From contig NZ_FOSS01000001.1 in assembly GCF_900114355.1 (NCBI RefSeq), positions 1,228,368 to 1,292,367 of the forward strand: a DNA stretch of 64,000 nucleotides, read 5' to 3'. The position numbers and the translations under genes are program-made. The notes below the pieces were generated by a model. That model saw only the letters and a program-made list of their open reading frames with translations. It was not told the DNA's origin and did no database searches. Each line of letters begins with the position of its first letter. The stretch's first letter is position 1. The stretch is from Lysobacter sp. cf310. Lineage in GTDB: Bacteria; Pseudomonadota; Gammaproteobacteria; Xanthomonadales; Xanthomonadaceae. This document shows, piece by piece, positions 1 to 64,000 of this stretch.

Positions 1-446
1 TCGTACACCTCCAGGTTGGAGGTGCGGCGGCCGTGGAATTTCTGGCCGTAGTAGGAGGCGGTGCCGGTCTCGACGTAGTCGTCGTGGCTGTCGAGCACGC
101 GGTAGGTCTTGCCCAGCACGCTGTAGGGCGAGCGGTTGCCGAAGCGCGAGCGCGGCTCGGCGACGATCTCCGGTTCCGGGATCGAATCGACGTCGGGCAC
201 GTGGTCCGGCGTGCTGTCGCGCACGCCCGGTGCGTACAGGCCGCCGGCGGTGTAGTTGCCGCGCGTGCGCGGGTCTTCCTGGGCCGGGGCATAGGGCGAT
301 TTCTTGCGCCCGCCCGCCGACGGCAGGCCGGCGCGATGGACGCCGTCGCGGTCGGGCAAGGCGACCGACTGGGAAGCGGGTTTCCTGGGGGCGCTAGCGC
401 AGGCCACCAGGGCCAGGGGCAGGATCGCGGCGATCAGCCGCTTCAT
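1..446 (-). CDS. rlpA: RlpA-family septal ring lytic transglycosylase lipoprotein (partial, C-terminus outside window)
   Basis: RlpA proteins are outer-membrane lipoproteins with a double-psi beta-barrel that cleave denuded glycan strands at the septum. The visible 148 codons begin with a lipoprotein signal whose lipobox is LVAC, placing the acylated Cys at residue 16. A Pro/Ser-rich linker follows, then the start of the barrel (ETGTASYYGQKFHGRRTSN, with the typical GxASYYG...GRxT signature). The gene runs off the left edge, so a C-terminal SPOR domain cannot be checked. Its ATG overlaps the mltB stop codon as ATGA, so it is translationally coupled and lies at the 3' end of the mre/mrd/rod cluster. 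Identification is firm from the barrel signature and context. Confidence 0.92.
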   Translation of the reverse strand, partial: MKRLIAAILPLALVACASAPRKPASQSVALPDRDGVHRAGLPSAGGRKKSPYAPAQEDPRTRGNYTAGGLYAPGVRDSTPDHVPDVDSIPEPEIVAEPRSRFGNRSPYSVLGKTYRVLDSHDDYVETGTASYYGQKFHGRRTSNLEVY

Positions 447-1606
447 GCCGGAGGCTGTCCGTTGCTGTTCGCGGCCAAGGGATTCTCCCGTCCGGCGATC
501 GCCTCGGACAACTGGTACACCGCCATCGCGTAGTGGGCGGAGATGTTGTAACGGGTGATCGCGTAGAAGTTGCGGAAGCCGAGCCAATACTCCGGGCCGG
601 CGACGCCTTCCAGGTTCAACAGCGTCGCCGTTTCGGTCGGCGCGATCGTGCCCAGCGGACGGTAGCCGCGCACGGCCAGGTCGCTGAGCGGAATGATCGG
701 ATCCATATTGTCGGGCTTGAAGTCCTGCGCGCTGGCGTCGCGGTTGGCGCGCACCACGATCGGACCGCCGCGCACCCAGCCGCCCTTCTTGACGAAGTAG
801 TTGGCGACCGAGGCGAACACGTCGTCGAGATCGGTGAACAGGTCCTTCTTGCCGTCGCCATCGCCGTCGACCGCGTACTGGCGGTAGCTGGACGGCATGA
901 ACTGGCCCCAGCCCATCGCGCCGGCGTAGCTGCCGGTCAGGGTGGAGACGTCGATCGCGTTTTCCTTGCCCATCGCGAACAACTGGCCGAGCTCGTCGCG
1001 GAAGAAGGCCTCGCGGCGGTTCTCGCGTTCGGCCTTGGCCGGATCGCCGGTGCGCGGATACGCGAACGCCAGCGTGTACAGCGCGTCGATCACCGGATAG
1101 CTGCCGGTGTTGCCGCCGAAGCTGGTCTCGACGCCGAGGATGGAGACGATGATCTCCGCCGGCACGCCGGTCTGGGCCTCGACCCGCGCCAGTTGCTCGC
1201 GGTGCTCGGCCAGGAAGGCGCGGCCGCCGTCGATGCGCTTTTGGGTGATAAAGATCGGGCGGTAATCGCGCCAGGGCTTGGCCTCGGCCGGACGCGACAT
1301 CGCGGCGACGATGCTGTCGCGGATCTGCGCCTTGGCGAGCACCGACTCGATGTAGGCCGGGTCGATCGCATACTTGGCGGCGGTATCGCGCACGAACGCG
1401 GCGCGGGCCTGCTCGATCGGCATCGGCACCACCGGCGGCGGCAGATGGGCGAGCGGATCGGGCTTGGCGGCCGGCGCGGCCGGCACCGGCGCGGGCGCCT
1501 GGGGCTGAGCGGCGGTCGGGGGCGGCGCCTGGGTGGCGCAAGCCGCCAGAGCGAGCGTGAGCGCGCAAATCGCGGCGCGGCGTACGGTGTTGGGGCGTCG
1601 AGTCAT
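443..1606 (-). CDS. mltB: Membrane-bound lytic murein transglycosylase B
   Basis: A 387-residue soluble-type lytic transglycosylase anchored as a lipoprotein. It cuts the MurNAc-GlcNAc bond with formation of 1,6-anhydroMurNAc. The lipobox LAAC gives Cys23, and an Ala/Pro-rich linker of about 35 residues follows. The catalytic domain carries the MltB signature ILGVETSFGG with the catalytic acid at Glu160, plus GAMGWGQFMPSSYRQYAVDGDGDG further on. Length and motifs agree with SLT family 3. It precedes rlpA with a 4-base ATGA overlap. It is separated from rodA by about 740 bp of repetitive DNA, so it may be transcribed independently of the rod genes here. Confidence 0.95.
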   Translation of the reverse strand: MTRRPNTVRRAAICALTLALAACATQAPPPTAAQPQAPAPVPAAPAAKPDPLAHLPPPVVPMPIEQARAAFVRDTAAKYAIDPAYIESVLAKAQIRDSIVAAMSRPAEAKPWRDYRPIFITQKRIDGGRAFLAEHREQLARVEAQTGVPAEIIVSILGVETSFGGNTGSYPVIDALYTLAFAYPRTGDPAKAERENRREAFFRDELGQLFAMGKENAIDVSTLTGSYAGAMGWGQFMPSSYRQYAVDGDGDGKKDLFTDLDDVFASVANYFVKKGGWVRGGPIVVRANRDASAQDFKPDNMDPIIPLSDLAVRGYRPLGTIAPTETATLLNLEGVAGPEYWLGFRNFYAITRYNISAHYAMAVYQLSEAIAGRENPLAANSNGQPPA

Positions 1607-1719
1607 CGCCGCGAGGTTAGCACGCGAAAACAGCGGCCAAAACCGTGAATACGTGAAGATCGCGGCCGATAGTCAGGTTGTGTTGCTTAATCGGCGCGAG
1701 GACGCGATGGCATTGCGGT

Positions 1720-2332
1720 CTCTTCTCCCGCGTGCGGCGACCGAAGGGAGTGCGAGGCTGAGACGGTGCTCGCAGGGCGGATGAGGGCGACGGATGGGGT
1801 GGGCGTTTGTCGCTCGCGCCTGCCCTCACCCCAACCCCTCTCCCGCCAGCGGGAGAGGGGCTAAAGCGTGCAGGTCAATGAATTTTGCTGTCCCTTCTCC
1901 CGCGTGCGGCGAAAGCATGCAGGTCGATGAATTTTGCCGTCCCTTCTCCCGCGTGCGGGAGAAGGTGCCCGTAGGGCGGATGAGGGCGACGGGTGAGGTG
2001 GGCGTTTGTCGCTCGCGCCGGCCCTCACCCCAACCCCTCTCCCGCCAGCGGGAGAGGGGCTAAAGCGTGCAGGTCGATGAATGTTGCCGTCCCTTCTCCC
2101 GCGTGCGGCGACCGAAGGGAGTGCAAGGCTGAGAAGGTGCCCGCAGGGCGGATGAGGGCGACTAATGAGGTTGGCGTTTTGTCGCTCGCGCCGGCCCTCA
2201 CCCCAACCCCTCTCCCGCCAGCGGGAGAGGGGCTAAAGCGTGCAGGTCGATGAATGTTGCCGTCCCTTCTCCCGCATGCGGCGACCGAAGGGAGTGCAAG
2301 GCTGAGAAGGTGCCCGCAGGGCGGATGAGGGC
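1720..2332. repeat. Tandem array of ~150-172 bp repeats built on a REP-like palindrome
   Basis: This gene-free stretch between mltB and rodA consists of about four tandem copies. Copies begin with (c)ttctcccgcgtgcgg near 1721, 1891/1941, 2091 and 2263. Each contains the core CCCTCACCCC..CCTCTCCCGC with its inverted partner GCGGGAGAGGGG, then a conserved tract ending gcaggtcgatgaat. The 1941 copy lacks a ~22-bp stretch and a ~50-bp segment is locally duplicated, so the copies differ in length. Unit spacing is 150-172 bp with no spacers, and no open frame across the array looks protein-like. The same palindrome recurs inside the molybdoenzyme gene near 60.2 kb. Confidence 0.85.
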
Positions 2333-2345
2333 CGCTTTGCCGGCG

Positions 2346-3461
2346 CTAGCGCCCGCCGTGCACCGGCCGATGCGCGCGCACCGCCATCACCACGCCCAGG
2401 CCGGCCAGCAGCGAGACCGCCGAGGTGCCGCCATAGCTCAGCAGCGGCATGGGCACGCCGACCACCGGCAGCAGGCCGGCGATCATGCCGCCGTTGACGA
2501 TCACGTAGACGAAGAACGCCAGCCCCAGCGCCCCCGCGATCAGGCGCGAATAGCCGTCGCGCGCCTCCGCCGCGATCCACAGACAGCGCCCGACCACGAA
2601 CAGGTACAGGCTCAGCACCACCGCCACGCCCAGCCAGCCGAATTCCTCGCTGAGCACGGCGAAAATGAAGTCGGTGGTGTGTTCGGGCAGATAGTTCAGG
2701 TGCGACTGCGAGCCCTGCAGCCAGCCCTTGCCGGTCATGCCGCCGGCGCCGATCGCGATCTTGGACTGGATGATGTTCCAGCCCGTGCCCAGCGGATCGG
2801 ACTCGGGGTTGAGGAAGGTCAGGATGCGGTCCTTCTGATACGGGCGCAGCAGCCAGAACCAGGCCACCGGCGCGATCGCGGCGATGCCGCCGAAGGCCGC
2901 GCCGAACCACCACCAGGGCAGTCCGGCCAGATACAGCGCGAACGCGCCGCTGATGCCGACCAGCATCGCCGTGCCGAAGTCGGGCTGCAGCAGGATCAGC
3001 AGGGTCGGCACCGCGATCACCACGCCGGCCACCAGCACCGACAGGAACTTCGGCGGCAGCGCCTGCCGATTCAGGTACCAGGCCACCATCATCGGCAGGC
3101 TCAGCTTGAGCAGCTCGGCGGGCTGGAAATAGAAGACCTTGAGGTCGATCCAATGGCGGCCGTGCTTGCCGGTGCCGATCGCCAACACCAGCAGCAGCGG
3201 CAGCAGCGAGGCGCCGTAGATCAGCGGCGTCCAGTTGCGCAGCTGCGAGGTCGGCATGCGCGACAACAGCCACATCGCGACCAGGCCGGCGCCGAAGCGC
3301 GAGCCCTGCGCCAGCACCATGCGCATGGAGTGGTCGCCGGCGCTGTACAGCACCGCCAGACCGATCGCCATCAGCGCCAGCAGGGCGCCCAGCAACGGCA
3401 GGTCGACGGTGCGCAGAGCGCGCGCGATCAGATCGAACAGCCAGCGCAGGATCACTCTCAC
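2346..3461 (-). CDS. rodA: Rod shape-determining peptidoglycan glycosyltransferase RodA
   Basis: A 371-residue SEDS-family polytopic inner-membrane protein that polymerises lipid II glycan strands in the elongasome, paired with PBP2. About ten hydrophobic segments are visible. SEDS signatures include GTGWNIIQSKIAIGAGG, then EFGWLG, and near the C-terminus PVVGVPMPLLSYGGTS. The start is GTG at 3461, overlapping the mrdA stop codon as GTGA, so the two partner enzymes are translationally coupled. A homologue such as FtsW is less likely because the neighbours are mrdA and mreBCD rather than the division cluster. Confidence 0.95.
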   Translation of the reverse strand: MRVILRWLFDLIARALRTVDLPLLGALLALMAIGLAVLYSAGDHSMRMVLAQGSRFGAGLVAMWLLSRMPTSQLRNWTPLIYGASLLPLLLVLAIGTGKHGRHWIDLKVFYFQPAELLKLSLPMMVAWYLNRQALPPKFLSVLVAGVVIAVPTLLILLQPDFGTAMLVGISGAFALYLAGLPWWWFGAAFGGIAAIAPVAWFWLLRPYQKDRILTFLNPESDPLGTGWNIIQSKIAIGAGGMTGKGWLQGSQSHLNYLPEHTTDFIFAVLSEEFGWLGVAVVLSLYLFVVGRCLWIAAEARDGYSRLIAGALGLAFFVYVIVNGGMIAGLLPVVGVPMPLLSYGGTSAVSLLAGLGVVMAVRAHRPVHGGR

Positions 3462-5734
3462 CGGCGCGGCTCCGGCGGCGGCACGGCGCCGTTTCGATTC
3501 GGCTGTGCGGCGCCGTTTTGGCGCGGCGGCGACACGGCACCGTTCGCGGGCGCGGTGCCGGTGGCGCCACCGCGTGGCGGCAATGCCGTCGCCGCAGGCG
3601 CGGCAGCGGGTGGAGCGAGGGCCGCCCTACCCCGCTGCGCACTCACCGTAGGCGCATTCGCATGCCCCTTGGCGGCCTCGGCCGCCAAGGCCTGCGGGCT
3701 CAGCTCACCCACCGCGAACGCCGGCGACACCGGCGCCGGCGTATTGGCGACCACGCCCGCCTCGGCCGCCGCCGCGGCCAGCGCGGCTTGTGCGGCTTGT
3801 GCGCTGGTCGTCGCGACCGGCGCGCTCAGCGGCGCAATCGCGTTGTGCTCGGCCGGGTCCGGTTCCGGCATCTTGCCCAGCAACCAGGCGTCGAAGATCT
3901 TGCGCGCGATCGGGCCGGCCGAGCTGGCGCCGTAACCGCCGTGCTCCACCACCACCGCCACCGCGATGGTCGGGTTCTGCGCCGGCGCATAGCCCACGAA
4001 CAAGGCCTGATGGCGCAGGTGGTAGGGCAGCGAATGCGGGTTCATGCTGACGTTGCCGCGCCGGCTGATCTTCTGCGCGGTGCCGGTCTTGCCCGCGCTC
4101 TGATAGGGCGCGCCGCGCACCAGGCCGGCGCCTGTGCCGCCGGGCAGCATGGTCTGGACCATGCCTTCCTGCACCGCGCGCAGATGCGCGGGGTTGTCGG
4201 TGATGCGGCTGGGCACCGGCTGCTCCACCGCCGTCCACGGCGATTCGTAGCCGTCGCGGCGCTCGCGCACCAGGTGCAGACGGCGCAGGTCGCCGCCGTT
4301 GGCGATCGCGGCGGTGCCGCGTACCAGCTGCAGTGCGGTCGCGACCCAATAGCCCTGGCCGATGCCGGCGATCACGGTCTCGCCCGGGTACCAGCCTTCC
4401 TTGCTGCGCTTGGCCTTCCACGCCGCCGACGGCACCACGCCGCTGTTCTCGCCGGCCAGGTCGATGCCGGTCGGCCCGCCGAAGCCGTACTTGCGCATGT
4501 ACTGCTCGAAACGGGCGATGCCCATCTCGTAGGCGAGCTTGTAGTAGTAGTAGTTCACCGACTGCGAGATCGACTTGCGCAGATCGGTCCAGCCCGCGCC
4601 GCCGTGGGCGTCGCGATAGCCGCGCTTCTGGCCGGGGATATGGAACTCGCCGGTCGAGAACACCTTGTCGTCGGCGGTGCGCAAGCCGCTGTCCAGGCCG
4701 GCCAGGCCGATCAGCGGCTTCACCGTCGAACCCGGCGGGCCGCCGCCGAGCACGTTGCGGTTGAACATCGGCCGCGAGGGGTTGTCCATCAGCGCGCGGT
4801 AGTCGGCGCTGGAGATGCCGTTGACGAACAAATTGGTGTCGTAGCCCGGCAGGCTGACCATGGCCAGCACTTCGCCGGTGCGTGGATCCACCGCCACCGC
4901 CGAACCGTCGAAATCGCCGAACGCGGCTACCATCGCGCGCTGCAGGTCCAGGTCGATGCTCAGGCGCAGGTCCGCGCCCGGCTGCGCCGGCACGTGGCCG
5001 ACCTGGCCCATCGGGCGGCCGTCGACGTTGGTCTCGATCTTTTCGTAGCCGACCTTGCCGCGCAGCGCTTCCTCGTAATAGCGCTCCAGGCCGGTCTTGC
5101 CGACGTGAGTGAGGGCGGCGTTGCCCTCGGCCATCGTCTCCAGGTCCTTGGTGTCGATGCGGCCGACGTAGCCGATCACGTGCGACAGCAGTTCGCCGTA
5201 GGGATAGCGCCGGTTGAGGTAGGACACCAGCTCCACGCCCGGGTAGCGCCAGCGGTCGACCGAGAAGCGCGCCGCCTCCTCGTCGCTCACGCGCAGCTTC
5301 AGGGTGATCGGCTTGAAACCGCGGGTGGCCTTGCGCTCGTTCTCGAAGCGCTGGATGTCATCCGGCGACAGCGCGATCAGCTTGGCCAGCGACGGCATCC
5401 AGGTCTCGGTCTTGCCGGCCTCGCTGGGCGTCACGTCGATGCGGAACGCCGGCACGTTGTCGGCCAGGATCCGGCCCTTGCGGTCGTAGATCAGCCCGCG
5501 CCCCGGCACCACCGGCCGCAGCTTGATGCGGTTGGCGTCGGAACGGGTGACGTAGTCGGCGTGCTGCAGCACCTGCAGGCGGTAGTACCAGAAGCCCAGG
5601 CCGAGCACGCCCAGCAGCACGAATGCGAACGCGACCGCGGCGCGGCGGCGGAATTGGTCCGCCTCGGCCGCGGCGTTCTTCAAGGTCCGCTTCTTCAGCG
5701 GGTGCTGGCCGAACCAGCGGCGGCGCGGGCCCAC
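3458..5734 (-). CDS. mrdA: Penicillin-binding protein 2 (elongasome transpeptidase)
   Basis: A class B penicillin-binding protein that crosslinks peptidoglycan during lateral growth. Order of parts: a basic N-terminus, one membrane anchor (residues about 33-50), the dimerisation domain, then the transpeptidase domain. The active-site motifs are STVK (Ser336-Lys339), SVN (392-394) and KTG (549-551). At 758 residues it is longer than the usual ~630. The excess is an Ala/Pro-rich low-complexity tail of about 125 residues after position 630, ending in repeated NGA and PPP motifs. GTG at 5734 is the start, 3 bp after the mreD stop codon. The tail is a lineage feature whose role is unknown. Confidence 0.95.
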   Translation of the reverse strand: MGPRRRWFGQHPLKKRTLKNAAAEADQFRRRAAVAFAFVLLGVLGLGFWYYRLQVLQHADYVTRSDANRIKLRPVVPGRGLIYDRKGRILADNVPAFRIDVTPSEAGKTETWMPSLAKLIALSPDDIQRFENERKATRGFKPITLKLRVSDEEAARFSVDRWRYPGVELVSYLNRRYPYGELLSHVIGYVGRIDTKDLETMAEGNAALTHVGKTGLERYYEEALRGKVGYEKIETNVDGRPMGQVGHVPAQPGADLRLSIDLDLQRAMVAAFGDFDGSAVAVDPRTGEVLAMVSLPGYDTNLFVNGISSADYRALMDNPSRPMFNRNVLGGGPPGSTVKPLIGLAGLDSGLRTADDKVFSTGEFHIPGQKRGYRDAHGGAGWTDLRKSISQSVNYYYYKLAYEMGIARFEQYMRKYGFGGPTGIDLAGENSGVVPSAAWKAKRSKEGWYPGETVIAGIGQGYWVATALQLVRGTAAIANGGDLRRLHLVRERRDGYESPWTAVEQPVPSRITDNPAHLRAVQEGMVQTMLPGGTGAGLVRGAPYQSAGKTGTAQKISRRGNVSMNPHSLPYHLRHQALFVGYAPAQNPTIAVAVVVEHGGYGASSAGPIARKIFDAWLLGKMPEPDPAEHNAIAPLSAPVATTSAQAAQAALAAAAAEAGVVANTPAPVSPAFAVGELSPQALAAEAAKGHANAPTVSAQRGRAALAPPAAAPAATALPPRGGATGTAPANGAVSPPRQNGAAQPNRNGAVPPPEPRR

Positions 5735-5737
5735 GGC

Positions 5738-6223
5738 TCAGCGCCTCCGCCAGGTGCCCAGGCGCAGCGCGTCGAGCAGCAGGAAGATCAGCGGCCACAG
5801 CAGCAGACCCGACAGCGGCGCCAGCCAGAACGTGGCCGGCAGGGTCGGTTCGCCCAGGGCGACATGGATCGCGGCGGTGACGATGCGGTCGTTGAGCATC
5901 AACCCGCCCACCCACAAGGCCTGCTGCCACAGCGGGAAGAAGCGCAGGCGCGCGCGGAAACGCTGCAGGATGAAGGTCATCACCACCAAGCGCAGCGCCT
6001 GCTCGCCGAACAGGCCGCCGTAGACCAGATCGCCGAGCAGGCCGATCGCGAAGGCGAAGCCCAGGCCGGCGCGATCGGGGTCTTCGATCACCCAGTAGGC
6101 CAGCACCAGCGCCAGCCAGTACGGGCGCAGCGGCTGCAGCGCCAGCGGCAGGGGCAGCAGCCCCAGCAGCAGCGCGACGATCAGGCTGACCGGCAGCACC
6201 CAGTGTTGGCGGGTGCGGGTCAT
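5738..6223 (-). CDS. mreD: Rod shape-determining protein MreD
   Basis: A 161-residue inner-membrane component of the elongasome that links MreC to the other membrane proteins. Four to five hydrophobic segments are visible, with typical MreD features: an N-terminal helix, then RPYWLALVLAYWVIE, GLLGDLVYGGLFGEQALRLV and a basic C-terminus. I chose ATG at 6223 because it overlaps the mreC stop codon as ATGA. The same frame stays open further upstream, but that extension only shadows mreC. The family is short and poorly conserved; the position between mreC and mrdA makes the call secure. Confidence 0.93.
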   Translation of the reverse strand: MTRTRQHWVLPVSLIVALLLGLLPLPLALQPLRPYWLALVLAYWVIEDPDRAGLGFAFAIGLLGDLVYGGLFGEQALRLVVMTFILQRFRARLRFFPLWQQALWVGGLMLNDRIVTAAIHVALGEPTLPATFWLAPLSGLLLWPLIFLLLDALRLGTWRRR

Positions 6224-7293
6224 CGGCGCGGCTCGCTGGGCGGGGTGGACGCGGGCGTGCGATTCGCGGGCGCGGCGGTAGCGGGTGCGCGCGTCGCCGG
6301 CAGGTTTGCAGCCGACGCGGCGTTGGCAGGCGCTGGCGCGCTCGCGCCTGCGCTTATCGCACCCGCGGCAGTGGTGCCTGTGCTGGTGCCCGCCGTCGCG
6401 CCCGCGGCTTCCGGCGCGGCCGCGCTGTCGAACTCCTCCGCGTTCACCGGCGGCGGCATCGACAGCAGCACCAGCACCTCGCGGCCGCGATCCAGCTTGG
6501 CCGCCGGCTTGACGTCGCCGATCAGGAAGGCGCGGCTGTCGTCGGGGCGCAGCGCGGCGATGGTGCCGACCGGGAAGCCCGGCGGGAAACGCCCGCCCAG
6601 GCCCGAGGTCACCAACTGGTCGCCGACCTTGACGTCGCTGGACAGCGGCACGCTGGCCAGGCGCAGGATGTCGCTGCGGCCGTCGCCGTAGACCACCAGG
6701 CGCACGCCGTTGCGCGCCACCGCCACCGGCACCGCATGCGAGGGGTCGGTGATCAGCAGCACGTTGGCGTGCATGGGATTGACGCCGATGATCTGGCCGA
6801 GCAGGCCGCCGGCGTCGATCACGCTCTGGCCGGTGCGCACGCGGTCGCGGCTGCCGGCGTCCAGCACCAGGCGCTGACGGGTGGGGTCCAGGTCGATGTC
6901 GAGGATGGGCGCCAGCACCACGTCCAGATTGCCGCGCTCGGCCGCTTCCAGCAGGCCGCGCAGGCGGGTGTTGTCGGCCACCAGGGTCTGCAGCCGCGCC
7001 ATGCGCGCCTGGTTCACCAGCAGCTCGTTGCGCAGGCGGCGGTTGTCTTCGGTGAGCTGGCTCAAGGTGCCGGCGTCGTCGTGGATGCGTTCGGCCACGC
7101 GACCGGGCCAGCCGGCCACGGCCCACAGCGGCGCCACCATCACCCCGGCCTGGCGGCGCGCCTGGTTCAACCAGCCGCCGCGGTGGTCCAGCACGATCAG
7201 CACCACGGCCAGCGCCAGATAGGCGAGCAGGCGCAAGGTCCCTGCGACATCACCAATGCGGGCGGTGGTGGGAGGACCGGCGTAAGACGGCAC
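6220..7293 (-). CDS. mreC: Rod shape-determining protein MreC
   Basis: A 357-residue bitopic inner-membrane protein that scaffolds the elongasome in the periplasm. A single membrane helix lies at about residues 20-38. A coiled-coil segment (LSQLTEDNRRLRNELLVNQ) follows, then the beta-rich domain with the family pattern DPTRQRLVLDAGSRDRVRTG...LGQIIGVNP. The last ~70 residues are an Ala/Thr/Pro-rich tail not found in E. coli MreC and similar in style to the tail on PBP2. The start is GTG at 7293. It overlaps mreD as ATGA. Confidence 0.94.
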   Translation of the reverse strand: MPSYAGPPTTARIGDVAGTLRLLAYLALAVVLIVLDHRGGWLNQARRQAGVMVAPLWAVAGWPGRVAERIHDDAGTLSQLTEDNRRLRNELLVNQARMARLQTLVADNTRLRGLLEAAERGNLDVVLAPILDIDLDPTRQRLVLDAGSRDRVRTGQSVIDAGGLLGQIIGVNPMHANVLLITDPSHAVPVAVARNGVRLVVYGDGRSDILRLASVPLSSDVKVGDQLVTSGLGGRFPPGFPVGTIAALRPDDSRAFLIGDVKPAAKLDRGREVLVLLSMPPPVNAEEFDSAAAPEAAGATAGTSTGTTAAGAISAGASAPAPANAASAANLPATRAPATAAPANRTPASTPPSEPRR

Positions 7294-7481
7294 GGGCGGG
7301 GTCTACGAGTCGAAAGAGGCGGACGGAAGCGGCCGCGAACGCGGCGCCTGCATCGGGACAGCGTCCTGCCGTCCCGGGTCGCGGACGGCAGGCGCGCTGC
7401 CGACTCGCGAATACTGCAAAAACTGTGCTGGTCGTCGCGTTTCGGACCCACCCGCTCCGACCAGCGCGGGCGCGCGTTGCG

Positions 7482-8853
<1,372 letters not shown>

Positions 8854-9786
8854 ATGTCTGCACTGATCTGCGGTTCTCTGGCTTACGACACCATCATGGT
8901 GTTTCCCGACCAGTTCAAGAACCACATCCTGCCGGACAAGGTGCACATCTTGAATGTGTCCTTCCTGGTTCCGCGCATGCGTCGCGAGTTCGGCGGCTGC
9001 GCCGGCAACATCGCCTACAACCTCAAGCTGCTCGGCGGCGATCCGATTCCGATGGCCACCGTCGGCCAGGATTTCGGCCCCTATCGCGAGTGGTTCGAAG
9101 AGCAGAACATCCGCCTCGACCAGGTCAAGGTGATCGACGAGCTGTTCACGCCGCAGGCCTTCATCACCACCGACCACGACAACAATCAGATCACCGCCTT
9201 CCATCCGGGCGCGATGATGCGCTCGTACGAGAACCACGTGCGCGACGTCGCCGGCGTCAGCTTCGGCATCGTCAGCCCCGACGGCCGCGAAGGCATGCTG
9301 CAGAACGCGACCGAGTTCGCCGAAGCCAACATTCCCTTCATCTTCGATCCGGGCCAGGCCATGCCGCTGTTCAACGGCGAAGAGCTGCGCCACTTCATCG
9401 AACAGGCCGACTACGTCACCGTCAACGATTACGAATCCAACCTGCTGCAGGAACGCACCGGCTGGAGCGAGAAGCAGATCGTCGAGCGCGTGAAGGCCTA
9501 CATCACTACGCGCGGCCCGCACGGCTCGCTGATCCACACCGCCGAGAAGACCTACGACATCCCGCCGGCGCACGAGCGCCGCGTGACCGATCCCACCGGC
9601 TGCGGCGACGCGTTCCGCGCCGGCCTGATCTTCGGCATCGAGAAGGGTTACGACTGGCTGACCATCGGCCGCATGGGCAACCTGATGGGCGCGCTCAAGG
9701 TCGAACACCCGGGCACCCAGAACCAGCGTTTCGACTACGACGAATTCGCCGAGCAGTTCCGCCAGCAGTTCGGCTACGCGCTGTAA
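8854..9786 (+). CDS. PfkB-family carbohydrate/nucleoside kinase (adenosine kinase-like)
   Basis: A 310-residue ribokinase-fold kinase. The N-terminal strand is MSALICGSLAYDTIMVFP, followed by GGCAGNIAYNLKLLG (the PfkB N-terminal GG motif). The C-terminal PfkB signature DPTGCGDAFRAG spans residues 246-257 with the catalytic base at Asp252. I place the start at ATG 8854, behind a weak purine-rich site (tggggt); upstream in-frame codons look non-coding. Xanthomonad proteins of this type beside mreB are commonly annotated as adenosine kinase, but the sequence alone does not fix the substrate. The gene is monocistronic and ends at a strong terminator. Confidence 0.88.
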   Translation: MSALICGSLAYDTIMVFPDQFKNHILPDKVHILNVSFLVPRMRREFGGCAGNIAYNLKLLGGDPIPMATVGQDFGPYREWFEEQNIRLDQVKVIDELFTPQAFITTDHDNNQITAFHPGAMMRSYENHVRDVAGVSFGIVSPDGREGMLQNATEFAEANIPFIFDPGQAMPLFNGEELRHFIEQADYVTVNDYESNLLQERTGWSEKQIVERVKAYITTRGPHGSLIHTAEKTYDIPPAHERRVTDPTGCGDAFRAGLIFGIEKGYDWLTIGRMGNLMGALKVEHPGTQNQRFDYDEFAEQFRQQFGYAL

Positions 9787-9828
9787 CGCTAACGCCGCGC
9801 GACATCGCGCGCGCACGACGCGCGCACC

Positions 9829-9875
9829 AAGGCCCGCATCGCCTCCGCAACACCGGGGAGCGCTGCGGGCCTTTT
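9829..9875 (+). terminator. Intrinsic terminator after the PfkB kinase gene
   Basis: AAGGCCCGCA and TGCGGGCCTTTT form a 10-bp stem separated by a 25-nt loop, ending in TTTT on the plus strand about 40 bp after the kinase stop codon. The pattern also reads reasonably on the other strand. The rest of the 9787-10129 gap shows no gene. Confidence 0.75.
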
Positions 9876-10129
9876 CGTTTGTGCGGGCGCAGACCCGCAT
9901 CGGCACGCAGCTAGCGCCCGATACGAGCCATGGTGCACGACGCCCGCACAACCGGCGCGGGCGCTGTCCTGTCTGCGCATCGAAATTCGATTTCCAAACC
10001 GATGCGCGGCACATGCCCATAGCGATGCGCTGCATCCAAAGTCGTATTGCGATCCGCTACTGCGGATGCGCACTTACCAACCCGGCAGGGACCGCCATCA
10101 CTTCTAGAGCAACAGGTCGCGGGGGCGGG

Positions 10130-12214
10130 ATGAGTTCCACTTACAACGGGCGTGTTACGCAAGCGCCGTGGTGGCGCGCAGCGCGCGGCAATGCCTTCGT
10201 CCAGTGGCGACTGCGGCAATGCCGGCGGCGGACGTGGTCCAGCCTGCTCGCCGTGCTGCTGCTCGGCGGCGCGGCCGCGCTGCCGGTATCGGCGCAGCAA
10301 CGCGTGATCCTCAACCGCAACTTCATCCAGTTGAAGAACGGGGTCGACGGCGCGTTCGAGAGGGATTACACCACCAGCACCGTCACCTTCTCCCAGAACT
10401 TCTGCACGTCCACCAACTCGTGCCTGAAATACTTCAACGACGCGCGCTGCGTGACCCCGCCCGATCCGCAACCCACCCTGGGCTCGCAACTGTGCGTGAT
10501 CGCCTGGGAAACCACGGGCGGCCTGGTCACCCAAACCACCCCGCCGGACGTGGTGGTACCGCCGGTGGGAAATGTCGGCCCGTCCGCTGGCGTAACCAAC
10601 GGCAATATCTCGCACCCCATCCAGTTGGGCATCACCAACGGCTTGGCCAACCTCGAAGGTGCGCTGGTTCCCACGGGCAGCGCCGAACTCAACGCGCACG
10701 TGCCGGGCCGCATCTACCAAAACATCTGCCTGGCAGCCGGTGAATCGATTCCGTTCACCTTCGAACTGGCCGATCCGACTTCGACCGATGCCAACCTGGG
10801 CGCCAACACGGCCAGCCAGGCACGTATCGGCATCTGGCCCGCCAACAGCGGCTTTCCCGCCACGCCGATCAGCCAGTTCACCTCCCTTACGACCAACACG
10901 GCAGGACCGCCCGCGCTTGCAACCTTCATCGCCGTCGGCGTAGGCGAAACCCTCCCCGGGCCGGCCACGGGCGGCATCTATCAGATCGGCCTGGAATCGG
11001 TGCTGCCTGCCACCAGCGCATTCGGCAACTACATCCGCAACGTCAACATCACCCTGCAACCCTTGGTCGACCTTGGCGGCGGCACCGACCCCGCCTCCGA
11101 CTCGCACACCACCGAACCCGCGACCGGCACGACCGCGGCACCCAAGCTGTCGTTCCGCATCAACGGCCGCGTCCCGGCACCCGGCATCACCATACCGATC
11201 AGCCTGGCGACCGGCTCCACCGCCACGCCCGATACCGACTTCAACCTCAGCGCACCGACCGGCCCGAACGGTGCGCCGACGTTGAGCCACACCACGGGCA
11301 CCAACACCTGGTCGCTGTTCGTGCCCGCCGGCGACTATGCCGGCGGTCTGCATGGCCAGGCCACGGTCGACGTGACGGTGAACATCTTGGCCGATGGCGT
11401 CGCGGGCGAGGGCGCCGAGCAGTTCGGCCTGATCATCAACGGCGGCGGCGGCACCAGCGGCTGGCTCAGTGCGGACCCACTGTGCAACAACACGCGGCGG
11501 GAATCGTCGAGGACTTTCTTCATCGATCAAGCGCCGCAGTTGGTGCTGAACAAGAGCACCCCGGCCACGACCGGCGGCCCGTTTACCTTCACCCTCACCA
11601 ACACCACGCAGACCACCGGCACGACCACCACCACCAGCACCGCCACGCCTACCCAGGTCGACGGCAACACCGCGCTCGCCGGCACCCAGGCCTACACCGT
11701 AGCGGCGCCCGGCAATCCCGTGACCATCAACGAAAGCGCCCTCCCGGCGGGTTGGACCCTGGGCACGGTCGAATGCCGCAACGCCGCCAACACCGTCGTC
11801 GGCAGCCTGGCCACCAGCACCTACACCATTCCGGGCAGCGAAACCGCGCTCAACGCCACCCTAACCTGCAGCTTCAGCAACCAGCGCAACGCCAACCTGT
11901 CGATCACCAAGACCAATACGCCGGGCGTCAACGGCGAAGTGGATCAAGCCAACGACGCTGTCGTCGCGGGCGCGGCTACGACCTATACCCTGCGCGTCAC
12001 CAACAGCGGCCCCGGCTCGGTGACCGGCGCGGTGATCAAGGACGCGCCAGGCATCGGCATCGCCTGCCCTGGCGCCAATGCGGTGACGATCACCGGCAGC
12101 GGCGTACCGGTGGGCAGCTTCACGCTCGCCGACCTGGTCGGTACCGGCATCACTCTCGGCACGCTGGGCAGCGGGCAAACCGCGATACTGAGCTTCAGCT
12201 GCAACGTGCAATAG
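10130..12214 (+). CDS. Secreted DUF11-tailed surface protein, paralogue 1 of 4
   Basis: A 694-residue exported protein of unknown function. ATG 10130 lies next to a G-rich stretch. The N-region is long (about 38 residues, many Arg) before a Sec signal helix (SLLAVLLLGGAAALPVSAQQ). The head holds a motif also present in paralogue 3 (AELNA..RIYQN(I/V)CL..GE). A Calx-beta-like segment follows (acidic residues DGVAGEGAEQFGLII). Then comes a prealbumin-like segment ending in LTCSFSNQ. The last ~106 residues, from LSITKTNTPGVNGE to SFSCNVQ, are the DUF11-like domain shared by all four neighbours. Two Cys in this domain (ACPG and SFSC) could pair. No anchor follows, so the protein may be released or held by its head. 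Confidence 0.8.
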   Translation: MSSTYNGRVTQAPWWRAARGNAFVQWRLRQCRRRTWSSLLAVLLLGGAAALPVSAQQRVILNRNFIQLKNGVDGAFERDYTTSTVTFSQNFCTSTNSCLKYFNDARCVTPPDPQPTLGSQLCVIAWETTGGLVTQTTPPDVVVPPVGNVGPSAGVTNGNISHPIQLGITNGLANLEGALVPTGSAELNAHVPGRIYQNICLAAGESIPFTFELADPTSTDANLGANTASQARIGIWPANSGFPATPISQFTSLTTNTAGPPALATFIAVGVGETLPGPATGGIYQIGLESVLPATSAFGNYIRNVNITLQPLVDLGGGTDPASDSHTTEPATGTTAAPKLSFRINGRVPAPGITIPISLATGSTATPDTDFNLSAPTGPNGAPTLSHTTGTNTWSLFVPAGDYAGGLHGQATVDVTVNILADGVAGEGAEQFGLIINGGGGTSGWLSADPLCNNTRRESSRTFFIDQAPQLVLNKSTPATTGGPFTFTLTNTTQTTGTTTTTSTATPTQVDGNTALAGTQAYTVAAPGNPVTINESALPAGWTLGTVECRNAANTVVGSLATSTYTIPGSETALNATLTCSFSNQRNANLSITKTNTPGVNGEVDQANDAVVAGAATTYTLRVTNSGPGSVTGAVIKDAPGIGIACPGANAVTITGSGVPVGSFTLADLVGTGITLGTLGSGQTAILSFSCNVQ

Positions 12215-12258
12215 GCGACTGCATACGATACCCGAACCGGAGGGAGCTCGTGCACATC

Positions 12259-12354
12259 GCTCGTAGGGCGCAGTGACTACCGCGCCATCACCAGGGTTGG
12301 GTGTTGCGCAACGGCACGGGCCTCATTCGCTCATCGCACCCTACGACGCACGAG
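12259..12354. repeat. ~95-bp REP-like element with inverted ends
   Basis: The left end GCTCGTAGGGCGCA and right end TGCGATG..GCACCCTACGACG are inverted copies of the GTAGGGTGCG palindrome also seen at 17324-17357. The interior contains gttgggtgttgcgcaac, typical of dispersed intergenic elements. It lies 45 bp after the stop codon of paralogue 1. No target-site duplication was found. Confidence 0.5.
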
Positions 12355-12507
12355 TACAAGGCTCGTATCGCTACGGAATTCATGCAGAACGTCTCGAGGC
12401 TTTTGTTGCTGGCGCGCGCTCAGCGATACGGACACTCAAAGCATGATCTAAAGGCATGGAATCTGTGCGAAAGCGATCCGCATTAGTGACTAATGCCGTG
12501 CGGTAAT

Positions 12508-12521
12508 GTGTCCTATTCCAC
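12508..12521. promoter_or_regulatory. Candidate shared upstream element of DUF11 paralogue 2
   Basis: GTGTCCTATTCCAC lies 246 bp before the paralogue 2 start. It matches GTGTCCTAATCCAC upstream of paralogue 4 at 13 of 14 positions. The similar distance to the start codon suggests a common regulatory site or a duplicated upstream remnant. No factor is known to me. Confidence 0.3.
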
Positions 12522-12766
12522 TGCGGTTTCGCGAGCTACCCTGTGAAGCTTGCATGCGCGTCAGAAGCAGAGACCGTCGGAGCGCGCCACGCTTCGGACC
12601 AGCCCGGATCGGCTGGCTGGCTGAAAGGAATACCTTCTGTCTTCATGGTCTGGCCACGTTGGGCCGACGAATCGCGCGGCGATCCGTGAGCGCCGAAGCG
12701 GACGTCCAGGCAGACAAGGCGGGGCAAACGCGCATCCGGCGAGTTGAGTGGCCATCAGGGGGCATC

Positions 12767-14677
12767 ATGTTCGGCAATGGTTTCTGGAATCTCGTGTTCA
12801 AAGGGCCTTACGCGATGGCCGCCGCCGCGAACGAGCGCGGAACGGCTCGCTCGCCGAGTGACATCCACGCGCAAGCTGCGACCGGCCGTATCGCCGACGA
12901 CTGCCTGGATCGGCCTGTGCGCGATACATCGCGAAGCAGCGCCGTTCGCAAACGTGTCTGGTTGATCTGCCTGTGCTCTGCCGGCCTGCTACTGTCCGGC
13001 CAAACCAGCGCGCAAACCTGTAGTGCCTTGACGCCGGTAATCGCCCCTACCCTGCCCAGCGGCGTGGCGGCGCCCTGGAGCGAGACCATCGTGGCCGGAA
13101 CGGGCTGGGGAAATGCCGGCGGCGGCGGCGTGACCCACACCGAGAATTTCGGCGGCAACGCCGGCAGCCTGAATGTGTTCAATTCCATGCAGCAAACCGT
13201 GGCCGGCGGCGTGACCGGTGGCAGCGATATCGTTTTTTCGGTGTCCTGGGCCAACGCCAGCGGCGCCAACGGGGTCAATGGCAATCAGGCCCGATTGGAA
13301 GTGCGCTACAACAACGTGGTCTATGCGACCTTCAACACATCGACGTATCGAGCGGCAGGCCCCCTCGCCCCGCCTGCGCCGTTCGCGAGCAACGGCGCCG
13401 TGCTGACCCTCGTTTCCGGCGACTGGAACGTTTCGGGCTTGCCCAGCATGAAGGTCTACCGGATCACCCTTCCCGCGGGCGTAGCGTCCGGCGCGGTATT
13501 GCAATTCCGCACCAGCCGCACGCAAAACGGCACCTCCGACGGCGCCACCGACGACTTCACCGTTCGCCTGGCCAATATCGAGACGCCCACGGTATGCCTG
13601 GTCAAGCAGACCAACCGCCAGGAGAGCGCCAAGGGATTCGTCTACACCACGGTAAATCTCGACGCCGACCTGACAACCGCAGGCACACAGGGCAATCCAA
13701 CCGTCGTTACCTTGGCGGCCAATGCGCCGTCGACTTTCGACTCATGGGCCGACAATGGAACGGTCACGGCTTCGCTCGGTATACAGCCGATGGTGGTGGC
13801 TAATCGGTTCCTGGATACCGGAATCACCGAAAGCGCATTCGGCGTGTACAGGGTCACGGCCATCAATTGCACCGGCTGGGCCATTGCGCCGACATATGAC
13901 GTGGCAACGGGTGCCGTGCTCCTGCCGGCCAACAGCGTCATACCCGCCAGCCCGGTGACCTGCACCTACACCAACAGCCGACCGCGCGTTCGACTGCAAA
14001 AGCAATTGCCGAACGGACGCATCGCCCCCGCCGACCAATTTTCGCTCAGCGTCGCGGGAACGCAGACCGCGATCGCGGCAACCAGAACGGCCAGCACCAC
14101 AGGCAGCGGCAGCACGGCCAATGGCACCGCCGATTTCGCCAACGCCGATACCGCTACCAACTACACCTTGTCCGAAGCCATGGCGGCGGGCAGCGCCAGC
14201 ACGATAGGCGCTTACACCACCAGCTACAGCTGCACCAACGCCACCGCCGGCACCGGTACCGTTATGCCCAGCGGCAACGGCAGCAGTTTCAGCTTGTCCA
14301 ACTTGGCCGCGCTGGACGACATCACCTGCGTCTTCAGCAACCAAACCAGCTCCGCCGACCTGAGCATCACCAAGACCAACACGCCGGGCGTGAACGGAGA
14401 AGTGGACCAGGCCAACGACAGCGTGACTGCGGGCGGGACGACCGGCTATACCCTGCGCGTTACCAATAGCGGCCCTACGTCTATCACCGGCGCGGTGGTC
14501 CGGGATACGCCCGGAACCGGCATCGCCTGCCCCGGCGGCAATGCGGTCACGATCACCGGCGACGGCGTGCCGGTGGGCAGCTTCACGATCGCCGACCTGA
14601 CCGGGACCGGCATTACCCTCGGCACGCTCACGACCGGGCAAACCACGGTGCTGAGCTTCAGCTGCAACGTGCAATAG
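12767..14677 (+). CDS. Secreted DUF11-tailed surface protein, paralogue 2 of 4
   Basis: A 636-residue exported protein of unknown function. ATG 12767 follows a good ribosome binding site (CAGGGGG, 5-6 nt away). The signal helix (VWLICLCSAGLLLSGQTSAQ) comes only after about 60 residues, so a downstream start is possible. The mature N-terminal domain (QTCSALTPVIAPTLP...) is unlike that of the other paralogues and looks beta-rich. Two prealbumin-like segments follow, each ending in a C-T-(Y/F)-(T/S)-N pattern (VTCTYTNSRP, ITCVFSNQTS). The protein ends in the constant ~106-residue DUF11-like domain closing with SFSCNVQ. A strong hairpin follows the stop codon. Confidence 0.8.
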   Translation: MFGNGFWNLVFKGPYAMAAAANERGTARSPSDIHAQAATGRIADDCLDRPVRDTSRSSAVRKRVWLICLCSAGLLLSGQTSAQTCSALTPVIAPTLPSGVAAPWSETIVAGTGWGNAGGGGVTHTENFGGNAGSLNVFNSMQQTVAGGVTGGSDIVFSVSWANASGANGVNGNQARLEVRYNNVVYATFNTSTYRAAGPLAPPAPFASNGAVLTLVSGDWNVSGLPSMKVYRITLPAGVASGAVLQFRTSRTQNGTSDGATDDFTVRLANIETPTVCLVKQTNRQESAKGFVYTTVNLDADLTTAGTQGNPTVVTLAANAPSTFDSWADNGTVTASLGIQPMVVANRFLDTGITESAFGVYRVTAINCTGWAIAPTYDVATGAVLLPANSVIPASPVTCTYTNSRPRVRLQKQLPNGRIAPADQFSLSVAGTQTAIAATRTASTTGSGSTANGTADFANADTATNYTLSEAMAAGSASTIGAYTTSYSCTNATAGTGTVMPSGNGSSFSLSNLAALDDITCVFSNQTSSADLSITKTNTPGVNGEVDQANDSVTAGGTTGYTLRVTNSGPTSITGAVVRDTPGTGIACPGGNAVTITGDGVPVGSFTIADLTGTGITLGTLTTGQTTVLSFSCNVQ

Positions 14678-14687
14678 ACGATCGCGG

Positions 14688-14713
14688 AGAGGGCGCAGGC
14701 GACTGCGCCCTCT
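14688..14713 (+). terminator. Perfect 11-bp hairpin after DUF11 paralogue 2
   Basis: AGAGGGCGCAG-GCGA-CTGCGCCCTCT begins 10 bp after the stop codon. There is no long T-run, so it is a strong stem rather than a textbook intrinsic terminator. The rest of the gap to 15077 holds no gene that I can support. Confidence 0.65.
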
Positions 14714-15077
14714 GCGTTTGCGGCCACCATCCAGAGGGGACCCTTGGCGCCGTTTCCGTGAAACTCGTCTGTAGCGGGCCGGTCGCGGCACTATGGCGCG
14801 TCGCCCGCGTCGCCCAGGGGCAGCGCATCGCGCGCTCGCGAGCTCAGAAGCTGCGCATGGTGCGGTCCGCCATGGCCCACTCCGCCTATCGATGATGAGG
14901 CCGCGCTCCAAGCCCGCGCCTGATGGCGACCTGGGCATGTCCTGTCTCCCTACCGTTGCGCGAATTCGGCAGTGGGGCCGCTAACCCCGCGATCTCGAAC
15001 AGCCGCTGCACGACGGATGCCGGCGCGGTTCGCATCGCCGTTCAAGCGAGCCGAACCAAGAGCCCTTACGGAGCCGC

Positions 15078-17165
15078 ATGGATACGAATCGCGTCGCGCT
15101 TGAAAACCTCCCATCGGCCCGGCACGCGCGCGCGATCGCCACCGGAAACCTATCGGCGTGGCGGCCACGTAGACAGGCCTCCCTCTGGACGCTCGGGCTA
15201 GTGGCGATCTGCATGTTGCTGGCGGTGCCCGCGCAAGCGCAGATCCAGCGTGGCACCGTCAACGACAGTTTCGAAGACCCGGCCAACGGCAATGCGGCCA
15301 ACGACATCAACGCCTCGTGCTTCACGATTTTCGGCGCCGATGCGGTTCCGGGCTGGGAAACCACGCATGCGGTGACCGACACCTTCTTCGTCGCGCCGGG
15401 CATCCTCAATTCGAATGTCTACTGCACCCCGGTCACGGCCACGACACCCAACGTCACTGGCCGACAGATCGAACTTTGGTACAACAGCTTCGTCGATGCC
15501 GGTGCCGTCCCGGCGGCGGCGACGCCCTCGGCGGACGGCACCCAGCACGCGGAACTCAACGCCTGGCAGAACTCGCGCATCTACCAGAACGTGTGCCTGA
15601 TCCAGGGCGAGCAAATCGGCATTTCGGTCTCGCATCGCGGCCGCGTCAGCGCAACGGTGGGCGATGTCGCTGAAATGAACATCGACAGCCAGGCCAATAC
15701 GGTGCTGCGCATGATCACCACCAACAACGGCGGTGGCGGCACGCAGCTGTGCGGCAGCAGCGCCTCGTCCACTCCTGGCGCAACCGACGGCGCTGTCGGA
15801 AACCCGACCTGCAGCACCAGCCTCGGCACCGGCGGCTGGCGTCGCTACACCGCCAACTTCACCTGGACCGGCACGAGCGACTCGCACAACATCGGCTTCG
15901 AGGCGATCAGTACGGCCGCGGGCAATCCCGCCGCCGGCAACTTCATCGACAACATGGACATCACCCTGCGTCCGGTGATCGAGTTCCGTGGCGCCACCTA
16001 CACGACCCGCGAAGGCCAGACCGTAACCCAGCCCATCCTGGTGGTGGCCGGCACGGTGCCGGCGGGCGGCACCACGGTCACAATCAACATCGTGGCGGGC
16101 GGCACCGCCACCTCACCCGCCGATTTCACGGTGGCAAGCTCCTTCACCATTCCCGCCGGCGTGTACGCAACGCCCACCGAAGTCACGATGACCGGCCTGG
16201 TCAGCATGGTCGACGACGCCGTTATCGAGGACAACGAAACGGTCACCCTGAGCATCGCCGCCGCCCCCAGCGTCTACACGATCGGCAATACCACTACCTG
16301 CGGCAGCGCGGCGACAGGCGCGACGACGGTCTATCGCATCCTCGACAACGACATGGACCTGCTGACCACCAAGACCACCTCCAACGCCACGCCGGCAGCA
16401 GGCGGCACCACCACCTTCACCGTGACCTACCGCAACAACACCGCGCGGCCAACGGTCGGCACCGGCACCGACTTGACCGTGCACGATGCCGTCGCGACTC
16501 TGTCTGATGCGCTGCCGACCGGCTTCACCGCCTTCAGCTGGACCTGCGCCGCCAGCGGCACGCCCACGCCCGCCTGCCCCGCTGCCAGCGGCACCGGCGC
16601 GATCACGGCGGCGTCGGTCACCTTGCCTGCCGGCAACAGCGGCGCCGCCGGTGGCGTGCTGACCTACACCATCACCGGCACCGTGGCCGCCACCCAGTGC
16701 GCAGCGACCACCAACACCTCCACCATCACCGACAACGATACGGCCGTGGCCGAAGGCAGTTCCGTGCAGGCCGGGTTCGTCACCCCGGCGCCTGGCGGCA
16801 CCGCCAACAACAGCGCCGCCGTCGCGGTGGATCCGCTTTGCGCCGACCTGTCGGTGACCAAGACCAACACCCCGGGCGTGAACGGCAACGTCGATCAAGC
16901 CAGCGACATCGTCGTCTCCGGCACGCCGACCACCTACCAGCTGCGCGTCACCAACAACGGGGCCGATGCGGCCACCGGTGCGGTGGTTCGGGATACGCCC
17001 GGGGCCGGCATTACCTGCCCTGCCGGCAATACGGTCACGATCACCGGCGACGGCGTGCCCGTGGGCGCCTTCACGATCGCCAACCTGACCGGGTCCGGCA
17101 TCACCCTCGCCACCCTGGCCAGCGGACAGACCGCGGTGTTGAGCTTCAGCTGCAACGTGCAATAG
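15078..17165 (+). CDS. Secreted DUF11-tailed surface protein, paralogue 3 of 4
   Basis: A 695-residue exported protein of unknown function. ATG 15078 has ACGGAG 6 nt upstream. An Arg-rich N-region precedes the signal helix (LWTLGLVAICMLLAVPAQAQ). The head resembles paralogue 1 (NDSFEDP..., AELNA...RIYQNVCLIQGE). A clear Calx-beta-type repeat follows (YTTREGQTVTQPILV ... DDAVIEDNETVTLSI), the acidic turn being the usual calcium site. A first, divergent DUF11-like module then ends near SAAVAVDPLCA. The protein closes with the constant ~106-residue DUF11 domain and SFSCNVQ. It is the most complete member of the set, with two DUF11 modules. Confidence 0.82.
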   Translation: MDTNRVALENLPSARHARAIATGNLSAWRPRRQASLWTLGLVAICMLLAVPAQAQIQRGTVNDSFEDPANGNAANDINASCFTIFGADAVPGWETTHAVTDTFFVAPGILNSNVYCTPVTATTPNVTGRQIELWYNSFVDAGAVPAAATPSADGTQHAELNAWQNSRIYQNVCLIQGEQIGISVSHRGRVSATVGDVAEMNIDSQANTVLRMITTNNGGGGTQLCGSSASSTPGATDGAVGNPTCSTSLGTGGWRRYTANFTWTGTSDSHNIGFEAISTAAGNPAAGNFIDNMDITLRPVIEFRGATYTTREGQTVTQPILVVAGTVPAGGTTVTINIVAGGTATSPADFTVASSFTIPAGVYATPTEVTMTGLVSMVDDAVIEDNETVTLSIAAAPSVYTIGNTTTCGSAATGATTVYRILDNDMDLLTTKTTSNATPAAGGTTTFTVTYRNNTARPTVGTGTDLTVHDAVATLSDALPTGFTAFSWTCAASGTPTPACPAASGTGAITAASVTLPAGNSGAAGGVLTYTITGTVAATQCAATTNTSTITDNDTAVAEGSSVQAGFVTPAPGGTANNSAAVAVDPLCADLSVTKTNTPGVNGNVDQASDIVVSGTPTTYQLRVTNNGADAATGAVVRDTPGAGITCPAGNTVTITGDGVPVGAFTIANLTGSGITLATLASGQTAVLSFSCNVQ

Positions 17166-17323
17166 GCGGCAGAGCGGCACGAGACCAGGGCGGGCACAGA
17201 CAATAGCGCCCGCAGTTGCGCGGTGGCGCGGTTCGCGTTCGTTCTCCGCGCCCTACGGCGGTAGGTAGCTCGCCGCGACGCGATCGGCGTGCGCCTGTCG
17301 CACAGCGGCAGAGTGTTGCATCA

Positions 17324-17357
17324 CTCGTAGGGTGCGGTAAGAACCGCACCCTACGAG
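17324..17357. repeat. Perfect 15-bp inverted repeat (REP-like palindrome)
   Basis: CTCGTAGGGTGCGGT-AAGA-ACCGCACCCTACGAG is a perfect stem with a 4-nt loop, about 160 bp after paralogue 3. It is the same palindrome family as the ends of the 12259-12354 element. It may act as a transcript end, but the repeat family suggests a mobile REP. Confidence 0.75.
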
Positions 17358-17758
17358 GGGCCGGAGCTGCATATATTTGGATCGCCCGACGAAGCCGACA
17401 CGAGGGCCGTGCGCCTGCCCGGCCAATCCATGCCCGGCGCTCGCCGGCAAGTCGGGGCCGCCATAGGCCGCTAGGACGGGTCGCCGCAGGCGGCCCAAGG
17501 CGATAGCCGAGCTTGAGTCCGCCTGGTCACCCATGAAACACGCCCGATCAGCCTGCACGCTCTCGCGCATCCCCTCCCGCTAACGCACGGTTGGGCGCCA
17601 TAGATCAGGTCGCTGCGGGTGTGCACTTGCGTGCCCAAGGCAGACGTCTGGTGCGCGGAATCGGGGGTGTAGGCGACACCGGCGCCCCTCCCGAACACGA
17701 CCTAAGCCTCTCTAGTGGAAGGTAACCACAGCAATAGCGCTCAATTGGAGCCTAAATG

Positions 17759-17772
17759 GTGTCCTAATCCAC
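17759..17772. promoter_or_regulatory. Candidate shared upstream element of DUF11 paralogue 4
   Basis: GTGTCCTAATCCAC lies 225 bp upstream of the paralogue 4 start, in a locally AT-richer tract. It differs at one base from the element upstream of paralogue 2. The function is inferred only from this repetition. Confidence 0.3.
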
Positions 17773-17997
17773 AAAAGAGATGCGATTTACTCATGTGACC
17801 GGTCGGACTGAGTCCGCCCCCGCCCATCGACCCCGTTAGGCCAGAACATGAGCCCTCCAGCCACCAGCCGTCGACCCGCACCCGATTACCCAGGCCATGC
17901 CGATCAAGCCAGCGGGTGTCCGGAGGCATGCGTTCCGTCGAGGCGAGGAAGCGGGACGCGCACGCGGCATTCCGGTGCGGGTCCAGGAGCCGACGTA

Positions 17998-19722
17998 ATG
18001 CGTAACCGTGGCGCAGGCCTTATGCGTGCCTGCTCATGGCTGTTGCTGGCCTTGCTTGGCATATCCAGGCTAGCGCAAGCGGAAACCCCGACGGCCTGGA
18101 CCGTCATCAATCCGGATTTGGCCTCAGCAACGGTCAACGGGACGACGATCGCCATTGGTGGCGACCAGGGCACCACGCCCTATGCGCTCGGCGCCATGAC
18201 GGCCACCGGCGTTTACGGCAACCCGTATGGAGAAGTCATTGCGGGCAGGGGGTCGGTGCGTCTGGACATCGCGCCTCAAGGCACCACTCGCTTCATCGCT
18301 GTGACATTCAGCCGGCCGATCAACAATCCGATCCTGCATATCGAGGACTTGGGCATTTGGCGCGCCACCTGCACGGGGGTGAATTGCACCGCGAGGAGTT
18401 CGACGTCCATATGGCAGTTGACGTCCGCCACGGCAACCGGGGGCAGCGTCAACGCGCTGGCCGTGTCCGGCAACGCCGCGTTCTTCGTGGCTGGAAACAC
18501 GGTCGGCGGCCCTTCCAACGGCACCGTCAACTTCAATTCCAACTCGCCGCCGACGGGCGGCTGTTCCGGCACCTTATTGGTCGGCTGCGGTTCGGTGATG
18601 TTCGTCGGAATCGGCATCACCCAGCTCTTCTTCACGATCACCTGGGCGGGCCCGGCACAAACCGCGTTCGCTGAAGGCATAAACATGACGGTCTCCATCC
18701 CCAGCGTTCCGCAAATGCAGGTGGTGAAGCGAGCGCTCGGCGGCACCGGTAGCTTCAGCTTTACCGGCAACAACGGATATCCGGGCGACACCGTCGCGGC
18801 TGCTACCGCGGGAGCCTTCGTGGACGGCACCAGCTTCCGGCTCGGTGCCGCAGGTGTCGATACCACCATCAGCGAGACCGCCGTCGCCGGCTGGGTCACC
18901 GGCGCGAACCCCACCTTCCTGTGTTACGACGGCGCGCGCGCGCCGCCACTGTCCAACCAGCTTGTATCGGCCACGTTCGATCCTGCCACTCACACCTACA
19001 CCATTCCTGGCAGTCAGATGGCGGTCAACAGCCTGATCCGCTGCCATTTCGACAACACCCGCACGGGCACGGTGACGGTCACCAAGATCTCGAACGGCGG
19101 CGTCGGCAGCTTCAATTTCAGCGGCAGCAACGGTATCGCCAGCCATGCGATCACCACCGCGACCGCCGGCACCGGCGTGCAGGGCGCGGTGCAGACCTTG
19201 GCTGCCACGGGCACTCAGACCACCATCACCGAGGCGGCGCCCCCGGCCGGCTTCGTACTGACGGGCGTGACTTGCACGGGGCTCACCAACGGCGCGACGG
19301 CCACGTTCGACGCGCCTACCCGCACGGTCACGATCCCGTCCACCGGCACCGCGGCGGGCGCGAGCATCAGTTGCACCTTTACCAATGCGCGCCAGAGCGC
19401 CGACCTGAGCATCACCAAGACCAACACGCCGGGCGTGAACGGCAACGTCGATCAGGCGAGCGACACCGTCGCCTCCGGTACGCCGACCACCTATGAGCTG
19501 CGCGTCACCAACAACGGGCCCGATTCGGTGACCGGCGCCGTGGTGCGGGATGCACCGGGCGCCGGCATCGCCTGCCCTGGCGGCAACACGGTGACGATCA
19601 CTGGCGATGGCGTGCCTGTGGGCAGCTTCACGATCGCCAACCTGACCGGCGCCGGCATTACCCTCGGCACGCTTACGACCGGGCAAACCACGGTGTTGAG
19701 TTTCAGCTGCAACGTGCAATAG
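17998..19722 (+). CDS. Secreted DUF11-tailed surface protein, paralogue 4 of 4
   Basis: A 574-residue exported protein of unknown function. ATG 17998 is preceded by AGGAG at 8-nt spacing and gives a compact signal peptide (MRNRGAGLMRACSWLLLALL, cleavage after AQA). The in-frame region upstream to 17848 is probably leader DNA. The head (TAWTVINPDLASATVNGTT...) is unique in the set and resembles no family I recognise. Two prealbumin-like segments follow, each with a GSFxFxGxNG strand and a closing cysteine motif (RCHFDNTRTG, SCTFTNARQ). The constant ~106-residue DUF11 domain ends the protein. At DNA level its last ~320 bp are nearly identical to the end of paralogue 2. Confidence 0.8.
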   Translation: MRNRGAGLMRACSWLLLALLGISRLAQAETPTAWTVINPDLASATVNGTTIAIGGDQGTTPYALGAMTATGVYGNPYGEVIAGRGSVRLDIAPQGTTRFIAVTFSRPINNPILHIEDLGIWRATCTGVNCTARSSTSIWQLTSATATGGSVNALAVSGNAAFFVAGNTVGGPSNGTVNFNSNSPPTGGCSGTLLVGCGSVMFVGIGITQLFFTITWAGPAQTAFAEGINMTVSIPSVPQMQVVKRALGGTGSFSFTGNNGYPGDTVAAATAGAFVDGTSFRLGAAGVDTTISETAVAGWVTGANPTFLCYDGARAPPLSNQLVSATFDPATHTYTIPGSQMAVNSLIRCHFDNTRTGTVTVTKISNGGVGSFNFSGSNGIASHAITTATAGTGVQGAVQTLAATGTQTTITEAAPPAGFVLTGVTCTGLTNGATATFDAPTRTVTIPSTGTAAGASISCTFTNARQSADLSITKTNTPGVNGNVDQASDTVASGTPTTYELRVTNNGPDSVTGAVVRDAPGAGIACPGGNTVTITGDGVPVGSFTIANLTGAGITLGTLTTGQTTVLSFSCNVQ

Positions 19723-19768
19723 CGGCTAGCGAACGCCGCGATCGCTTGCGGCGACGCGCGTTATACGC

Positions 19769-19798
19769 AGGGCGGCCGATGCCAAACATCGCCGCCCT
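19769..19798. terminator. Hairpin between convergent DUF11 paralogue 4 and the effector-like gene
   Basis: AGGGCGGC(C)GATG-CCAAA-CATCGCCGCCCT forms a 12-bp stem with one bulged C, about 47 bp after the paralogue 4 stop codon. Without a T-run it could still act as a bidirectional transcript end. Confidence 0.6.
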
Positions 19799-19869
19799 CC
19801 CCGCCAGACGGTGGCCGACGCCGCCTGGCGGACGGCACCGACCCAACCAGCGATCGCGATGCCGCGCCC

Positions 19870-20934
19870 CTACATCGACCGCGGTGCGATCGCCTGCTGC
19901 TGCGGATCGGCCACGGGCGCAGCGGGCGTGCGCGATTCCTGCTCGCGCTTCTCGCCCAATGCGGCCGTCGCTTCGACCGACAAGCCGCGGCGCGCGTCGC
20001 TGGCGCCGACGCTGATCAGTTCGGCGCCGGGCTGACGCTCGCGCGCCCTGGCTTCGGCACCCAGGAACAGGCGGCGCTCGCCGTCGGCACCGGGATTGCC
20101 TAGCTCGACGTAGCCGATGCGTGGCAGCCCGCGCAGTTCCGCGGTGCCGGCCAGGCTTTGCGCGGTCTCGGTCACGGGCAGGCGCGCGTTCTCGGGTAGG
20201 CCGTCGTTGATGCGGTGGATGTGCGCTTCGGCTTGTGCGCGCAGGGTGGGATCGACCGCAACCGAGGCCGCACTCGCGGAGGATGGACCCAGGCCGGGCA
20301 CGCGACCGGCATGCACATCCGCCGCCATGCCGGTGGGCTGGTCCGGCCGGTTGAGATCGGGATTGCCTCGGAAGGATTCTTCGGTCGGACGATATGGGCG
20401 CAGTGGCTCGGTTAGGGGCGGCGTCGGCAACTGCCCTACGGGTGGTACCAGAGGGGTATGCACATCGCGCTGGCCGTCGCTATAGCCCGAACCTCGTGGG
20501 CCGCCGAGGGGGATAGAGACATTGAGGCTGGGCCGTCCCGGCGAAGCATCTACCCCCATGCGGACGCCGTTATCGAATTGAACACCCGTCCCCACCCCAA
20601 TGCCGTCCACACGACCATTGGGATGCAACGTCTCTCGTCCTTCGACATAGACGTTGCCCTCGCCGTACCGTACGCCGCCTGTTATCGAGTTCGCTCCCAG
20701 ATCGCCGTCCACATCCACATAGGCATCGCGCGTTGCGCCTGGCGCCGGCCCCAAGGGACGCAGGCGATGTTCGCTGTCTTGCTGCGGTTCCGCCGGCGGG
20801 TGCTGCGGCGGTCCCTGGACCTCGGGTTGAGCGGGCGTCAGGCGGAACCCGTCGACCTCCGGATTGCCGCTGATGCCTTCGCCTCTGCGCGCGGGATCCT
20901 GCGCGGAATCTTCGTTCTCATTGCGAGTAGCCAT
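19870..20934 (-). CDS. Possible XVIPCD-type type IV secretion effector
   Basis: A 354-residue protein with no signal peptide or membrane segment. The start is well supported by GGAGG six bases before ATG. The N-terminal ~60 residues are charged and Pro/Gln-rich. A beta-rich middle follows, with repeated G-V/N-V strands (DLGANSITGGVRYGEGNVYV, then GTGVQFDNGVRMGVDAS), then a Pro-rich linker. The last ~130 residues (from DPTLRAQAEAHIHRI) contain GLPRIGYVELG and RRLFLGAEA and end in a Gln-rich tail. This resembles the XVIPCD domain that sends antibacterial effectors to the Xanthomonadales type IV system. The match is by eye and not certain. No VirB/VirD4 gene or immunity lipoprotein is adjacent in the usual way. 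Confidence 0.55.
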   Translation of the reverse strand: MATRNENEDSAQDPARRGEGISGNPEVDGFRLTPAQPEVQGPPQHPPAEPQQDSEHRLRPLGPAPGATRDAYVDVDGDLGANSITGGVRYGEGNVYVEGRETLHPNGRVDGIGVGTGVQFDNGVRMGVDASPGRPSLNVSIPLGGPRGSGYSDGQRDVHTPLVPPVGQLPTPPLTEPLRPYRPTEESFRGNPDLNRPDQPTGMAADVHAGRVPGLGPSSASAASVAVDPTLRAQAEAHIHRINDGLPENARLPVTETAQSLAGTAELRGLPRIGYVELGNPGADGERRLFLGAEARARERQPGAELISVGASDARRGLSVEATAALGEKREQESRTPAAPVADPQQQAIAPRSM

Positions 20935-21150
20935 GACGCCTCCATGCCATTGTGGTGCGTCTCACCGGATAGCACAGGCGTTTAGGCGGTTCTAGACATA
21001 CTGAGGGCGCATGTTTTCCGCAGTTTTATGCTGCGGCGAGGTCGAATTTTGGCTGTCCGGTCCGGGGGATCGGCTAATAGTCGGCATTAAAACTGTGCCG
21101 GCTCTGTCGGTGGCGGTGCGATTGGATTTGCGCAGGGGTTGCTGTTTCGC

Positions 21151-21371
21151 GATCGCGGCTGACGCCGCTCCCACAGGAAGCGGGGGTGGAGGCGCGTCGA
21201 TGTGTGGCAGAACCGCTCGATTGGGGTGGTGTCGTGGGTCGTGGGGGCGCGGTCGCGGCTTGCGCCGCTCCTACAGGGGACTGTCGCGGAGGCGTAGCGA
21301 TGGGGCTGGCTTGATGGAGGGGCGATGCGATTTGGTAGCCACGCGGTCGCGGCTTACGCCGCTCCTACCCC
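21151..21371. repeat. Three copies of a REP palindrome in a ~100-bp spaced array
   Basis: The core G(A/G)TCGCGGCT(G/T)(A/G)CGCCGCTCC(C/T)AC occurs at about 21151, 21251 and 21345. The flanking ggaggcg.(g/a)cgatg tracts are also repeated, so the unit is about 95-100 bp. The same core appears as an inverted pair near 55.9 kb. The surrounding gap (20935-21498) has no gene that I can support. Confidence 0.75.
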
Positions 21372-21498
21372 AAAGCTGTTCGCGGGAGGATGCGGGGTGC
21401 GTTCGGCCTGTCATTGTCATCTGCATGAGCGCACCGATGCCGTCAGCGCGGGCACGGCGAGTCGCTACCGCTTTTACTCACAGCTCCCGCGTAGCGCG

Positions 21499-22203
21499 CT
21501 AGCGCGCGAACGCCGCGGCGTCGCCGTCGAACACGTTCAAGTCCACCGGTCCGTCGATGCCGCGCACGCGGCCGCGGTTGTGGTATTGCCATATCACCCA
21601 GCGGGCGCTGGCATCGGGCTTGCGCACGATCGCGCGCCGCCACAGCGCGCGCGGTGGCAGGTCGCGCTGGTGGGCGGCGAGGAATTCCGGTGTGACGTAG
21701 AGCAAGGCCGGCTGGCCGTAGGCGGCTTCGACCTGGCTCAGGTAGGCGTCGAGTTCGCGCCGCAGTTGGGCGCTGTCGGGATTGCGCCCGCAATTGCCGC
21801 CGAACTCCAGGTCCAGCGCCGGCGGCAGGTCGTGCGCGGCCGGTGCGGCGGCGGCAAGGAAGTTGCGCGCCTGTTCGGCGCCCGGCTTGCACCACGTGAA
21901 GAAGTGATAGGCGCCGACCGCGAGACCGGCCGCGCGCGCGTCGCGGCGGTTCTGATCGAAACGGCGGTCGCGGTGGTCGCCGCCTTCGCTGGCTTTCAGA
22001 TAAGCGAAGGCGACATCGTCGGCGGCGACCGCGCGCCAGTCGATCGCGCCCTGATGGTGGGACACGTCGATGCCGCGCAGCGGGTAACGGGCGCGATCGG
22101 GTTGCCAATGCAGGAACCATTGCCAGGCCAGTACCGCGCCCAGCAGCGCGATCGCGGTCAGGCCGGTCAGCGCGGCGGCGATGCGCCAGCCGCGTTCCTT
22201 CAT
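21499..22203 (-). CDS. Glycoside hydrolase family 25 lysozyme-like protein
   Basis: A 234-residue protein with an N-terminal membrane or uncleaved signal helix (residues about 8-30) and a GH25 beta/alpha-barrel. GH25 enzymes cut peptidoglycan as N-acetylmuramidases. The family start GIDVSHHQGAIDW, the FAYLKASEGG strand and the catalytic DLEFGGN (D-x-E) are all visible. RYPLRGIDVSHHQG begins right after a short linker, so the enzyme faces the periplasm. The ATG at 22203 overlaps the stop codon of the upstream lipoprotein gene as ATGA. It could remodel the cell's own wall or act on prey cells; the sequence does not decide. Confidence 0.9.
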   Translation of the reverse strand: MKERGWRIAAALTGLTAIALLGAVLAWQWFLHWQPDRARYPLRGIDVSHHQGAIDWRAVAADDVAFAYLKASEGGDHRDRRFDQNRRDARAAGLAVGAYHFFTWCKPGAEQARNFLAAAAPAAHDLPPALDLEFGGNCGRNPDSAQLRRELDAYLSQVEAAYGQPALLYVTPEFLAAHQRDLPPRALWRRAIVRKPDASARWVIWQYHNRGRVRGIDGPVDLNVFDGDAAAFAR

Positions 22204-22925
22204 TTCCAGCCCGGCATCTGGCTGGCGTCCAGGCCGCCGACTTCGAACACCGCGGTGCGGGTGCCGCCGGCCTTGACCGGGAACTCGATCGCGATGGTCT
22301 TGGCGCCGCGCACGGTGCGCCACAGCATGCGCTCGTCCTCGATGAACATCGCGGTGGCCTCGTCGGTCTTGGGACGGCTCGCGGCCACCGGCTTGGGCGC
22401 GGCGTCGTCGACCTTGAGCTTGACCTTGCAGCCGCCGTAGCAATCGAAATCGCCGGCCTGCAACACCAGATAGCTGCTGCGGCCCCACTCCGGATGATCG
22501 CGGAAGATCAGCCGCACTTCGCGCGGACCGCCGCCGTCGGTGTCGATGTGGTCCTTGGCGTAGAGCGCGGCCGAACGTTGCTCGCCGCCCGACAGCACCG
22601 GCTGGGTCTGGTACGACCACAGCGCGGCCAGGCGGCGCGTCTCCAGCGCCTTGACCGCTTCGACCTTGGCCACTTCGTACTGCGCCTTGATGCGCGCGGC
22701 GGCCTGGCTGTTCGGGTACTGCGCGGTCAGCACGTCGCCGTGCGCGCGCGCCACGTCCCACTTGTTCAAGGCCACGGCGGCCTCGAAGGACTTGGCCATG
22801 TCCTCGGCAGCCTTCTCGTCGGTCGCAGCCTTGGCCGCGGCGGCGGCCTTGGGGTCTTCGGCCGGCTTGCAGGCGGCGAGCGCGAGCGTGACGGCGAGCA
22901 GCAGCATCGGAGTCCTGGCGTTCAT
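22200..22925 (-). CDS. Lipoprotein of unknown function
   Basis: A 241-residue lipoprotein. The signal MNARTPMLLLAVTLALAAC puts the acylated cysteine at residue 19, so I start at ATG 22925 rather than at the longer open frame. An Ala/Lys-rich, probably helical segment follows (to about residue 85). The C-terminal half is beta-rich with a C-x-G-G-C pair (DCYGGCKVKLKVDD). I do not recognise a named family for the whole protein. It is coupled to the GH25 lysozyme gene downstream (ATGA) and follows the hydrolase gene by 40 bp, so the three are probably co-transcribed. Confidence 0.85.
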   Translation of the reverse strand: MNARTPMLLLAVTLALAACKPAEDPKAAAAAKAATDEKAAEDMAKSFEAAVALNKWDVARAHGDVLTAQYPNSQAAARIKAQYEVAKVEAVKALETRRLAALWSYQTQPVLSGGEQRSAALYAKDHIDTDGGGPREVRLIFRDHPEWGRSSYLVLQAGDFDCYGGCKVKLKVDDAAPKPVAASRPKTDEATAMFIEDERMLWRTVRGAKTIAIEFPVKAGGTRTAVFEVGGLDASQMPGWK

Positions 22926-22965
22926 CGGCGTGTCTCGTATCGGTTCGTCGGATTCGTAAAAGAAG

Positions 22966-23934
22966 TCAGGGCGGGCCGGCGAGCTGCGCGATCGCTTGCG
23001 CGACCGCGTCGGGCCGCTCCACCGGCGACATATGGCCGCAGCCGTCCAGCAGCACCTGCCGCGCCTGCGGCATGCGCGCGGCGTACAGCGCCATTGCGCT
23101 GGCATCGATCACCGCGTCCTGGCGGCACCATAGCAGCAGGGTGGGCTGGCGGATCCTGGCGGCTTCTTCGCCGGGCAGGAAGCGTTCCGGGCCGCGGCCG
23201 ATGCGGTTGAGCACGGTCTGCTCGAACGCGGCGTCGCGCTTGCGGCGCGCGATGTAGATCTCGTCGGCCGGCCACGGGATCGTCGGCTTGGCGGCGGCGT
23301 CGTAGAACACGGTGTCGAGGTAGCGTTGCAGGCCGGCGCCGTCGGCGACCGCGAAGGGATTGTGGCCGGCCAGCACCTGCACGCCGAAGCGGTTGTCGCG
23401 AAAGCGCACGCCGGCCGCGTCGAACAGGCCCAGGCGATCGACCGCGCGCGGATGGCGCGCCGCGGTCAGGGCGGCGATGCCGCCGCCCATGGAATGGCCC
23501 AGCAGCACCACCTCGCCGCCGCGCGGGCGCGCGACCTGTTCGATGAAACGCGCCAGGCGCGCGCTCTGGGCGACGAAGCCGTAGTCGCCGCCGTCGCGGC
23601 GCTGGCTTTCGCCCCAGCCCGGCAGATCGGGAATCAGCAGCCGGTAGCGGCCGCGCAGGCGCTGCGCCAGCGGGTACCAGTTCTCCTTGCTGCCGGTGAA
23701 GCCGTGGACCATGACCAGCACCGGCGCGCCGGCCGGGGCTTCGTCGTTGTAGGCGTAGACCCAGCGATGGTCGTCTAGCTTGAGGCTGTCACGCGACAGG
23801 CCGGCGAGGATACGCTGGCGGTTGTAGTCGGCCAGCACCACCCGATAGGGATCGCGCCACAACAGCACGGCGACCGTCGCAAACAACGCGGCCGCCACGA
23901 GGGCGGCCGCGAGTCTGGCGCGACGCCAACGCAT
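22966..23934 (-). CDS. Alpha/beta hydrolase (lipase/esterase-like), membrane-anchored
   Basis: A 322-residue alpha/beta-fold hydrolase with an N-terminal hydrophobic helix (residues about 8-25), so it is probably anchored in the inner membrane facing the periplasm. The oxyanion motif is MVHGFTGSKENW and the nucleophile elbow GHSMGG puts Ser148 at the active site. The acid lies in LLLWCRQDAVID and the base His in DGCGHMSPVERP. The overall pattern fits triacylglycerol-lipase-like or esterase-like hydrolases; the substrate is unknown. It lies 8 bp after the M1 aminopeptidase gene, which suggests co-transcription. Confidence 0.9.
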   Translation of the reverse strand: MRWRRARLAAALVAAALFATVAVLLWRDPYRVVLADYNRQRILAGLSRDSLKLDDHRWVYAYNDEAPAGAPVLVMVHGFTGSKENWYPLAQRLRGRYRLLIPDLPGWGESQRRDGGDYGFVAQSARLARFIEQVARPRGGEVVLLGHSMGGGIAALTAARHPRAVDRLGLFDAAGVRFRDNRFGVQVLAGHNPFAVADGAGLQRYLDTVFYDAAAKPTIPWPADEIYIARRKRDAAFEQTVLNRIGRGPERFLPGEEAARIRQPTLLLWCRQDAVIDASAMALYAARMPQARQVLLDGCGHMSPVERPDAVAQAIAQLAGPP

Positions 23935-23942
23935 GGCGTCGC

Positions 23943-25886
23943 TTACTTGGCCGCCTGCGGCGCGGCCTTGGCCTTGGCGATCACCGCTTCGACCGATTCG
24001 GTCGTGATCGGGTGATAGCCGGGCTTGGCCTTGGCGAAGGTGTCCTCGGCCAGCTTCAGGCCGGCGGGCGTCTTCACCAGCTCGCTGTAGGTCGGCATGA
24101 TCAGCTTGCGGCGGCCGATGCGCTGCAGGAAGGCGGCGATGGCGGCGTCGGCCTGGGTGTAGCCGCTACGCACCGTCAGCGGATACCAGCGCTGGGCGAT
24201 CTCGCCGTTGGGCGTGCCGGTGATCTTGTAGGCGGCGTCCAGGGCCTTGAGCTGGTCGACGCTGAGCGTGTCGGGCATGCCTTCGACGAAGTGCACCCAT
24301 TCCTGGGTCGACCACTTGGCGGTCGCGGCCTTGTCCGGCAGCGTGCCGGCGTCCAGCCAGGCCTTGCGTGCGGCGTCGATGGCGTCGAAGCGCGCCGACG
24401 GCGTCTGCGGCGCGTTGCTGGGGATGCCCGGCTCGTACAACCAGGCGTCGAACTCGGCCTGGGTGACCTTGCCCGGGTACTTGTCGAGCAGATTGGCCTT
24501 GGCGTAGTCGACGAACTGCTGGGTCGAGATGCTCTGGAACGCGAAGTGGTCGAAGTAACCACGCAGGAAGGCGTCGAAGTTTTCGCGACCGTAGCGCTGT
24601 TCCAGGAACTGCAGGAACCAGGCGCCCTTGGTGTAGACGGTGCCGGTGAGGTTGTTGTCCGGATCGTCCAGATCGCCGGGCTTGATCGCCAGACGCTGCA
24701 GCGCCTTGTTGTCTTCGGTGAACTCCGACTTGAGCTCGTTGCGGCCGATCAGGCTTTCCATGTCGGCGCGCTCTTTACCGTAGAGCACTTCGACGATGCG
24801 GTTCTCGACGTAGCTGGTGAAGCCTTCGTTGAGCCAGGCGTCGTTGGAGGTGGAGAAGGTCACCAGGTTGCCGGACCAGCTGTGCGCCAGCTCGTGCGCG
24901 ATCAGCGACACCAGCGACTTGTCGCCGACGATCGCGGTCGGGGTGGCGAAGGTCAGGCGCGGGTTCTCCATGCCGCCGTACGGGAACGACGGCGGCAGCA
25001 CCAGGATGTCGTAGCGGTCCCAGCGATAGGGGCCGTACAGCTTTTCGGCCGTCTCCATCATCTTCTCGGTGTCGGAGAACTCGGCCACCGCCTTGGGCGC
25101 CATCGCCGGCTCGGCCCACACGCCGCTGCGCTGCGAGATCGGCTGGAACACCAGGTCGCCGGCCGCGATCGCGAGCAGATAGGACGGGATCTTCTGCGGC
25201 ATCTTGAATTCGTAGTCGCCGTCGCGCGCCGCCTTGGGATCGTTGTCGGCGCTCATCAGCACCATCGCGTCCTTGGGCGCGGTCACGTGCGCGGTGTAGG
25301 TGAAGCGCACGCTGGGCGTGTCCTGCAGCGGCACCCAGGAGCGTGCGTGGATCTGCTGCGACTGGCTGAACATGAAGGGCGTCTTCTTGCCCTCGGTCAT
25401 CGCCGGGGTCAGCCACTGCAGGCCCGACGCGTCCGGCGAGGTCTTGTAGGTCACGCGCACGCGCGCGTTGCGCTCCGGCGTTTCGATGGTGAGCTTGCTG
25501 CCGAACAGCTTGTCGGCCGGCGCCAGCGCGAACTTGAGATCGTTCCACTTGCCGTCGCTGCGCTCGCCGACGATCTTCTCGATGTTCAGGCCGCGCGTGT
25601 CCAACACCAGCTGGGTCGCGGCCTTGTCCACCCAGTTCAGGGTGTAGGTGGCCGAGCCGCTGAGCTGCTTGTGCTCGAAGTCGACCGCCAGCTGCAGGGC
25701 GAGGTCGTCGATCCGGACCTTGTCCGGCTGGGCGTAGGAATGCTCGTCGACCACGGCAGGACTGGTCACGGCGGTCTCCGTCTTGGCGGCGGGGGTGGCG
25801 GCGCCATCGGCGGGCGGCGCGGCTTCGCGCGAACAGCCCAGGGCGAGCGCGGCGGCGAGGCAAACGGTGAGGATCGAATAACGCAT
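23943..25886 (-). CDS. M1-family zinc aminopeptidase, lipoprotein
   Basis: A 647-residue M1 (aminopeptidase N / leukotriene A4 hydrolase type) metallopeptidase. ATG 25886 gives a lipoprotein signal (LALGC, Cys18). The longer frame upstream is not needed. The substrate-binding motif GGMEN is followed by the zinc site HELAHSW and the distal glutamate in WLNEGFTSYVE at the usual 18-residue spacing, near residues 330-350. The C-terminal helical domain of the LTA4-hydrolase type is present. It probably acts in the periplasm or at the outer membrane on peptides taken up by this proteolytic bacterium. It is the first gene of a minus-strand run with the hydrolase, lipoprotein and lysozyme. Confidence 0.94.
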   Translation of the reverse strand: MRYSILTVCLAAALALGCSREAAPPADGAATPAAKTETAVTSPAVVDEHSYAQPDKVRIDDLALQLAVDFEHKQLSGSATYTLNWVDKAATQLVLDTRGLNIEKIVGERSDGKWNDLKFALAPADKLFGSKLTIETPERNARVRVTYKTSPDASGLQWLTPAMTEGKKTPFMFSQSQQIHARSWVPLQDTPSVRFTYTAHVTAPKDAMVLMSADNDPKAARDGDYEFKMPQKIPSYLLAIAAGDLVFQPISQRSGVWAEPAMAPKAVAEFSDTEKMMETAEKLYGPYRWDRYDILVLPPSFPYGGMENPRLTFATPTAIVGDKSLVSLIAHELAHSWSGNLVTFSTSNDAWLNEGFTSYVENRIVEVLYGKERADMESLIGRNELKSEFTEDNKALQRLAIKPGDLDDPDNNLTGTVYTKGAWFLQFLEQRYGRENFDAFLRGYFDHFAFQSISTQQFVDYAKANLLDKYPGKVTQAEFDAWLYEPGIPSNAPQTPSARFDAIDAARKAWLDAGTLPDKAATAKWSTQEWVHFVEGMPDTLSVDQLKALDAAYKITGTPNGEIAQRWYPLTVRSGYTQADAAIAAFLQRIGRRKLIMPTYSELVKTPAGLKLAEDTFAKAKPGYHPITTESVEAVIAKAKAAPQAAK

Positions 25887-26102
25887 GGAAGGCCCACGGC
25901 AAGGGATCGAGCGTTCGAGTTTAGCGCCTAGTCCGCGCCGGGGGCACCGCACAGCATGGCGGTTCGCCCGGGCCCGGTCAGCGCCGGCCCCGCAACGCTG
26001 CTTTCCGCCCTGAGCCGCTGCAACAGTCAGTCCCGCGCGCCCGGCTGCGTGGGCGCGCGCAGGCGCCTAGCATCGGCGGCCTCCCTCCTACGGAACAAGA
26101 CG

Positions 26103-26843
26103 ATGACCCCTCTGGCAGGCAAAGTGGCGCTGGTGACCGGCGGCAGCCGCGGTATCGGCGCGGCCACCGCGCAGCGCCTGGCGCGCGACGGCGCCGATGT
26201 GGTGCTGACCTACGCGGCCTCGCAGGAACGGGCGCTGGCCGTGGTCGCGGCGATCGAAGCCGGCGGCCGCCGCGCGCTCGCGATCCGCGCCGACAGCGCC
26301 GACCCCGACGCGGTGGTCGCCGCGGTCGAACGCACCGTAGCCGAATTCGGCCGCATCGACATCCTGGTCAACAACGCCGGCATCTTCATGTACGGCCCCT
26401 TCGAGGACGAGTCGCGCGAGAGCTTCGAACGCGCGATCGCGATCAACGTGCAGGCGCCGTTCGCGGCCGCCCAGGCCGCGTCCAAGCACATGGGCGAAGG
26501 CGGCCGCATCATCACCATCGGCAGCTGCCTGGGCGAACGCGTGGGCGCGCCGGGCATGACCCTGTACTCGCTGACCAAGTTCGCCACCGTCGGCCTGAGC
26601 AAGGGCCTGGCCCAGGATCTGGGCGCGCGCGGCATCACCGCCAACGTGGTCCAGCCCGGTCCTATCGACACCGAGATGAATCCTGCCGACGGCGAAGGCG
26701 CCGAGCACCAGCGCGCCGGCCTGCCGCTGGGCCGTTACGGCGAAGCCGAGGACGTGGCCGACACGGTCGCGCACCTGGCCGGTCCGGGCGGGCGTTTCAT
26801 CACCGGCGCCGCGATCTCGGTCGACGGCGGCTTCTCGGCCTGA
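26103..26843 (+). CDS. SDR-family NAD(P)-dependent oxidoreductase
   Basis: A 246-residue classical short-chain dehydrogenase/reductase. The cofactor loop is TGGSRGIG (residues 12-19), NNAG marks the central strand, and the active site is S(C)...YSLTKF (Tyr near 157 and Lys near 161). PG(P)IDTEMNP and the C-terminal GRFITGAAISVDGGFS are typical of 3-oxoacyl-ACP-reductase-like members. The substrate cannot be inferred. ATG 26103 starts the conserved N-terminus; a longer in-frame extension to 25956 is unlikely. The SMR transporter gene follows 7 bp later, so the two are probably co-transcribed. Confidence 0.9.
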   Translation: MTPLAGKVALVTGGSRGIGAATAQRLARDGADVVLTYAASQERALAVVAAIEAGGRRALAIRADSADPDAVVAAVERTVAEFGRIDILVNNAGIFMYGPFEDESRESFERAIAINVQAPFAAAQAASKHMGEGGRIITIGSCLGERVGAPGMTLYSLTKFATVGLSKGLAQDLGARGITANVVQPGPIDTEMNPADGEGAEHQRAGLPLGRYGEAEDVADTVAHLAGPGGRFITGAAISVDGGFSA

Positions 26844-26850
26844 GCCGGCG

Positions 26851-27183
26851 ATGACGCGCGCGGCGATGCTGGCCTGGGCGCTGCTGGTCGGCGCCGGGCT
26901 GCTCGAGATCGTCTGGGCGATCGCGCTCAAGCAAAGCGAAGGCTTCGCGCGTCTATGGCCCAGCGTGATCGGCCTGACGTCCGCGGTCGCGAGCTTCGCG
27001 ATGCTGGCACTGGCCCTGAAGTGGCTGCCGGTGGGTACCGCCTACGCGGTCTGGGTCGGCATCGGCACGGTCGGCGTGGCGATCGCGGGGATCGTCGCCT
27101 TCGGCGAACCCGCGACCGCGGCGCGGCTGCTGTGCCTGGCGCTGATCGTGGGCGGGGTGATCGGTTTGAAGCTGGTGGGCTGA
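26851..27183 (+). CDS. Small multidrug resistance (SMR) transporter, Gdx/SugE subtype
   Basis: A 110-residue protein with four membrane helices. The first carries the essential SMR glutamate (LLEIVWAIALK). WPSVIG and SFAMLALALKWLPVGTAYAVWVGIGTVG match the SugE/Gdx subtype, whose members export guanidinium or quaternary ammonium compounds. SMR proteins work as dual-topology dimers; a single gene here fits a homodimer. No guanidine riboswitch fits in the 7-bp gap to the SDR gene. The start may be ATG 26851 or the Met at codon 6. Confidence 0.9.
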   Translation: MTRAAMLAWALLVGAGLLEIVWAIALKQSEGFARLWPSVIGLTSAVASFAMLALALKWLPVGTAYAVWVGIGTVGVAIAGIVAFGEPATAARLLCLALIVGGVIGLKLVG

Positions 27184-27224
27184 GGACGGGTTCGTCCGCG
27201 GCCTGCGGCGAATCCGCCCTCGGC

Positions 27225-27436
27225 CTACAGAAAGATCAACAGCAGGACGAAGCCGATCGCCAGCACCGCAAGCAGCGCAGCAACCAAAGAAAGCCCAGTC
27301 CGCCGCCGCAGTCGCGGCAGTAATCGCGCGGCGACGGCGCGGGTATCCAGAACCAGACCAGGCCCAGCAACAGCGAACGCCAGCCGGAGCCTTCGATCAT
27401 CGCGGGGCGCTCCCCACAGTGCTTGCACAACGACAT
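27225..27436 (-). pseudogene. Small zinc-ribbon membrane protein, apparently frameshifted
   Basis: From ATG 27436 the frame gives MSLCKHCGERPAMIEG..., a hydrophobic stretch, then DYCRDCGGG: two CxxC pairs that could bind zinc. Past about 27297 this frame yields an odd Cys/Arg/Trp tail. The next frame from the same point gives a clean membrane helix (LSLVAALLAVLAIGFVLLLIFL) ending at 27225. One extra base in the run GGCGGCGGACTGGG would join the two halves. Either the gene is broken or the sequence lacks one base. The product is a guess: a small membrane protein with a zinc knuckle. Confidence 0.45.
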
Positions 27437-27476
27437 CGCCCGCCCTCGCCGCCCTAGCGGCTGTGTTCGAATCGAT

Positions 27477-28241
27477 TCAGACCTTGTAGCCGGTATGGAT
27501 CGCGACGATGCCCGCCGACAGGTTCTTGTAGTCGCAGCGCGCGAAACCGGCCTCGCCCATCATGCGCTTGAGCTCGTCCTGCGGCGGGTGCTTGCGGATG
27601 CTCTCGGCCAGGTACTGGTAACTGTCGCTGTCGTTGGCGAACAGCTTGCCCAGCTTGGGCAGGATGTTGAAGGAGTGGAAGTCGTAGATCGGCTTGAACC
27701 ACTCGGCCTTCACTTCCGAGAACTCCAGCACCCGGGCCTGGCCGCCGACCTTGAGCACGCGCTGCATCTCGCGCAGGGCGGCGTCCTTGTCGGTGACGTT
27801 GCGCAGGCCGAAGGCGATGGTGACCAGGTCGAAGCTGGCATCCGGGAACGGCAGCTTCTCGGCGTTCATCTGCACGTACTCGAAGCCGCCGACCTTGCCC
27901 ATGTCGGTCATGCGGTCGCGGCCCACGCGCAGCATGGCGCCGTTAATGTCGCCCAGCACGATGCTGCCGCTGTCGCCGACGCGGTCGCGCAGCAGCAGGG
28001 CGATGTCGCCGGTGCCGCCGGCCAGGTCGAGCACGCGGTCGCCGCGCTTGACCTGCGCGGTGGACACGAAGTAACGCTTCCAGACCCGATGCACGCCCAG
28101 GCTCATCAGGTCGTTCATCAGGTCGTACTTGCCGGCGACCGAGGAGAACACCTCGCCGACCAGCTTCTGCTTCTCGCCCTTGGGCACGTCGCGGAAACCG
28201 AAGTGGGTGGTGTCGTCGGGTTTTTGGGTCTGTTCGCTCAT
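27477..28241 (-). CDS. ubiE: Ubiquinone/menaquinone C-methyltransferase UbiE
   Basis: A 254-residue class I SAM-dependent methyltransferase that methylates the benzoquinol ring in ubiquinone synthesis (and demethylmenaquinol where present). Family signatures are THFGFRDVP, VFSSVAGKYDLMNDLMSLGVHRVWKR, the SAM loop LDLAGGTGD, and FGLRNVTDKDAALREMQRVLKVGG. The length matches the family. I start at ATG 28241 because the upstream open frame reads through a degenerate REP-like region. The gene stands alone on the minus strand. Confidence 0.96.
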   Translation of the reverse strand: MSEQTQKPDDTTHFGFRDVPKGEKQKLVGEVFSSVAGKYDLMNDLMSLGVHRVWKRYFVSTAQVKRGDRVLDLAGGTGDIALLLRDRVGDSGSIVLGDINGAMLRVGRDRMTDMGKVGGFEYVQMNAEKLPFPDASFDLVTIAFGLRNVTDKDAALREMQRVLKVGGQARVLEFSEVKAEWFKPIYDFHSFNILPKLGKLFANDSDSYQYLAESIRKHPPQDELKRMMGEAGFARCDYKNLSAGIVAIHTGYKV

Positions 28242-28447
28242 GGCCGGGATTATCGCATGGCGGTCGTGGGGCTTCCGGAAATGACGGCCCTGGCCGCAAC
28301 CGCTTGCGCTTCTGGCCCCTCTCCCGTGCACGGGCGCTTGCGGGCCACTGGCGCGCGCTGCACCGAGCGCCCGACCGCCATGCGGGCGGGCCGGGGCGTG
28401 GTTGGGTGAGGGCAGCGCAACCCCGCCCACTGCGGCATCATCCTGTA

Positions 28448-28924
28448 ATGACCCCCGCCCCTAGCCTGCGCTGGCAAGCCAAGCCCTACGCCGAGCTCGA
28501 ACGCGACGAGCTCTACGAGCTGCTGCGCCTGCGCGCGGAAGTGTTCGTGATCGAGCAGAACTGCGTGTATCTGGACCCGGACGGCAAGGACCGCCATCCC
28601 GAGGCCCTGCACCTGCTCGGGCGCGCGCCCGACGGCGCGCTCGCGGCTTATCTGCGGATCCTGCCGGCCGGGCTCAGCTACCCGCAGGTCAGTTTCGGAC
28701 GCGTGCTGACCGCGCCGGCGTTCCGCGGCCAGGGGCTGGGCGATCCCATGATCGAGGCCGCGCTGGCCGCGATCGAGGCGCGCTGGCCCGGCGCCGACAT
28801 CCAGATCGGCGCCCAGGCCCACCTGCAGGGCTACTACGGCCGCCACGGCTTCGCGCCCTCGTCCGCGCCCTACGTCGAGGACGGCATCCCGCACATCGAC
28901 CTGCTGCGCCCCGGCCGCGCCTGA
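28448..28924 (+). CDS. GNAT acetyltransferase, ElaA type
   Basis: A 158-residue GNAT-fold protein close to E. coli ElaA. Conserved elements are LYELLRLRAEVFVIEQNCVY near the N-terminus, RVLTAPAFRGQGLGDPMI (the acetyl-CoA pyrophosphate loop, R/Q-x-x-G-x-G/A) and GYYGRHGFAP. The substrate is unknown. The start ATG lies 8 bp after a degenerate REP-like stretch with no obvious ribosome binding site. It diverges from ubiE. Confidence 0.88.
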   Translation: MTPAPSLRWQAKPYAELERDELYELLRLRAEVFVIEQNCVYLDPDGKDRHPEALHLLGRAPDGALAAYLRILPAGLSYPQVSFGRVLTAPAFRGQGLGDPMIEAALAAIEARWPGADIQIGAQAHLQGYYGRHGFAPSSAPYVEDGIPHIDLLRPGRA

Positions 28925-29038
28925 ATCCGGCGCGGGCGACCGATTCGGCCGTCCGGGACGTACGAATCCGCCGGCTCGGACGACCCGCGGCGGCGCCAAA
29001 GCCACGCTGCAGCCTCCTGAATCCTGTGGAGGTGGCTT

Positions 29039-29695
29039 ATGTCGGCTGGGACGGTCTGGTTGCGTCGGATGGCGGCGCTGATCTTCGGCCTGGGCTGTCT
29101 GGCGGTGGCGCTGTACGCCTTCACCTTCTTCTCGCGCGACAGCAACATCGGCAACCCCTTCGATGCGCGCTTCGCGGTCTCCGGCTGGGACGTGCCCGGG
29201 CATATCTTCGGCGCCGGACTGGCCCTGCTGCTGGCGCCGCTGCAGTTGCTGGGCGGGATCCGCCGGCGCTGGCCGCGCCTGCACCGGCTCGGCGGCGGCG
29301 TCTACGCCGGCGCGATCCTGCTCGCCGCGATCTCGGCGCTGTCGCTGGCGCGCCATTCCCAGGGCGGCGCGGCCAGCGGCGCGGGCTTCGCGCTGCTGGC
29401 GGTGGTCTGGGTGGCCTGCACCGCGGTCGGCATCCGCTACGCCATCGCCCGCGACTTCGAACGCCACCGCCGCTGGATGTCGCGCAGCGTGGCCCTGACC
29501 GCCTCGGCGGTGACCCTGCGGATCATGCTCGGGGTCGGCGCGGGCGCGATGCAGTGGCCGTTCCTGCCGGTCTACATCACCGCGGCCTGGGCCTGCTGGA
29601 CCCTCAACCTGGCGATCTGCGAGCTGCTGCTGCGCTGGCCGTCGATACGCGCGCGGCTGGGCACGCGCCGCGCCTACTCAACCGGCGTCGCGTGA
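29039..29695 (+). CDS. DUF2306 integral membrane protein
   Basis: A 218-residue protein with about six membrane segments. GGAGGTGG precedes the ATG at good spacing. The pairs HRLGGGVYAG and HRRWMSRS are the histidine-bearing motifs typical of DUF2306 proteins, which are suspected to bind heme or a similar cofactor in the membrane. No function is established. Its 3' end overlaps the convergent AraC-family gene by 22 bp. Confidence 0.82.
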   Translation: MSAGTVWLRRMAALIFGLGCLAVALYAFTFFSRDSNIGNPFDARFAVSGWDVPGHIFGAGLALLLAPLQLLGGIRRRWPRLHRLGGGVYAGAILLAAISALSLARHSQGGAASGAGFALLAVVWVACTAVGIRYAIARDFERHRRWMSRSVALTASAVTLRIMLGVGAGAMQWPFLPVYITAAWACWTLNLAICELLLRWPSIRARLGTRRAYSTGVA

Positions 29696-30783
29696 TGCTG
29701 GCGGTAGGCGCTGGGCGTCTGGCCGAGCTGGCGCTTGAAGGCGGCATTGAAGGTGGACTTGGAGGTGTAGCCGCAGGCGTAGGCGATGTCGAGGATGGTG
29801 CGCGCATCGCCGGGATCGGCCAGGCAGGCGCGCGCGGCTTCAACGCGCTGGCGGTTGATGTAGTCCCAGAAGTGGCCCTCGAAGCGGCGGTTGATCACCG
29901 CCGACACCAGGTATTCCGGATAGCCGCTGCGCTTGGCCAGATGGCCGATGGTCAGCGCGGGCTCGCGGTAGAGCTGCTCCTGCGCCATCAGCTGGGCCAG
30001 CCGCGCCTCGACCGCGGGGAAGCGCGGATCGTCGGCGGCCGGCGCCTCGATCTTCGCGGTGTCGACGGATTCGGGCGCAGGCTCGGCCGCCACCGCGACC
30101 TGGCGCAGGCTCAGATAACCGACCACGAACACCCAGGCCACCACCGCGCCGTAGATCAGCGGGTAGTCGATCCAGGGAATGCGCGCGAGCCACTGCACCA
30201 CCGCGATGCACCAGATCACGATCTGCGAAAGCGCCATCGCGTCGATCCAGTGCAGCGACATGCGGTCGGCATCCGAACGCCGTTGCAGCAGGCCGCGCCG
30301 ATAGCGGCGCACGCGCACCAGGCCGGCGATCACATAGCTCAGGCTGTAAACGAACAAGCCGATGTCCAGCCAGGGCCGACCGGGCCAGTAACCGCCTGCG
30401 CGCAGATGCTCGAAGAACGCGCGCTGCTGCGCGACGTCGAACAGGAATACGCCGAGATTGGGCAACAGCGACAGCACGAAGCCGGCCAGGTGCACGAGGT
30501 CGCGGCGATCCAGACCGCGCGCCTCGGTCAACGCACGCACATAGAGATAGAACAGGCTGCCGTACAGGAACGGGAACAAGCCGACCAGGCGGTAGGCCTT
30601 CAGCAGCTCCGGCGCGGGGCCGTGGAAATAGACCGCCTTCACCGCCAGATCGATGCCGATCAGCGCCACCCAGCCGGCCAGCACCCGATTGGCCTGCGCG
30701 TTCACCGGCCGCCGCCACAGGGCCAGCGCCAGCAGTGCGGCCTGGCCGGCGCCGATCGCGAATACGAGGCTCCAGAAGATCAT
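29674..30783 (-). CDS. AraC-family transcriptional regulator with N-terminal membrane domain
   Basis: A 369-residue membrane-integrated regulator. The first ~230 residues form about seven hydrophobic helices. After a linker, an AraC double helix-turn-helix follows (LTIGHLAKRSGYPEYLVSAVINRRFEGHFWDYIN and then ARTILDIAYACGYTSKSTFNAAFKRQLGQTPSAYR). Such proteins probably sense a membrane or extracellular signal and bind DNA while anchored. The target is unknown. The neighbouring DUF2306 gene, which it overlaps tail to tail, is one candidate partner. Confidence 0.9.
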   Translation of the reverse strand: MIFWSLVFAIGAGQAALLALALWRRPVNAQANRVLAGWVALIGIDLAVKAVYFHGPAPELLKAYRLVGLFPFLYGSLFYLYVRALTEARGLDRRDLVHLAGFVLSLLPNLGVFLFDVAQQRAFFEHLRAGGYWPGRPWLDIGLFVYSLSYVIAGLVRVRRYRRGLLQRRSDADRMSLHWIDAMALSQIVIWCIAVVQWLARIPWIDYPLIYGAVVAWVFVVGYLSLRQVAVAAEPAPESVDTAKIEAPAADDPRFPAVEARLAQLMAQEQLYREPALTIGHLAKRSGYPEYLVSAVINRRFEGHFWDYINRQRVEAARACLADPGDARTILDIAYACGYTSKSTFNAAFKRQLGQTPSAYRQHHATPVE

Positions 30784-30892
30784 GCGGCGCGGATCGGGGG
30801 TGGCGGCGGAGGCGCCGATTATGCCCGCCCCGCGCCTCTCGACCGCATCGGGCCGGCGCGCCAGACTGCGCGTCTGTCTTCAGGAGTTCCGC

Positions 30893-31348
30893 ATGATCGC
30901 CACCCCCGACTACCGCGCCCTGCTCGCCACCGCCGTCGCCGAAGCCCGCCAGGGCCTGGCCGAAGGCGGCATTCCGATCGGCGCGGCGCTGTACCACAAC
31001 GACGGCCGCCTGCTCGGCTGCGGCCACAACCGCCGCATCCAGGAAGGCGACCCGTCCGTGCACGGCGAGACCGACGCCTTCCGCAAGGCCGGCCGCCAGC
31101 GCCGTTACCGCGACACCATCATGGTCACCACGCTGGCGCCGTGCTGGTACTGCAGCGGCCTGGTGCGGCAGTTCAACATCGGCACGGTGGTGGTCGGCGA
31201 ATCGGTCAACTTCCAGGGCGGCGTCGACTGGCTGCGCGAGAGCGGTGTGGAAGTGATCGACCTCAACGACGGCGAGTGCATCGACCTGCTCGGCGGTTAC
31301 ATCGCCGCGCATCCGGAGGTCTGGAACGAAGACATCGGCGAAGACTGA
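30893..31348 (+). CDS. Cytosine deaminase of the yeast (CDA-superfamily) type
   Basis: A 151-residue zinc deaminase. CAGGAG lies 7 nt before ATG 30893. The zinc site is HGE (His57, Glu59 as proton shuttle) and PCWYC (Cys84, Cys87). The rest follows yeast Fcy1 closely: EGGIPIGAALYHNDG, GHNRRIQEG, VVGESVNFQGG and the C-terminal W(N/F)EDIGED. That tail closes the active site in the yeast enzyme. Most bacteria use the unrelated CodA amidohydrolase, so this form is notable. Likely reaction: cytosine to uracil in pyrimidine salvage; other amino-heterocycles are possible. Confidence 0.85.
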   Translation: MIATPDYRALLATAVAEARQGLAEGGIPIGAALYHNDGRLLGCGHNRRIQEGDPSVHGETDAFRKAGRQRRYRDTIMVTTLAPCWYCSGLVRQFNIGTVVVGESVNFQGGVDWLRESGVEVIDLNDGECIDLLGGYIAAHPEVWNEDIGED

Positions 31349-31506
31349 ACGCGCTGCGCGAGCGCGACGCCTGTGCGCGTCGCGCTCGCGTATCGAAGCG
31401 ACTTGAGACCGCGATCCACCGTCATGCGACGGTGCTACCCTTGGCCGTGCAGGGGTGATCAATGGAATGGCGCGTCCATCCATGCAGCGGTACTCAAGGA
31501 GATTGA

Positions 31507-32745
31507 ATGAACGTAATGCGTAAGCGCGCGCTGATCTTCGGCGCCATCGCCGCCGCCGGTCTGTGCGCGGCCCCGGCCTGGGCCGGCAGTTATCAGTGCG
31601 ACAACGACCGCTCCGCCGGCCAATACCCCAATTGCAGCAACATGGGCGGCCACAACTACGTCTACCGCAGCGGCCAGGCCGGCGACTGGAACGGCGACGA
31701 TCGGCTCAACTCCACCAACAGCGGCTGGTACGGCTACTTCTTCCCCGGCACCGACCGCTATTACAGCTTCTACGCCTGGCTCAACAACGCCGCCTTCACC
31801 GACGCCTACGCGCGCTACAACGTGATCAACACCGCCAACGGCTCGCAGCAGACCGCGGCCATCAACCAGAACACGGCGCCCGGTGGTTGGAATTACGTCG
31901 GCTACGGCTACGGCTATTTGTTCACCGTCACCCCCAGCGGCAACGGCCGCAACGGCGCCGACATCGTGCAGCTGTATTTCAACGGCCTGGCCGCGGCCGA
32001 TGCCGCTCCGCGCGTGACCGAAGCCGATCGCGATCTGAGCGGCCGCTGCGCCGCGGTGGCGCCGCAGGACGCGCGCGTCGCCGCCTTGCAGCAGCGCATG
32101 CTCGACGCCGTCGACCGCTACCGCGACGCGGCCGGCTCGGTGGACGTGCGCTTCGGCAACAACGGCCAGGACGAAGCGATCGATTTCGAGGTCTCGCAAT
32201 CCGCGCGCACCAGCTTCGTGCGCATCGCGCGCGACCGCGGCCGCGTCGAAGAGCATGTGAGCCGCGCCGGCACCACCCTCAGCCTGTATCCGCAGACCGC
32301 GTCCTACCGCGAGACCCGCGCCCTGGACGCGCCCGCGCCCGGCGGCGCGCGCCAGTACCGCAACGCGCGCTGCGAGCCGGTGTTCGTGCACCGCCCGGAT
32401 CCGGCCGGCGCGGTCGGCGCCGACGCGGTGCTGTCGCCGCAGAACTACGCGTTCTGGCTGTCCACCGAGGACGTGCGCATCGCCGGCCACCAACGCCTGC
32501 TCGGCCGCGATGCGACCGTGGTCGCCGGCAAGCACGGCGACTACCTGGGCCGCAAACTCGGCGCCGATCGCTTCCGCATGTGGGTCGACAGCGATACCGG
32601 CGTGCTGCTGAAGCTGGTCGGCAGCGACCGCCAGGGCAAGCCGGCGTACTCGATCGTGGTGCGCGACCTGCGCCTGGACAGCGGCCTCAAGCTCAAGCCC
32701 TCGCTGGCCGCGCCGCAAGGCTGGACCCGGATCGCGGAAGACTGA
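31507..32745 (+). CDS. Secreted protein with a LolA/RseB-like C-terminal half
   Basis: A 412-residue exported protein with a clear Sec signal (ALIFGAIAAAGLCAAPAWA). The first ~170 mature residues are Asn/Tyr/Gly-rich (SYQCDNDRS, GYGYGYLF) and match no family I know. The C-terminal half (from about residue 195) reads like the half-barrel of RseB/MucB or LolA-type proteins: repeated long strands, then RDATVVAGKHGDYLGRKLGADRFRMWVDSDTGVLLKL. That pattern usually binds lipid or acyl chains. No other envelope stress gene is adjacent. Function unknown. Confidence 0.75.
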   Translation: MNVMRKRALIFGAIAAAGLCAAPAWAGSYQCDNDRSAGQYPNCSNMGGHNYVYRSGQAGDWNGDDRLNSTNSGWYGYFFPGTDRYYSFYAWLNNAAFTDAYARYNVINTANGSQQTAAINQNTAPGGWNYVGYGYGYLFTVTPSGNGRNGADIVQLYFNGLAAADAAPRVTEADRDLSGRCAAVAPQDARVAALQQRMLDAVDRYRDAAGSVDVRFGNNGQDEAIDFEVSQSARTSFVRIARDRGRVEEHVSRAGTTLSLYPQTASYRETRALDAPAPGGARQYRNARCEPVFVHRPDPAGAVGADAVLSPQNYAFWLSTEDVRIAGHQRLLGRDATVVAGKHGDYLGRKLGADRFRMWVDSDTGVLLKLVGSDRQGKPAYSIVVRDLRLDSGLKLKPSLAAPQGWTRIAED

Positions 32746-32752
32746 TCGCCGT

Positions 32753-32782
32753 GCGGCACGCGGGCACCCGCCCGCGTGCCGC
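32753..32782. terminator. Perfect 13-bp hairpin between convergent genes
   Basis: GCGGCACGCGGGC-ACCC-GCCCGCGTGCCGC sits exactly between the secreted-protein gene (ends 32745, plus) and the DUF2269 gene (ends 32782, minus). The position argues for a bidirectional terminator. Confidence 0.75.
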
Positions 32783-33252
32783 TACACCGGCTTGAGCACC
32801 ATCAGCCAGAAGATCGCGAGCACGCTGAGGAAGGCCGGCCAACCCAGCCAGAACCACCAGCGCATGGTGCGGTAGTAGGCCGCCGGCAAGGGCGTGCCGT
32901 CGCGCGCCGCGACCCGCGCCAGATCGCGCGCGCGCAACTGCAGCCACAACACCGGCAGCCAGCAGGCGCCGATCACGAAGAACAGCATCAGCGCCGTCTT
33001 CAGCCAGAACAGCTCGAACGGCAGACCCAGCCTGTAGGCCAGCCACAGACCGCTGAAAAACTGCACGACCACCGCCGGTGCGGTGAAACAGGCGTCGGCG
33101 ATCACCACGGTGCGCGCGGTCTCCGCGATCACGCGTGCGTCGCCGCGCCGGTGCGCAAGCCAGAAGAAGAAGGCGATGCCCAGGCCGGTGCCGAACAGCA
33201 GCGTCGAGGACAGGATGTGCAGCCACTTCACCCACAGATAGGCCATGCTCAT
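32782..33252 (-). CDS. DUF2269-family membrane protein
   Basis: A 156-residue protein with four membrane helices and the family start YLWVKWLHILSSTLLFGTGLG. Such proteins are often encoded beside NAD(P)-binding sugar-epimerase-like proteins. The ATG at 33252 overlaps the upstream stop codon as ATGA; a second Met two codons later is an alternative. A conserved His in the first helix could bind a cofactor, but no function is known. Confidence 0.85.
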   Translation of the reverse strand: MSMAYLWVKWLHILSSTLLFGTGLGIAFFFWLAHRRGDARVIAETARTVVIADACFTAPAVVVQFFSGLWLAYRLGLPFELFWLKTALMLFFVIGACWLPVLWLQLRARDLARVAARDGTPLPAAYYRTMRWWFWLGWPAFLSVLAIFWLMVLKPV

Positions 33253-34559
33253 CTCCGCTCCGCCAGCACCCAGGCCACCGCCAGCGCCGGCAGCACCAGC
33301 AGATTCTTGGCCAGTCCGCCCAGCGGGTCCAGCCACAGTCCCGGCAAGGCCAAGCCGAACGCCAGGGTGTAGGCGGCCACGCTGAGCCCCATCAGGCCCA
33401 GGGCCCAACGCGGTCGCCGGCCGCTCGCGAGCCAAACGGCCAGCACCAGATCCAGCGTCGCGGTGATGCGCGCCAGCGCGACCGGTGTCAGGTGCTGCAG
33501 GACCGAGCCGGACGCGAGCGCGTCGATATCCGCCGCCGGCGCGACCCATCCGGCCCAGGCCGACAGCAGCCACAGCGCGACAATGGCCACGTGCAAGGTC
33601 GGCGCGAGGAAATACAGCTGCGCCTGCCAACGGTCCTGGACCTGGCTGGGGTGCGCGGCCAGCACCTCGGACAGGGCGCGCGGGGCGAAGCCGAAGGTCT
33701 CGCGCAGCCGCGCGGACGCCTGCGGCGCGGTCACGTTGCCGCGCCGGAGCATGCGCCACATGGTCTCGCCGACCGGACCGCGTCCCAGCCATTCGCCGAT
33801 CCGCACCTGCAGCGAGACCAGCGCCTGCGGTACCTGCCAGACGCGCTGACCGTCGATACGCAACCAGCGCCGCCACTGGCGCTGGTAGTCGCGCAGGCTG
33901 GTCGGCTGCGGGCCGCCGACTTCGTATACACCGCGCGTGCCTGCGTCGAGCGCACGCGCGACCAGCTCGCCCAGGTCCTCGGCCGCGAGCGGCTGGATCG
34001 GCCAACGACCGTCGCCCGGCAACAGCTGCGCGCCAGGGAATGCGGCCAGGGCGCGCAGCAGCGAGGTGCCGCCATACGAACCAGAGGTGGCATAGACCAC
34101 CGACGGGCGCAGCACGATCGCGTCCAGCGGCAGGGCCAGCAACGCTTCGTCGAAACGATGTTTGGAGGCGATGAACTCGCCGTCCTCGGGCCGGCCCAGC
34201 GCCGACACCTGCACGTAGCGCGCGACGCCAACGCTTACGCAGGCGCGCGCGAGCGCGAGCGGCGCGTCGATGTGGATGCGGTCGAAACGCTGGCGGCCGC
34301 CTTCGCGCAGGATGCCCGAGGCATTGACCACCGCGTCCACACCGGCCAGCAGCGGCCGCCAGTCTTGCTCGCGGGTCAGCTGGGTGAGGTCGCAGTAGCG
34401 CTCGTCCTCGCTCAGGACGCCGCCGCGGCGTACGCCGCGCAGCACGCGCCAGCCCGAACCGCGCAGGGCCGCGAGGATGTAGCCGGCGAGGAAGCCGTCG
34501 GCGCCGATCACCAGAACGGTGCGGGCGGGCGATGGCGCGGATGAGATCGGTGCGGACAT
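33249..34559 (-). CDS. NAD(P)-binding epimerase-like domain fused to a DoxX-like membrane domain
   Basis: A 436-residue two-part protein. Residues 1-300 form an atypical short-chain/NmrA-like Rossmann domain: VLVIGADGFLAGYILAAL is the dinucleotide loop, then VNASGILREGG and VQVSALG. The final ~130 residues hold about four membrane helices of the DoxX-like type. Fusions of this kind occur with DUF2269 proteins, and here the DUF2269 gene is translationally coupled downstream. Role unknown; a membrane redox or quinone-linked activity is one guess. ATG 34559 starts just before the Rossmann strand. Confidence 0.85.
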   Translation of the reverse strand: MSAPISSAPSPARTVLVIGADGFLAGYILAALRGSGWRVLRGVRRGGVLSEDERYCDLTQLTREQDWRPLLAGVDAVVNASGILREGGRQRFDRIHIDAPLALARACVSVGVARYVQVSALGRPEDGEFIASKHRFDEALLALPLDAIVLRPSVVYATSGSYGGTSLLRALAAFPGAQLLPGDGRWPIQPLAAEDLGELVARALDAGTRGVYEVGGPQPTSLRDYQRQWRRWLRIDGQRVWQVPQALVSLQVRIGEWLGRGPVGETMWRMLRRGNVTAPQASARLRETFGFAPRALSEVLAAHPSQVQDRWQAQLYFLAPTLHVAIVALWLLSAWAGWVAPAADIDALASGSVLQHLTPVALARITATLDLVLAVWLASGRRPRWALGLMGLSVAAYTLAFGLALPGLWLDPLGGLAKNLLVLPALAVAWVLAERR

Positions 34560-34636
34560 GCGCCACAGGCTAACCGAGCGTGGCCGCCCGCGGGCAAGCG
34601 TCCACCGCGTCGCCGAACGCGACGCGGTGGAACGAA

Positions 34637-35233
34637 TCAGGCCTCGGCGTCGTTCAACTGCGCCTGCAATTCGCGCAAGTAGGTCAGGCGGCTGCGCGCG
34701 CCGCGGTGCTTGTACCAGGAGGTCGCGGCCGAGAACAGCACGCCCAGGCCGCCGCCGATCGCGCCCCCGATCATGCCGCCGGTGTGCGTCGGGTTGGCGC
34801 TGTTCAGGCCGGTCAGCGCCACCGCGTAGACGCCCAACAACAGCAGCACGCCATACCAGGTGCCGTGGCGCCAGTAGCGCAGGCCGGCGTGCACCCGTCC
34901 GATCTCCAGCTCCAGCATCGCGGCCGCGTCCAGGCCGTCGTCGCGCAGTTGCCGGCGGCGCAGCCACAGCGACCACAGTTGGAAGCCGATCGAGGTCGGG
35001 ATCAGCAAGGCGAAGACCAGCATCATCGGATCGGACGCGTCGGTCTTGAGCATCAGCCAAGCCAGCGTGGCCAGGCTCGCGAGCGTGAGCGCGACCTCGC
35101 CCAGCAGGGCCCGGCGCAGGGCGCGCCCGCGCTTGCGGACCTCGGTGCGCAGGCGATCGACGTCGATCCCCGCGCTGGGCTGCGCGCGCCACTCGTCGCC
35201 CAGACTGCCCCAGTCGAAATTCGGGTCGCTCAT
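34637..35233 (-). CDS. Membrane protein coupled to ECF sigma factor (possible anti-sigma)
   Basis: A 198-residue protein with a soluble ~45-residue N-terminus (FDWGSLGDEWRAQP..., Arg-rich afterwards) and four hydrophobic segments, then a basic C-terminal tail. It overlaps the sigma factor stop codon as ATGA, the usual place for an anti-sigma factor. I see no zinc-binding HxxxCxxC motif, so if it is an anti-sigma it is not of the ZAS class. The glycine-rich GGMIGGAIGGGLGVLF helix is unusual. The anti-sigma role is inferred from position only. Confidence 0.75.
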   Translation of the reverse strand: MSDPNFDWGSLGDEWRAQPSAGIDVDRLRTEVRKRGRALRRALLGEVALTLASLATLAWLMLKTDASDPMMLVFALLIPTSIGFQLWSLWLRRRQLRDDGLDAAAMLELEIGRVHAGLRYWRHGTWYGVLLLLGVYAVALTGLNSANPTHTGGMIGGAIGGGLGVLFSAATSWYKHRGARSRLTYLRELQAQLNDAEA

Positions 35234-35787
35234 GCCGATGCTCCCAGGCTGTCGCGCAGGTCCCGGCGCGCGCGGCTGAGCCGTTGCGCGACGGTGTTTT
35301 CTTCCAAGCCCAGCGAGTCGCCGATCTCGCGCAGGGAAAAACCTTCCAGGGCCAGCACCACGACCTGGCGCTGGCCCAGCGGCAGCTGCCGCACCGCCTC
35401 CAGCAGGTTGCGGCGGCGCTGCTGCGCTTCGGCATGGCGCAAGGGATCGTCGCCCGGATCGGCATGGCTTTCGTCGAGCTCGTCTTCCACCCGCCGGTGG
35501 CGAGCGAGGTAATCGATGGCGCGGTTGTGCGCGACCCGGGCGATGAAGGTGCGCAGCGAGGCTTCCCCGCGCCAGCCCGGCAGGGCGCGCCATAGCGCCA
35601 GGCTGATTTCCTGCAGCAGGTCCTCGCGCCGGCCGGGCTCGGACTGATAGCTGCCCGCGATGCGGCTGAGCATGGGCCCGTGTTCGCGCAGCACCTCGTC
35701 GAAATCCGGCGCTACGGCCGCGCCGACGCGCGTGCGCGCGTCGGCGTCGTTGCCCTGCCTCGTTACCGCGTCCGCGGTGTCGTCCAT
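35230..35787 (-). CDS. ECF-type RNA polymerase sigma factor
   Basis: A 185-residue sigma70-family factor with regions 2 and 4 only. Region 2 is visible as DLLQEISLALWRALPGWRGEASLRTFIARVAHNRAIDYL, and region 4 as LPLGQRQVVVLALEGFSLREIGDSLGLEENTVAQRLSRARRDLR, a clean helix-turn-helix. The N-terminal ~30 residues are variable. It is coupled to a membrane protein gene that may control it. The regulon cannot be inferred. Confidence 0.92.
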   Translation of the reverse strand: MDDTADAVTRQGNDADARTRVGAAVAPDFDEVLREHGPMLSRIAGSYQSEPGRREDLLQEISLALWRALPGWRGEASLRTFIARVAHNRAIDYLARHRRVEDELDESHADPGDDPLRHAEAQQRRRNLLEAVRQLPLGQRQVVVLALEGFSLREIGDSLGLEENTVAQRLSRARRDLRDSLGASA

Positions 35788-35844
35788 ACCGGTCTTCCTG
35801 GGTCCCCTGTCTGCATAGTCTGCCCGGGGCCGGAAAACCTGACA

Positions 35845-35869
35845 CGGCGGCCGCGCGTCGCGGCCGCCG
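35845..35869 (-). terminator. Hairpin downstream of hslU
   Basis: CGGCGGCCGCG-CGT-CGCGGCCGCCG is a perfect 11-bp stem 10 bp beyond the hslU stop codon. TTTT follows 15 bp later in the minus direction. It probably ends the hslVU transcript. Confidence 0.6.
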
Positions 35870-35878
35870 CGGTTCGGG

Positions 35879-37249
35879 TTAGAGGATGTAGCGGCTCAGG
35901 TCCGGGTCCTGCACCAGCTCGCCCAGGTGGGCGTCGACGTAGGCGCGGTCGATCACCACGGCCTGGCCGCCGCGGTCGGGCGCCTCGTAGCTGAGGGTGT
36001 CGAGCAGGCGTTCGAGCACGGTGTGCAGGCGGCGCGCGCCGATGTTCTCCTGGCGCTCGTTGACCTGAGCGGCGATCTCGGCCAGACGCTCGACCGCGTC
36101 GGCGCTGAAGGACAGCGTCACGCCCTCGGTGCGCAGCAGTTCGACGTACTGGGTGGTCAGCGCGGCCTTGGGCTCGGTCAGGATGCGCACGAAGTCGTCC
36201 TTGCTCAACGCGCCCAGCTCGACCCGGATCGGGAAGCGGCCCTGCAGCTCCGGAATCAGGTCGCTGGGCTTGGCCAGATGGAAGGCACCGGAGGCGATGA
36301 ACAGGATGTGGTCGGTCTTGACCGCGCCGTACTTGGTGCTCACGGTCGAGCCTTCGACCAGCGGCAGCAGGTCGCGCTGCACGCCCTCGCGGCTGACGTC
36401 GCCGCCGCCCACGTTCTCGGAACGCTTGGCGACCTTGTCGATCTCGTCGATGAAGACGATGCCGTGCTGCTCGCAGGCTTCGATCGCGGCCTCGCGCACC
36501 TCGTCCTCGTTGACCAGCTTGCCGGCCTCTTCTTCGATCAGCTGCGGGCGCGCGGCCTTGATCGTGAGCTGGCGCTTGTGGGTCTTGCCGCCCGACACCT
36601 GCGAGAACATCTGACGCAGCTGCTGGCTCATCTCCTCCATGCCAGGAGGAGCCATGATGTCGACGCCGAGATTGACCGCGGTTTCGATTTCGATCTCGCG
36701 CTCGTCGAGCTCGCCGGCACGCAGCTGCTTGCGCAGCTTGGCGCGGGTGTCGTTGTCGGGGGCCTGATGGTCCTGCGCCGGGGTGTCGGCGCCGAAGCCG
36801 AAGCCGCCGGGGATGCGCTTGGGCAGCAGAGCGTCGAGAATGCGGTCTTCGGCGCGCTCCTCAGCCTGGGTGCGCACGCGATGCTTGGCCTGCTCGCGGT
36901 ACAGCTTGACCGCGGTGTCGGCCAGGTCGCGCACGATCTGCTCCACGTCCTTGCCGACGTAGCCGACCTCGGTGAAGCGCGTGGCTTCGACCTTGACGAA
37001 GGGCGCGTTGGCCAGTGTCGCCAGGCGGCGCGCGATCTCGGTCTTGCCTACACCGGTCGGGCCGATCATCAGGATGTTCTTGGGCATCACCTCGTTGCGC
37101 AGATCCGGCGCGAGCTGCATGCGCCGCCAGCGGTTGCGCAGCGCGATCGCGACCGCGCGCTTGGCCGCTTGCTGGCCGATGATGTGGCGATCCAGCTCCT
37201 GCACGATTTCGCGCGGAGTCATGGTGGCGTGACTGTTGTCGGGTTTCAT
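35879..37249 (-). CDS. hslU: HslU, ATPase subunit of the HslUV protease
   Basis: A 456-residue AAA+ unfoldase that feeds substrates into the HslV peptidase. Signatures are [34 protein letters not shown], Walker A GPTGVGKT, the pore loop region [10 protein letters not shown], Walker [10 protein letters not shown] and the C-terminal DLSRYIL tail that docks into HslV. I give ATG 37249, but the Met of MTPREIV (37222) is equally plausible since neither has a clear ribosome binding site. An 88-bp spacer rich in gtgag/ctcac repeats separates it from hslV. Confidence 0.96.
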
Positions 37250-37337
37250 AAGGGGAGTAGTGAGTCCAGAGAAGTGAGTAGCGAGCGAAGGCCTGGGCGG
37301 GCGGAACAACGATGAGGACGCGGCGTTAGCTCGCTCC

Positions 37338-37907
37338 TCACTCCTGTCCGCTCACTCCTAGCTCCTCCACCACCACGTTCCGATTGGTGTAAATGCAGAC
37401 GTCGCCGGCGATGCCGATCGCCTCGGTGGCGATGGTGCGGGCGTCGAGCTGGGTGTGCGCCATCAGCGCGCGCGCAGCCGACAGCGCGTACATGCCGCCG
37501 GAACCGATCGCGATGATGCCGTCCTCGGGCTCGATCACGTCGCCGGTACCGCTGATGATCAGCGAGGTCTCCCGGTCGGCCACCGCGAGCAGCGCTTCGA
37601 GCTTGCCCAGGCGGCGTTCGGTGCGCCAATCCTTGGCCAGTTCGACCGCGGCGCGAGTGAGCTGGCCGTGCTTCTCGAGCTTGGCCTCGAACAATTCGAA
37701 CAGGGTGAAGGCGTCGGCGGCGGCGCCGGCGAAACCGGCCAGCACCTGGCCGTCGCGACCGAGGCGGCGCACCTTGCGCGCGTTGGCCTTCATTACGGTA
37801 TGCCCCAAGGTCACCTGCCCGTCGCCGGCAACGGCAACGCGACCGTTGCGGCGCACCGAGACGATCGTGGTGGCGTGGAAGGTGTTGGGGTTCTGGCTGG
37901 GGTCCAT
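37338..37907 (-). CDS. hslV: HslV, peptidase subunit of the HslUV protease
   Basis: A 189-residue proteasome-like threonine peptidase. GGAGGC precedes ATG 37907. The propeptide [12 protein letters not shown] is removed to expose the catalytic Thr of [16 protein letters not shown] and [10 protein letters not shown] are conserved. It forms the core of the ATP-dependent HslUV complex in the cytoplasm. In related xanthomonads hslV usually follows xerC directly; here about 9 kb, including the peptide biosynthesis operon, lies between them. Confidence 0.96.
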
Positions 37908-38070
37908 ACGGCCTCCGGGATACGAATTCCCTTGATGGGGCCGGCCGGCGCGGGCGCAAGGGGTGCCGGTGGTCACGGCGGCCGGCCATGGCGCCCGCGG
38001 ACGGCGCGCGGACTGCCGCTAGTATGGGCCGCGTGCCCGCACCGCAAGCACTGGCCTCCAGGACGATCGC

Positions 38071-39282
38071 ATGCCCTTCAGCACCCGTTTCCATTCGACC
38101 GCCCTCGCCCGCTCACGCATGGGCGCGATCGGCGTTTTGCTCGCGACGCTGGGCCTGTTCGTAGCGCAGGCCGCAAGCACCGAACGCGCTCTGGCGCCGG
38201 TCGAAGTACGCACGCCCTGGGCGCCCGCGCCGGTGCTCGGCGGCGACGGCCGCACCCACCTGGCTTACGAACTGCATGTGACGAACTTCTATCGCGATAC
38301 CGGCGTGCTGCGCCTGCGCCGCATCGCGGTGTTCGCCGACGACGACACCCGGCCCTTGGCGAACTACGAGGGCGAGGCGCTCACGCAGATAGTGCAGCCC
38401 CGTCCCGCCGACGACGCCGCGACGAGCGACAGCGTGCCGGTCGCCGCCGGCATGCGCGCGATCGCGTTCCTGTGGCTGACGCTACCGGCGGATCGGCCGG
38501 CGCCGCGCGTGTTGCGCCATCGCCTCGAATTCGTCGACGCCAAGGGCGCCGTCGAACGGGTCGACGGCGCGCGCGTCGCGGTCGATACCAAGCCGCCGAT
38601 AACGCTGGGGCCGCCGCTGCGTGCGGGCTTGTGGCTGGCCGGCGAAGGCCCGGGCAATTCGCGCTCGCACCACTGGGGCAGCCTGGTCGCGGCCAACGGC
38701 CAGGTCACGATTCCGCAACGCTACGCGCTGGACGTGTTCGGCCTGGACGGCAACGGCCGTGCGCTGCGCGACGGCGCCATGGATCTGACCAAGAGCAAAC
38801 GCGAAGACTGGATCGGCTACGGCACCGAGGTGCTCGCGGTCGCCGACGGCGTGGTGCGCGACGTGCGCGATGGCGCGCCCGATCACGCGCCGCTGGAAGC
38901 GCAGCCCGAACCCGAATCGCTGACCGCGCACGGCCTGTACGGCAACTACGTGGTGCTGCAGATCGCCCCGGACGTGTTCGTGCATTACGCGCACCTGCAG
39001 CCCGGCAGCGTGGCGGTGAAGACGGGACAGAAGCTGCGCCGCGGCCGGGTATTGGGACGGCTCGGACAATCCGGCAACACCAACGGTCCGCATCTGCATA
39101 TCCACGTGTCCAACGCCGTGACCTTCGAGGGCTCGGAAGGCCTGCCCTTCGTGTTCGAGGCCTACCGCTCGCCGGGCACCTGGACCCTGACCGACGCGAT
39201 CGATCCGGACGCGAAGTTCAGTCCGGCACGCGTGGAACACCGCAAGCAGATGCCGCTGGACGGCGAGGTACTCGGGTTCTAG
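38071..39282 (+). CDS. M23-like peptidase domain protein with a degenerate zinc site
   Basis: A 403-residue exported protein with an N-terminal signal helix (about residues 18-35, ending VAQAAS). The first ~190 residues form a beta-rich domain without a recognised family. The C-terminal LytM/M23 fold carries GYGTEVLAVADGVV, GNYVVLQI, YAHLQPGS and the second-metal motif GPHLHIHVS (near residue 338). The first metal motif, normally HxxxD, reads RYALD here (about 217-221), with Arg where His is expected. It may therefore be inactive or act as a binding protein, like EnvC/NlpD-type activators. It lies convergent to the peptide operon. Confidence 0.85.
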   Translation: MPFSTRFHSTALARSRMGAIGVLLATLGLFVAQAASTERALAPVEVRTPWAPAPVLGGDGRTHLAYELHVTNFYRDTGVLRLRRIAVFADDDTRPLANYEGEALTQIVQPRPADDAATSDSVPVAAGMRAIAFLWLTLPADRPAPRVLRHRLEFVDAKGAVERVDGARVAVDTKPPITLGPPLRAGLWLAGEGPGNSRSHHWGSLVAANGQVTIPQRYALDVFGLDGNGRALRDGAMDLTKSKREDWIGYGTEVLAVADGVVRDVRDGAPDHAPLEAQPEPESLTAHGLYGNYVVLQIAPDVFVHYAHLQPGSVAVKTGQKLRRGRVLGRLGQSGNTNGPHLHIHVSNAVTFEGSEGLPFVFEAYRSPGTWTLTDAIDPDAKFSPARVEHRKQMPLDGEVLGF

Positions 39283-39302
39283 AGCGCCGTCGCGCCCGCC
39301 GC

Positions 39303-40583
39303 TCAGTCAGCGGGCGCCAGCGGCCCGGCGATACAGGCGCGCCAGGCCTCGGGTTGCAGACAGTCGGCGATCACGCGATTGACTTGGGCCAGGTCCAGTG
39401 CCGACAGCCGGCGCTCGTAGCCCTGCAGGTCGTCGGGCTGCAGCCCCAGTTCGGCTTCCGACAGGATCGCCGCGCTCAGTCCGTCCAGCGTGGCCAGACC
39501 GATCTGGTAGGCGCCGATCGCGGCGCGGCGCGCGTTCTCGAACTCCAAGGCCTGCACGCCCTCGTCCGCCAGCTCGGCGACGACCGCTCGCGTGGCCGCC
39601 AAGGCGGCCTGCAATTTGTCCGGACTGGCCGACAAGGCGATCTGCCAATGGCCGCCGGCCCGCGGGGCTTCGACCAGGGCCGAGCGGATCACGTAGCTCA
39701 GCCCCTGTCGCTCGCGCACGCTCGCGACCAGGCGCGAAGCGTAGGCCCCGCCGAGGATGCGGTTGGCCAGCTGCAACGCCGGGTAATCCGCATGCTCACG
39801 CGTCAGGCCCAAGCGCTGCCCCAAGGCGACACCATGGCTTTCCTGACCCGGCAAGCACAGGCGCAGTTCGCCCGCCGCCGCGGCCGTGTCGTCGGCGCCC
39901 GCGAATTCCGGCAGCGCGCGCGGCGCCCAGCCCGCCAGTTCGCGTTCGACGAGGCGCGCCGCGTCCTGGGGATCGTAGTCGCCGACCACCGCGATGCGCA
40001 GATCGTTGGCGCCGTAGCGCTCGCGATGGAAACGGCGCACGTCGTCCAGGCTGCAGCTTTCCAGCAGCGCCGCCTGCGCGTCGGGATCGGCCTCGCAAGC
40101 CGGATGCGTCGGCGGATACAGCAGGCGCGTCAGTCCGCCGACGGCGGCGTGGGCGGGATCGAGGGCGCGGTAGTGCAACTCGGCGATCAGGCGCGCGCGT
40201 TCGGCATCGAGCAGGGCCTGGTCGAAGGCGGGCTCGCGCAGGCAGGCCATCGTCCACTCCGCGACCGCGGCCAGATCGGCCGCGCAGGCGCGCACGCCGA
40301 AACGCAGGCCGTCGGCGTCGGCCTCGACGGTGAAGGAGGCGCCGCGGCTTTCGAACAGCTCCGCGATCTCGTACTCGCCGTGGCGTCGGCTAGCGCAACC
40401 CACCAATGCCGCGACCAGATGCTGGAGCACGGCGTCGCCGGGCGTACGCGGCGCGCCGGTGCGGAAACGACCGTTAAGCGCAACGATGGCCGGCGTGCCG
40501 ACCTGCAAGCCATAGCAGTGTCCGTGCGCAAGCGCGACCGCGGCGACGCGGCGCGGATGCTCGGCGCGCAAGCGCGCGTTCAT
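39303..40583 (-). CDS. M16-family peptidase-like protein, inactive-type partner
   Basis: A 426-residue M16B-fold protein that lacks the HxxEH zinc motif. The equivalent region near the N-terminus reads LVGCASRRHGEYEIAELFESRG. Remaining M16 features are present, such as YGANDLRIAVVGDYDP and the C-terminal LGGAYASRLVASVRERQGLSYVI loop, which positions substrate in active heterodimers. It overlaps the catalytic M16 gene as ATGA, so the two subunits are made together. Last gene of the peptide operon; likely role is the non-catalytic half of the leader protease. Confidence 0.88.
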   Translation of the reverse strand: MNARLRAEHPRRVAAVALAHGHCYGLQVGTPAIVALNGRFRTGAPRTPGDAVLQHLVAALVGCASRRHGEYEIAELFESRGASFTVEADADGLRFGVRACAADLAAVAEWTMACLREPAFDQALLDAERARLIAELHYRALDPAHAAVGGLTRLLYPPTHPACEADPDAQAALLESCSLDDVRRFHRERYGANDLRIAVVGDYDPQDAARLVERELAGWAPRALPEFAGADDTAAAAGELRLCLPGQESHGVALGQRLGLTREHADYPALQLANRILGGAYASRLVASVRERQGLSYVIRSALVEAPRAGGHWQIALSASPDKLQAALAATRAVVAELADEGVQALEFENARRAAIGAYQIGLATLDGLSAAILSEAELGLQPDDLQGYERRLSALDLAQVNRVIADCLQPEAWRACIAGPLAPAD

Positions 40584-41905
40584 GCCTGCGCCTCCGCGGC
40601 CGCGTCCACCAGGTAACCGACCGTGAGCCCGCGGTCGTGCAGATAGCGGTCCGCGACCCGCGCCACATCGGCGGCAGTGACGGCGTCGATGCGATCGGCC
40701 GCCGTCGCGTACGCCCGCCAATCGCCGCAGGCGATGGCCTCGTTCAACTGCATGGCGATGGCCAGCGCGCCGTCGCGCGAGGTCAACAGGCTGCCGCGGA
40801 TGCGCGCTTGCGCGCGCGCGACCTCGTCGCCGCTGACGCCGTCGCGGCCCAGTTCGGCGATCGCCTCGCGCAGGGCGCGTTCGACCTGCTCGTACGCGTC
40901 GTCGGACGTCACCACCGCGCCCAGTTGCAGCAGGCCGGGATGACGCAGACGCGACAGGCTGGACCACACCTCCGAAGCCGCGCCGGTCGCGACCAGGCGC
41001 CGGCGCAACCGCGACGAACGGCCGCCCGCCAGCACCAGCCCCAATACCTCCAGCGCGTCCAGGTCGGGATCCAGGCCGGCCGGCGTCCGATAGGCCAGCA
41101 TCACCACGCCCGGTGCACCCGGCGATGCGACACGCGTTCTGCGTTCGCCGTCCTGCTCCGGTTCGGCCCGCTCGACCAGCATCGGTCGCGGACGCGACGG
41201 CACGCCGCCGAAATGGCGCGCGACGATCTCCAGGGCTGGGTCGCGTTCGACGTCGCCGATGACGGTGACCGTGGCGTTGTCGGGCCGGTAGTGCGCCCGA
41301 TAGTGCGCGAGCAGACGCTCGCGATCGAAGCCGGCGATGTCCTCGCGCACGCCCATCACCGACACGCCATAGGCATGGCGGGGGAATGCGCTGCGCCAGA
41401 CCGCCAGTTGCAGCTGTTCGACGGGATCGCCGATCAGCCGGTCGAACTCGTTGAGCACCACCGACTTCTCGGTGGCGATCTGGGCCGGATCCAGGCTCAG
41501 GTGACTCATGCGGTCGGCTTCGATTTGCGCGACCAGGTCCAGGCGATCGCGCGGCACCAGGTTGAAGTAATGGGTGCGGTCGTACCAGGTAGTGGCGTTT
41601 ACCTGAGCGCCCAGCGGCAGCAGCAGATCGTGGATGCCGTTGCCGCGTTGTTTGTCGAATCCGGCGCTGCCCTTGAACATCATGTGCTCAAGCATGTGGC
41701 TCACGCCGCGCGCGCCCTCGCCCTCGTGGCGGCTGCCGACCTCGTAGGTCACCATCAGCAGCGCCACCGGCGCGCTGCGCATCGGCAGATACAGCATGCG
41801 CAGACCGTTCGCGGCCAGACGGTACGCCTGCAGGCCCGCGCACTCGCCCTCGAATCGCACCGCGTCCGTAGCCTGCGCCCGTCGCTGCCCATCCATCGCG
41901 TTCAT
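40580..41905 (-). CDS. M16-family zinc peptidase, catalytic subunit
   Basis: A 441-residue M16B peptidase. The inverted zinc motif HMLEH (His70, Glu73, His74) and the distal glutamate in TEKSVVLNEF (146 or 153) are intact. LGAQVNATTWYDRTHYFNLVP and HYRPDNATVTVIGDV are typical of the PqqL/mitochondrial processing peptidase type. There is no signal peptide, so it acts in the cytoplasm. It lies 17 bp after the MATE gene and is coupled to the inactive-type partner. In RiPP operons such pairs remove leader peptides; that is the inferred role here. Confidence 0.92.
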   Translation of the reverse strand: MNAMDGQRRAQATDAVRFEGECAGLQAYRLAANGLRMLYLPMRSAPVALLMVTYEVGSRHEGEGARGVSHMLEHMMFKGSAGFDKQRGNGIHDLLLPLGAQVNATTWYDRTHYFNLVPRDRLDLVAQIEADRMSHLSLDPAQIATEKSVVLNEFDRLIGDPVEQLQLAVWRSAFPRHAYGVSVMGVREDIAGFDRERLLAHYRAHYRPDNATVTVIGDVERDPALEIVARHFGGVPSRPRPMLVERAEPEQDGERRTRVASPGAPGVVMLAYRTPAGLDPDLDALEVLGLVLAGGRSSRLRRRLVATGAASEVWSSLSRLRHPGLLQLGAVVTSDDAYEQVERALREAIAELGRDGVSGDEVARAQARIRGSLLTSRDGALAIAMQLNEAIACGDWRAYATAADRIDAVTAADVARVADRYLHDRGLTVGYLVDAAAEAQA

Positions 41906-41922
41906 GCGCGCATGTCCTGTCG

Positions 41923-43299
41923 TCACTGGGTGGCCGGGAGACTGTCGGCGGGCGCGCCCGCCGTCGACTCCGCCGGTCGGCCGAATTCGCGACGCAGGAA
42001 CCACCATGCCATCAGCGCCTGGGTCGAACCGGCGGCGACCATCGACCACCAGATCCAGACCGGACGGAAACCCGCCAGCGTGGACAGGCTGCCCGCCAGG
42101 CTCACCAGCAGCACCATGTGCAGCAACTGCGCGGCCAATCCTGCGCGCGTGTTGCCCATGCCGGTCAGCACCGCGAACGCGGTATTGGCCAGGCACAGCG
42201 GGATGAAATCCAGGGCGGTGATGCGCATGAACGACGCGCTGGCCGCGATCACGGCGGGATCGTCGGAGAAGCGGCTGCCGATCCAGGGCGCCAAGCCTTG
42301 GAACACCAGCAGCAGCACCGGCACCAGTACGCAGGCGAACAGCAGACCCGTGCGCAGGGTCTCGGTCACCCGCTCGCGCAGACCGGCGCCGTAGTTCTGG
42401 CCGACCACGATGCAGATCGCACCGCCCAGCGCGGTCAGCGGCATCAGACCCGCCTGGAACGCGCGCTGGCCGACGCCGAAGCCGGCCTGTTCGATCGGAC
42501 CGAAGGGGCGCAGCATCAAGCCGATCGCCAGCAGCGACACGGCGACCACGCCGCTGCCGATACCCGCGGGCACGCCGATCTTGATGGCGGCCCACAGCTC
42601 CTGCGGCCAGGCGAACCAGACCCGCGGCTGCATGCGCAGGTAGGCGTCCTTGCGCGCGAGGTAACTGAGCAAACCCAGCATCACCAGCGCACAGGCCAAT
42701 AGCGAACCGGCGCCGTTGCCGTCCACACCCATCGCCGGCAGGCCCAGCCAGCCGAACATCAGCAGGGGCGTCAGCACCGCGCCCAGCGCCACGGTGCCGA
42801 TCTGTGCGATCGCGCCGGCCTTGACGTTGCCGGTGAACTCCAGCATCGCGGCCAGCACCAGCATCGGAATCTGGACCGCGATCGAGGGAATGAACCAACC
42901 GTAGTACGAGGCGATGGTCGCGGCGGTGTCGGCGTCGGTGGTCATCAAGCGGCTGAGCAGGTCGCGATTGCTCCAGGTCAGCAGCGCGACCAGCGCCGAT
43001 ACCAGCAGGGAGGCGCCGAAGGCTTCGTTGAAGATCCGGTTCACGCGCGCGTGGTCCTTGGCGCCCACCGCGTGCGACAGCAGCACGCCGGCGCCCATGC
43101 TGAGCACGGGCAGCAGCGTCAGCGCCAGCATCATCGGCATGGCCGCCAGGGTCACGGCCGCCTGCGCGGTCGTGCCCAGGCGCCCCAGCCAGTAGATGTT
43201 GACCAGGGAGAATATCGTCGTGGCCAGGGCGTTCAGTAGCAGCACGCCGCACATCCGCAGCAGATGGCGGGCGATCGGGCCCTCGGTCAGATCCTGCAT
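41923..43299 (-). CDS. MATE-family efflux transporter
   Basis: A 458-residue protein with 12 predicted membrane helices in two MATE halves (GPIARHLLRMCGVLLLNALATTIFSLVNIYWLG, and the second half from about residue 235, IGVPAGIGSGV). MATE pumps use Na+ or H+ gradients to export organic cations and natural products. GGAGGAGC precedes the ATG. It sits 25 bp after the second P450 gene and 17 bp before the M16 gene. The neighbours suggest export of, or self-protection from, the modified peptide. Confidence 0.93.
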   Translation of the reverse strand: MQDLTEGPIARHLLRMCGVLLLNALATTIFSLVNIYWLGRLGTTAQAAVTLAAMPMMLALTLLPVLSMGAGVLLSHAVGAKDHARVNRIFNEAFGASLLVSALVALLTWSNRDLLSRLMTTDADTAATIASYYGWFIPSIAVQIPMLVLAAMLEFTGNVKAGAIAQIGTVALGAVLTPLLMFGWLGLPAMGVDGNGAGSLLACALVMLGLLSYLARKDAYLRMQPRVWFAWPQELWAAIKIGVPAGIGSGVVAVSLLAIGLMLRPFGPIEQAGFGVGQRAFQAGLMPLTALGGAICIVVGQNYGAGLRERVTETLRTGLLFACVLVPVLLLVFQGLAPWIGSRFSDDPAVIAASASFMRITALDFIPLCLANTAFAVLTGMGNTRAGLAAQLLHMVLLVSLAGSLSTLAGFRPVWIWWSMVAAGSTQALMAWWFLRREFGRPAESTAGAPADSLPATQ

Positions 43300-43324
43300 G
43301 ACGCTCCTCCGGCGTTCGCGGCTT

Positions 43325-44557
43325 TCATGGGCGGACCACCGTGCCGGTGAAATCCATGGGACGGATCACCGAGGCGATCGCCATCTTGGCGCGCTCCGGG
43401 TTCGATATCTGCAGCCGGTACCGCGTGCTCAGCAGATGCGCCAGCAGAACCAACTGGCCCAGGCCGAGGTTGGCGCCGATGCAGGACTTGGGCGCCCAGC
43501 CGAAGGGCACGTAGCTGCCGTGCGGGCACTGCTCGCGGCTCTCGGCCAACCAGCGGTCGGGATTGAAGACGTCCGCATCCGACCATTGGCGCTTGTCGTG
43601 GTGAATGAAGAACGAGCTCAGCACATAGCCCTGGCCGGCCTTGAGCTCGGTATCGCCGTAACGGATATCGGTACGCACGCCGCGCGTGACCACGGGCGGA
43701 GAACTCCAGATCCGCAGCACTTCCTTGACGAAGCGGGTGGTCGCCGGCGCCAGCCGCGCGGGCGACTCGCACAACGCGTCCAAGGACAGGGCCGACAATT
43801 CGGCGATCATGCGTTCGCGCCATACGTCCTGGCGATGCCACTCGTACAGCAGGCAGGCGGCCGAGGCGCCCGGCGAGCTGGTGATCGCGGTCAACAGTGC
43901 GGTGATCGCATCGGCCGCGCGATCCACACCCAGCGCCGGCAGCATGTCCACCATGGGATCGGTCAGGTCCGTTTGGCGCGGACGCTGGCCGCTGACGCGC
44001 CCCTTCAGTTCGCGCCGGACTTCCACGCCGACCAGAAACTGATAGACCCACATCTTCGAACGGTGCAGCGGCGGGCAGCGGTGCTCGTCGATATCCGACA
44101 GCACCAGCGCCACCTTCGACATCACTTCCCGTACCACGCGCCGGTGCGCGCGCGGCGACAGGCCGGAGATGATCACCGGCACCAGGGGTTCCAACATCGC
44201 GCGTTCGGCCAGCCAGACCAGGTCCTGATCCTTGCCGCTTTCGGCGTCCAGCAGCGCCTGCATGCGCAGGGCCAGGCGCTTGAAGCCCTCGGCGCTGGTG
44301 AGCGCGCGCATCTGTCCCAGCCAGCCGGAGCGCACCTGATGCCAGGACACGGGCTCGCTGTTGCGGCCGCGCACCACGTCGGAGAAGCCGTCCAGCATGG
44401 TCAGGTCGGCGTAGTTCGCCGCCTCGATGCGTTGCGCGGTTTCGGCATCGGCGATCGCGAGCGCCTCGTCCTTGAACCAGAACACCGAGCCTTCCTCCTC
44501 GATACGCCGGCGCAGCACCTGCACCGCCGGTATCTCGAATATCTTCGAATCCTGCAT
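43325..44557 (-). CDS. Divergent cytochrome P450 of the peptide operon (second P450)
   Basis: A 410-residue P450. ATG 44557 has AGGGA about 9 nt upstream; a GTG directly after the last precursor gene is a less likely start. The K-helix motif is EVLR (Glu279-Arg282), followed by FNPDRW. The heme loop is FGWAPKSCIG with Cys359; Gly and His/Arg of the usual FGxGxHxCxG are replaced by Ala and Lys. In the I-helix the segment AITSSPGAS stands where A-G-x-(D/E)-T is normal, so the acid-alcohol pair for oxygen activation is missing by eye. This suggests an unusual oxidation such as aromatic crosslinking rather than hydroxylation. Directly downstream of the three precursor genes. Confidence 0.88.
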   Translation of the reverse strand: MQDSKIFEIPAVQVLRRRIEEEGSVFWFKDEALAIADAETAQRIEAANYADLTMLDGFSDVVRGRNSEPVSWHQVRSGWLGQMRALTSAEGFKRLALRMQALLDAESGKDQDLVWLAERAMLEPLVPVIISGLSPRAHRRVVREVMSKVALVLSDIDEHRCPPLHRSKMWVYQFLVGVEVRRELKGRVSGQRPRQTDLTDPMVDMLPALGVDRAADAITALLTAITSSPGASAACLLYEWHRQDVWRERMIAELSALSLDALCESPARLAPATTRFVKEVLRIWSSPPVVTRGVRTDIRYGDTELKAGQGYVLSSFFIHHDKRQWSDADVFNPDRWLAESREQCPHGSYVPFGWAPKSCIGANLGLGQLVLLAHLLSTRYRLQISNPERAKMAIASVIRPMDFTGTVVRP

Positions 44558-44598
44558 CGTCCGTGTCCCTGCAATGAGCGAGCCGCGCCGATCGATGC

Positions 44599-44622
44599 CG
44601 GAGGGCGGCAAGCCGCCCTCCG
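44599..44622. promoter_or_regulatory. Hairpin after precursor gene A
   Basis: CGGAGGGCGGC-AA-GCCGCCCTCCG, a perfect 11-bp stem 10 bp after the stop codon of precursor A and 41 bp before the second P450 start. Corresponding stems follow precursors B and C. A partial terminator or mRNA stabiliser is likely. Confidence 0.75.
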
Positions 44623-44632
44623 ACGCCACCAC

Positions 44633-44734
44633 TCAGATGTTGTGGTACATGACCCAACGCCAGTTGGTGATGCCGCAGTGTCCTGCGCCGCGCAGACCGA
44701 AAGCGGCACGCATCGCGCAAATGACCTTCTTCAT
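44633..44734 (-). CDS. RiPP precursor peptide A
   Basis: A 33-residue peptide, one of three tandem copies. AAAGGAG lies 7 nt before the ATG. The leader MKKVICAMRAAFGLRG is nearly identical in all three. A short variable hinge (AGHCGITN) follows, then the C-terminal WRWVMYHNI. Unlike B and C, the two residues before WRW are TN rather than GG, and the hinge has a Cys. The core has two Trp, one Tyr and one His within eight residues, all plausible sites for P450-made biaryl or C-N bonds. Inferred product: a crosslinked 9-mer or slightly longer peptide. Confidence 0.85.
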   Translation of the reverse strand: MKKVICAMRAAFGLRGAGHCGITNWRWVMYHNI

Positions 44735-44944
44735 ATCTATCTCCTTTGGATATGGGTGGTGGACTGCGTTTACGCCGCGACGCGCAAGCGATATTCGGCC
44801 TTCGGGTTGCGGAGTTCTTGCTGCGGCGCCCGTGTCCTGGTTGCCGCGGAATGGGGTCGGTTTCGGGCGATGTCCGCCAGACTCGCGGCGCGAACCGGAG
44901 TTCACGCGGCCGCCGAATCGATTGCGATGGACATCGCGCCGAGT

Positions 44945-44971
44945 ACCGGAGGCGGCGGCGCCGCCTCCGGT
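44945..44971. promoter_or_regulatory. Hairpin after precursor gene B
   Basis: ACCGGAGGCGGC-GGC-GCCGCCTCCGGT, a perfect 12-bp stem 8 bp after the stop codon of precursor B. It is related in sequence to the stems after A and C. Confidence 0.75.
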
Positions 44972-44979
44972 GGGACGGC

Positions 44980-45087
44980 TCAGATGTTGTGGTAATGCAC
45001 CCAGCGCCAGCCGCCGATGCCGATGCTGGCACCCGAAGCACCGCGCACGCCGAAGGCGGCCCGCATCGCGCAAATGACCTTCTTCAT
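44980..45087 (-). CDS. RiPP precursor peptide B
   Basis: A 35-residue peptide. AAGGAG lies before the ATG. The leader MKKVICAMRAAFGVRG is followed by the hinge ASGASIGIGG and the C-terminal WRWVHYHNI. GG directly before WRW is a natural processing point, so the core may be the last nine residues. This copy has two His around the Tyr, unlike A (Met) and C (Thr) at the position before Tyr. The gene and its ~245-bp spacer form a unit of about 355 bp that is tandemly duplicated. Confidence 0.87.
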   Translation of the reverse strand: MKKVICAMRAAFGVRGASGASIGIGGWRWVHYHNI

Positions 45088-45301
45088 ATCGAACTTCTCC
45101 TTGTGGATATGTGGGTAGTGACCGCGTTTACGCCACGACATCGGAGCCGGCACCGGCCTTCGGGCCGTGGAGTCCTTGCTGCGGCCGCCGTCAGGCTGCC
45201 GCGAAATTCTGGTTGGATCGCGAGCCCGCCGTTCGCGTACGCGCGTGACCGGCGATGCGCATGGAGCCGCAAGCCGCAATGACGACCGGCCCCGCTCTTA
45301 A

Positions 45302-45328
45302 GCCGGAGGCGGCAGCGCCGCCCCCGGC
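45302..45328. promoter_or_regulatory. Hairpin after precursor gene C
   Basis: GCCGGAGGCGGC-AGC-GCCGCCCCCGGC, a 12-bp stem in which one A/C mismatch on the plus strand becomes a G-U wobble in the minus-strand RNA. It starts 8 bp after the stop codon of precursor C. The compensated pairing supports RNA function. Confidence 0.72.
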
Positions 45329-45336
45329 ACCACCAC

Positions 45337-45444
45337 TTAGATGTTGTGGTAGGTCAACCAACGCCAGCCGCCGATGCCGGCGCTGGGGCCGGAGGTACCG
45401 CGCACGCCGAAAGCGGCACGCATCGCGCAAATAACCTTACTCAT
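45337..45444 (-). CDS. RiPP precursor peptide C
   Basis: A 35-residue peptide ending in TAA, too short for standard gene calling. TGGAG lies about 9 nt before the ATG. The leader MSKVICAMRAAFGVRG differs from A and B only at residue 2 and at the shared variable position 14. The hinge TSGPSAGIGG ends in GG, and the C-terminus is WRWLTYHNI. Variation is confined to the V/L and the residue before Tyr, while W, R, W, Y, H, N and I are fixed in all three. This is the pattern expected when modifying enzymes read the fixed residues. First precursor after the leading P450. Confidence 0.87.
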   Translation of the reverse strand: MSKVICAMRAAFGVRGTSGPSAGIGGWRWLTYHNI

Positions 45445-45538
45445 ATCGAATCACTCCATGTGGATATGTGGGTTTTGACCGCGTTTACGCCACGACGCGC
45501 GTAGCCATTCCTGCTGAGCGTGCCGTGGAGTTCTTGCT

Positions 45539-45563
45539 GCGGCGATCGCAGGGCGATCGCCGC
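45539..45563. promoter_or_regulatory. Hairpin between first P450 and precursor C
   Basis: GCGGCGATCGC-AGG-GCGATCGCCGC, a perfect 11-bp stem in the 144-bp gap. A shortened GCGGC...GCCGC version occurs in the two other precursor spacers after the conserved ttcttgctgc. It could shape differential expression of the small genes. Confidence 0.6.
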
Positions 45564-45588
45564 GGATTCTGGATCGTTACGGGATTCC

Positions 45589-46728
45589 TCAGCGCGATGG
45601 CCGGATGGTCAGGGTGAACGGCGGAGGCGCCATGGCCGACGCCACGACCGGGCGATCGCCGTGCGCGATCACCTCGACGTCGCCCAGCTCGAGCACGCTG
45701 CGCAGCATGTCGCCGACCAGTTGGGTAGCCAGGTCGGCGGCGACGCAACGATGCGCGCCATGGCCGAACGGAATGAACGCCGGATTGCGCCAAGCCTCGG
45801 GATCCGCCCAGCGCTCGGGGCGGAACTCGGCCGGCTCCGTCCAGTAGGCGGCATTGCGCTGGACCATGTACGGACAGACCACGACTTCGTCGGCTACGTC
45901 CAGCTTCACGCCGGACAGTTCGTGCGCCTGCGCCGGGCGCCGCCCCAACTGCCATGCGACCGGCCACAGCCGCAGCGCCTCCTGCACGATCCATTCGACC
46001 GGCGTATCGCGACGCGGATGCGTGCCCCACAGATACAGGGACCAGGCGAGCACGAAGCCCACCGACCCGGAAATGGCGAACAGGAAGGACAGGAACACCT
46101 CGACCAGTTCGTCCTGGCGGCGCTCGGGCCCGTCCGAATGGGCGACGATGTCGAGGATGTCCAGCGGCGAGACGCGCGGATGGCGCTGACAGGCGCCGAT
46201 CGCGTTCGACAAGCGCAGCGTGGTATTGAACTGCAGCCACATGCGCCGCCATCGCGGCTGACGCGCACGCGCGTTAGCCAGCACCGAGCGCTGCACGATC
46301 TGATCGAGCAGGCGGCGCAGGGACGGCGGGCGGTCGGACGCCAGCAGCGCCGGCAGCAGATAGCGGTAGCTCAACCAGTTCCCGGCATCCGGCCACTGAC
46401 TGGTGGCGCCGAGCTGGCCGCGTACGAAATCGCGCAAGGCGTCCGGCCCGCGCGCCTGCAGGAACTCCTTGAGCAGGCCGCGCGCTTCGCGGCGCATCTT
46501 CAGCTGCGCGGAGCGGGGCTCGAAGTAACCGTAGCGCGTGTGAAAGAAATCGGAATGTTCGGCATAGCTGCCGTCCGCATTGCTGAGCACGGAACGCGCA
46601 TCGGCGGCGTTGCCGAGCGAATACTCGTTGCGTCCGGTTTGGACGATATCGCCGGCATCGGCCAACTGCCGATCCAGAAATCCAAGCGGGTCCCGCTGAA
46701 AGCCGGACCAGGCTTCTTCTTTCAACAC
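45589..46728 (-). CDS. Cytochrome P450 of the peptide operon (first P450)
   Basis: A 379-residue P450, the first gene of the operon. It starts at GTG 46728 behind GGAGGG. The K-helix motif is EALR (Glu250-Arg253), then FRPERW, and the heme loop is FGHGAHRCVA with Cys328. In the I-helix AISGSVGF replaces the usual A-G-x-(D/E)-T-T, so the acidic residue is absent, as in the second P450. The protein is a little shorter than the typical ~400. It is only distantly similar to the second P450, so the two probably make different bonds. Likely substrate: the WRW(V/L)xYHNI end of the precursors. Placement with precursor genes is the main evidence for the substrate. Confidence 0.9.
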   Translation of the reverse strand: MLKEEAWSGFQRDPLGFLDRQLADAGDIVQTGRNEYSLGNAADARSVLSNADGSYAEHSDFFHTRYGYFEPRSAQLKMRREARGLLKEFLQARGPDALRDFVRGQLGATSQWPDAGNWLSYRYLLPALLASDRPPSLRRLLDQIVQRSVLANARARQPRWRRMWLQFNTTLRLSNAIGACQRHPRVSPLDILDIVAHSDGPERRQDELVEVFLSFLFAISGSVGFVLAWSLYLWGTHPRRDTPVEWIVQEALRLWPVAWQLGRRPAQAHELSGVKLDVADEVVVCPYMVQRNAAYWTEPAEFRPERWADPEAWRNPAFIPFGHGAHRCVAADLATQLVGDMLRSVLELGDVEVIAHGDRPVVASAMAPPPFTLTIRPSR

Positions 46729-46823
46729 ACGCCCTCCGATCCTGAATCACGGGTGCTGATGCTCGAGTTGTATGACGGCCGCGCCGCCTGGAGTTGCATA
46801 CCGCGGTGAATTCCTTCACCTGC

Positions 46824-46863
46824 ACTCGACGTCGAGTATGGTTTCGCGCCCGGGTAGCGTCAA
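46824..46863 (-). promoter_or_regulatory. Sigma70-like promoter and overlapping palindromic operator of the peptide operon
   Basis: Read on the minus strand: TTGACG (-35), a 17-nt spacer, and CATACT (-10), giving a start near 46828 and a leader of about 100 nt to the GTG at 46728. A perfect 14-bp palindrome ACTCGACGTCGAGT (46824-46837) overlaps the -10 and start site, a typical repressor position. GTCGAGTATGG occurs again at 46972-46982. No regulator gene lies in the operon. The rest of the 46729-47130 gap shows no credible gene. Confidence 0.6.
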
Positions 46864-47130
46864 GCCAATTTCCGCGCGTGTTTTTCGCAATTTTCGAGTT
46901 CGATTTTCGGCGCTAACTCGTTGTATCGATACCGCAGCGCGGCGCATCGCGAAGCGCGATGGCGATGTACGGTCGAGTATGGAGCGCTGCGCGGCGACGA
47001 CGATTTCCGTCGCGGGCCTGGTGGCGGAACGACGAAGCGAACCGCCCGCACTCGAATCCGTCGCGCATCGCGCACGCGGCCAGCTCGTCTGCCGGCGTGG
47101 CGGATCGGGATTCGCGCGGGCTCGTAGCGC

Positions 47131-48075
47131 CTAAGCGCCCTCCTTGTCGGCCTTGCGCTTGGCGCGCGGATGCGCGGCGTCGTAGACCTTGGCCAGGTGC
47201 TGGAAATCCAGATGGGTGTAGATCTGGGTGGTCGCGATATCGGCGTGGCCCAGCAGCTCCTGCACGCCGCGCAGGTCGCCGGAGGATTCGAGGATGTGGC
47301 TGGCGAAGGAATGCCGCAGCAGATGCGGATGCACGCGCTTGAACAAGCCCTGGCGCTGGGCGAGTTGGCGCAGGCGCAGTTGCACCGCGCGCGGCGTGAT
47401 CGGCGCGCCGCCGCGCCCCGGAAATACCGGCGCCTCGTTGACCGCACCGGTGGACGCGCGCCATTCGCTCAGCGCCGCGCGCGCGTGCGAACCCAGCGGC
47501 ACGCTGCGCTGTTTGTTGCCCTTGCCGAGCACGCTGACCAGGCCGTCGGACAGATCCAGGTCGCGCCAACGCAGGCCGCACAGTTCGCTCAGGCGCAGGC
47601 CGGAGGAATAGAACAGCTCCAGCAGGGCGCGGTCGCGCAAACCCAGCGGCACGTCGGTCGGCACTTCGACCAGGGCCTTGGCTTCGTCGGGGTCCAGCAC
47701 CTGCGGCAGTTTGCGCGGCGCCTTGGGCGCGCGGATCGCGGCGGCGGGGCTGGTGTCGATGCGGCCTTGTTTGAGCAACCAACCGTAGAAACTGCGGCAG
47801 GCGGAGAGACGACGTTGCAGGCTCTTGGGCGTGAGCCCGCGCCGGTGTTCGGCGGCGATGAAGGCGCGCAGTTGTTCGGTATGCAGGCTCAGCGGATCGG
47901 CGCCCTGGGTCTGCGCCCAGTCGGCCAGCGCGGTCAGGTCGCGGCGGTAGGCATCGAGGGTGTGCGCGGACATGCGCCGCTCGACTTGCAGGTGCGCGAG
48001 GAAATCTTCGATCGGTCCTGGGGACACGGGACGCGGGCTCCGGGGTTCCGACGAGTGCGTCGGAATCGTGGGCAT
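47131..48075 (-). CDS. xerC: Site-specific tyrosine recombinase XerC
   Basis: A 314-residue integrase-family recombinase that resolves chromosome dimers at dif with XerD. The N-terminal SAM-like domain (IEDFLAHLQVERRMSAHTLDAYRRDL) is followed by the catalytic domain with Arg in SSGLRLSELCGLRW, Lys in GKGNKQR, HLLRHSFASH, GHADIATTQIYTH with the Tyr nucleophile. Xer proteins are about 300 residues, as here. It belongs to the lptM-dapF-DUF484-xerC block. The hslVU genes that usually follow are displaced by the peptide operon. Confidence 0.95.
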   Translation of the reverse strand: MPTIPTHSSEPRSPRPVSPGPIEDFLAHLQVERRMSAHTLDAYRRDLTALADWAQTQGADPLSLHTEQLRAFIAAEHRRGLTPKSLQRRLSACRSFYGWLLKQGRIDTSPAAAIRAPKAPRKLPQVLDPDEAKALVEVPTDVPLGLRDRALLELFYSSGLRLSELCGLRWRDLDLSDGLVSVLGKGNKQRSVPLGSHARAALSEWRASTGAVNEAPVFPGRGGAPITPRAVQLRLRQLAQRQGLFKRVHPHLLRHSFASHILESSGDLRGVQELLGHADIATTQIYTHLDFQHLAKVYDAAHPRAKRKADKEGA

Positions 48076-48203
48076 CTTGCGATGCGGAGTGGGCGATGTC
48101 GAGGGAGGCTCGCGAGCGCGGCCGGGCGCGCCAGTCGAACCAGGAAGGAGGCCCGCAAGGTCGCCGCTGTTTGGACCGGACGCCGTCGCGCGTCGCTTAA
48201 GTC

Positions 48204-48295
48204 ACGGCCCCCGCTTTCGCGGGGATGACGATCTAAAAACAGCCAGGGAGCACATCTCCCTCAACCCGCCAGGCCAGCGGGCGCGGCCCGCTGGC
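48204..48295. repeat. Two REP-like palindromes between DUF484 gene and xerC
   Basis: cggCCCCCGCtttCGCGGGGatgacg near 48206-48230 is a common dispersed palindrome. GCCAGCGGGC-GCG-GCCCGCTGGC (48273-48295) is a perfect 10-bp stem. They fill most of the 299-bp gap 48076-48374, in which no gene is seen. They may separate xerC transcription from that of the genes upstream. Confidence 0.7.
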
Positions 48296-48374
48296 GTTCA
48301 TTCGCCCACGAACCTGCCGTGGCTAACCTGCGCCCTCACCGTTTTGCGAAGGCACAGGAAGCGCGGCGCAGCGC

Positions 48375-49043
48375 TCAGTAGCGCTTCAAGGCCGCCGCCA
48401 GCGACTCGCCCATCATGCGCAGGAACAGCGTGCCCATGCCGGGGAAGAAGCGGTTGGGGTCGCGGCTGCCGACCGCGACCAGGCCGACGCCAGGCAACGG
48501 CAGCAGAGCGGTGGATTGGACTTCGTCGGCCTGCGCGCCGTACAGCAGGGCATGCTTTTCCGGCTGCAGACGGCCGCACAGCGGTTCGCCGTCGGCCAGG
48601 CAGTCGCGGAAGGGTTGCAGACGCGCGTCGTCGGCGGCGATCACCTGCAGCCATTCGGGCGCGTCCAGGCCCTCGACGGGCTGGAACATCACCAGGCGCA
48701 CGCGGTCGCCGTTGAAGTCCTCGGCCAGGGTCGCGGCCATCGCGCGCAGGGTGTCGGCGGCGCTGTTCTGGCGCATCAGGGCCAGGGTGAGCTGGTGCGT
48801 GCGCACCGACAGACGCTCGTTCTCCTGAGCGTTGCCGAACAGCTCCTGCAGACGCCGCGAGAGTTCGCGGTTCTTGTCGCGCAGCACCTCCAGCTGATAA
48901 CTCGCCAGCGAGGCCGCCGAGCCTTCCTCGCGCGGCACGATCAGGCTCAGGGCCAGATCGGGGAACTGCTGCAGGAAGCGCGGGTGACGACGCAGCCAGG
49001 CCGCGACCTCGTGCGCGCCCAGCTTGTCCAGGGTTTCGTTCAT
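48375..49043 (-). CDS. DUF484-family protein
   Basis: A 222-residue cytoplasmic protein with an N-terminal helical segment ([27 protein letters not shown]), a coiled coil (about 50-75, [16 protein letters not shown]) and a GAF-like C-terminal domain ending [32 protein letters not shown]484 genes are regularly found between dapF and xerC in gammaproteobacteria, though their role is not settled. The ATG at 49043 overlaps the dapF stop codon as ATGA. Confidence 0.92.
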
Positions 49044-49870
49044 TGCGCCCATTCCCCCTCGTAGACGAAAGCGGCCGGCCCCGACATCGACAGCGGAGCG
49101 TCGTCGGACGGCCACACGATGCGCAGCTCGCCGCCGGGCAGGACCACGGCGACGTCGCGGTCGACGCGGCCGCGCCGCATCAGCACCGCGGCGGCGGCGC
49201 AGGCGCCGCTGCCGCAGGCCAGGGTTTCGCCGGCGCCGCGCTCGTACACCCGCAGGCGGATGCGGTCGCGCGATTCGACCTGGGCGAAACCGACGTTGAC
49301 CGATTCGGGAAACGCCTCGTGCGACTGCAGCAGCGAGGCGATGCTGTCCACCGGCGCGGCATCGACGTCGTCGACCTCGATCACCGCATGCGGATTGCCC
49401 ATCGACACCGCGCCGAAACCGATCACGGTGTCGTGGATGTCGAGCACGTACTGGTCGCGCGCGCCGGGAAAGCCGCGCAGCGGGATCGCATCGGGGTCGA
49501 AGCGCGGCTCGCCCATGCCGATGCGGTAATGCTGCTCGGACAGGCGTTCGACCTGGTGGGTGTCGAGCGGGCTGTCCAAGGCGAAGTTGCCCTCGCCCGC
49601 GGCGCCGTCGCGTACCAGCCAGGCGGCGATGCAGCGCGCGCCGTTGCCGCACTGCTGCGAGGAGGAGCCGTCGGAGTTCCAGATCCGGTAGCTGGCGACC
49701 GAGCCGGGCTCGCGCGGGTCCTCGACGGTGAGGATCTGGTCGCAGCCGGCGCCGAAGTGGCGGTCGGCGAGCAGCCGGCAGTGCGCGGCGGCGGGCGGCG
49801 CCAGGCCGCCGCGCAGGTCGAGCACGACGAAGTCGTTGCCCGCGCCGTGCATCTTGCTGAAACGCTGCAT
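49040..49870 (-). CDS. dapF: Diaminopimelate epimerase
   Basis: A 276-residue enzyme that interconverts LL- and meso-diaminopimelate for lysine and peptidoglycan synthesis. The two catalytic cysteines lie in [11 protein letters not shown] and [13 protein letters not shown]. The N-terminus [18 protein letters not shown] is the family signature, so I start at ATG 49870 rather than eight codons earlier. It follows lptM by 20 bp and is coupled to the DUF484 gene. Confidence 0.96.
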
Positions 49871-49890
49871 CGTTCGCTCCGCGCCGGGGC

Positions 49891-50163
49891 TCATCGGCCG
49901 CCGTCGGCCGGCGGGGTCGGATCGTCCTTGCCGTCGTCGGTGGGCGTGTCGGTGGCGGGCTCGGCGGCCGGCGGCTCGGCCGCCTTCTGCGGCAGCGACG
50001 GCGGCGTGGCCTCCGGCGCCATCTGCACCGGCACCTCGCCCGCGGGCTGGGCCGGCGCGGTCACCGGAACCGGCTTGGTGGGCAGGACCAGGGGGCCCTT
50101 GTTGCCGCAGGCCGAGACGGCCAGCGACAGCGCGATCAGACTCAGGACGATGCGTGCATTCAT
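49891..50163 (-). CDS. lptM: LptM (YifL-type) small lipoprotein
   Basis: A 90-residue lipoprotein with lipobox VSAC (Cys19) and the LptM signature CGNKGPL right after it. LptM helps mature the LptDE lipopolysaccharide translocon in E. coli. The rest is an acidic, Pro-rich disordered tail (about 60 residues) longer than in E. coli. The position upstream of dapF is the conserved one in gammaproteobacteria. Confidence 0.9.
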
Positions 50164-50200
50164 GGCCGCAGTGTAGCCCGCGAGCGCGACCGAACGAAGC

Positions 50201-50614
50201 TCAGCGCGGCGGCGGTTCAGGTCGCGCCCACAGCCAGATTGCGACCACGGTCATGAAGCCGGTGCCGGTGGCGGCCATCCACCATTTCGGGGCGGTCAGG
50301 AACATGATCGCCGCGCAAACCGACATCATGCTCACCGCCAGCCATTTGGCGCGCCGGCTGACCGCGCCGTGCGCCTGCCAGTCGCGAATCATCGGGCCGA
50401 ACTGGCGGTGCGCGAGCAGCCAGGCGTGCAGGCGCTGGGAGCCGCGCGCGGCCGCGAACGCCGACAGCAGCACGAAGGGAACGGTGGGCAGGCCGGGCAC
50501 CACGATGCCGACGATGCCCAGGCCCAGGCTGGCGTAGGCCAGCAGCCACCAGGCCCAGCGGAAACGGCTGGGGCGGACCGGGGCGGGCTCCTCGGGCGGG
50601 GGCGGAGTCGACAT
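50201..50614 (-). CDS. DUF454 (YbaN-type) inner membrane protein
   Basis: A 137-residue protein with a Pro-rich cytoplasmic start and about three to four membrane segments. The family core LLAYASLGLGIVGIVVPGLPTVPFVLLSAFAAARGSQRLHAWLL and FGPMIRDWQAHGAVSRRAKWLA is clear. No function is established. ATG 50614 is chosen; the longer open frame overlaps a strong hairpin and is not plausible. Confidence 0.9.
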   Translation of the reverse strand: MSTPPPPEEPAPVRPSRFRWAWWLLAYASLGLGIVGIVVPGLPTVPFVLLSAFAAARGSQRLHAWLLAHRQFGPMIRDWQAHGAVSRRAKWLAVSMMSVCAAIMFLTAPKWWMAATGTGFMTVVAIWLWARPEPPPR

Positions 50615-50624
50615 GCCGCCAGTA

Positions 50625-50652
50625 TGCGGCCGCGGCGAGCGCCGCGGCCGCA
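50625..50652 (-). terminator. Perfect 13-bp hairpin after the oligopeptidase B-like gene
   Basis: TGCGGCCGCGGCG-AG-CGCCGCGGCCGCA lies 12 bp past the stop codon of the S9 peptidase at 50664. The stem is very strong and no T-run follows. Confidence 0.7.
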
Positions 50653-50663
50653 CCGGCGATGCG

Positions 50664-52856
50664 TCAGTGCGTTGCGGTGGCGGCACCGCCGCCGGCCAGA
50701 CCGAGCTGGCCGAGCATGAAGGCGAACATCTCGGAGGTTTCGCGATAGCGCTGGAAGCGGCCGGACTTGCCGCCGTGGCCGGCTTCCATGTTGGTGCGGA
50801 ACAGCAGCGGGTAGGCGCCGGTGTTCAGATCGCGCAGGCGCGCCACGTACTTGGCCGGCTCGAAGTACTGCACCTGCGAATCCCACAGGCCGGTGCCGAC
50901 GAACATCGCCGGGTAGGCCTGCTTGGACAGGTTGTCGTAGGGCGAGTACGTGAGCATGTAGTCGTAGTACTTCTTCTGCTCCGGGTTGCCCCACTCGTCG
51001 TATTCGTTGGTGGTCAACGGGATGCTGGCGTCCAGCATGGTGGTGACCACGTCGACGAAGGGCACCTGCGACAGGATCACCCGGTACTTGTCCGGCGCCA
51101 TGTTGGCGATCGCGCCCATCAGCAGGCCGCCGGCGCTGCCGCCGTAGGCCGCGACGCGGTCGGGCGCGGCGTAGCCAGCCTTGACCAGGTAGTCGGTGAC
51201 GTCGATGAAGTCGGTGAAGGTATTCTTCTTCTTCAGCAGCTTGCCGTCCTCGTACCACTTGCGGCCCATTTCCTCGCCGCCGCGGATATGCGCGATCGCA
51301 TAGACCATGCCGCGGTCGAGCAGGCTGACGTTGACGACGCTGAAGCCCGGGTCCATCGAGGCGCCGTAGCTGCCGTAGCCGTACTGCAGCAGAGCGGCCT
51401 TGCCGTTCTTCTCGAAGCCGCGCTTGTAGACCAGCGAGACCGGGATGCGGGCGCCGTCGCGCGCCGGCACCCAGACGCGCTCGGTCACGTACTGCGCCGC
51501 GTCGAAGCCGCCCAGCACCGGCTGGCGCTTGAGCAGGCGGCGCTCGCCGGTGTCCACGTTCAATTCGTAGACCGTGGCGGGCGTGGTCAGCGAGGTGTAG
51601 CTGTAGCGCAGCCACGGGGTATCGGCTTCGGGGTTGGACGACAGGCCCATCGAGTACGCCGGCTCGTCGGCCTTCACGAACTCCGATTCGCCGTTGGCCT
51701 TGAGGATGCGGACGCGCTCCAGCGCGTCGGAGCGCTCGGCCACGGCGGTATAGCCCTGGAACAGTTCGACGCCTTCGATGTAGACGTCGTCGCGGTGCGC
51801 GATCCAGTCCTTCCAGTCCTTGCGCGAGGTCGAGCCGCTGGGCGCGGTGACGACCTTGAAGTTGGTGGCGCGGTCGGCATTGGTGCGGATCACCCAGCGG
51901 TCGCCGAAGTGATCGGCGTCGTACTCGACATCGCGCGCGCGCGGCGCCAGCACGGTGAACGCGCTGGGGTCGGCCGCGGGGGCGTAGCGCAGTTCGTCGG
52001 AAACGGTGCTGCTCACGCCGATCACGATGTAGCGATCGTCGCGGGTGCGATCGATGCCCATGTAGAAGCTGTCGTCCTTCTCCTCGTAGACCACCGCGTC
52101 CTGGGCGACCGGGGTGCCGAGCACGTGCTTCTTGACGCGCTTGGTCAGCAGCGTCTCGGGATCGTTCTCGACGTAGAACAAGGTCTTGTTGTCGTCGGCC
52201 CAGACCAGGTTGGCGGACACGCCCTTGATCTCGTCGGCGTAGGTCTCGCCGGTGGCCAGGTTCTTGAAGCGCACGGTGTACTGGCGGCGGCCGTTGGTGT
52301 CGTCGGCGTAGGCCAGCAGCTGGTTGTCCTGGCTGATCGCGTAGTCGCCGACCTGGTAGTACTTCTTGTCCTTGGCCAGGGCGTTGACGTCCAGCAGCAC
52401 CGTCTCGCCGGCGAAATCGCCGTCGGCGTTGGCCTTCTGGATCGAGGCCGCGTCCACGCCGGGACCGTCCTTGCGGCGGGCGTGGATCGGATAGTCCTGG
52501 CCGGTCTCGAAACGGCTGTAGTACCAATAGCCGCGCTCGCGGCTGGGCACCGAACTGTCGTCCTGCTTGATGCGCGCGACGATCTCGTCGTACAGCCTGT
52601 TCTCCAGCGGCTTCAGCGCCGTCATCTGCGCGGTCGCGTAGGCGTTCTCGGCCTCGAGATAGGCCAGCATCTCCTTATTCTCGCGCTTGTCGTCGCGCAG
52701 CCAGTAGTACTCGTCGTTGCGCTGGGCGCCGTGCGGGGCCTTGACCACATGCGGCTTCTTGGCCACGTCGGGCGGCAGCGTGGCGTCGGCGGCGGAGGCG
52801 TTGGGGGTCGTGGTCATCAGTAGCGTGGCGGCCAGCAGGAGGGAGGTCGGTTTCAT
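50664..52856 (-). CDS. Secreted S9A prolyl oligopeptidase-family peptidase (oligopeptidase B-like)
   Basis: A 730-residue serine peptidase with a Sec signal (SLLLAATLLMTTTPNASA) and the two-part S9A fold: a seven-bladed propeller domain after the N-terminal DEYYWLRDD motif, then the catalytic domain. The nucleophile is in YGGSAGGLL (Ser near 573), the base in EAGHGGKSGRF (His near 694), and IRGGEEMGRKWYEDGKLLKKKNTF is the oligopeptidase B type pattern. Oligopeptidase B cuts after Lys or Arg in short peptides; here it would act outside the cytoplasm. It is followed upstream by a second S9A peptidase gene. Confidence 0.93.
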   Translation of the reverse strand: MKPTSLLLAATLLMTTTPNASAADATLPPDVAKKPHVVKAPHGAQRNDEYYWLRDDKRENKEMLAYLEAENAYATAQMTALKPLENRLYDEIVARIKQDDSSVPSRERGYWYYSRFETGQDYPIHARRKDGPGVDAASIQKANADGDFAGETVLLDVNALAKDKKYYQVGDYAISQDNQLLAYADDTNGRRQYTVRFKNLATGETYADEIKGVSANLVWADDNKTLFYVENDPETLLTKRVKKHVLGTPVAQDAVVYEEKDDSFYMGIDRTRDDRYIVIGVSSTVSDELRYAPAADPSAFTVLAPRARDVEYDADHFGDRWVIRTNADRATNFKVVTAPSGSTSRKDWKDWIAHRDDVYIEGVELFQGYTAVAERSDALERVRILKANGESEFVKADEPAYSMGLSSNPEADTPWLRYSYTSLTTPATVYELNVDTGERRLLKRQPVLGGFDAAQYVTERVWVPARDGARIPVSLVYKRGFEKNGKAALLQYGYGSYGASMDPGFSVVNVSLLDRGMVYAIAHIRGGEEMGRKWYEDGKLLKKKNTFTDFIDVTDYLVKAGYAAPDRVAAYGGSAGGLLMGAIANMAPDKYRVILSQVPFVDVVTTMLDASIPLTTNEYDEWGNPEQKKYYDYMLTYSPYDNLSKQAYPAMFVGTGLWDSQVQYFEPAKYVARLRDLNTGAYPLLFRTNMEAGHGGKSGRFQRYRETSEMFAFMLGQLGLAGGGAATATH

Positions 52857-52929
52857 AAATAGGGTCCGTTCGCGAAGAGCGCAATGGCCGGCGGGCCGCG
52901 AGCCGCCGCGGGGCATGCCTGCCGGGGAG

Positions 52930-52953
52930 GACGGGCGCCGTGCGGCGCCCGTC
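52930..52953 (-). terminator. Hairpin between the two S9 peptidase genes
   Basis: GACGGGCGCCG-TG-CGGCGCCCGTC is a perfect 11-bp stem 9 bp after the stop codon of the gene ending at 52963. It suggests that the two peptidase genes are transcribed separately. Confidence 0.7.
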
Positions 52954-52962
52954 GCTAGGGCC

Positions 52963-55104
52963 TTACTTGGACAGCTTGTCCCACAGGAAGGTGTAGGCCA
53001 GCGCGCTCATGTGGGCGGCCTGGGCGTTGTTGGCCGAACCGCCGTGGCCGCCTTCGATGTTCTCGTAGTAGCGCACGTCCTTACCGGCTTCCAGCATCTT
53101 GGCCATCATCTTGCGCGCGTGGCCGGGGTGGACGCGGTCGTCGCGGGTCGAGGTGGTGAATAGGGTCGGCGGATAGTCGCGCTTGGCGTCGAACAGGTGG
53201 TAGGGCGAGAAGGTCTTGATGAAGTCCCAGTCGGCCGTATCCGGATCGCCGTACTCGGCCATCCACGAGGCGCCGGCCAGCAGGTGGCTGTAACGCTTCA
53301 TGTCCAGCAGCGGCACCTGCACGACCACGGCGCCGAACAGCTCCGGGTACTGGGTCAGCATGTTGCCGGTGAGCAGGCCGCCGTTGCTGCCGCCCTGCAC
53401 GCCCAGGTGCTTGGGCGAGGTGACCTTGCGCGCGATCAGGTCCTGCGCGACCGCGGCGAAGTCCTCGTAGGCCTTGTGGCGGTTGGCCTTGAGCGCGGCC
53501 TGGTGCCAGCGCGGGCCGTACTCGCCGCCGCCGCGGATGTTGGCGACCACGTACACGCCGCCCTTCTCCAGCCAGCCCTTGCCGACGCCGCCGGAGTAGC
53601 CCGGGGTCATCGATACTTCGAAGCCGCCGTAGCCGTACAGCAGGGTCGGGGTGCTGCCGTCGAGCTTGAGGTTCTTCGGACGGACCATGAAGTACGGCAC
53701 TTTGGTGCCGTCCTTGCTGGTCGCGAAGTGCTGCTCGATCACGTTGTTCGACCCGTCGAAGAAGGTCGGCATGGTCTTGAGCGTTTCCGGCTGCTGGCCG
53801 AGCTTGGCCAGCGACAGCGTGGTCGGGGTGAGGTAGTCGGTGGCGGTCAGCCAGACGTCGTCGCTCTCGTCGTCGTCCACCGCCGACACGCCGATGCTGC
53901 CGAAGGCCGGCGCGCCGACGAATTCGCTGCGCTGCCAGCTGCCCGGGGTGAGCACGCTGAGCTTGTACTTCACGTCCTCCATGACGTTGAGCACCAGCTT
54001 GTTGCGGGTCCAGGTGGTGCCGGCCAGCGAGCTGCGCTCGGTCGGCTCGAACAGCACGGTGAAATCGCGCTTGCCGGCCATGAAGTCGTCGAAGCGGGTG
54101 ACGATCAGGCTGCCCGGCTTATAGGTCTTGCCGCCGGCGCTGTAGGGCTCGCGCAGCTCCAGGGTCAGCCACTCGCGGTGCACGCCCTTCTCGGCCGAGT
54201 TCGGCGCGTCGATCTTGGTCAGCTTGCCGTCGGCGCCGCGCAAGTAGAGCTCGTTGTTGTAGAAGGCGATGGTGCGCGAGACGAAGTCGCGCTCGAACCC
54301 TTCGGTGGGGTCATGGCCGGCGGAGATGTACATGTCCTCCGCGGTGCCTTCGTAGACCACGCTGGCCGCGCTGAGCGGGGTGCCGCGCTTCCACTGCTTG
54401 ACGATGCGCGGGTAGCCCGACGAGGTCATGCTGCCGGCGCCGAAATCGGTGAACACGTAGACGTTGTCGCGGTCGATCCACTGCAGGCCGCCCTTGGCCT
54501 CGGGACGGAAGTAGCCGTCCTTGACCCAGGTCTGGGTGCCCAGGTCGAACTCGCGGGTGACGTCGGCGTCGGCGCCGCCGCGCGAGAGCGCGATCAGGCA
54601 GCGCTGGTACTGCGGCTTGAGGCAGTCGGCGCCGTGCCAGACCCAGTTCTCGCCCTCGGCCTTGTTGAGCGCGTCCAGGTCGATCACGGTTTCCCAGGCC
54701 GGCTTGTCCTTGCGGTACTCGGCCAGGGTGGTGCGGCGCCACAGGCCGCGCTGATGCTTCGCGTCCTTCCAGAAGTTGTAGTAGTGGTCGCCGATCTTCA
54801 TCACGCCGGGGATCTTGGCGTCGGAATCGAGGATGGCGCGGATGTCGGCTTCCAGCGTCTTGAACGCGGGCGTGGCGGCCAGCTCGGCCTCGGCCTGGGC
54901 ATTGCGCTCGCGCACCCAGGCCAGCGGGCGCTCGCCCTGCACGTCTTCCAGCCAGGCGTAGGGATCGGACCCGTCGGTGGTCATTTTGGCGGCCTCCTCG
55001 GCGGCAGCGGCGGTGGCGACCGGGGCCCCCAGACCGGCGATGCCGATGGAGATCATTCCTACCGAAACGAGCAACGGCTTGCAGGCCTTGGACAGCGTGG
55101 ACAT
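52963..55104 (-). CDS. Secreted S9A prolyl oligopeptidase-family peptidase
   Basis: A 713-residue serine peptidase with an N-terminal signal (LLVSVGMISIGIAGLGAPVATAAA). The family start DPYAWLEDVQGERPLAWV and a propeller domain precede the catalytic domain with GGSNGGLL (Ser near 573) and EGGHGG (His near 687). The pattern is closer to bacterial prolyl endopeptidases than to oligopeptidase B. The Ser-to-His spacing is the same as in the neighbouring S9 gene, but the sequences are clearly different, so this is an old pair. It probably helps in extracellular or periplasmic peptide use. Confidence 0.93.
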   Translation of the reverse strand: MSTLSKACKPLLVSVGMISIGIAGLGAPVATAAAAEEAAKMTTDGSDPYAWLEDVQGERPLAWVRERNAQAEAELAATPAFKTLEADIRAILDSDAKIPGVMKIGDHYYNFWKDAKHQRGLWRRTTLAEYRKDKPAWETVIDLDALNKAEGENWVWHGADCLKPQYQRCLIALSRGGADADVTREFDLGTQTWVKDGYFRPEAKGGLQWIDRDNVYVFTDFGAGSMTSSGYPRIVKQWKRGTPLSAASVVYEGTAEDMYISAGHDPTEGFERDFVSRTIAFYNNELYLRGADGKLTKIDAPNSAEKGVHREWLTLELREPYSAGGKTYKPGSLIVTRFDDFMAGKRDFTVLFEPTERSSLAGTTWTRNKLVLNVMEDVKYKLSVLTPGSWQRSEFVGAPAFGSIGVSAVDDDESDDVWLTATDYLTPTTLSLAKLGQQPETLKTMPTFFDGSNNVIEQHFATSKDGTKVPYFMVRPKNLKLDGSTPTLLYGYGGFEVSMTPGYSGGVGKGWLEKGGVYVVANIRGGGEYGPRWHQAALKANRHKAYEDFAAVAQDLIARKVTSPKHLGVQGGSNGGLLTGNMLTQYPELFGAVVVQVPLLDMKRYSHLLAGASWMAEYGDPDTADWDFIKTFSPYHLFDAKRDYPPTLFTTSTRDDRVHPGHARKMMAKMLEAGKDVRYYENIEGGHGGSANNAQAAHMSALAYTFLWDKLSK

Positions 55105-55287
55105 CGGCGCTCCGCGAATACAGGGAAAGGCCGAACGCTAGCACAGGGCCCGACGCGCCCCGCCGTGCCCGAAGTCATGTGGGGAGGGTGTGCCGCGCAC
55201 GCGTTATGGCGCTATTCGCGGGCTTTTCGGCGCCGATCGCGCCCCAGCCGCGACGCGCGCGAGCGCGACTTTGCGCGTTGAGGCGTT

Positions 55288-55623
55288 TCAGGCCGCGCGC
55301 GCGGCGGCGCTGCGTGCGAGCGGGCGCGCGCGGCGCCGGGCCTGGGCGCCCGGCCGGCGGCGGCGCGCGGCCGCGGGCGCGGCCTGATCCTCGGCGCGCC
55401 ACGGCAGGCGGAAGCGGTGCAGCGCCCACCAGGCGGTCAGCGGCATCGCCAGCAGCCACAGCGGCAGCCAGCCAATCTGGGCGCTGTTGGCGCGCGCGGC
55501 CGGCAGCAGCAGCACCAGCACCGCGCCGATGGCGACGATGTAGCGCAGGGCCTGCTCGACGCGCGGGTCGATCGGGTCGGCGGCGGGGCGGGAGGAATCG
55601 AGGCGGGCGACGGACTGGCGCAT
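55288..55623 (-). CDS. Small two-helix membrane protein
   Basis: A 111-residue protein of unknown function. GGAG lies before ATG 55623 at good spacing. Two membrane helices (about residues 27-45 and 48-66) are followed by WALHRFRLPWRAED and an Arg/Ala-rich tail of 40 residues. The hydrophobic core pattern (IGWLPLWLLAMPLTAWWAL) looks real. No family is recognised. Confidence 0.65.
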   Translation of the reverse strand: MRQSVARLDSSRPAADPIDPRVEQALRYIVAIGAVLVLLLPAARANSAQIGWLPLWLLAMPLTAWWALHRFRLPWRAEDQAAPAAARRRRPGAQARRRARPLARSAAARAA

Positions 55624-55834
55624 GGCGAGGCTCCGGGTGGCGGGACCGGGCCTGGCGGCCCGATGGGCTCACCTTGGGACGGGGGCGTCTCAGAGGCTGC
55701 GACCCTCGATTCGAGGGGGTGCGAGGGGTTTGAGGCGGCGTTCGCGGCGCTTGCGCCGGCGCCGGCGCATGGAGGGCGCGGCGATGCGGTTGGCCTGTGG
55801 CTCACCGCATCCTACGGCCGCGCCCGACCCGGCT

Positions 55835-55936
55835 TGGGGGTAGGAGCGGCGCAAGCCGCGATCCGAAACTACGGCGGTGGCTGTAAGTTCGCTGCAGGTG
55901 GAAATCACGGTCGCGGCTTACGCCGCTCCTACCCCA
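55835..55936. repeat. Inverted pair of REP palindromes
   Basis: TGGGGGTAGGAGCGGCGCAAGCCGCGA (55835-55861) and its inverted copy TCGCGGCTTACGCCGCTCCTACCCCA (55911-55936) flank about 50 bp, a typical paired REP arrangement. The same core occurs three times at 21151-21371. The gap 55624-55956 has no gene that I can support. Confidence 0.75.
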
Positions 55937-55956
55937 CGGCAAAAGCGGAGGCTTCG

Positions 55957-56919
55957 CTAGTAGCCCGCTGCGTCCAGGGCTTTATCGGCTTCCGCGCGGC
56001 CCAACGCGATCAGTTCGCGCGCGCGCCAGAATTCGTAGAACTGGCAGGCGTCGCGCGGGATGCGGATCACCAGTTCGGGCGGATCCAGGGCCAACTGCAC
56101 GCGCGCGATCTGGGCCTGCATGGTGTCCAGCGAACGCGCCATCAGCTCGGTGAAGCCCAGTTCGTGACCGGCCGCGTCGGCGACCGGCGCCGAGGCCGCG
56201 TTCTCGCGCCGCCAGCGTTGGCCGAACCAGCGCCACAGACGCGCGCTGCGGGTGTGCACGGCCTGGGCCTCGGCCTCGTCGGCCTGCCTGGCGCCGTCGT
56301 CGCCGCCGTTGCGCCGCGCCGGCGTGCCGGGCGGGCGCTGCGGCCAGCCGTGCATGTCCACCGCGATCAGACGGTGGGCGTCGGACAGCCGCGTCGCCGC
56401 GATCGGCAGCGGCGCCAGCAGGCCGCCGTCGACCAGCTCGCGGCCGTGCACTTCATAGGGGGTGAACACGCCGGGGATCGCGATCGAGGCGCGCACCGCA
56501 TCCCACAGATCGCCCTCGCGCAGCCAGACTTCGCGCTGGCGCATCAGGTCCACCGCGACCGCGGTGAAGGCGATCGGCAGGTCCTCGATGCGCGGCTCGC
56601 CGGCGAGTTCGCGCAGGGCCTGCATCAGGCGTTCGCCGCGGAACAGCGAGGCCTGGCCCAGCGCGGGGTCCAGCAGGCGCAGCATGTCGGTGCGGCTGAG
56701 GCTGTACAGCCAGTCGCGATAGGCGTCGAGCTTGCCGGCCGCGTACAGGCCGCCGACCAGGGCGCCGCTGGAGGAACCGGCCACGGCGACGATGTTGATC
56801 GAGCGCGCCTGCAGCGCCTCGATCACGCCGATCTGGGCCAGCCCGCGCGCGCCGCCCGCGCCCAGCACCAGCGCGACATGCTCGTCGCTGCGGATGCGCG
56901 GAGCGTCGGCGCCGGCCAT
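55957..56919 (-). CDS. Patatin-like phospholipase
   Basis: A 320-residue patatin-fold lipase or phospholipase A. The oxyanion hole is LVLGAGGARGLAQIGV, the nucleophile motif is AGSSSG, and the catalytic Asp is in VDGG. The C-terminal ~90 residues (RNGGDDGARQADEAEA..., then LDTMQAQIARVQLALDPPELVIRIP) are typical of RssA/YjjU-type bacterial members. No signal peptide is seen, so it is cytoplasmic or exported by another route. ATG overlaps the WYL gene stop codon by one base (TGATG). Confidence 0.9.
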   Translation of the reverse strand: MAGADAPRIRSDEHVALVLGAGGARGLAQIGVIEALQARSINIVAVAGSSSGALVGGLYAAGKLDAYRDWLYSLSRTDMLRLLDPALGQASLFRGERLMQALRELAGEPRIEDLPIAFTAVAVDLMRQREVWLREGDLWDAVRASIAIPGVFTPYEVHGRELVDGGLLAPLPIAATRLSDAHRLIAVDMHGWPQRPPGTPARRNGGDDGARQADEAEAQAVHTRSARLWRWFGQRWRRENAASAPVADAAGHELGFTELMARSLDTMQAQIARVQLALDPPELVIRIPRDACQFYEFWRARELIALGRAEADKALDAAGY

Positions 56920-57887
56920 CAGCGGTCGTAGTTGGCCAGCGCCAGCGACAGCATGCTCTTGGCCTGTTCGCGCAGCACCGTCGGCTCGACGATCTCGGCG
57001 TCGCTGCCGTAATGCATCACGTCCATCAGCAGCTCGCGGCCGGCGCTGTAGGGCAGCTTGAGTTCGTAGCGGCCGTCGGGCAGGAAGCGGCCCTGCTGCT
57101 GCGAATGCCAGTGCTCGTCGGCGACCCAGCGCGCGGCCTTGGCGCTGAACACGATGGTGGCCCAGCCCTTGGGGGTGCCGGAGAAGATGCCGTAGCTGGA
57201 GGCGAGGTGGCGGTCGAGCTCCTCGTCGGGCACGTCGCGCGCCTCGCCCTCGCCGATGCGGGCGCCGCTGATGCGGTCGACCGAGAAACTGCGCAGCGCG
57301 TCGCGCTCGTGGTCCCAGGCGTCCAGGTACCAGTTTTCGCGATAGTGGGTCAGGCGCTGCGGCGAGACGTTGCGGCGGGTGCGCTCGTCGGTGGAGCGCG
57401 CGCGGTATTCGAAGCTCAGGACCTTGCGGTCCAGCACCGCGGTGGCGACGTTGCGGAACGCGGTTTCGTCCAGGCGGCGGGTGCGGTGCGGGATCACCCG
57501 CACGCGCTCGACCGGCACCCGGCGGCCGCCGGCGTGTTCGTCCAGCAGCTTCTCGATGCGGTGCTGCAACGGCGCGAGCGCGTTCGACAACACGCCGCCG
57601 CCGCTGCGCAGCAGCAACTGCTGCGCGGCCAGCAGCGAATGCAGCTCTTCCGAGCTCAGCCACAGACCCGGCAGCTCGAAGCGGTCGCCCTCGCTGCTGT
57701 CGTAGCGGAAGCCGGCTTCGCCGTTGCCGACCACCGGCGCCATCAGGTAGTCGCGCAGATAGGCCAGGTCGCGATAGACCGTGGCGCGCGAGCATTCCAG
57801 GTCCTCCTGCAGGCGCTGCACGGTCACCGGATAGCGCGCGGCGGTCAGGATGCGGTGCAGGGCGTGGATGCGTTCGATGCGTTCCAT
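56919..57887 (-). CDS. WYL-domain transcriptional regulator
   Basis: A 322-residue regulator with an N-terminal winged helix (MERIERIHALHRILTAARYPVTVQRLQEDLECSRATVYRDLAYLRDYL, HTH_11 type), a WYL domain (LTHYRENWYLDAWDHERDALRSFSVDRI) and a C-terminal WCX extension. WYL proteins respond to nucleotides or nucleic acid and often act in DNA damage or defence contexts. Here the partner is the patatin gene, which it precedes with a one-base overlap. Confidence 0.93.
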   Translation of the reverse strand: MERIERIHALHRILTAARYPVTVQRLQEDLECSRATVYRDLAYLRDYLMAPVVGNGEAGFRYDSSEGDRFELPGLWLSSEELHSLLAAQQLLLRSGGGVLSNALAPLQHRIEKLLDEHAGGRRVPVERVRVIPHRTRRLDETAFRNVATAVLDRKVLSFEYRARSTDERTRRNVSPQRLTHYRENWYLDAWDHERDALRSFSVDRISGARIGEGEARDVPDEELDRHLASSYGIFSGTPKGWATIVFSAKAARWVADEHWHSQQQGRFLPDGRYELKLPYSAGRELLMDVMHYGSDAEIVEPTVLREQAKSMLSLALANYDR

Positions 57888-57979
57888 GGCGATTCGGCGG
57901 CCGTGTCTGGCTGGTCGGGGGCGATTCCCGCGTTAAGCATGGCATCGGCCGATGCACGGCCGCTACTGCCGGATGGGCC

Positions 57980-58558
57980 ATGAACGTGATCGGGTGCGCA
58001 AGAAGCTTGCTGTGCTTGGCTGTAACGCTGTCGCCGGCGGCGGTCTGGGCCGGTCCGCGCGAGGAGGTGACGGCCTCGATCGACAAATTCCTGGCCGCGC
58101 GCAGCTTCCACGCGACCATGAGCTCGACCGGCGAGCGCCCGATGCGCAACGACATCGACTACGCCGCGCCCGGCCGCTACCGCATGCGCATGGCCGGCGC
58201 GGGCGAGCAGACCGTCGTCGGCGACACCATGTATCTGAACGTGGGCGGCCGAAGCATGAAGGTGCCGCTGCCCCAGGGCACGCTGTCGCAATGGCGCGAC
58301 CCGGCGCGCCTGGCCGAGAACGCCAAGACCATGAGCGTCACCGCGCTGGGCAGCGAAAGCCTGGACGGGGTGGCGACGCGCAAGTACCGCGTCGACCATA
58401 CCCAGCCGCAAGCGAGCACCATGACCTTGTGGGTGGGCGGCAACGGCTATCCGCTGCAGATCGTGACCAGCGCGCAACTGCGCGGAAAACCGGTGGTGAC
58501 CACCATTCGCTATTCGCGTTTCGACGATCCCGGCATCCGGGTCGAGCTGCCGAAGTAG
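57980..58558 (+). CDS. Exported LolA-like small protein
   Basis: A 192-residue protein with a Sec signal (LLCLAVTLSPAAVWA) and a series of long beta strands (SFHATMSSTGERPMRNDIDYAAPGRYRM, YLNVGGRSMKVPLP, TRKYRVDHTQPQASTMTLWVGG..., RYSRFDDPGIRVELPK). The order and the D-P-G-I ending resemble LolA-like periplasmic lipid carriers. The exact function is unknown. It lies between the WYL regulator (divergent) and the next plus-strand gene. Confidence 0.8.
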   Translation: MNVIGCARSLLCLAVTLSPAAVWAGPREEVTASIDKFLAARSFHATMSSTGERPMRNDIDYAAPGRYRMRMAGAGEQTVVGDTMYLNVGGRSMKVPLPQGTLSQWRDPARLAENAKTMSVTALGSESLDGVATRKYRVDHTQPQASTMTLWVGGNGYPLQIVTSAQLRGKPVVTTIRYSRFDDPGIRVELPK

Positions 58559-58642
58559 GCGCGCCGGCCGCGCGACATCGCGGCTAACGAGCGTTTAACC
58601 GGCGCGCACGCAAGATGCGTCGCCCCGGAACGGAAGCCGACG

Positions 58643-59260
58643 ATGCGGACAAGGAAGTGGTGGGTCGAGCAGACCTGGATCGGCTCGCTCGTGATCGCGA
58701 CGCATCTGTTGATGGCCCTGGCGCTCAACCGCTTCCTCCGCTTCGACCCGCCCGCCGCGAGCGCGCGCGAGGACGAGGCCTTGCAGGTGGTATTCGTGAG
58801 CTCGCCGCGCGATACCCGCGCGCCGACGCCGGCTCCGTCCAGCGCGCGCGCCGCGCCCACAGCCGCACCCGCACCGCGAGCGACACGCGCCCTGCCTGCG
58901 CCCGCGGCGACGCCGATGGTCGAAGCCGCGCCGGAGCCTTTGGGCGGACGCCCGCTGTCGGCCGTGTACCTGCAGCAGGCCGGCCGCCCGCGCGATCGCC
59001 CGCCGCCGGGGCTGGAACCGCAGGCCGACGCCTTCGCCAGCCGCAACCCACGCCTGCCCGGTGCCGGCGCGACCCTGGGCGTGCCGATGCGCGAGCCGAT
59101 CAGTGCCGCGTCGGTGATCGACAAGGTCGGCAGCCTGTTCGGCGGCCGCAGTTCGCCGTGTCCGGACAACCGCAAGGACATCGCCGCGCTCGCGGTCGGC
59201 GGCGATCGCGCCGCCCTGGAGCGCGCGGTCGACTACGAACGCCGCTACTGCCGCCCCTGA
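58643..59260 (+). CDS. Hypothetical membrane-anchored protein with Pro/Ala linker
   Basis: A 205-residue protein. One membrane helix (about residues 11-27, WIGSLVIATHLLMALAL) is followed by a ~60-residue Pro/Ala/Arg linker and a C-terminal domain with YLQQAGRPR and a Cys pair (SSPCPDNR ... RRYCRP) that could form a disulphide in the periplasm. The TonB-like layout is only superficial; no TonB box-binding motif is seen. No family is recognised. Confidence 0.7.
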   Translation: MRTRKWWVEQTWIGSLVIATHLLMALALNRFLRFDPPAASAREDEALQVVFVSSPRDTRAPTPAPSSARAAPTAAPAPRATRALPAPAATPMVEAAPEPLGGRPLSAVYLQQAGRPRDRPPPGLEPQADAFASRNPRLPGAGATLGVPMREPISAASVIDKVGSLFGGRSSPCPDNRKDIAALAVGGDRAALERAVDYERRYCRP

Positions 59261-59303
59261 GCGCGCGCTCGCCGGAACCGGCGCGCGCAGGCACAATGCG
59301 CGC

Positions 59304-62300
59304 ATGCCCGCGCCCGCTCCCAAAGAGCCAGCTCTGAACCTGTCGCCGTCGCCTGGAGACGAGGTCAAGACCACGACCTGTTACATGTGCGCCTGCCGTT
59401 GCGGCATCAAGGTCTGGCTGGCCGACGGCAAGATCCGCTACATCCAGGGCAATCCCGAGCATCCGGTCAATCAGGGCGTGCTCTGCGCCAAGGGGTCGGC
59501 CGGGATCATGCAGCACTACTCGCCGGCGCGACTGGACAAGCCGCTGCTGCGCGTGGGCGAGCGCGGACGCGGCGAGTTCAAAGAGATCGAGTGGGACGAG
59601 GCGCTGCGCATCGCCACCGACTGGCTGGCGCCGATCCGCGCACGCAATCCCGATGAGCTGGCCTTCTTCACCGGCCGCGACCAGTCGCAGGCGCTGACCG
59701 GCTGGTGGGCGCAGCAGTTCGGCACGGTCAACTACGCCGCCCACGGCGGCTTTTGCTCGGTCAACATGGCCGCCGGCGGCCTGTACACCCTGGGCGGCTC
59801 GTTCTGGGAATTCGGCGAACCCGACTGGGAGCACTCGCGCTATCTGATGCTGTGGGGCGTGGCCGAAGACCACGACTCCAATCCGATCAAGCTGGGCCTG
59901 GGCAAGTTGAAGGCGCACGGGGCCAAGATCGTCGCGGTCAATCCGGTGCGCAGCGGCTACGGCGCGATCGCCGACGAGTGGATCGGGATCCGCCCCGGTA
60001 CCGACGGCCTGTTCGCGTTCGCACTGATCCACGAACTGCTCAAGGCCGACCGCATCGATCTGGACTACCTGGTGCGCTATGCGAATGCGCATTGGCTGGT
60101 GATCGATAATCCGGGCGGCGCGGACGACGGCTTGTTCGCGCGCGATGGCGAAGGGCATCCCTTGTGCTGGGTGCGCGACCCTCACCCCGGCCCTCTCCCG
60201 CAAGCGGGAGAGGCAGCCGATACGCCGCACACGGCCGCCGCGCGCGCGGCCGAAGCCGGCATTGTTCACGACGCAACGCATACCGCCGAAGGATCCCCTC
60301 TCCCGCCTGCGGGAGAGGGACAGGGTGAGGGCAGCGCGCTGCGCGCCGACGCCATCGGCATCTCGCCCGCCGTGGTCGGCGAATACACCCTGCCCGACGG
60401 TCGCCGCGCGCGCCCGGTGTTCCATCTGATCGCCGAGCGTTATCTCGACCCGCAATACGCGCCCGACGCGGTCAGCGAACGCTGCGGCATTCCGGCCGAC
60501 ACCATCCGCCGCATCGCGCGTGAGTTGGCCGAGGCCGCGTTCGATCACCCGTTGACCCTGCCGATCGCCTGGACCGACGCCCACGGCCGCGAGCACAGCG
60601 AGATGGTCGGGCGCCCGGTCAGCATGCACGCCATGCGCGGCATCAGCGCGCACAGCAACGGCTTCCACACCTGCCGCGCCCTGCACCTGCTGCAGATGCT
60701 GCTGGGCGCGGTGGATACGCCGGGCTCGTTCCGCTACCAACCGCCGTTCCCGAAACCGATCGCGCCGCCGAACCGGCCCGGCAAGCAGCGCCAGGCCAAC
60801 GGCGTGCTCGATGCGGCGCCGCTGGGCTTCGTGCATGCGCCCGAGGACCTGGTGGTCGACGAACACGGCCAGCCGCGCCGCATCGACCACGCGTTCTCCT
60901 GGGCCTACCCGCTGTCCGCGCACGGCATGATGCACAGCGTGATCCGCAACGCCTGGGCCGGCGATCCCTACAAGATCGACACCCTGATGATGTTCATGGC
61001 GAACATGAGCTGGAACTCGGCCATGAACACCTCCGAGACCATAGGCTGGCTCACCGACAAGGACGACAGCGGCGACTACCGCATCCCGCGCATCATCTAC
61101 GCCGACGCCTACGCCTCGGAGATGGTCGCCTACGCCGACCTGGTGCTGCCGGACACCACCTATCTGGAACGTTTCGACGCGATCAGCATGCTCGATCGCC
61201 CGATCTCCGATGCCGAGAGCGCGATCGACGCGATCCGTCATCCGGTGGTCGACGCCAAGGAGCAGCGCGAGGGCCGCGACGTGCGCGGCTTCCAGTCGGT
61301 GCTGATCGATCTGGGCGCGCGCCTGGGCCTGCCCGGGCTGGTGCACGAGGACGGCAGCCCGCGCTATCGCGACTACGCCGACTACATCGTGCGCCACGAG
61401 CGCGCGCCCGGCGTCGGCCTGCTCGCGGGCTGGCGCGGCGAGCACGGCGACCTCGAGGCCAAGGGCCCGCCGAACCCGCAGCAGCTGGACCGCTACATCG
61501 AGCACGGCGGTTTCTGGCGCAGCCCGATCCCGGAGCACGCGCGCTATTTCAAGATGGCCAACCGCGGTTATCTGGACTGGGCGCAGAAGATGGGCTTCAT
61601 CGGCCACGCCGATCCGATCGTGCTGCAGCTGTATTCGGAAACCCTGCAGAAGTTCCGCCTGGCCGCGCAGGGCCACGGCGAGCATCGGCCACCCGAGCAG
61701 CACCGCGAGCGCGTGGCGACCTACTTCGACCCGCTGCCGATCTGGTACGAACCCTTCGAGGGCGCGCAGGTAGCCGACTCGGCCAGCCGCTACCCGCTCA
61801 GCGCGGTCACCCAGCGGCCGATGTTCATGTACCACGCCTGGGGTTCGCAGAACGCCTGGCTGCGCCAGATCACCGCGCGCAACTATCTCTACCTGCATCC
61901 GGATACCGGCGCGCGCCACGGCATCGCCGACGAGGACTGGATCGCGGTGCAGTCGCACCACGGGCGCATCACGGTGCAGGCGAAGTTCGCCGGCAACGTG
62001 CAGCCCGACACGGTCTGGACCTGGAACGCGATCGGCAAGCGCAAGGGCGCCTGGCGCCTGGCCAAGGACGCGCCGGAAGGCCGCAAGGGCTTCCTGCTCA
62101 ACCACCTGATTTCCGACATCACCCCGCGCGGCGACTACGCCAACGCCGACCCGGTCACCGGCCAGGCGGCGTGGTTCGACCTGCGCGTGCGCATCGAACG
62201 CGTCGAGCCCGTCGGCGAGAGCGCGCCGCAGTTCCCGCCGCTGGCGCTGGGCGAGGCCGACAACCGACCGCTGCGCTACGGCGCGGCTTTCCGCGACAAG

Positions 62301-62312
62301 GCATCCCGATGA
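59304..62312 (+). CDS. DMSO-reductase-family molybdopterin oxidoreductase, large subunit
   Basis: A 1002-residue catalytic subunit of a complex iron-sulphur molybdoenzyme. The N-terminal 4Fe-4S site is C26-x2-C29-x3-C33-x27-C61, then the molybdopterin domains; GGFCSVN places Cys151 as the likely Mo ligand. No twin-arginine signal is visible, so the complex may face the cytoplasm. Residues ~292-343 (PHPGPLPQAGEA... to ...PPAGEGQGEG) are encoded by a REP-type element. The genes that follow encode a small membrane protein, a 4-cluster ferredoxin subunit and a DmsC-like anchor. The oxidised or reduced substrate cannot be inferred from sequence. Confidence 0.9.
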   Translation: MPAPAPKEPALNLSPSPGDEVKTTTCYMCACRCGIKVWLADGKIRYIQGNPEHPVNQGVLCAKGSAGIMQHYSPARLDKPLLRVGERGRGEFKEIEWDEALRIATDWLAPIRARNPDELAFFTGRDQSQALTGWWAQQFGTVNYAAHGGFCSVNMAAGGLYTLGGSFWEFGEPDWEHSRYLMLWGVAEDHDSNPIKLGLGKLKAHGAKIVAVNPVRSGYGAIADEWIGIRPGTDGLFAFALIHELLKADRIDLDYLVRYANAHWLVIDNPGGADDGLFARDGEGHPLCWVRDPHPGPLPQAGEAADTPHTAAARAAEAGIVHDATHTAEGSPLPPAGEGQGEGSALRADAIGISPAVVGEYTLPDGRRARPVFHLIAERYLDPQYAPDAVSERCGIPADTIRRIARELAEAAFDHPLTLPIAWTDAHGREHSEMVGRPVSMHAMRGISAHSNGFHTCRALHLLQMLLGAVDTPGSFRYQPPFPKPIAPPNRPGKQRQANGVLDAAPLGFVHAPEDLVVDEHGQPRRIDHAFSWAYPLSAHGMMHSVIRNAWAGDPYKIDTLMMFMANMSWNSAMNTSETIGWLTDKDDSGDYRIPRIIYADAYASEMVAYADLVLPDTTYLERFDAISMLDRPISDAESAIDAIRHPVVDAKEQREGRDVRGFQSVLIDLGARLGLPGLVHEDGSPRYRDYADYIVRHERAPGVGLLAGWRGEHGDLEAKGPPNPQQLDRYIEHGGFWRSPIPEHARYFKMANRGYLDWAQKMGFIGHADPIVLQLYSETLQKFRLAAQGHGEHRPPEQHRERVATYFDPLPIWYEPFEGAQVADSASRYPLSAVTQRPMFMYHAWGSQNAWLRQITARNYLYLHPDTGARHGIADEDWIAVQSHHGRITVQAKFAGNVQPDTVWTWNAIGKRKGAWRLAKDAPEGRKGFLLNHLISDITPRGDYANADPVTGQAAWFDLRVRIERVEPVGESAPQFPPLALGEADNRPLRYGAAFRDKASR
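60179..60331. mobile_element. REP-type element inserted in frame in the molybdoenzyme gene
   Basis: A 153-bp segment (51 codons) with outer inverted ends CCCTCACCC and GGGTGAGGG and two inner hairpins, CCTCTCCCGC-AA-GCGGGAGAGG and CCTCTCCCGCC-T-GCGGGAGAGG. It is the same palindrome as in the 1720-2332 array. Its length is a multiple of three and it has no stop in the gene frame, so the enzyme reads through it. Confidence 0.85.
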
Positions 62313-62527
62313 AACGTTCCTTACGCATGCTGGTCGGCTGGTGCTGCGTGGCGCTGAGCTTCGCCCTGGTGGTCCTGATCGGCGCCGGCATCTTCGATCC
62401 GGTCGGCAGCGTCGCCGGCCACGATTCGCTGACGCCGGTGCTGATGGGCCTGCTGCCCAGCGTGAGCTTCGGCATCGCCCTGTTCGCGTTGGGCGTGTGG
62501 CTGATCAGCACGGGGCGCAAACGGTGA
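62309..62527 (+). CDS. Small membrane protein of the molybdoenzyme operon
   Basis: A 72-residue protein with two membrane helices (about 8-26 and 47-65) and a basic C-terminus. The ATG overlaps the large-subunit stop codon as ATGA, and its own stop codon overlaps the ferredoxin start as GTGA. Such tight coupling suggests a subunit or assembly factor. No family is recognised. Confidence 0.8.
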   Translation: MKRSLRMLVGWCCVALSFALVVLIGAGIFDPVGSVAGHDSLTPVLMGLLPSVSFGIALFALGVWLISTGRKR

Positions 62528-63312
62528 CCGCCCTGCCGCCGCCGGGCAAGAAGAAGATGGGCCTGGTGATCGACCTGGACACCTGCGTGGGCTGCCATGC
62601 CTGCGCGGTGAGCTGCAAGGAATGGAACGCGGGCGGCTTCGCCGCGCCGCTGACCGACGAAAGCCCGTACGGCAAGGATCCCAGCGGGGTGTGGTTCAAC
62701 CGCGTGCACAGTTACGAGGTGGCGGCGGAGCCGGCGTCGGGCGGTTGCGGGAGCGGCGCTCAGAGCGTGGCGCCGCAACCGGCGATGACCCTGCATTTCC
62801 CGCGCTCCTGCCTGCACTGCGAGACTCCGGCCTGCGTGACCGTGTGCCCGACCGGGGCCAGCTACAAGCGGGCCGAGGACGGCATCGTGCTGGTCGACGA
62901 GGACAAGTGCATCGGCTGCAAGTTGTGCTCCTGGGCCTGCCCTTACGGCGCGCGCGAGTACAGCCAGGTCGAAGGCGTGATGAAGAAATGCACGCTGTGC
63001 ATCGACCGCATCTACAACGAACACCTGGAAGAAGCCGAGCGCCAACCGGCCTGCGTGCAGGCCTGTCCGACGCGCGCACGCCATTTCGGCGACCTCGGCG
63101 ATCCGGAGTCGAAGGTCTCGCAGCTGGTCGCCGCGCGCGGCGGCGTCGACCTGATGCCGGAGCTGGGCTACAAGCCGACCAACCAGTATCTGCCGCCGCG
63201 CCCGCGCCGTGCGGGCGATACCGCCGCCGCGCCCACGCCGCCCGCGGAAACGCTGGACGCCGCCGCCTTGCCGCCGGTGCTGCGCTGGCTGGACCGGGTG
63301 CTGTCGCGATGA
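62524..63312 (+). CDS. 4Fe-4S ferredoxin-type electron transfer subunit (DmsB-like)
   Basis: A 262-residue electron-transfer subunit with 16 cysteines in four clusters: C21VGCHACAVSC, CLHC....CVTVCP, CIGCKLCSWACP and CTLC ... CVQACP. It relays electrons between the molybdoenzyme and the membrane anchor. GTG 62524 overlaps the previous stop codon; an ATG at MGLVIDLD is an alternative start. A Gly/Ser-rich insert (EPASGGCGSGAQSV) lies between the first two clusters. The C-terminal 35 residues are a Pro/Ala tail. Confidence 0.93.
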   Translation: MTALPPPGKKKMGLVIDLDTCVGCHACAVSCKEWNAGGFAAPLTDESPYGKDPSGVWFNRVHSYEVAAEPASGGCGSGAQSVAPQPAMTLHFPRSCLHCETPACVTVCPTGASYKRAEDGIVLVDEDKCIGCKLCSWACPYGAREYSQVEGVMKKCTLCIDRIYNEHLEEAERQPACVQACPTRARHFGDLGDPESKVSQLVAARGGVDLMPELGYKPTNQYLPPRPRRAGDTAAAPTPPAETLDAAALPPVLRWLDRVLSR

Positions 63313-63485
63313 GCATGGGGCGCATCGCTCTTGCCGGCACCGCCCTGCGCGCGAACGCGGAAACGCCGCGACTGCGGCCGCGTGCGCCGCAAGCCGTCGC
63401 CGGTGCGATCGATGGATCGCGCAACCAAGCGGCGACCGCGGCGTGCCCCACCCTGCACTCTCGCTGCCCGCTGCCGGTGCGCTGA
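63309..63485 (+). CDS. Possible 58-residue ORF between ferredoxin and anchor genes
   Basis: ATG 63309 overlaps the ferredoxin stop codon (ATGA) and its TGA overlaps the next start. The frame has Arg/Ala-rich composition and no membrane helix, so it may be a chance frame in a spacer. It is listed because the double overlap mimics translational coupling. Confidence 0.3.
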   Translation: MSMGRIALAGTALRANAETPRLRPRAPQAVAGAIDGSRNQAATAACPTLHSRCPLPVR

Positions 63486-64000
63486 TGCATCCTGCTTTTT
63501 CGGTCATCCTGTTCACCACGCTGTCCGGCGCCGGCTACGGCTTGCTCGCGTGGTTGGGCGCGTTGCTGGCGAGCTCGCGCTTGGCGTCGCTGCATGCGCT
63601 GTCCGACGACGTCACGGTGACGGCAACGCTGATGTTGATCGTACTGGCGCTGGGCCTGGTGCTGGCCGCGGTCGGGCTGCTGGCTTCCACCTTCCACCTG
63701 GGCAAGCCGCTGCGCGCCTGGCGCGCGTTCTCGCAGTGGCGCACCTCGTGGCTGTCGCGCGAAGGCGTGCTGGCGCTGGCGACCTTCGTACCCGCGCTGG
63801 CGTTGGCGGCGCTGGCGCTGCTGGCCGCGCGCGGCGACGCGGCCGATGCCGCACGACTGGCGGCATGGGTGCCGTGGCTGGGCGGCGCGTTGAGCGTTCT
63901 GGCACTGCTGACGGTGGCGTGCACCGCGATGATCTACGCCTCGCTGCCGCCGATTCCGGCCTGGCGCCATCGCCTGGTGGTACCGGTCTATCTGGGCTTC
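63485..64000 (+). CDS. DmsC-like membrane anchor of the molybdoenzyme (partial)
   Basis: The first 172 codons of a polytopic membrane subunit, cut by the window end. MHPAFSVILFTTLSGAGYGLLAWLG, then STFHLGKPLRAWRAFSQWRTSWLSREG, is the DmsC-type signature that exchanges electrons with quinol. Four hydrophobic segments are visible. With the three preceding genes it completes a DmsABC-type respiratory complex. Confidence 0.9.
   Translation, partial: MHPAFSVILFTTLSGAGYGLLAWLGALLASSRLASLHALSDDVTVTATLMLIVLALGLVLAAVGLLASTFHLGKPLRAWRAFSQWRTSWLSREGVLALATFVPALALAALALLAARGDAADAARLAAWVPWLGGALSVLALLTVACTAMIYASLPPIPAWRHRLVVPVYLGF

What the first reader, a model, noticed from the sequence alone, without database searches (positions are those of the whole stretch)
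39303..46728. Candidate new RiPP class: three tandem precursors, two P450s, MATE exporter and M16 peptidase pair
Seen: a compact minus-strand operon (P450, precursors C, B, A, P450, MATE, M16, M16) with gaps of 17-150 bp outside the precursor repeats. Known: P450 enzymes crosslink aromatic residues in several RiPP families (biarylitides, cittilins, tryptorubin-type), and M16 pairs and MATE pumps process and export peptides elsewhere. Inferred: the fixed end WRW(V/L)xYHNI is crosslinked by one or both P450s, cut free by the M16 pair and exported. I know of no described family with this core, two P450s and this protease/exporter set in Xanthomonadaceae.
Basis: partly seen in the sequence, partly recalled or inferred. 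Interest (0 to 1): 0.92.

Follow-up and report, generated by a model that had tools for sequence, protein, structure and literature searches.

The report
Paired-P450 crosslinked peptide gene cluster
A Lysobacter-type genome carries a conserved set of genes that very probably makes small peptides stapled at their aromatic end by two related P450 enzymes; it is real and shared by several relatives, but a relative of one of the two enzymes already has a solved structure, so the class may not be wholly new.

Summary
The minus-strand operon (P450a, precursors A-C, P450b, MATE, M16a, M16b) lies at 39303-46728 and recurs as a unit, with 1-4 precursors, in eight other genomes of the same order. All 21 precursors in these nine genomes end in WRWxxYH(N/T)I. 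A distant gammaproteobacterium (G1126) keeps both P450s and two WxWxxYHHM precursors, with an ABC transporter and no MATE or M16 match in its locus. The P450 pair and the tail define the system, not the protease/exporter set.

New here: the P450s are paralogs in one clade, and 0 of 24 members has the usual I-helix acid-alcohol pair. Hairpins follow 19 of 21 precursors and covary in the 18 aligned. A lone-P450 branch has its own 32-34-aa precursors. The M16 genes look like an active/inactive pair.

Limits: PDB 9ulw is the G1126 P450a with one substitution, so the enzyme family is already under study; I found no paper. Cross-links, cut site and activity are inferred. Verdict: a P450-crosslinked RiPP, new variant of a known kind.

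The parts
46835..46863 (-). probable operon promoter, TTGACG-N17-CATACT
   Evidence: The consensus scan alone is at chance rate (1 found, 0.9 expected), but both hexamers are kept, 17-18 nt apart by eye, in 5 of 5 genomes that share the chromosomal slot.
45589..46728 (-). P450a (379 aa)
   Evidence: Pfam p450 E 8e-21; ExxR and haem Cys kept; PDB 9ulw E 4.4e-76.
45481..45491 (-). GGCGTAAACGC element 36 nt before precursor A
   Evidence: 3 copies in the window, 0.07 expected.
45337..45444 (-). precursor A, MSKVICAMRAAFGVRGTSGPSAGIGGWRWLTYHNI
45302..45328 (-). hairpin after precursor A
   Evidence: z -1.2 for this copy alone
45124..45134 (-). GGCGTAAACGC element 36 nt before precursor B
44980..45087 (-). 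precursor B, MKKVICAMRAAFGVRGASGASIGIGGWRWVHYHNI
44945..44971 (-). hairpin after precursor B
   Evidence: z -4.8
44766..44776 (-). GGCGTAAACGC element 31 nt before precursor C
44633..44734 (-). precursor C, MKKVICAMRAAFGLRGAGHCGITNWRWVMYHNI
44599..44622 (-). hairpin after precursor C, before P450b
   Evidence: z -2.6
43325..44557 (-). P450b (410 aa)
   Evidence: Pfam p450 E 5e-21; ExxR and haem Cys kept
41923..43299 (-). MATE efflux transporter (458 aa)
   Evidence: Pfam MatE E 2e-38
40580..41905 (-). M16a, zinc peptidase subunit with HMLEH
   Evidence: Pfam; best PDB match 3amj_C 'active subunit', 2.8e-47; HxxEH in 9 of 9 genomes
39303..40583 (-). M16b, M16 subunit without the zinc motif
   Evidence: Pfam M16_C only; best PDB matches 3gwb 1.4e-23 and 3amj_B 'inactive subunit' 3.3e-19; HxxEH in 0 of 9 genomes

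Best explanation
A RiPP gene cluster. One operon makes three 33-35-aa precursors with a near-constant leader (M-(S/K)-K-VICAMRAAFG-(V/L)-RG), a variable spacer and a constant tail WRWxxYHNI. Shown by sequence: gene identities, conserved linkage, invariant residues. Inferred: P450a and P450b, two paralogs without the usual I-helix acid-alcohol pair, couple aromatic side chains of the tail instead of hydroxylating it. The aromatic or imidazole residues invariant in all 23 precursors (21 plus two in G1126) are W1, W3, Y6 and H7. My best guess is a W3-Y6 (i,i+3) link by P450b, whose lone relatives face W-x-x-W tails, and a second link involving W1 or H7 by P450a. The M16a/M16b pair then removes the leader and the MATE pump exports the congeners, which differ at the two residues between W3 and Y6. 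A hairpin after most precursor genes probably keeps precursor mRNA in excess over enzyme mRNA. The most likely role is an exported antagonistic or signalling metabolite, antagonism slightly more likely given its patchy, losable distribution. Odds: RiPP 0.93, at least one cross-link 0.8, two cross-links 0.55, W3-Y6 among them 0.4.
For: Whole cluster conserved in nine genomes, 21 precursors with invariant WRW..YH. G1126 keeps both P450 types and the W-x-W-x-x-Y-H tail. P450a clade support 0.999, P450b plus lone relatives 1.000, all together 0.956; I-helix [D/E]T[T/S] in 0 of 24 against 16 of 21 other P450s; ExxR and haem Cys in 24 of 24. Lone relatives also stand behind short aromatic-tailed ORFs, 15 of 15 loci. 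M16 pair resembles an active/inactive dimer. Hairpins: mean z -2.96 over 21, stems of 10 or more pairs in 19 of 21, two-sided changes in 10 of 11 pairs of 18 aligned. Nearest NCBIfam model of both P450s is a RiPP P450, ApyO, though far below its cut-off.
Against: No product, mass or activity is known. 5 of 21 other P450s also lack the I-helix motif. The hairpin is weak or missing for some: z above -1.5 in 4 of 21, and absent after the first G1126 precursor. One control, the P450a end in the window, also gives z -3.9. No RiPP recognition element or redox partner was seen among the cluster genes. Best PDB matches apart from 9ulw are generic P450s.
Confidence: 0.75

Rival explanations
1. A RiPP with only one cross-link: one P450 couples two aromatic residues and the other hydroxylates or otherwise oxidises the peptide.
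For: The two P450s differ strongly (about 23% identity where tblastn aligns them) and the lone-P450 branch shows that one enzyme can serve a precursor.
Against: Both P450 types lack the I-helix acid-alcohol pair, and four coupling-prone residues are invariant.
Confidence: 0.25
2. The peptide is a signal, cofactor or metal-binding product with a fixed structure, not an antagonistic compound.
For: The tail hardly varies over a large evolutionary distance and the same congeners recur in several genomes, unlike fast-diversifying toxins.
Against: The cluster is patchy: 8 of 297 family genomes, 4 of 18 same-genus genomes of that draw, and it was deleted in G229; no regulator or receptor gene lies in the operon.
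Confidence: 0.3
3. The short ORFs are not enzyme substrates but leader peptides that control expression of P450b and the genes after it, and the hairpins are attenuators.
For: Short ORFs followed by hairpins stand before an enzyme gene.
Against: Up to four copies with mostly synonymous differences, same tail in G1126 and other aromatic tails before lone P450s, and a peptidase pair in the same operon.
Confidence: 0.04

Closest known systems
P450 of PDB entry 9ulw and its cluster in the unnamed gammaproteobacterium G1126
   Same: Full-length homolog of P450a (38.8% identity); two paralogous P450s; precursors ending in W-x-W-x-x-Y-H.
   Different: Gene order precursors-P450b-P450a-ABC transporter, no MATE or M16 match in the locus, tail ends HHM; product not found in the held literature.
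Rubrin/gpertide-type RiPPs (Tyr C6-Trp C7' link; PMC13383641, passages)
   Same: P450 field, Tyr-Trp coupling, the kind of link guessed here for W3-Y6.
   Different: No sequences or clusters compared; whether gpertide comes from a G1126-like cluster is unknown to me.
Aminopyruvatides (P450 ApyO; PMC13192836, passages)
   Same: Best NCBIfam match of both P450s; C-terminal aromatic substrate.
   Different: 75 and 59 bits against a cut-off of 525; there a YLY motif and an RRE are described, not seen here.
Biarylitides (PMC13417212, listing abstract and one passage)
   Same: P450 cross-linking of aromatic residues next to a tiny precursor.
   Different: Five-residue precursor there; 30-35 aa and two P450s here.
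M16 heteromeric leader peptidases such as PttP1/PttP2 (PMC10885120, passages)
   Same: M16 pair proposed to remove a RiPP leader.
   Different: Encoded inside the operon here; substrate and cut site untested.

Membership tests
P450-crosslinked RiPP (broad kind) | Short precursor genes conserved beside a P450 | tested here: met
   10 of 10 genomes found with both P450s
P450-crosslinked RiPP (broad kind) | P450 with haem cysteine and ExxR | tested here: met
   24 of 24 clade members
P450-crosslinked RiPP (broad kind) | Aromatic cross-link in the product | not testable with these tools
   needs MS and NMR
Biarylitides | Five-residue precursor (PMC13417212) | tested here: not met
   precursors of 30-35 aa in nine genomes
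Aminopyruvatides | P450 above the ApyO equivalog cut-off (525 bits) | tested here: not met
   75 and 59 bits
Rubrin/gpertide type (Tyr C6-Trp C7' link) | Tyr-Trp cross-link | not testable with these tools
   a W and Y pair three apart is present; the link is not known
Family of the PDB 9ulw P450 | Full-length homology of P450a | tested here: met
   E 4.4e-76 over residues 8-376; same clade, support 0.999
Family of the PDB 9ulw P450 | Second paralogous P450 and W-x-W-x-x-Y-H precursors beside it | tested here: met
   G1126 locus L070
M16B-type heterodimeric peptidase | One subunit with HxxEH, the partner without, adjacent genes | tested here: met
   9 of 9 and 0 of 9; PDB matches
Atropopeptides, cittilins, cihunamides | Their own precursor and P450 signatures | not tested
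   no sequences of these were compared; resemblance is recalled only

The most novel reading that the evidence does not exclude
A superfamily of P450 RiPPs centred on the Xanthomonadaceae, with 30-38-aa precursors, in which one ancestral peptide-coupling P450 (a type still found alone, with W-x-x-W-x-x-W tails) was duplicated into a division-of-labour pair that builds a bicyclic W-x-W-x-x-Y-H staple in two ordered steps, each producer keeping a fixed set of congeners.
Probability: 0.4. Interest if true: 0.7.

Novelty: new variant of a known kind. Interest (0 to 1): 0.57.

Why it matters
It is a compact, conserved and testable case of two paralogous P450s sharing one short peptide, with a natural single-P450 branch that may show what one of them does alone. 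The three window precursors match no Pfam or NCBIfam model, so family-based annotation can miss them. If a bicyclic staple is confirmed, it would add a scaffold from Gram-negative bacteria to P450-crosslinked RiPPs; the biarylitides, for comparison, are reported mainly from Actinomycetota (PMC13417212, passage).

Tried and rejected
G124 precursor hit: rejected as chance (in-frame stop, no other cluster gene in 12 kb). Biarylitide-like minimal ORFs near the lone P450s and in G1126: a loose pattern gave two hits without a clear ribosome site, not followed. AlphaFold2 with five-row alignments gave poor models (mean pLDDT 45.6 and 51.0); two structure searches with the P450a model listed only generic P450s and not 9ulw, which says nothing; the P450b model was not searched. 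P450b against plasmids: no match at E 1e-20 in 72,556 records. P450a in 369 genomes of the class: the window's genome and one weaker match, G451 (E 2.8e-25), whose locus showed no WxW-tailed ORF of the cluster type. P450a in 197 genomes of the order of G1126: only G1126. Phylum search: 17 of 299 at E 1e-15, of which 15 (all but the window's genome and G1126) at 1e-16 to 1e-21, read as generic P450s. Order search with P450b: 15 of 397, being 5 full clusters, 4 lone relatives and 6 matches at 1e-16 to 1e-19 read as generic. Literature: ten searches gave no paper on this cluster or on 9ulw, and none that joined P450, RiPP, precursor peptide and Lysobacter. Only open-licence papers are held, so this does not show absence from print. 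That G1126 is a Gallaecimonas, and that gpertide is named after one, are guesses of mine that no call bears out. Control z values at gene ends use ends taken partly from tblastn alignments and are approximate.
Full report
What is there. The operon is real and correctly placed. On the minus strand: P450a 46728-45589, precursors A 45444-45337, B 45087-44980 and C 44734-44633, P450b 44557-43325, MATE 43299-41923, M16a 41905-40580, M16b 40583-39303. Pfam supports each protein gene; the precursors match no Pfam or NCBIfam model at E 0.1. The precursors are MSKVICAMRAAFGVRGTSGPSAGIGGWRWLTYHNI, MKKVICAMRAAFGVRGASGASIGIGGWRWVHYHNI and MKKVICAMRAAFGLRGAGHCGITNWRWVMYHNI. A DNA pattern for the tail occurs three times in the 4.7-Mb genome, all here.

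Distribution. A precursor search of 297 genomes of the family gave nine hits, one of them chance (G124), so 8 of 297. The seven besides the window's genome carry the whole gene set in the same order. An order-wide search with P450b (397 genomes) found 15 genomes: five with the full cluster, among them G873 from another family, four with a lone relative, and six at E 1e-16 to 1e-19 that I read as generic P450s. Named members are Lysobacter sp. Root76, Luteimonas aquatica RIB1-20, a Lysobacterales MAG and Lysobacter sp. CFH 32150. Precursors per genome are 1 to 4, 21 in all. All 21 have WRW, two variable residues, YH, then N (20) or T (1), then I. The window's tails recur: WRWLTYHNI in G217 and G015; WRWVHYHNI in G217, G015 and G013; WRWVMYHNI in G015 and G008.

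A distant version. A phylum search with P450a (299 genomes) found one other strong hit, G1126 (E 1.2e-92). There, precursors ending NSWRWVMYHHM and PSWFWMLYHHM stand before a P450b-type and then a P450a-type gene, followed by a 587-aa ABC transporter in which Pfam finds no peptidase domain; the MATE and M16 proteins have no match in that 19-kb stretch. The constant part is therefore the P450 pair and the W-x-W-x-x-Y-H tail. In 197 genomes of that order only G1126 had it. Its P450a is identical to PDB chain 9ulw over 376 residues except at position 62, F in the genome and G in the PDB chain. This enzyme is thus already under structural study; I found no paper. PMC13383641 (passages; part of its reference list) mentions gpertide, a RiPP reported in 2025 with a Tyr-Trp link. 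PMC13192836 (passages; references) mentions a typertide P450 that links tetrapeptides without a leader. Whether either has to do with the G1126 cluster I could not learn.

The enzymes. The tree holds 45 P450s: 10 P450a, 10 P450b, 4 lone relatives and 21 other P450s (22 loci were tried; L066 gave no ORF that passed the filter). P450a forms a clade (support 0.999), P450b plus the lone relatives another (1.000), and both together a third (0.956); the two G1126 enzymes fall one in each. So the pair is an old duplication. All 24 keep ExxR and the haem cysteine. None has the I-helix [D/E]T[T/S] motif, which 16 of the 21 others have and 5 lack. That a missing acid-alcohol pair fits coupling rather than hydroxylation is general knowledge, not a result here. 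M16a carries HxxEH in 9 of 9 genomes, M16b in 0 of 9; a loose R...Y pattern of the partner subunit is in 7 of 9 M16b and 0 of 9 M16a. Best PDB matches are the active subunit of a zinc peptidase for M16a, and an inactive-domain protein and the inactive subunit for M16b. M16 heteromers are described as leader peptidases of class III lanthipeptides (PMC10885120, passages).

RNA features. After most precursor stop codons lies a G+C-rich hairpin without a long U-run. Over all 21 the mean z is -2.96, with 14 of 21 below -2 and 4 of 21 above -1.5. Controls average +0.17 (50 nt before the precursors), +0.51 (inside them) and -0.7, +0.5, -0.1 and -0.3 (after P450a, P450b, MATE and M16b); one control, the end of P450a in the window, reaches -3.9. 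Stems of 10 or more pairs were found in 19 of 21. In an alignment of 18 of the 21, 10 of 11 consensus pairs show changes on both sides that keep the pair. In G1126 the second precursor, just before P450b, has such a hairpin (z -3.9); the first does not (z -1.1). I infer a 3' stabiliser or partial terminator. A second element, GGCGTAAACGC, lies 36, 36 and 31 nt before precursors A, B and C: 3 copies in the window, 0.07 expected. Its longer form GGCGTAAACGCNGTC occurs only at these three places in the genome; the core GGCGTAAA is before 9 of 21 precursors in 6 of 9 genomes. The promoter at 46863-46835 is kept in 5 of 5 genomes that share the slot, although the scan alone is at chance rate.

Genomic setting. 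In the window's genome, G217, G015, G173 and G070 the cluster lies between xerC and hslV, in the first two with an M23 peptidase gene between cluster and hslV; in G013, G089, G008 and G873 no window flank gene matches the stretch read around the cluster. In 14 of 14 same-genus genomes of the draw without precursors the slot is empty: hslV within 1.5 kb of xerC in 13, the M23 gene beside xerC in G229, and no cluster gene in between. In G229 (XerC 97% identical) the gap of about 160 bp holds the last 74 bp of M16b (window 39303-39376): a deletion scar. At least part of the patchiness is loss.

A lone-P450 branch. P450b relatives of 31-34% identity in G062 and G116 (same genus) and G124 and G267 (another genus of the family) have no second P450 of this kind in the stretches read. 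Before each stands a short ORF: MARLLRAARVAMNIHPNETSSLWKTWPLWVEF (G062, G116), MKMKRFARALRVTLNIHPNEKSSVWNTWPLWVEF (G124), MTRLIRALQVSLNLRSDNSTQCIRSKYRYWNIF (G267). The G124 type is in 12 of 61 genomes of that genus, the G062 type in 3 of 20 of the window's genus. In 15 of 15 fetched loci the P450 follows. The W-x-x-W-x-x-W tails suggest that the P450b type joins residues three apart, hence my guess of W3-Y6.

Mechanism, graded. Shown by sequence: gene identities, conserved linkage, invariant residues, paralog pair, M16 pair with one zinc motif, hairpins. Probable: the P450s modify the precursors. Inferred: two cross-links and their places, leader removal by M16a/M16b, export by MATE, an antagonistic or signalling role. 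Not known: redox partner, cut site, activity.

Verdict. 'New class' goes too far: it belongs to the known kind of P450-crosslinked RiPPs, and an enzyme of its own clade is in the PDB. By the features tested it is neither a biarylitide nor an aminopyruvatide. New variant of a known kind, moderate interest.

Noticed in passing
L071:9067-10481 (+), L072:8767-10182 (-), L074:8853-10264 (+), L098-L112: Lone relatives of P450b stand behind a 32-34-aa ORF ending in ...WxTWPLWVEF or a variant: 12 of 61 genomes of one related genus and 3 of 20 of the window's genus. Probably a separate minimal P450 RiPP.
   Followed up: partly
L073:9524-10911 (-): In G267 the lone P450 stands behind an ORF with another aromatic tail...KYRYWNIF; seen in one genome only.
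   Followed up: no
L095 (G229) between xerC and the M23 gene; window 39303-39376: A close relative lost the whole cluster by a deletion that left the last 74 bp of M16b beside xerC.
   Followed up: yes
44766-44776, 45124-45134, 45481-45491: Element GGCGTAAACGC (inverted GCGT-AA-ACGC) at a nearly fixed distance before each precursor and, in its longer form, nowhere else in the genome; role unknown (operator, RNA element or second promoter part).
   Followed up: partly
L070:4910-5908: An integrase-core (rve) gene lies near the G1126 cluster, a hint of mobility there.
   Followed up: no
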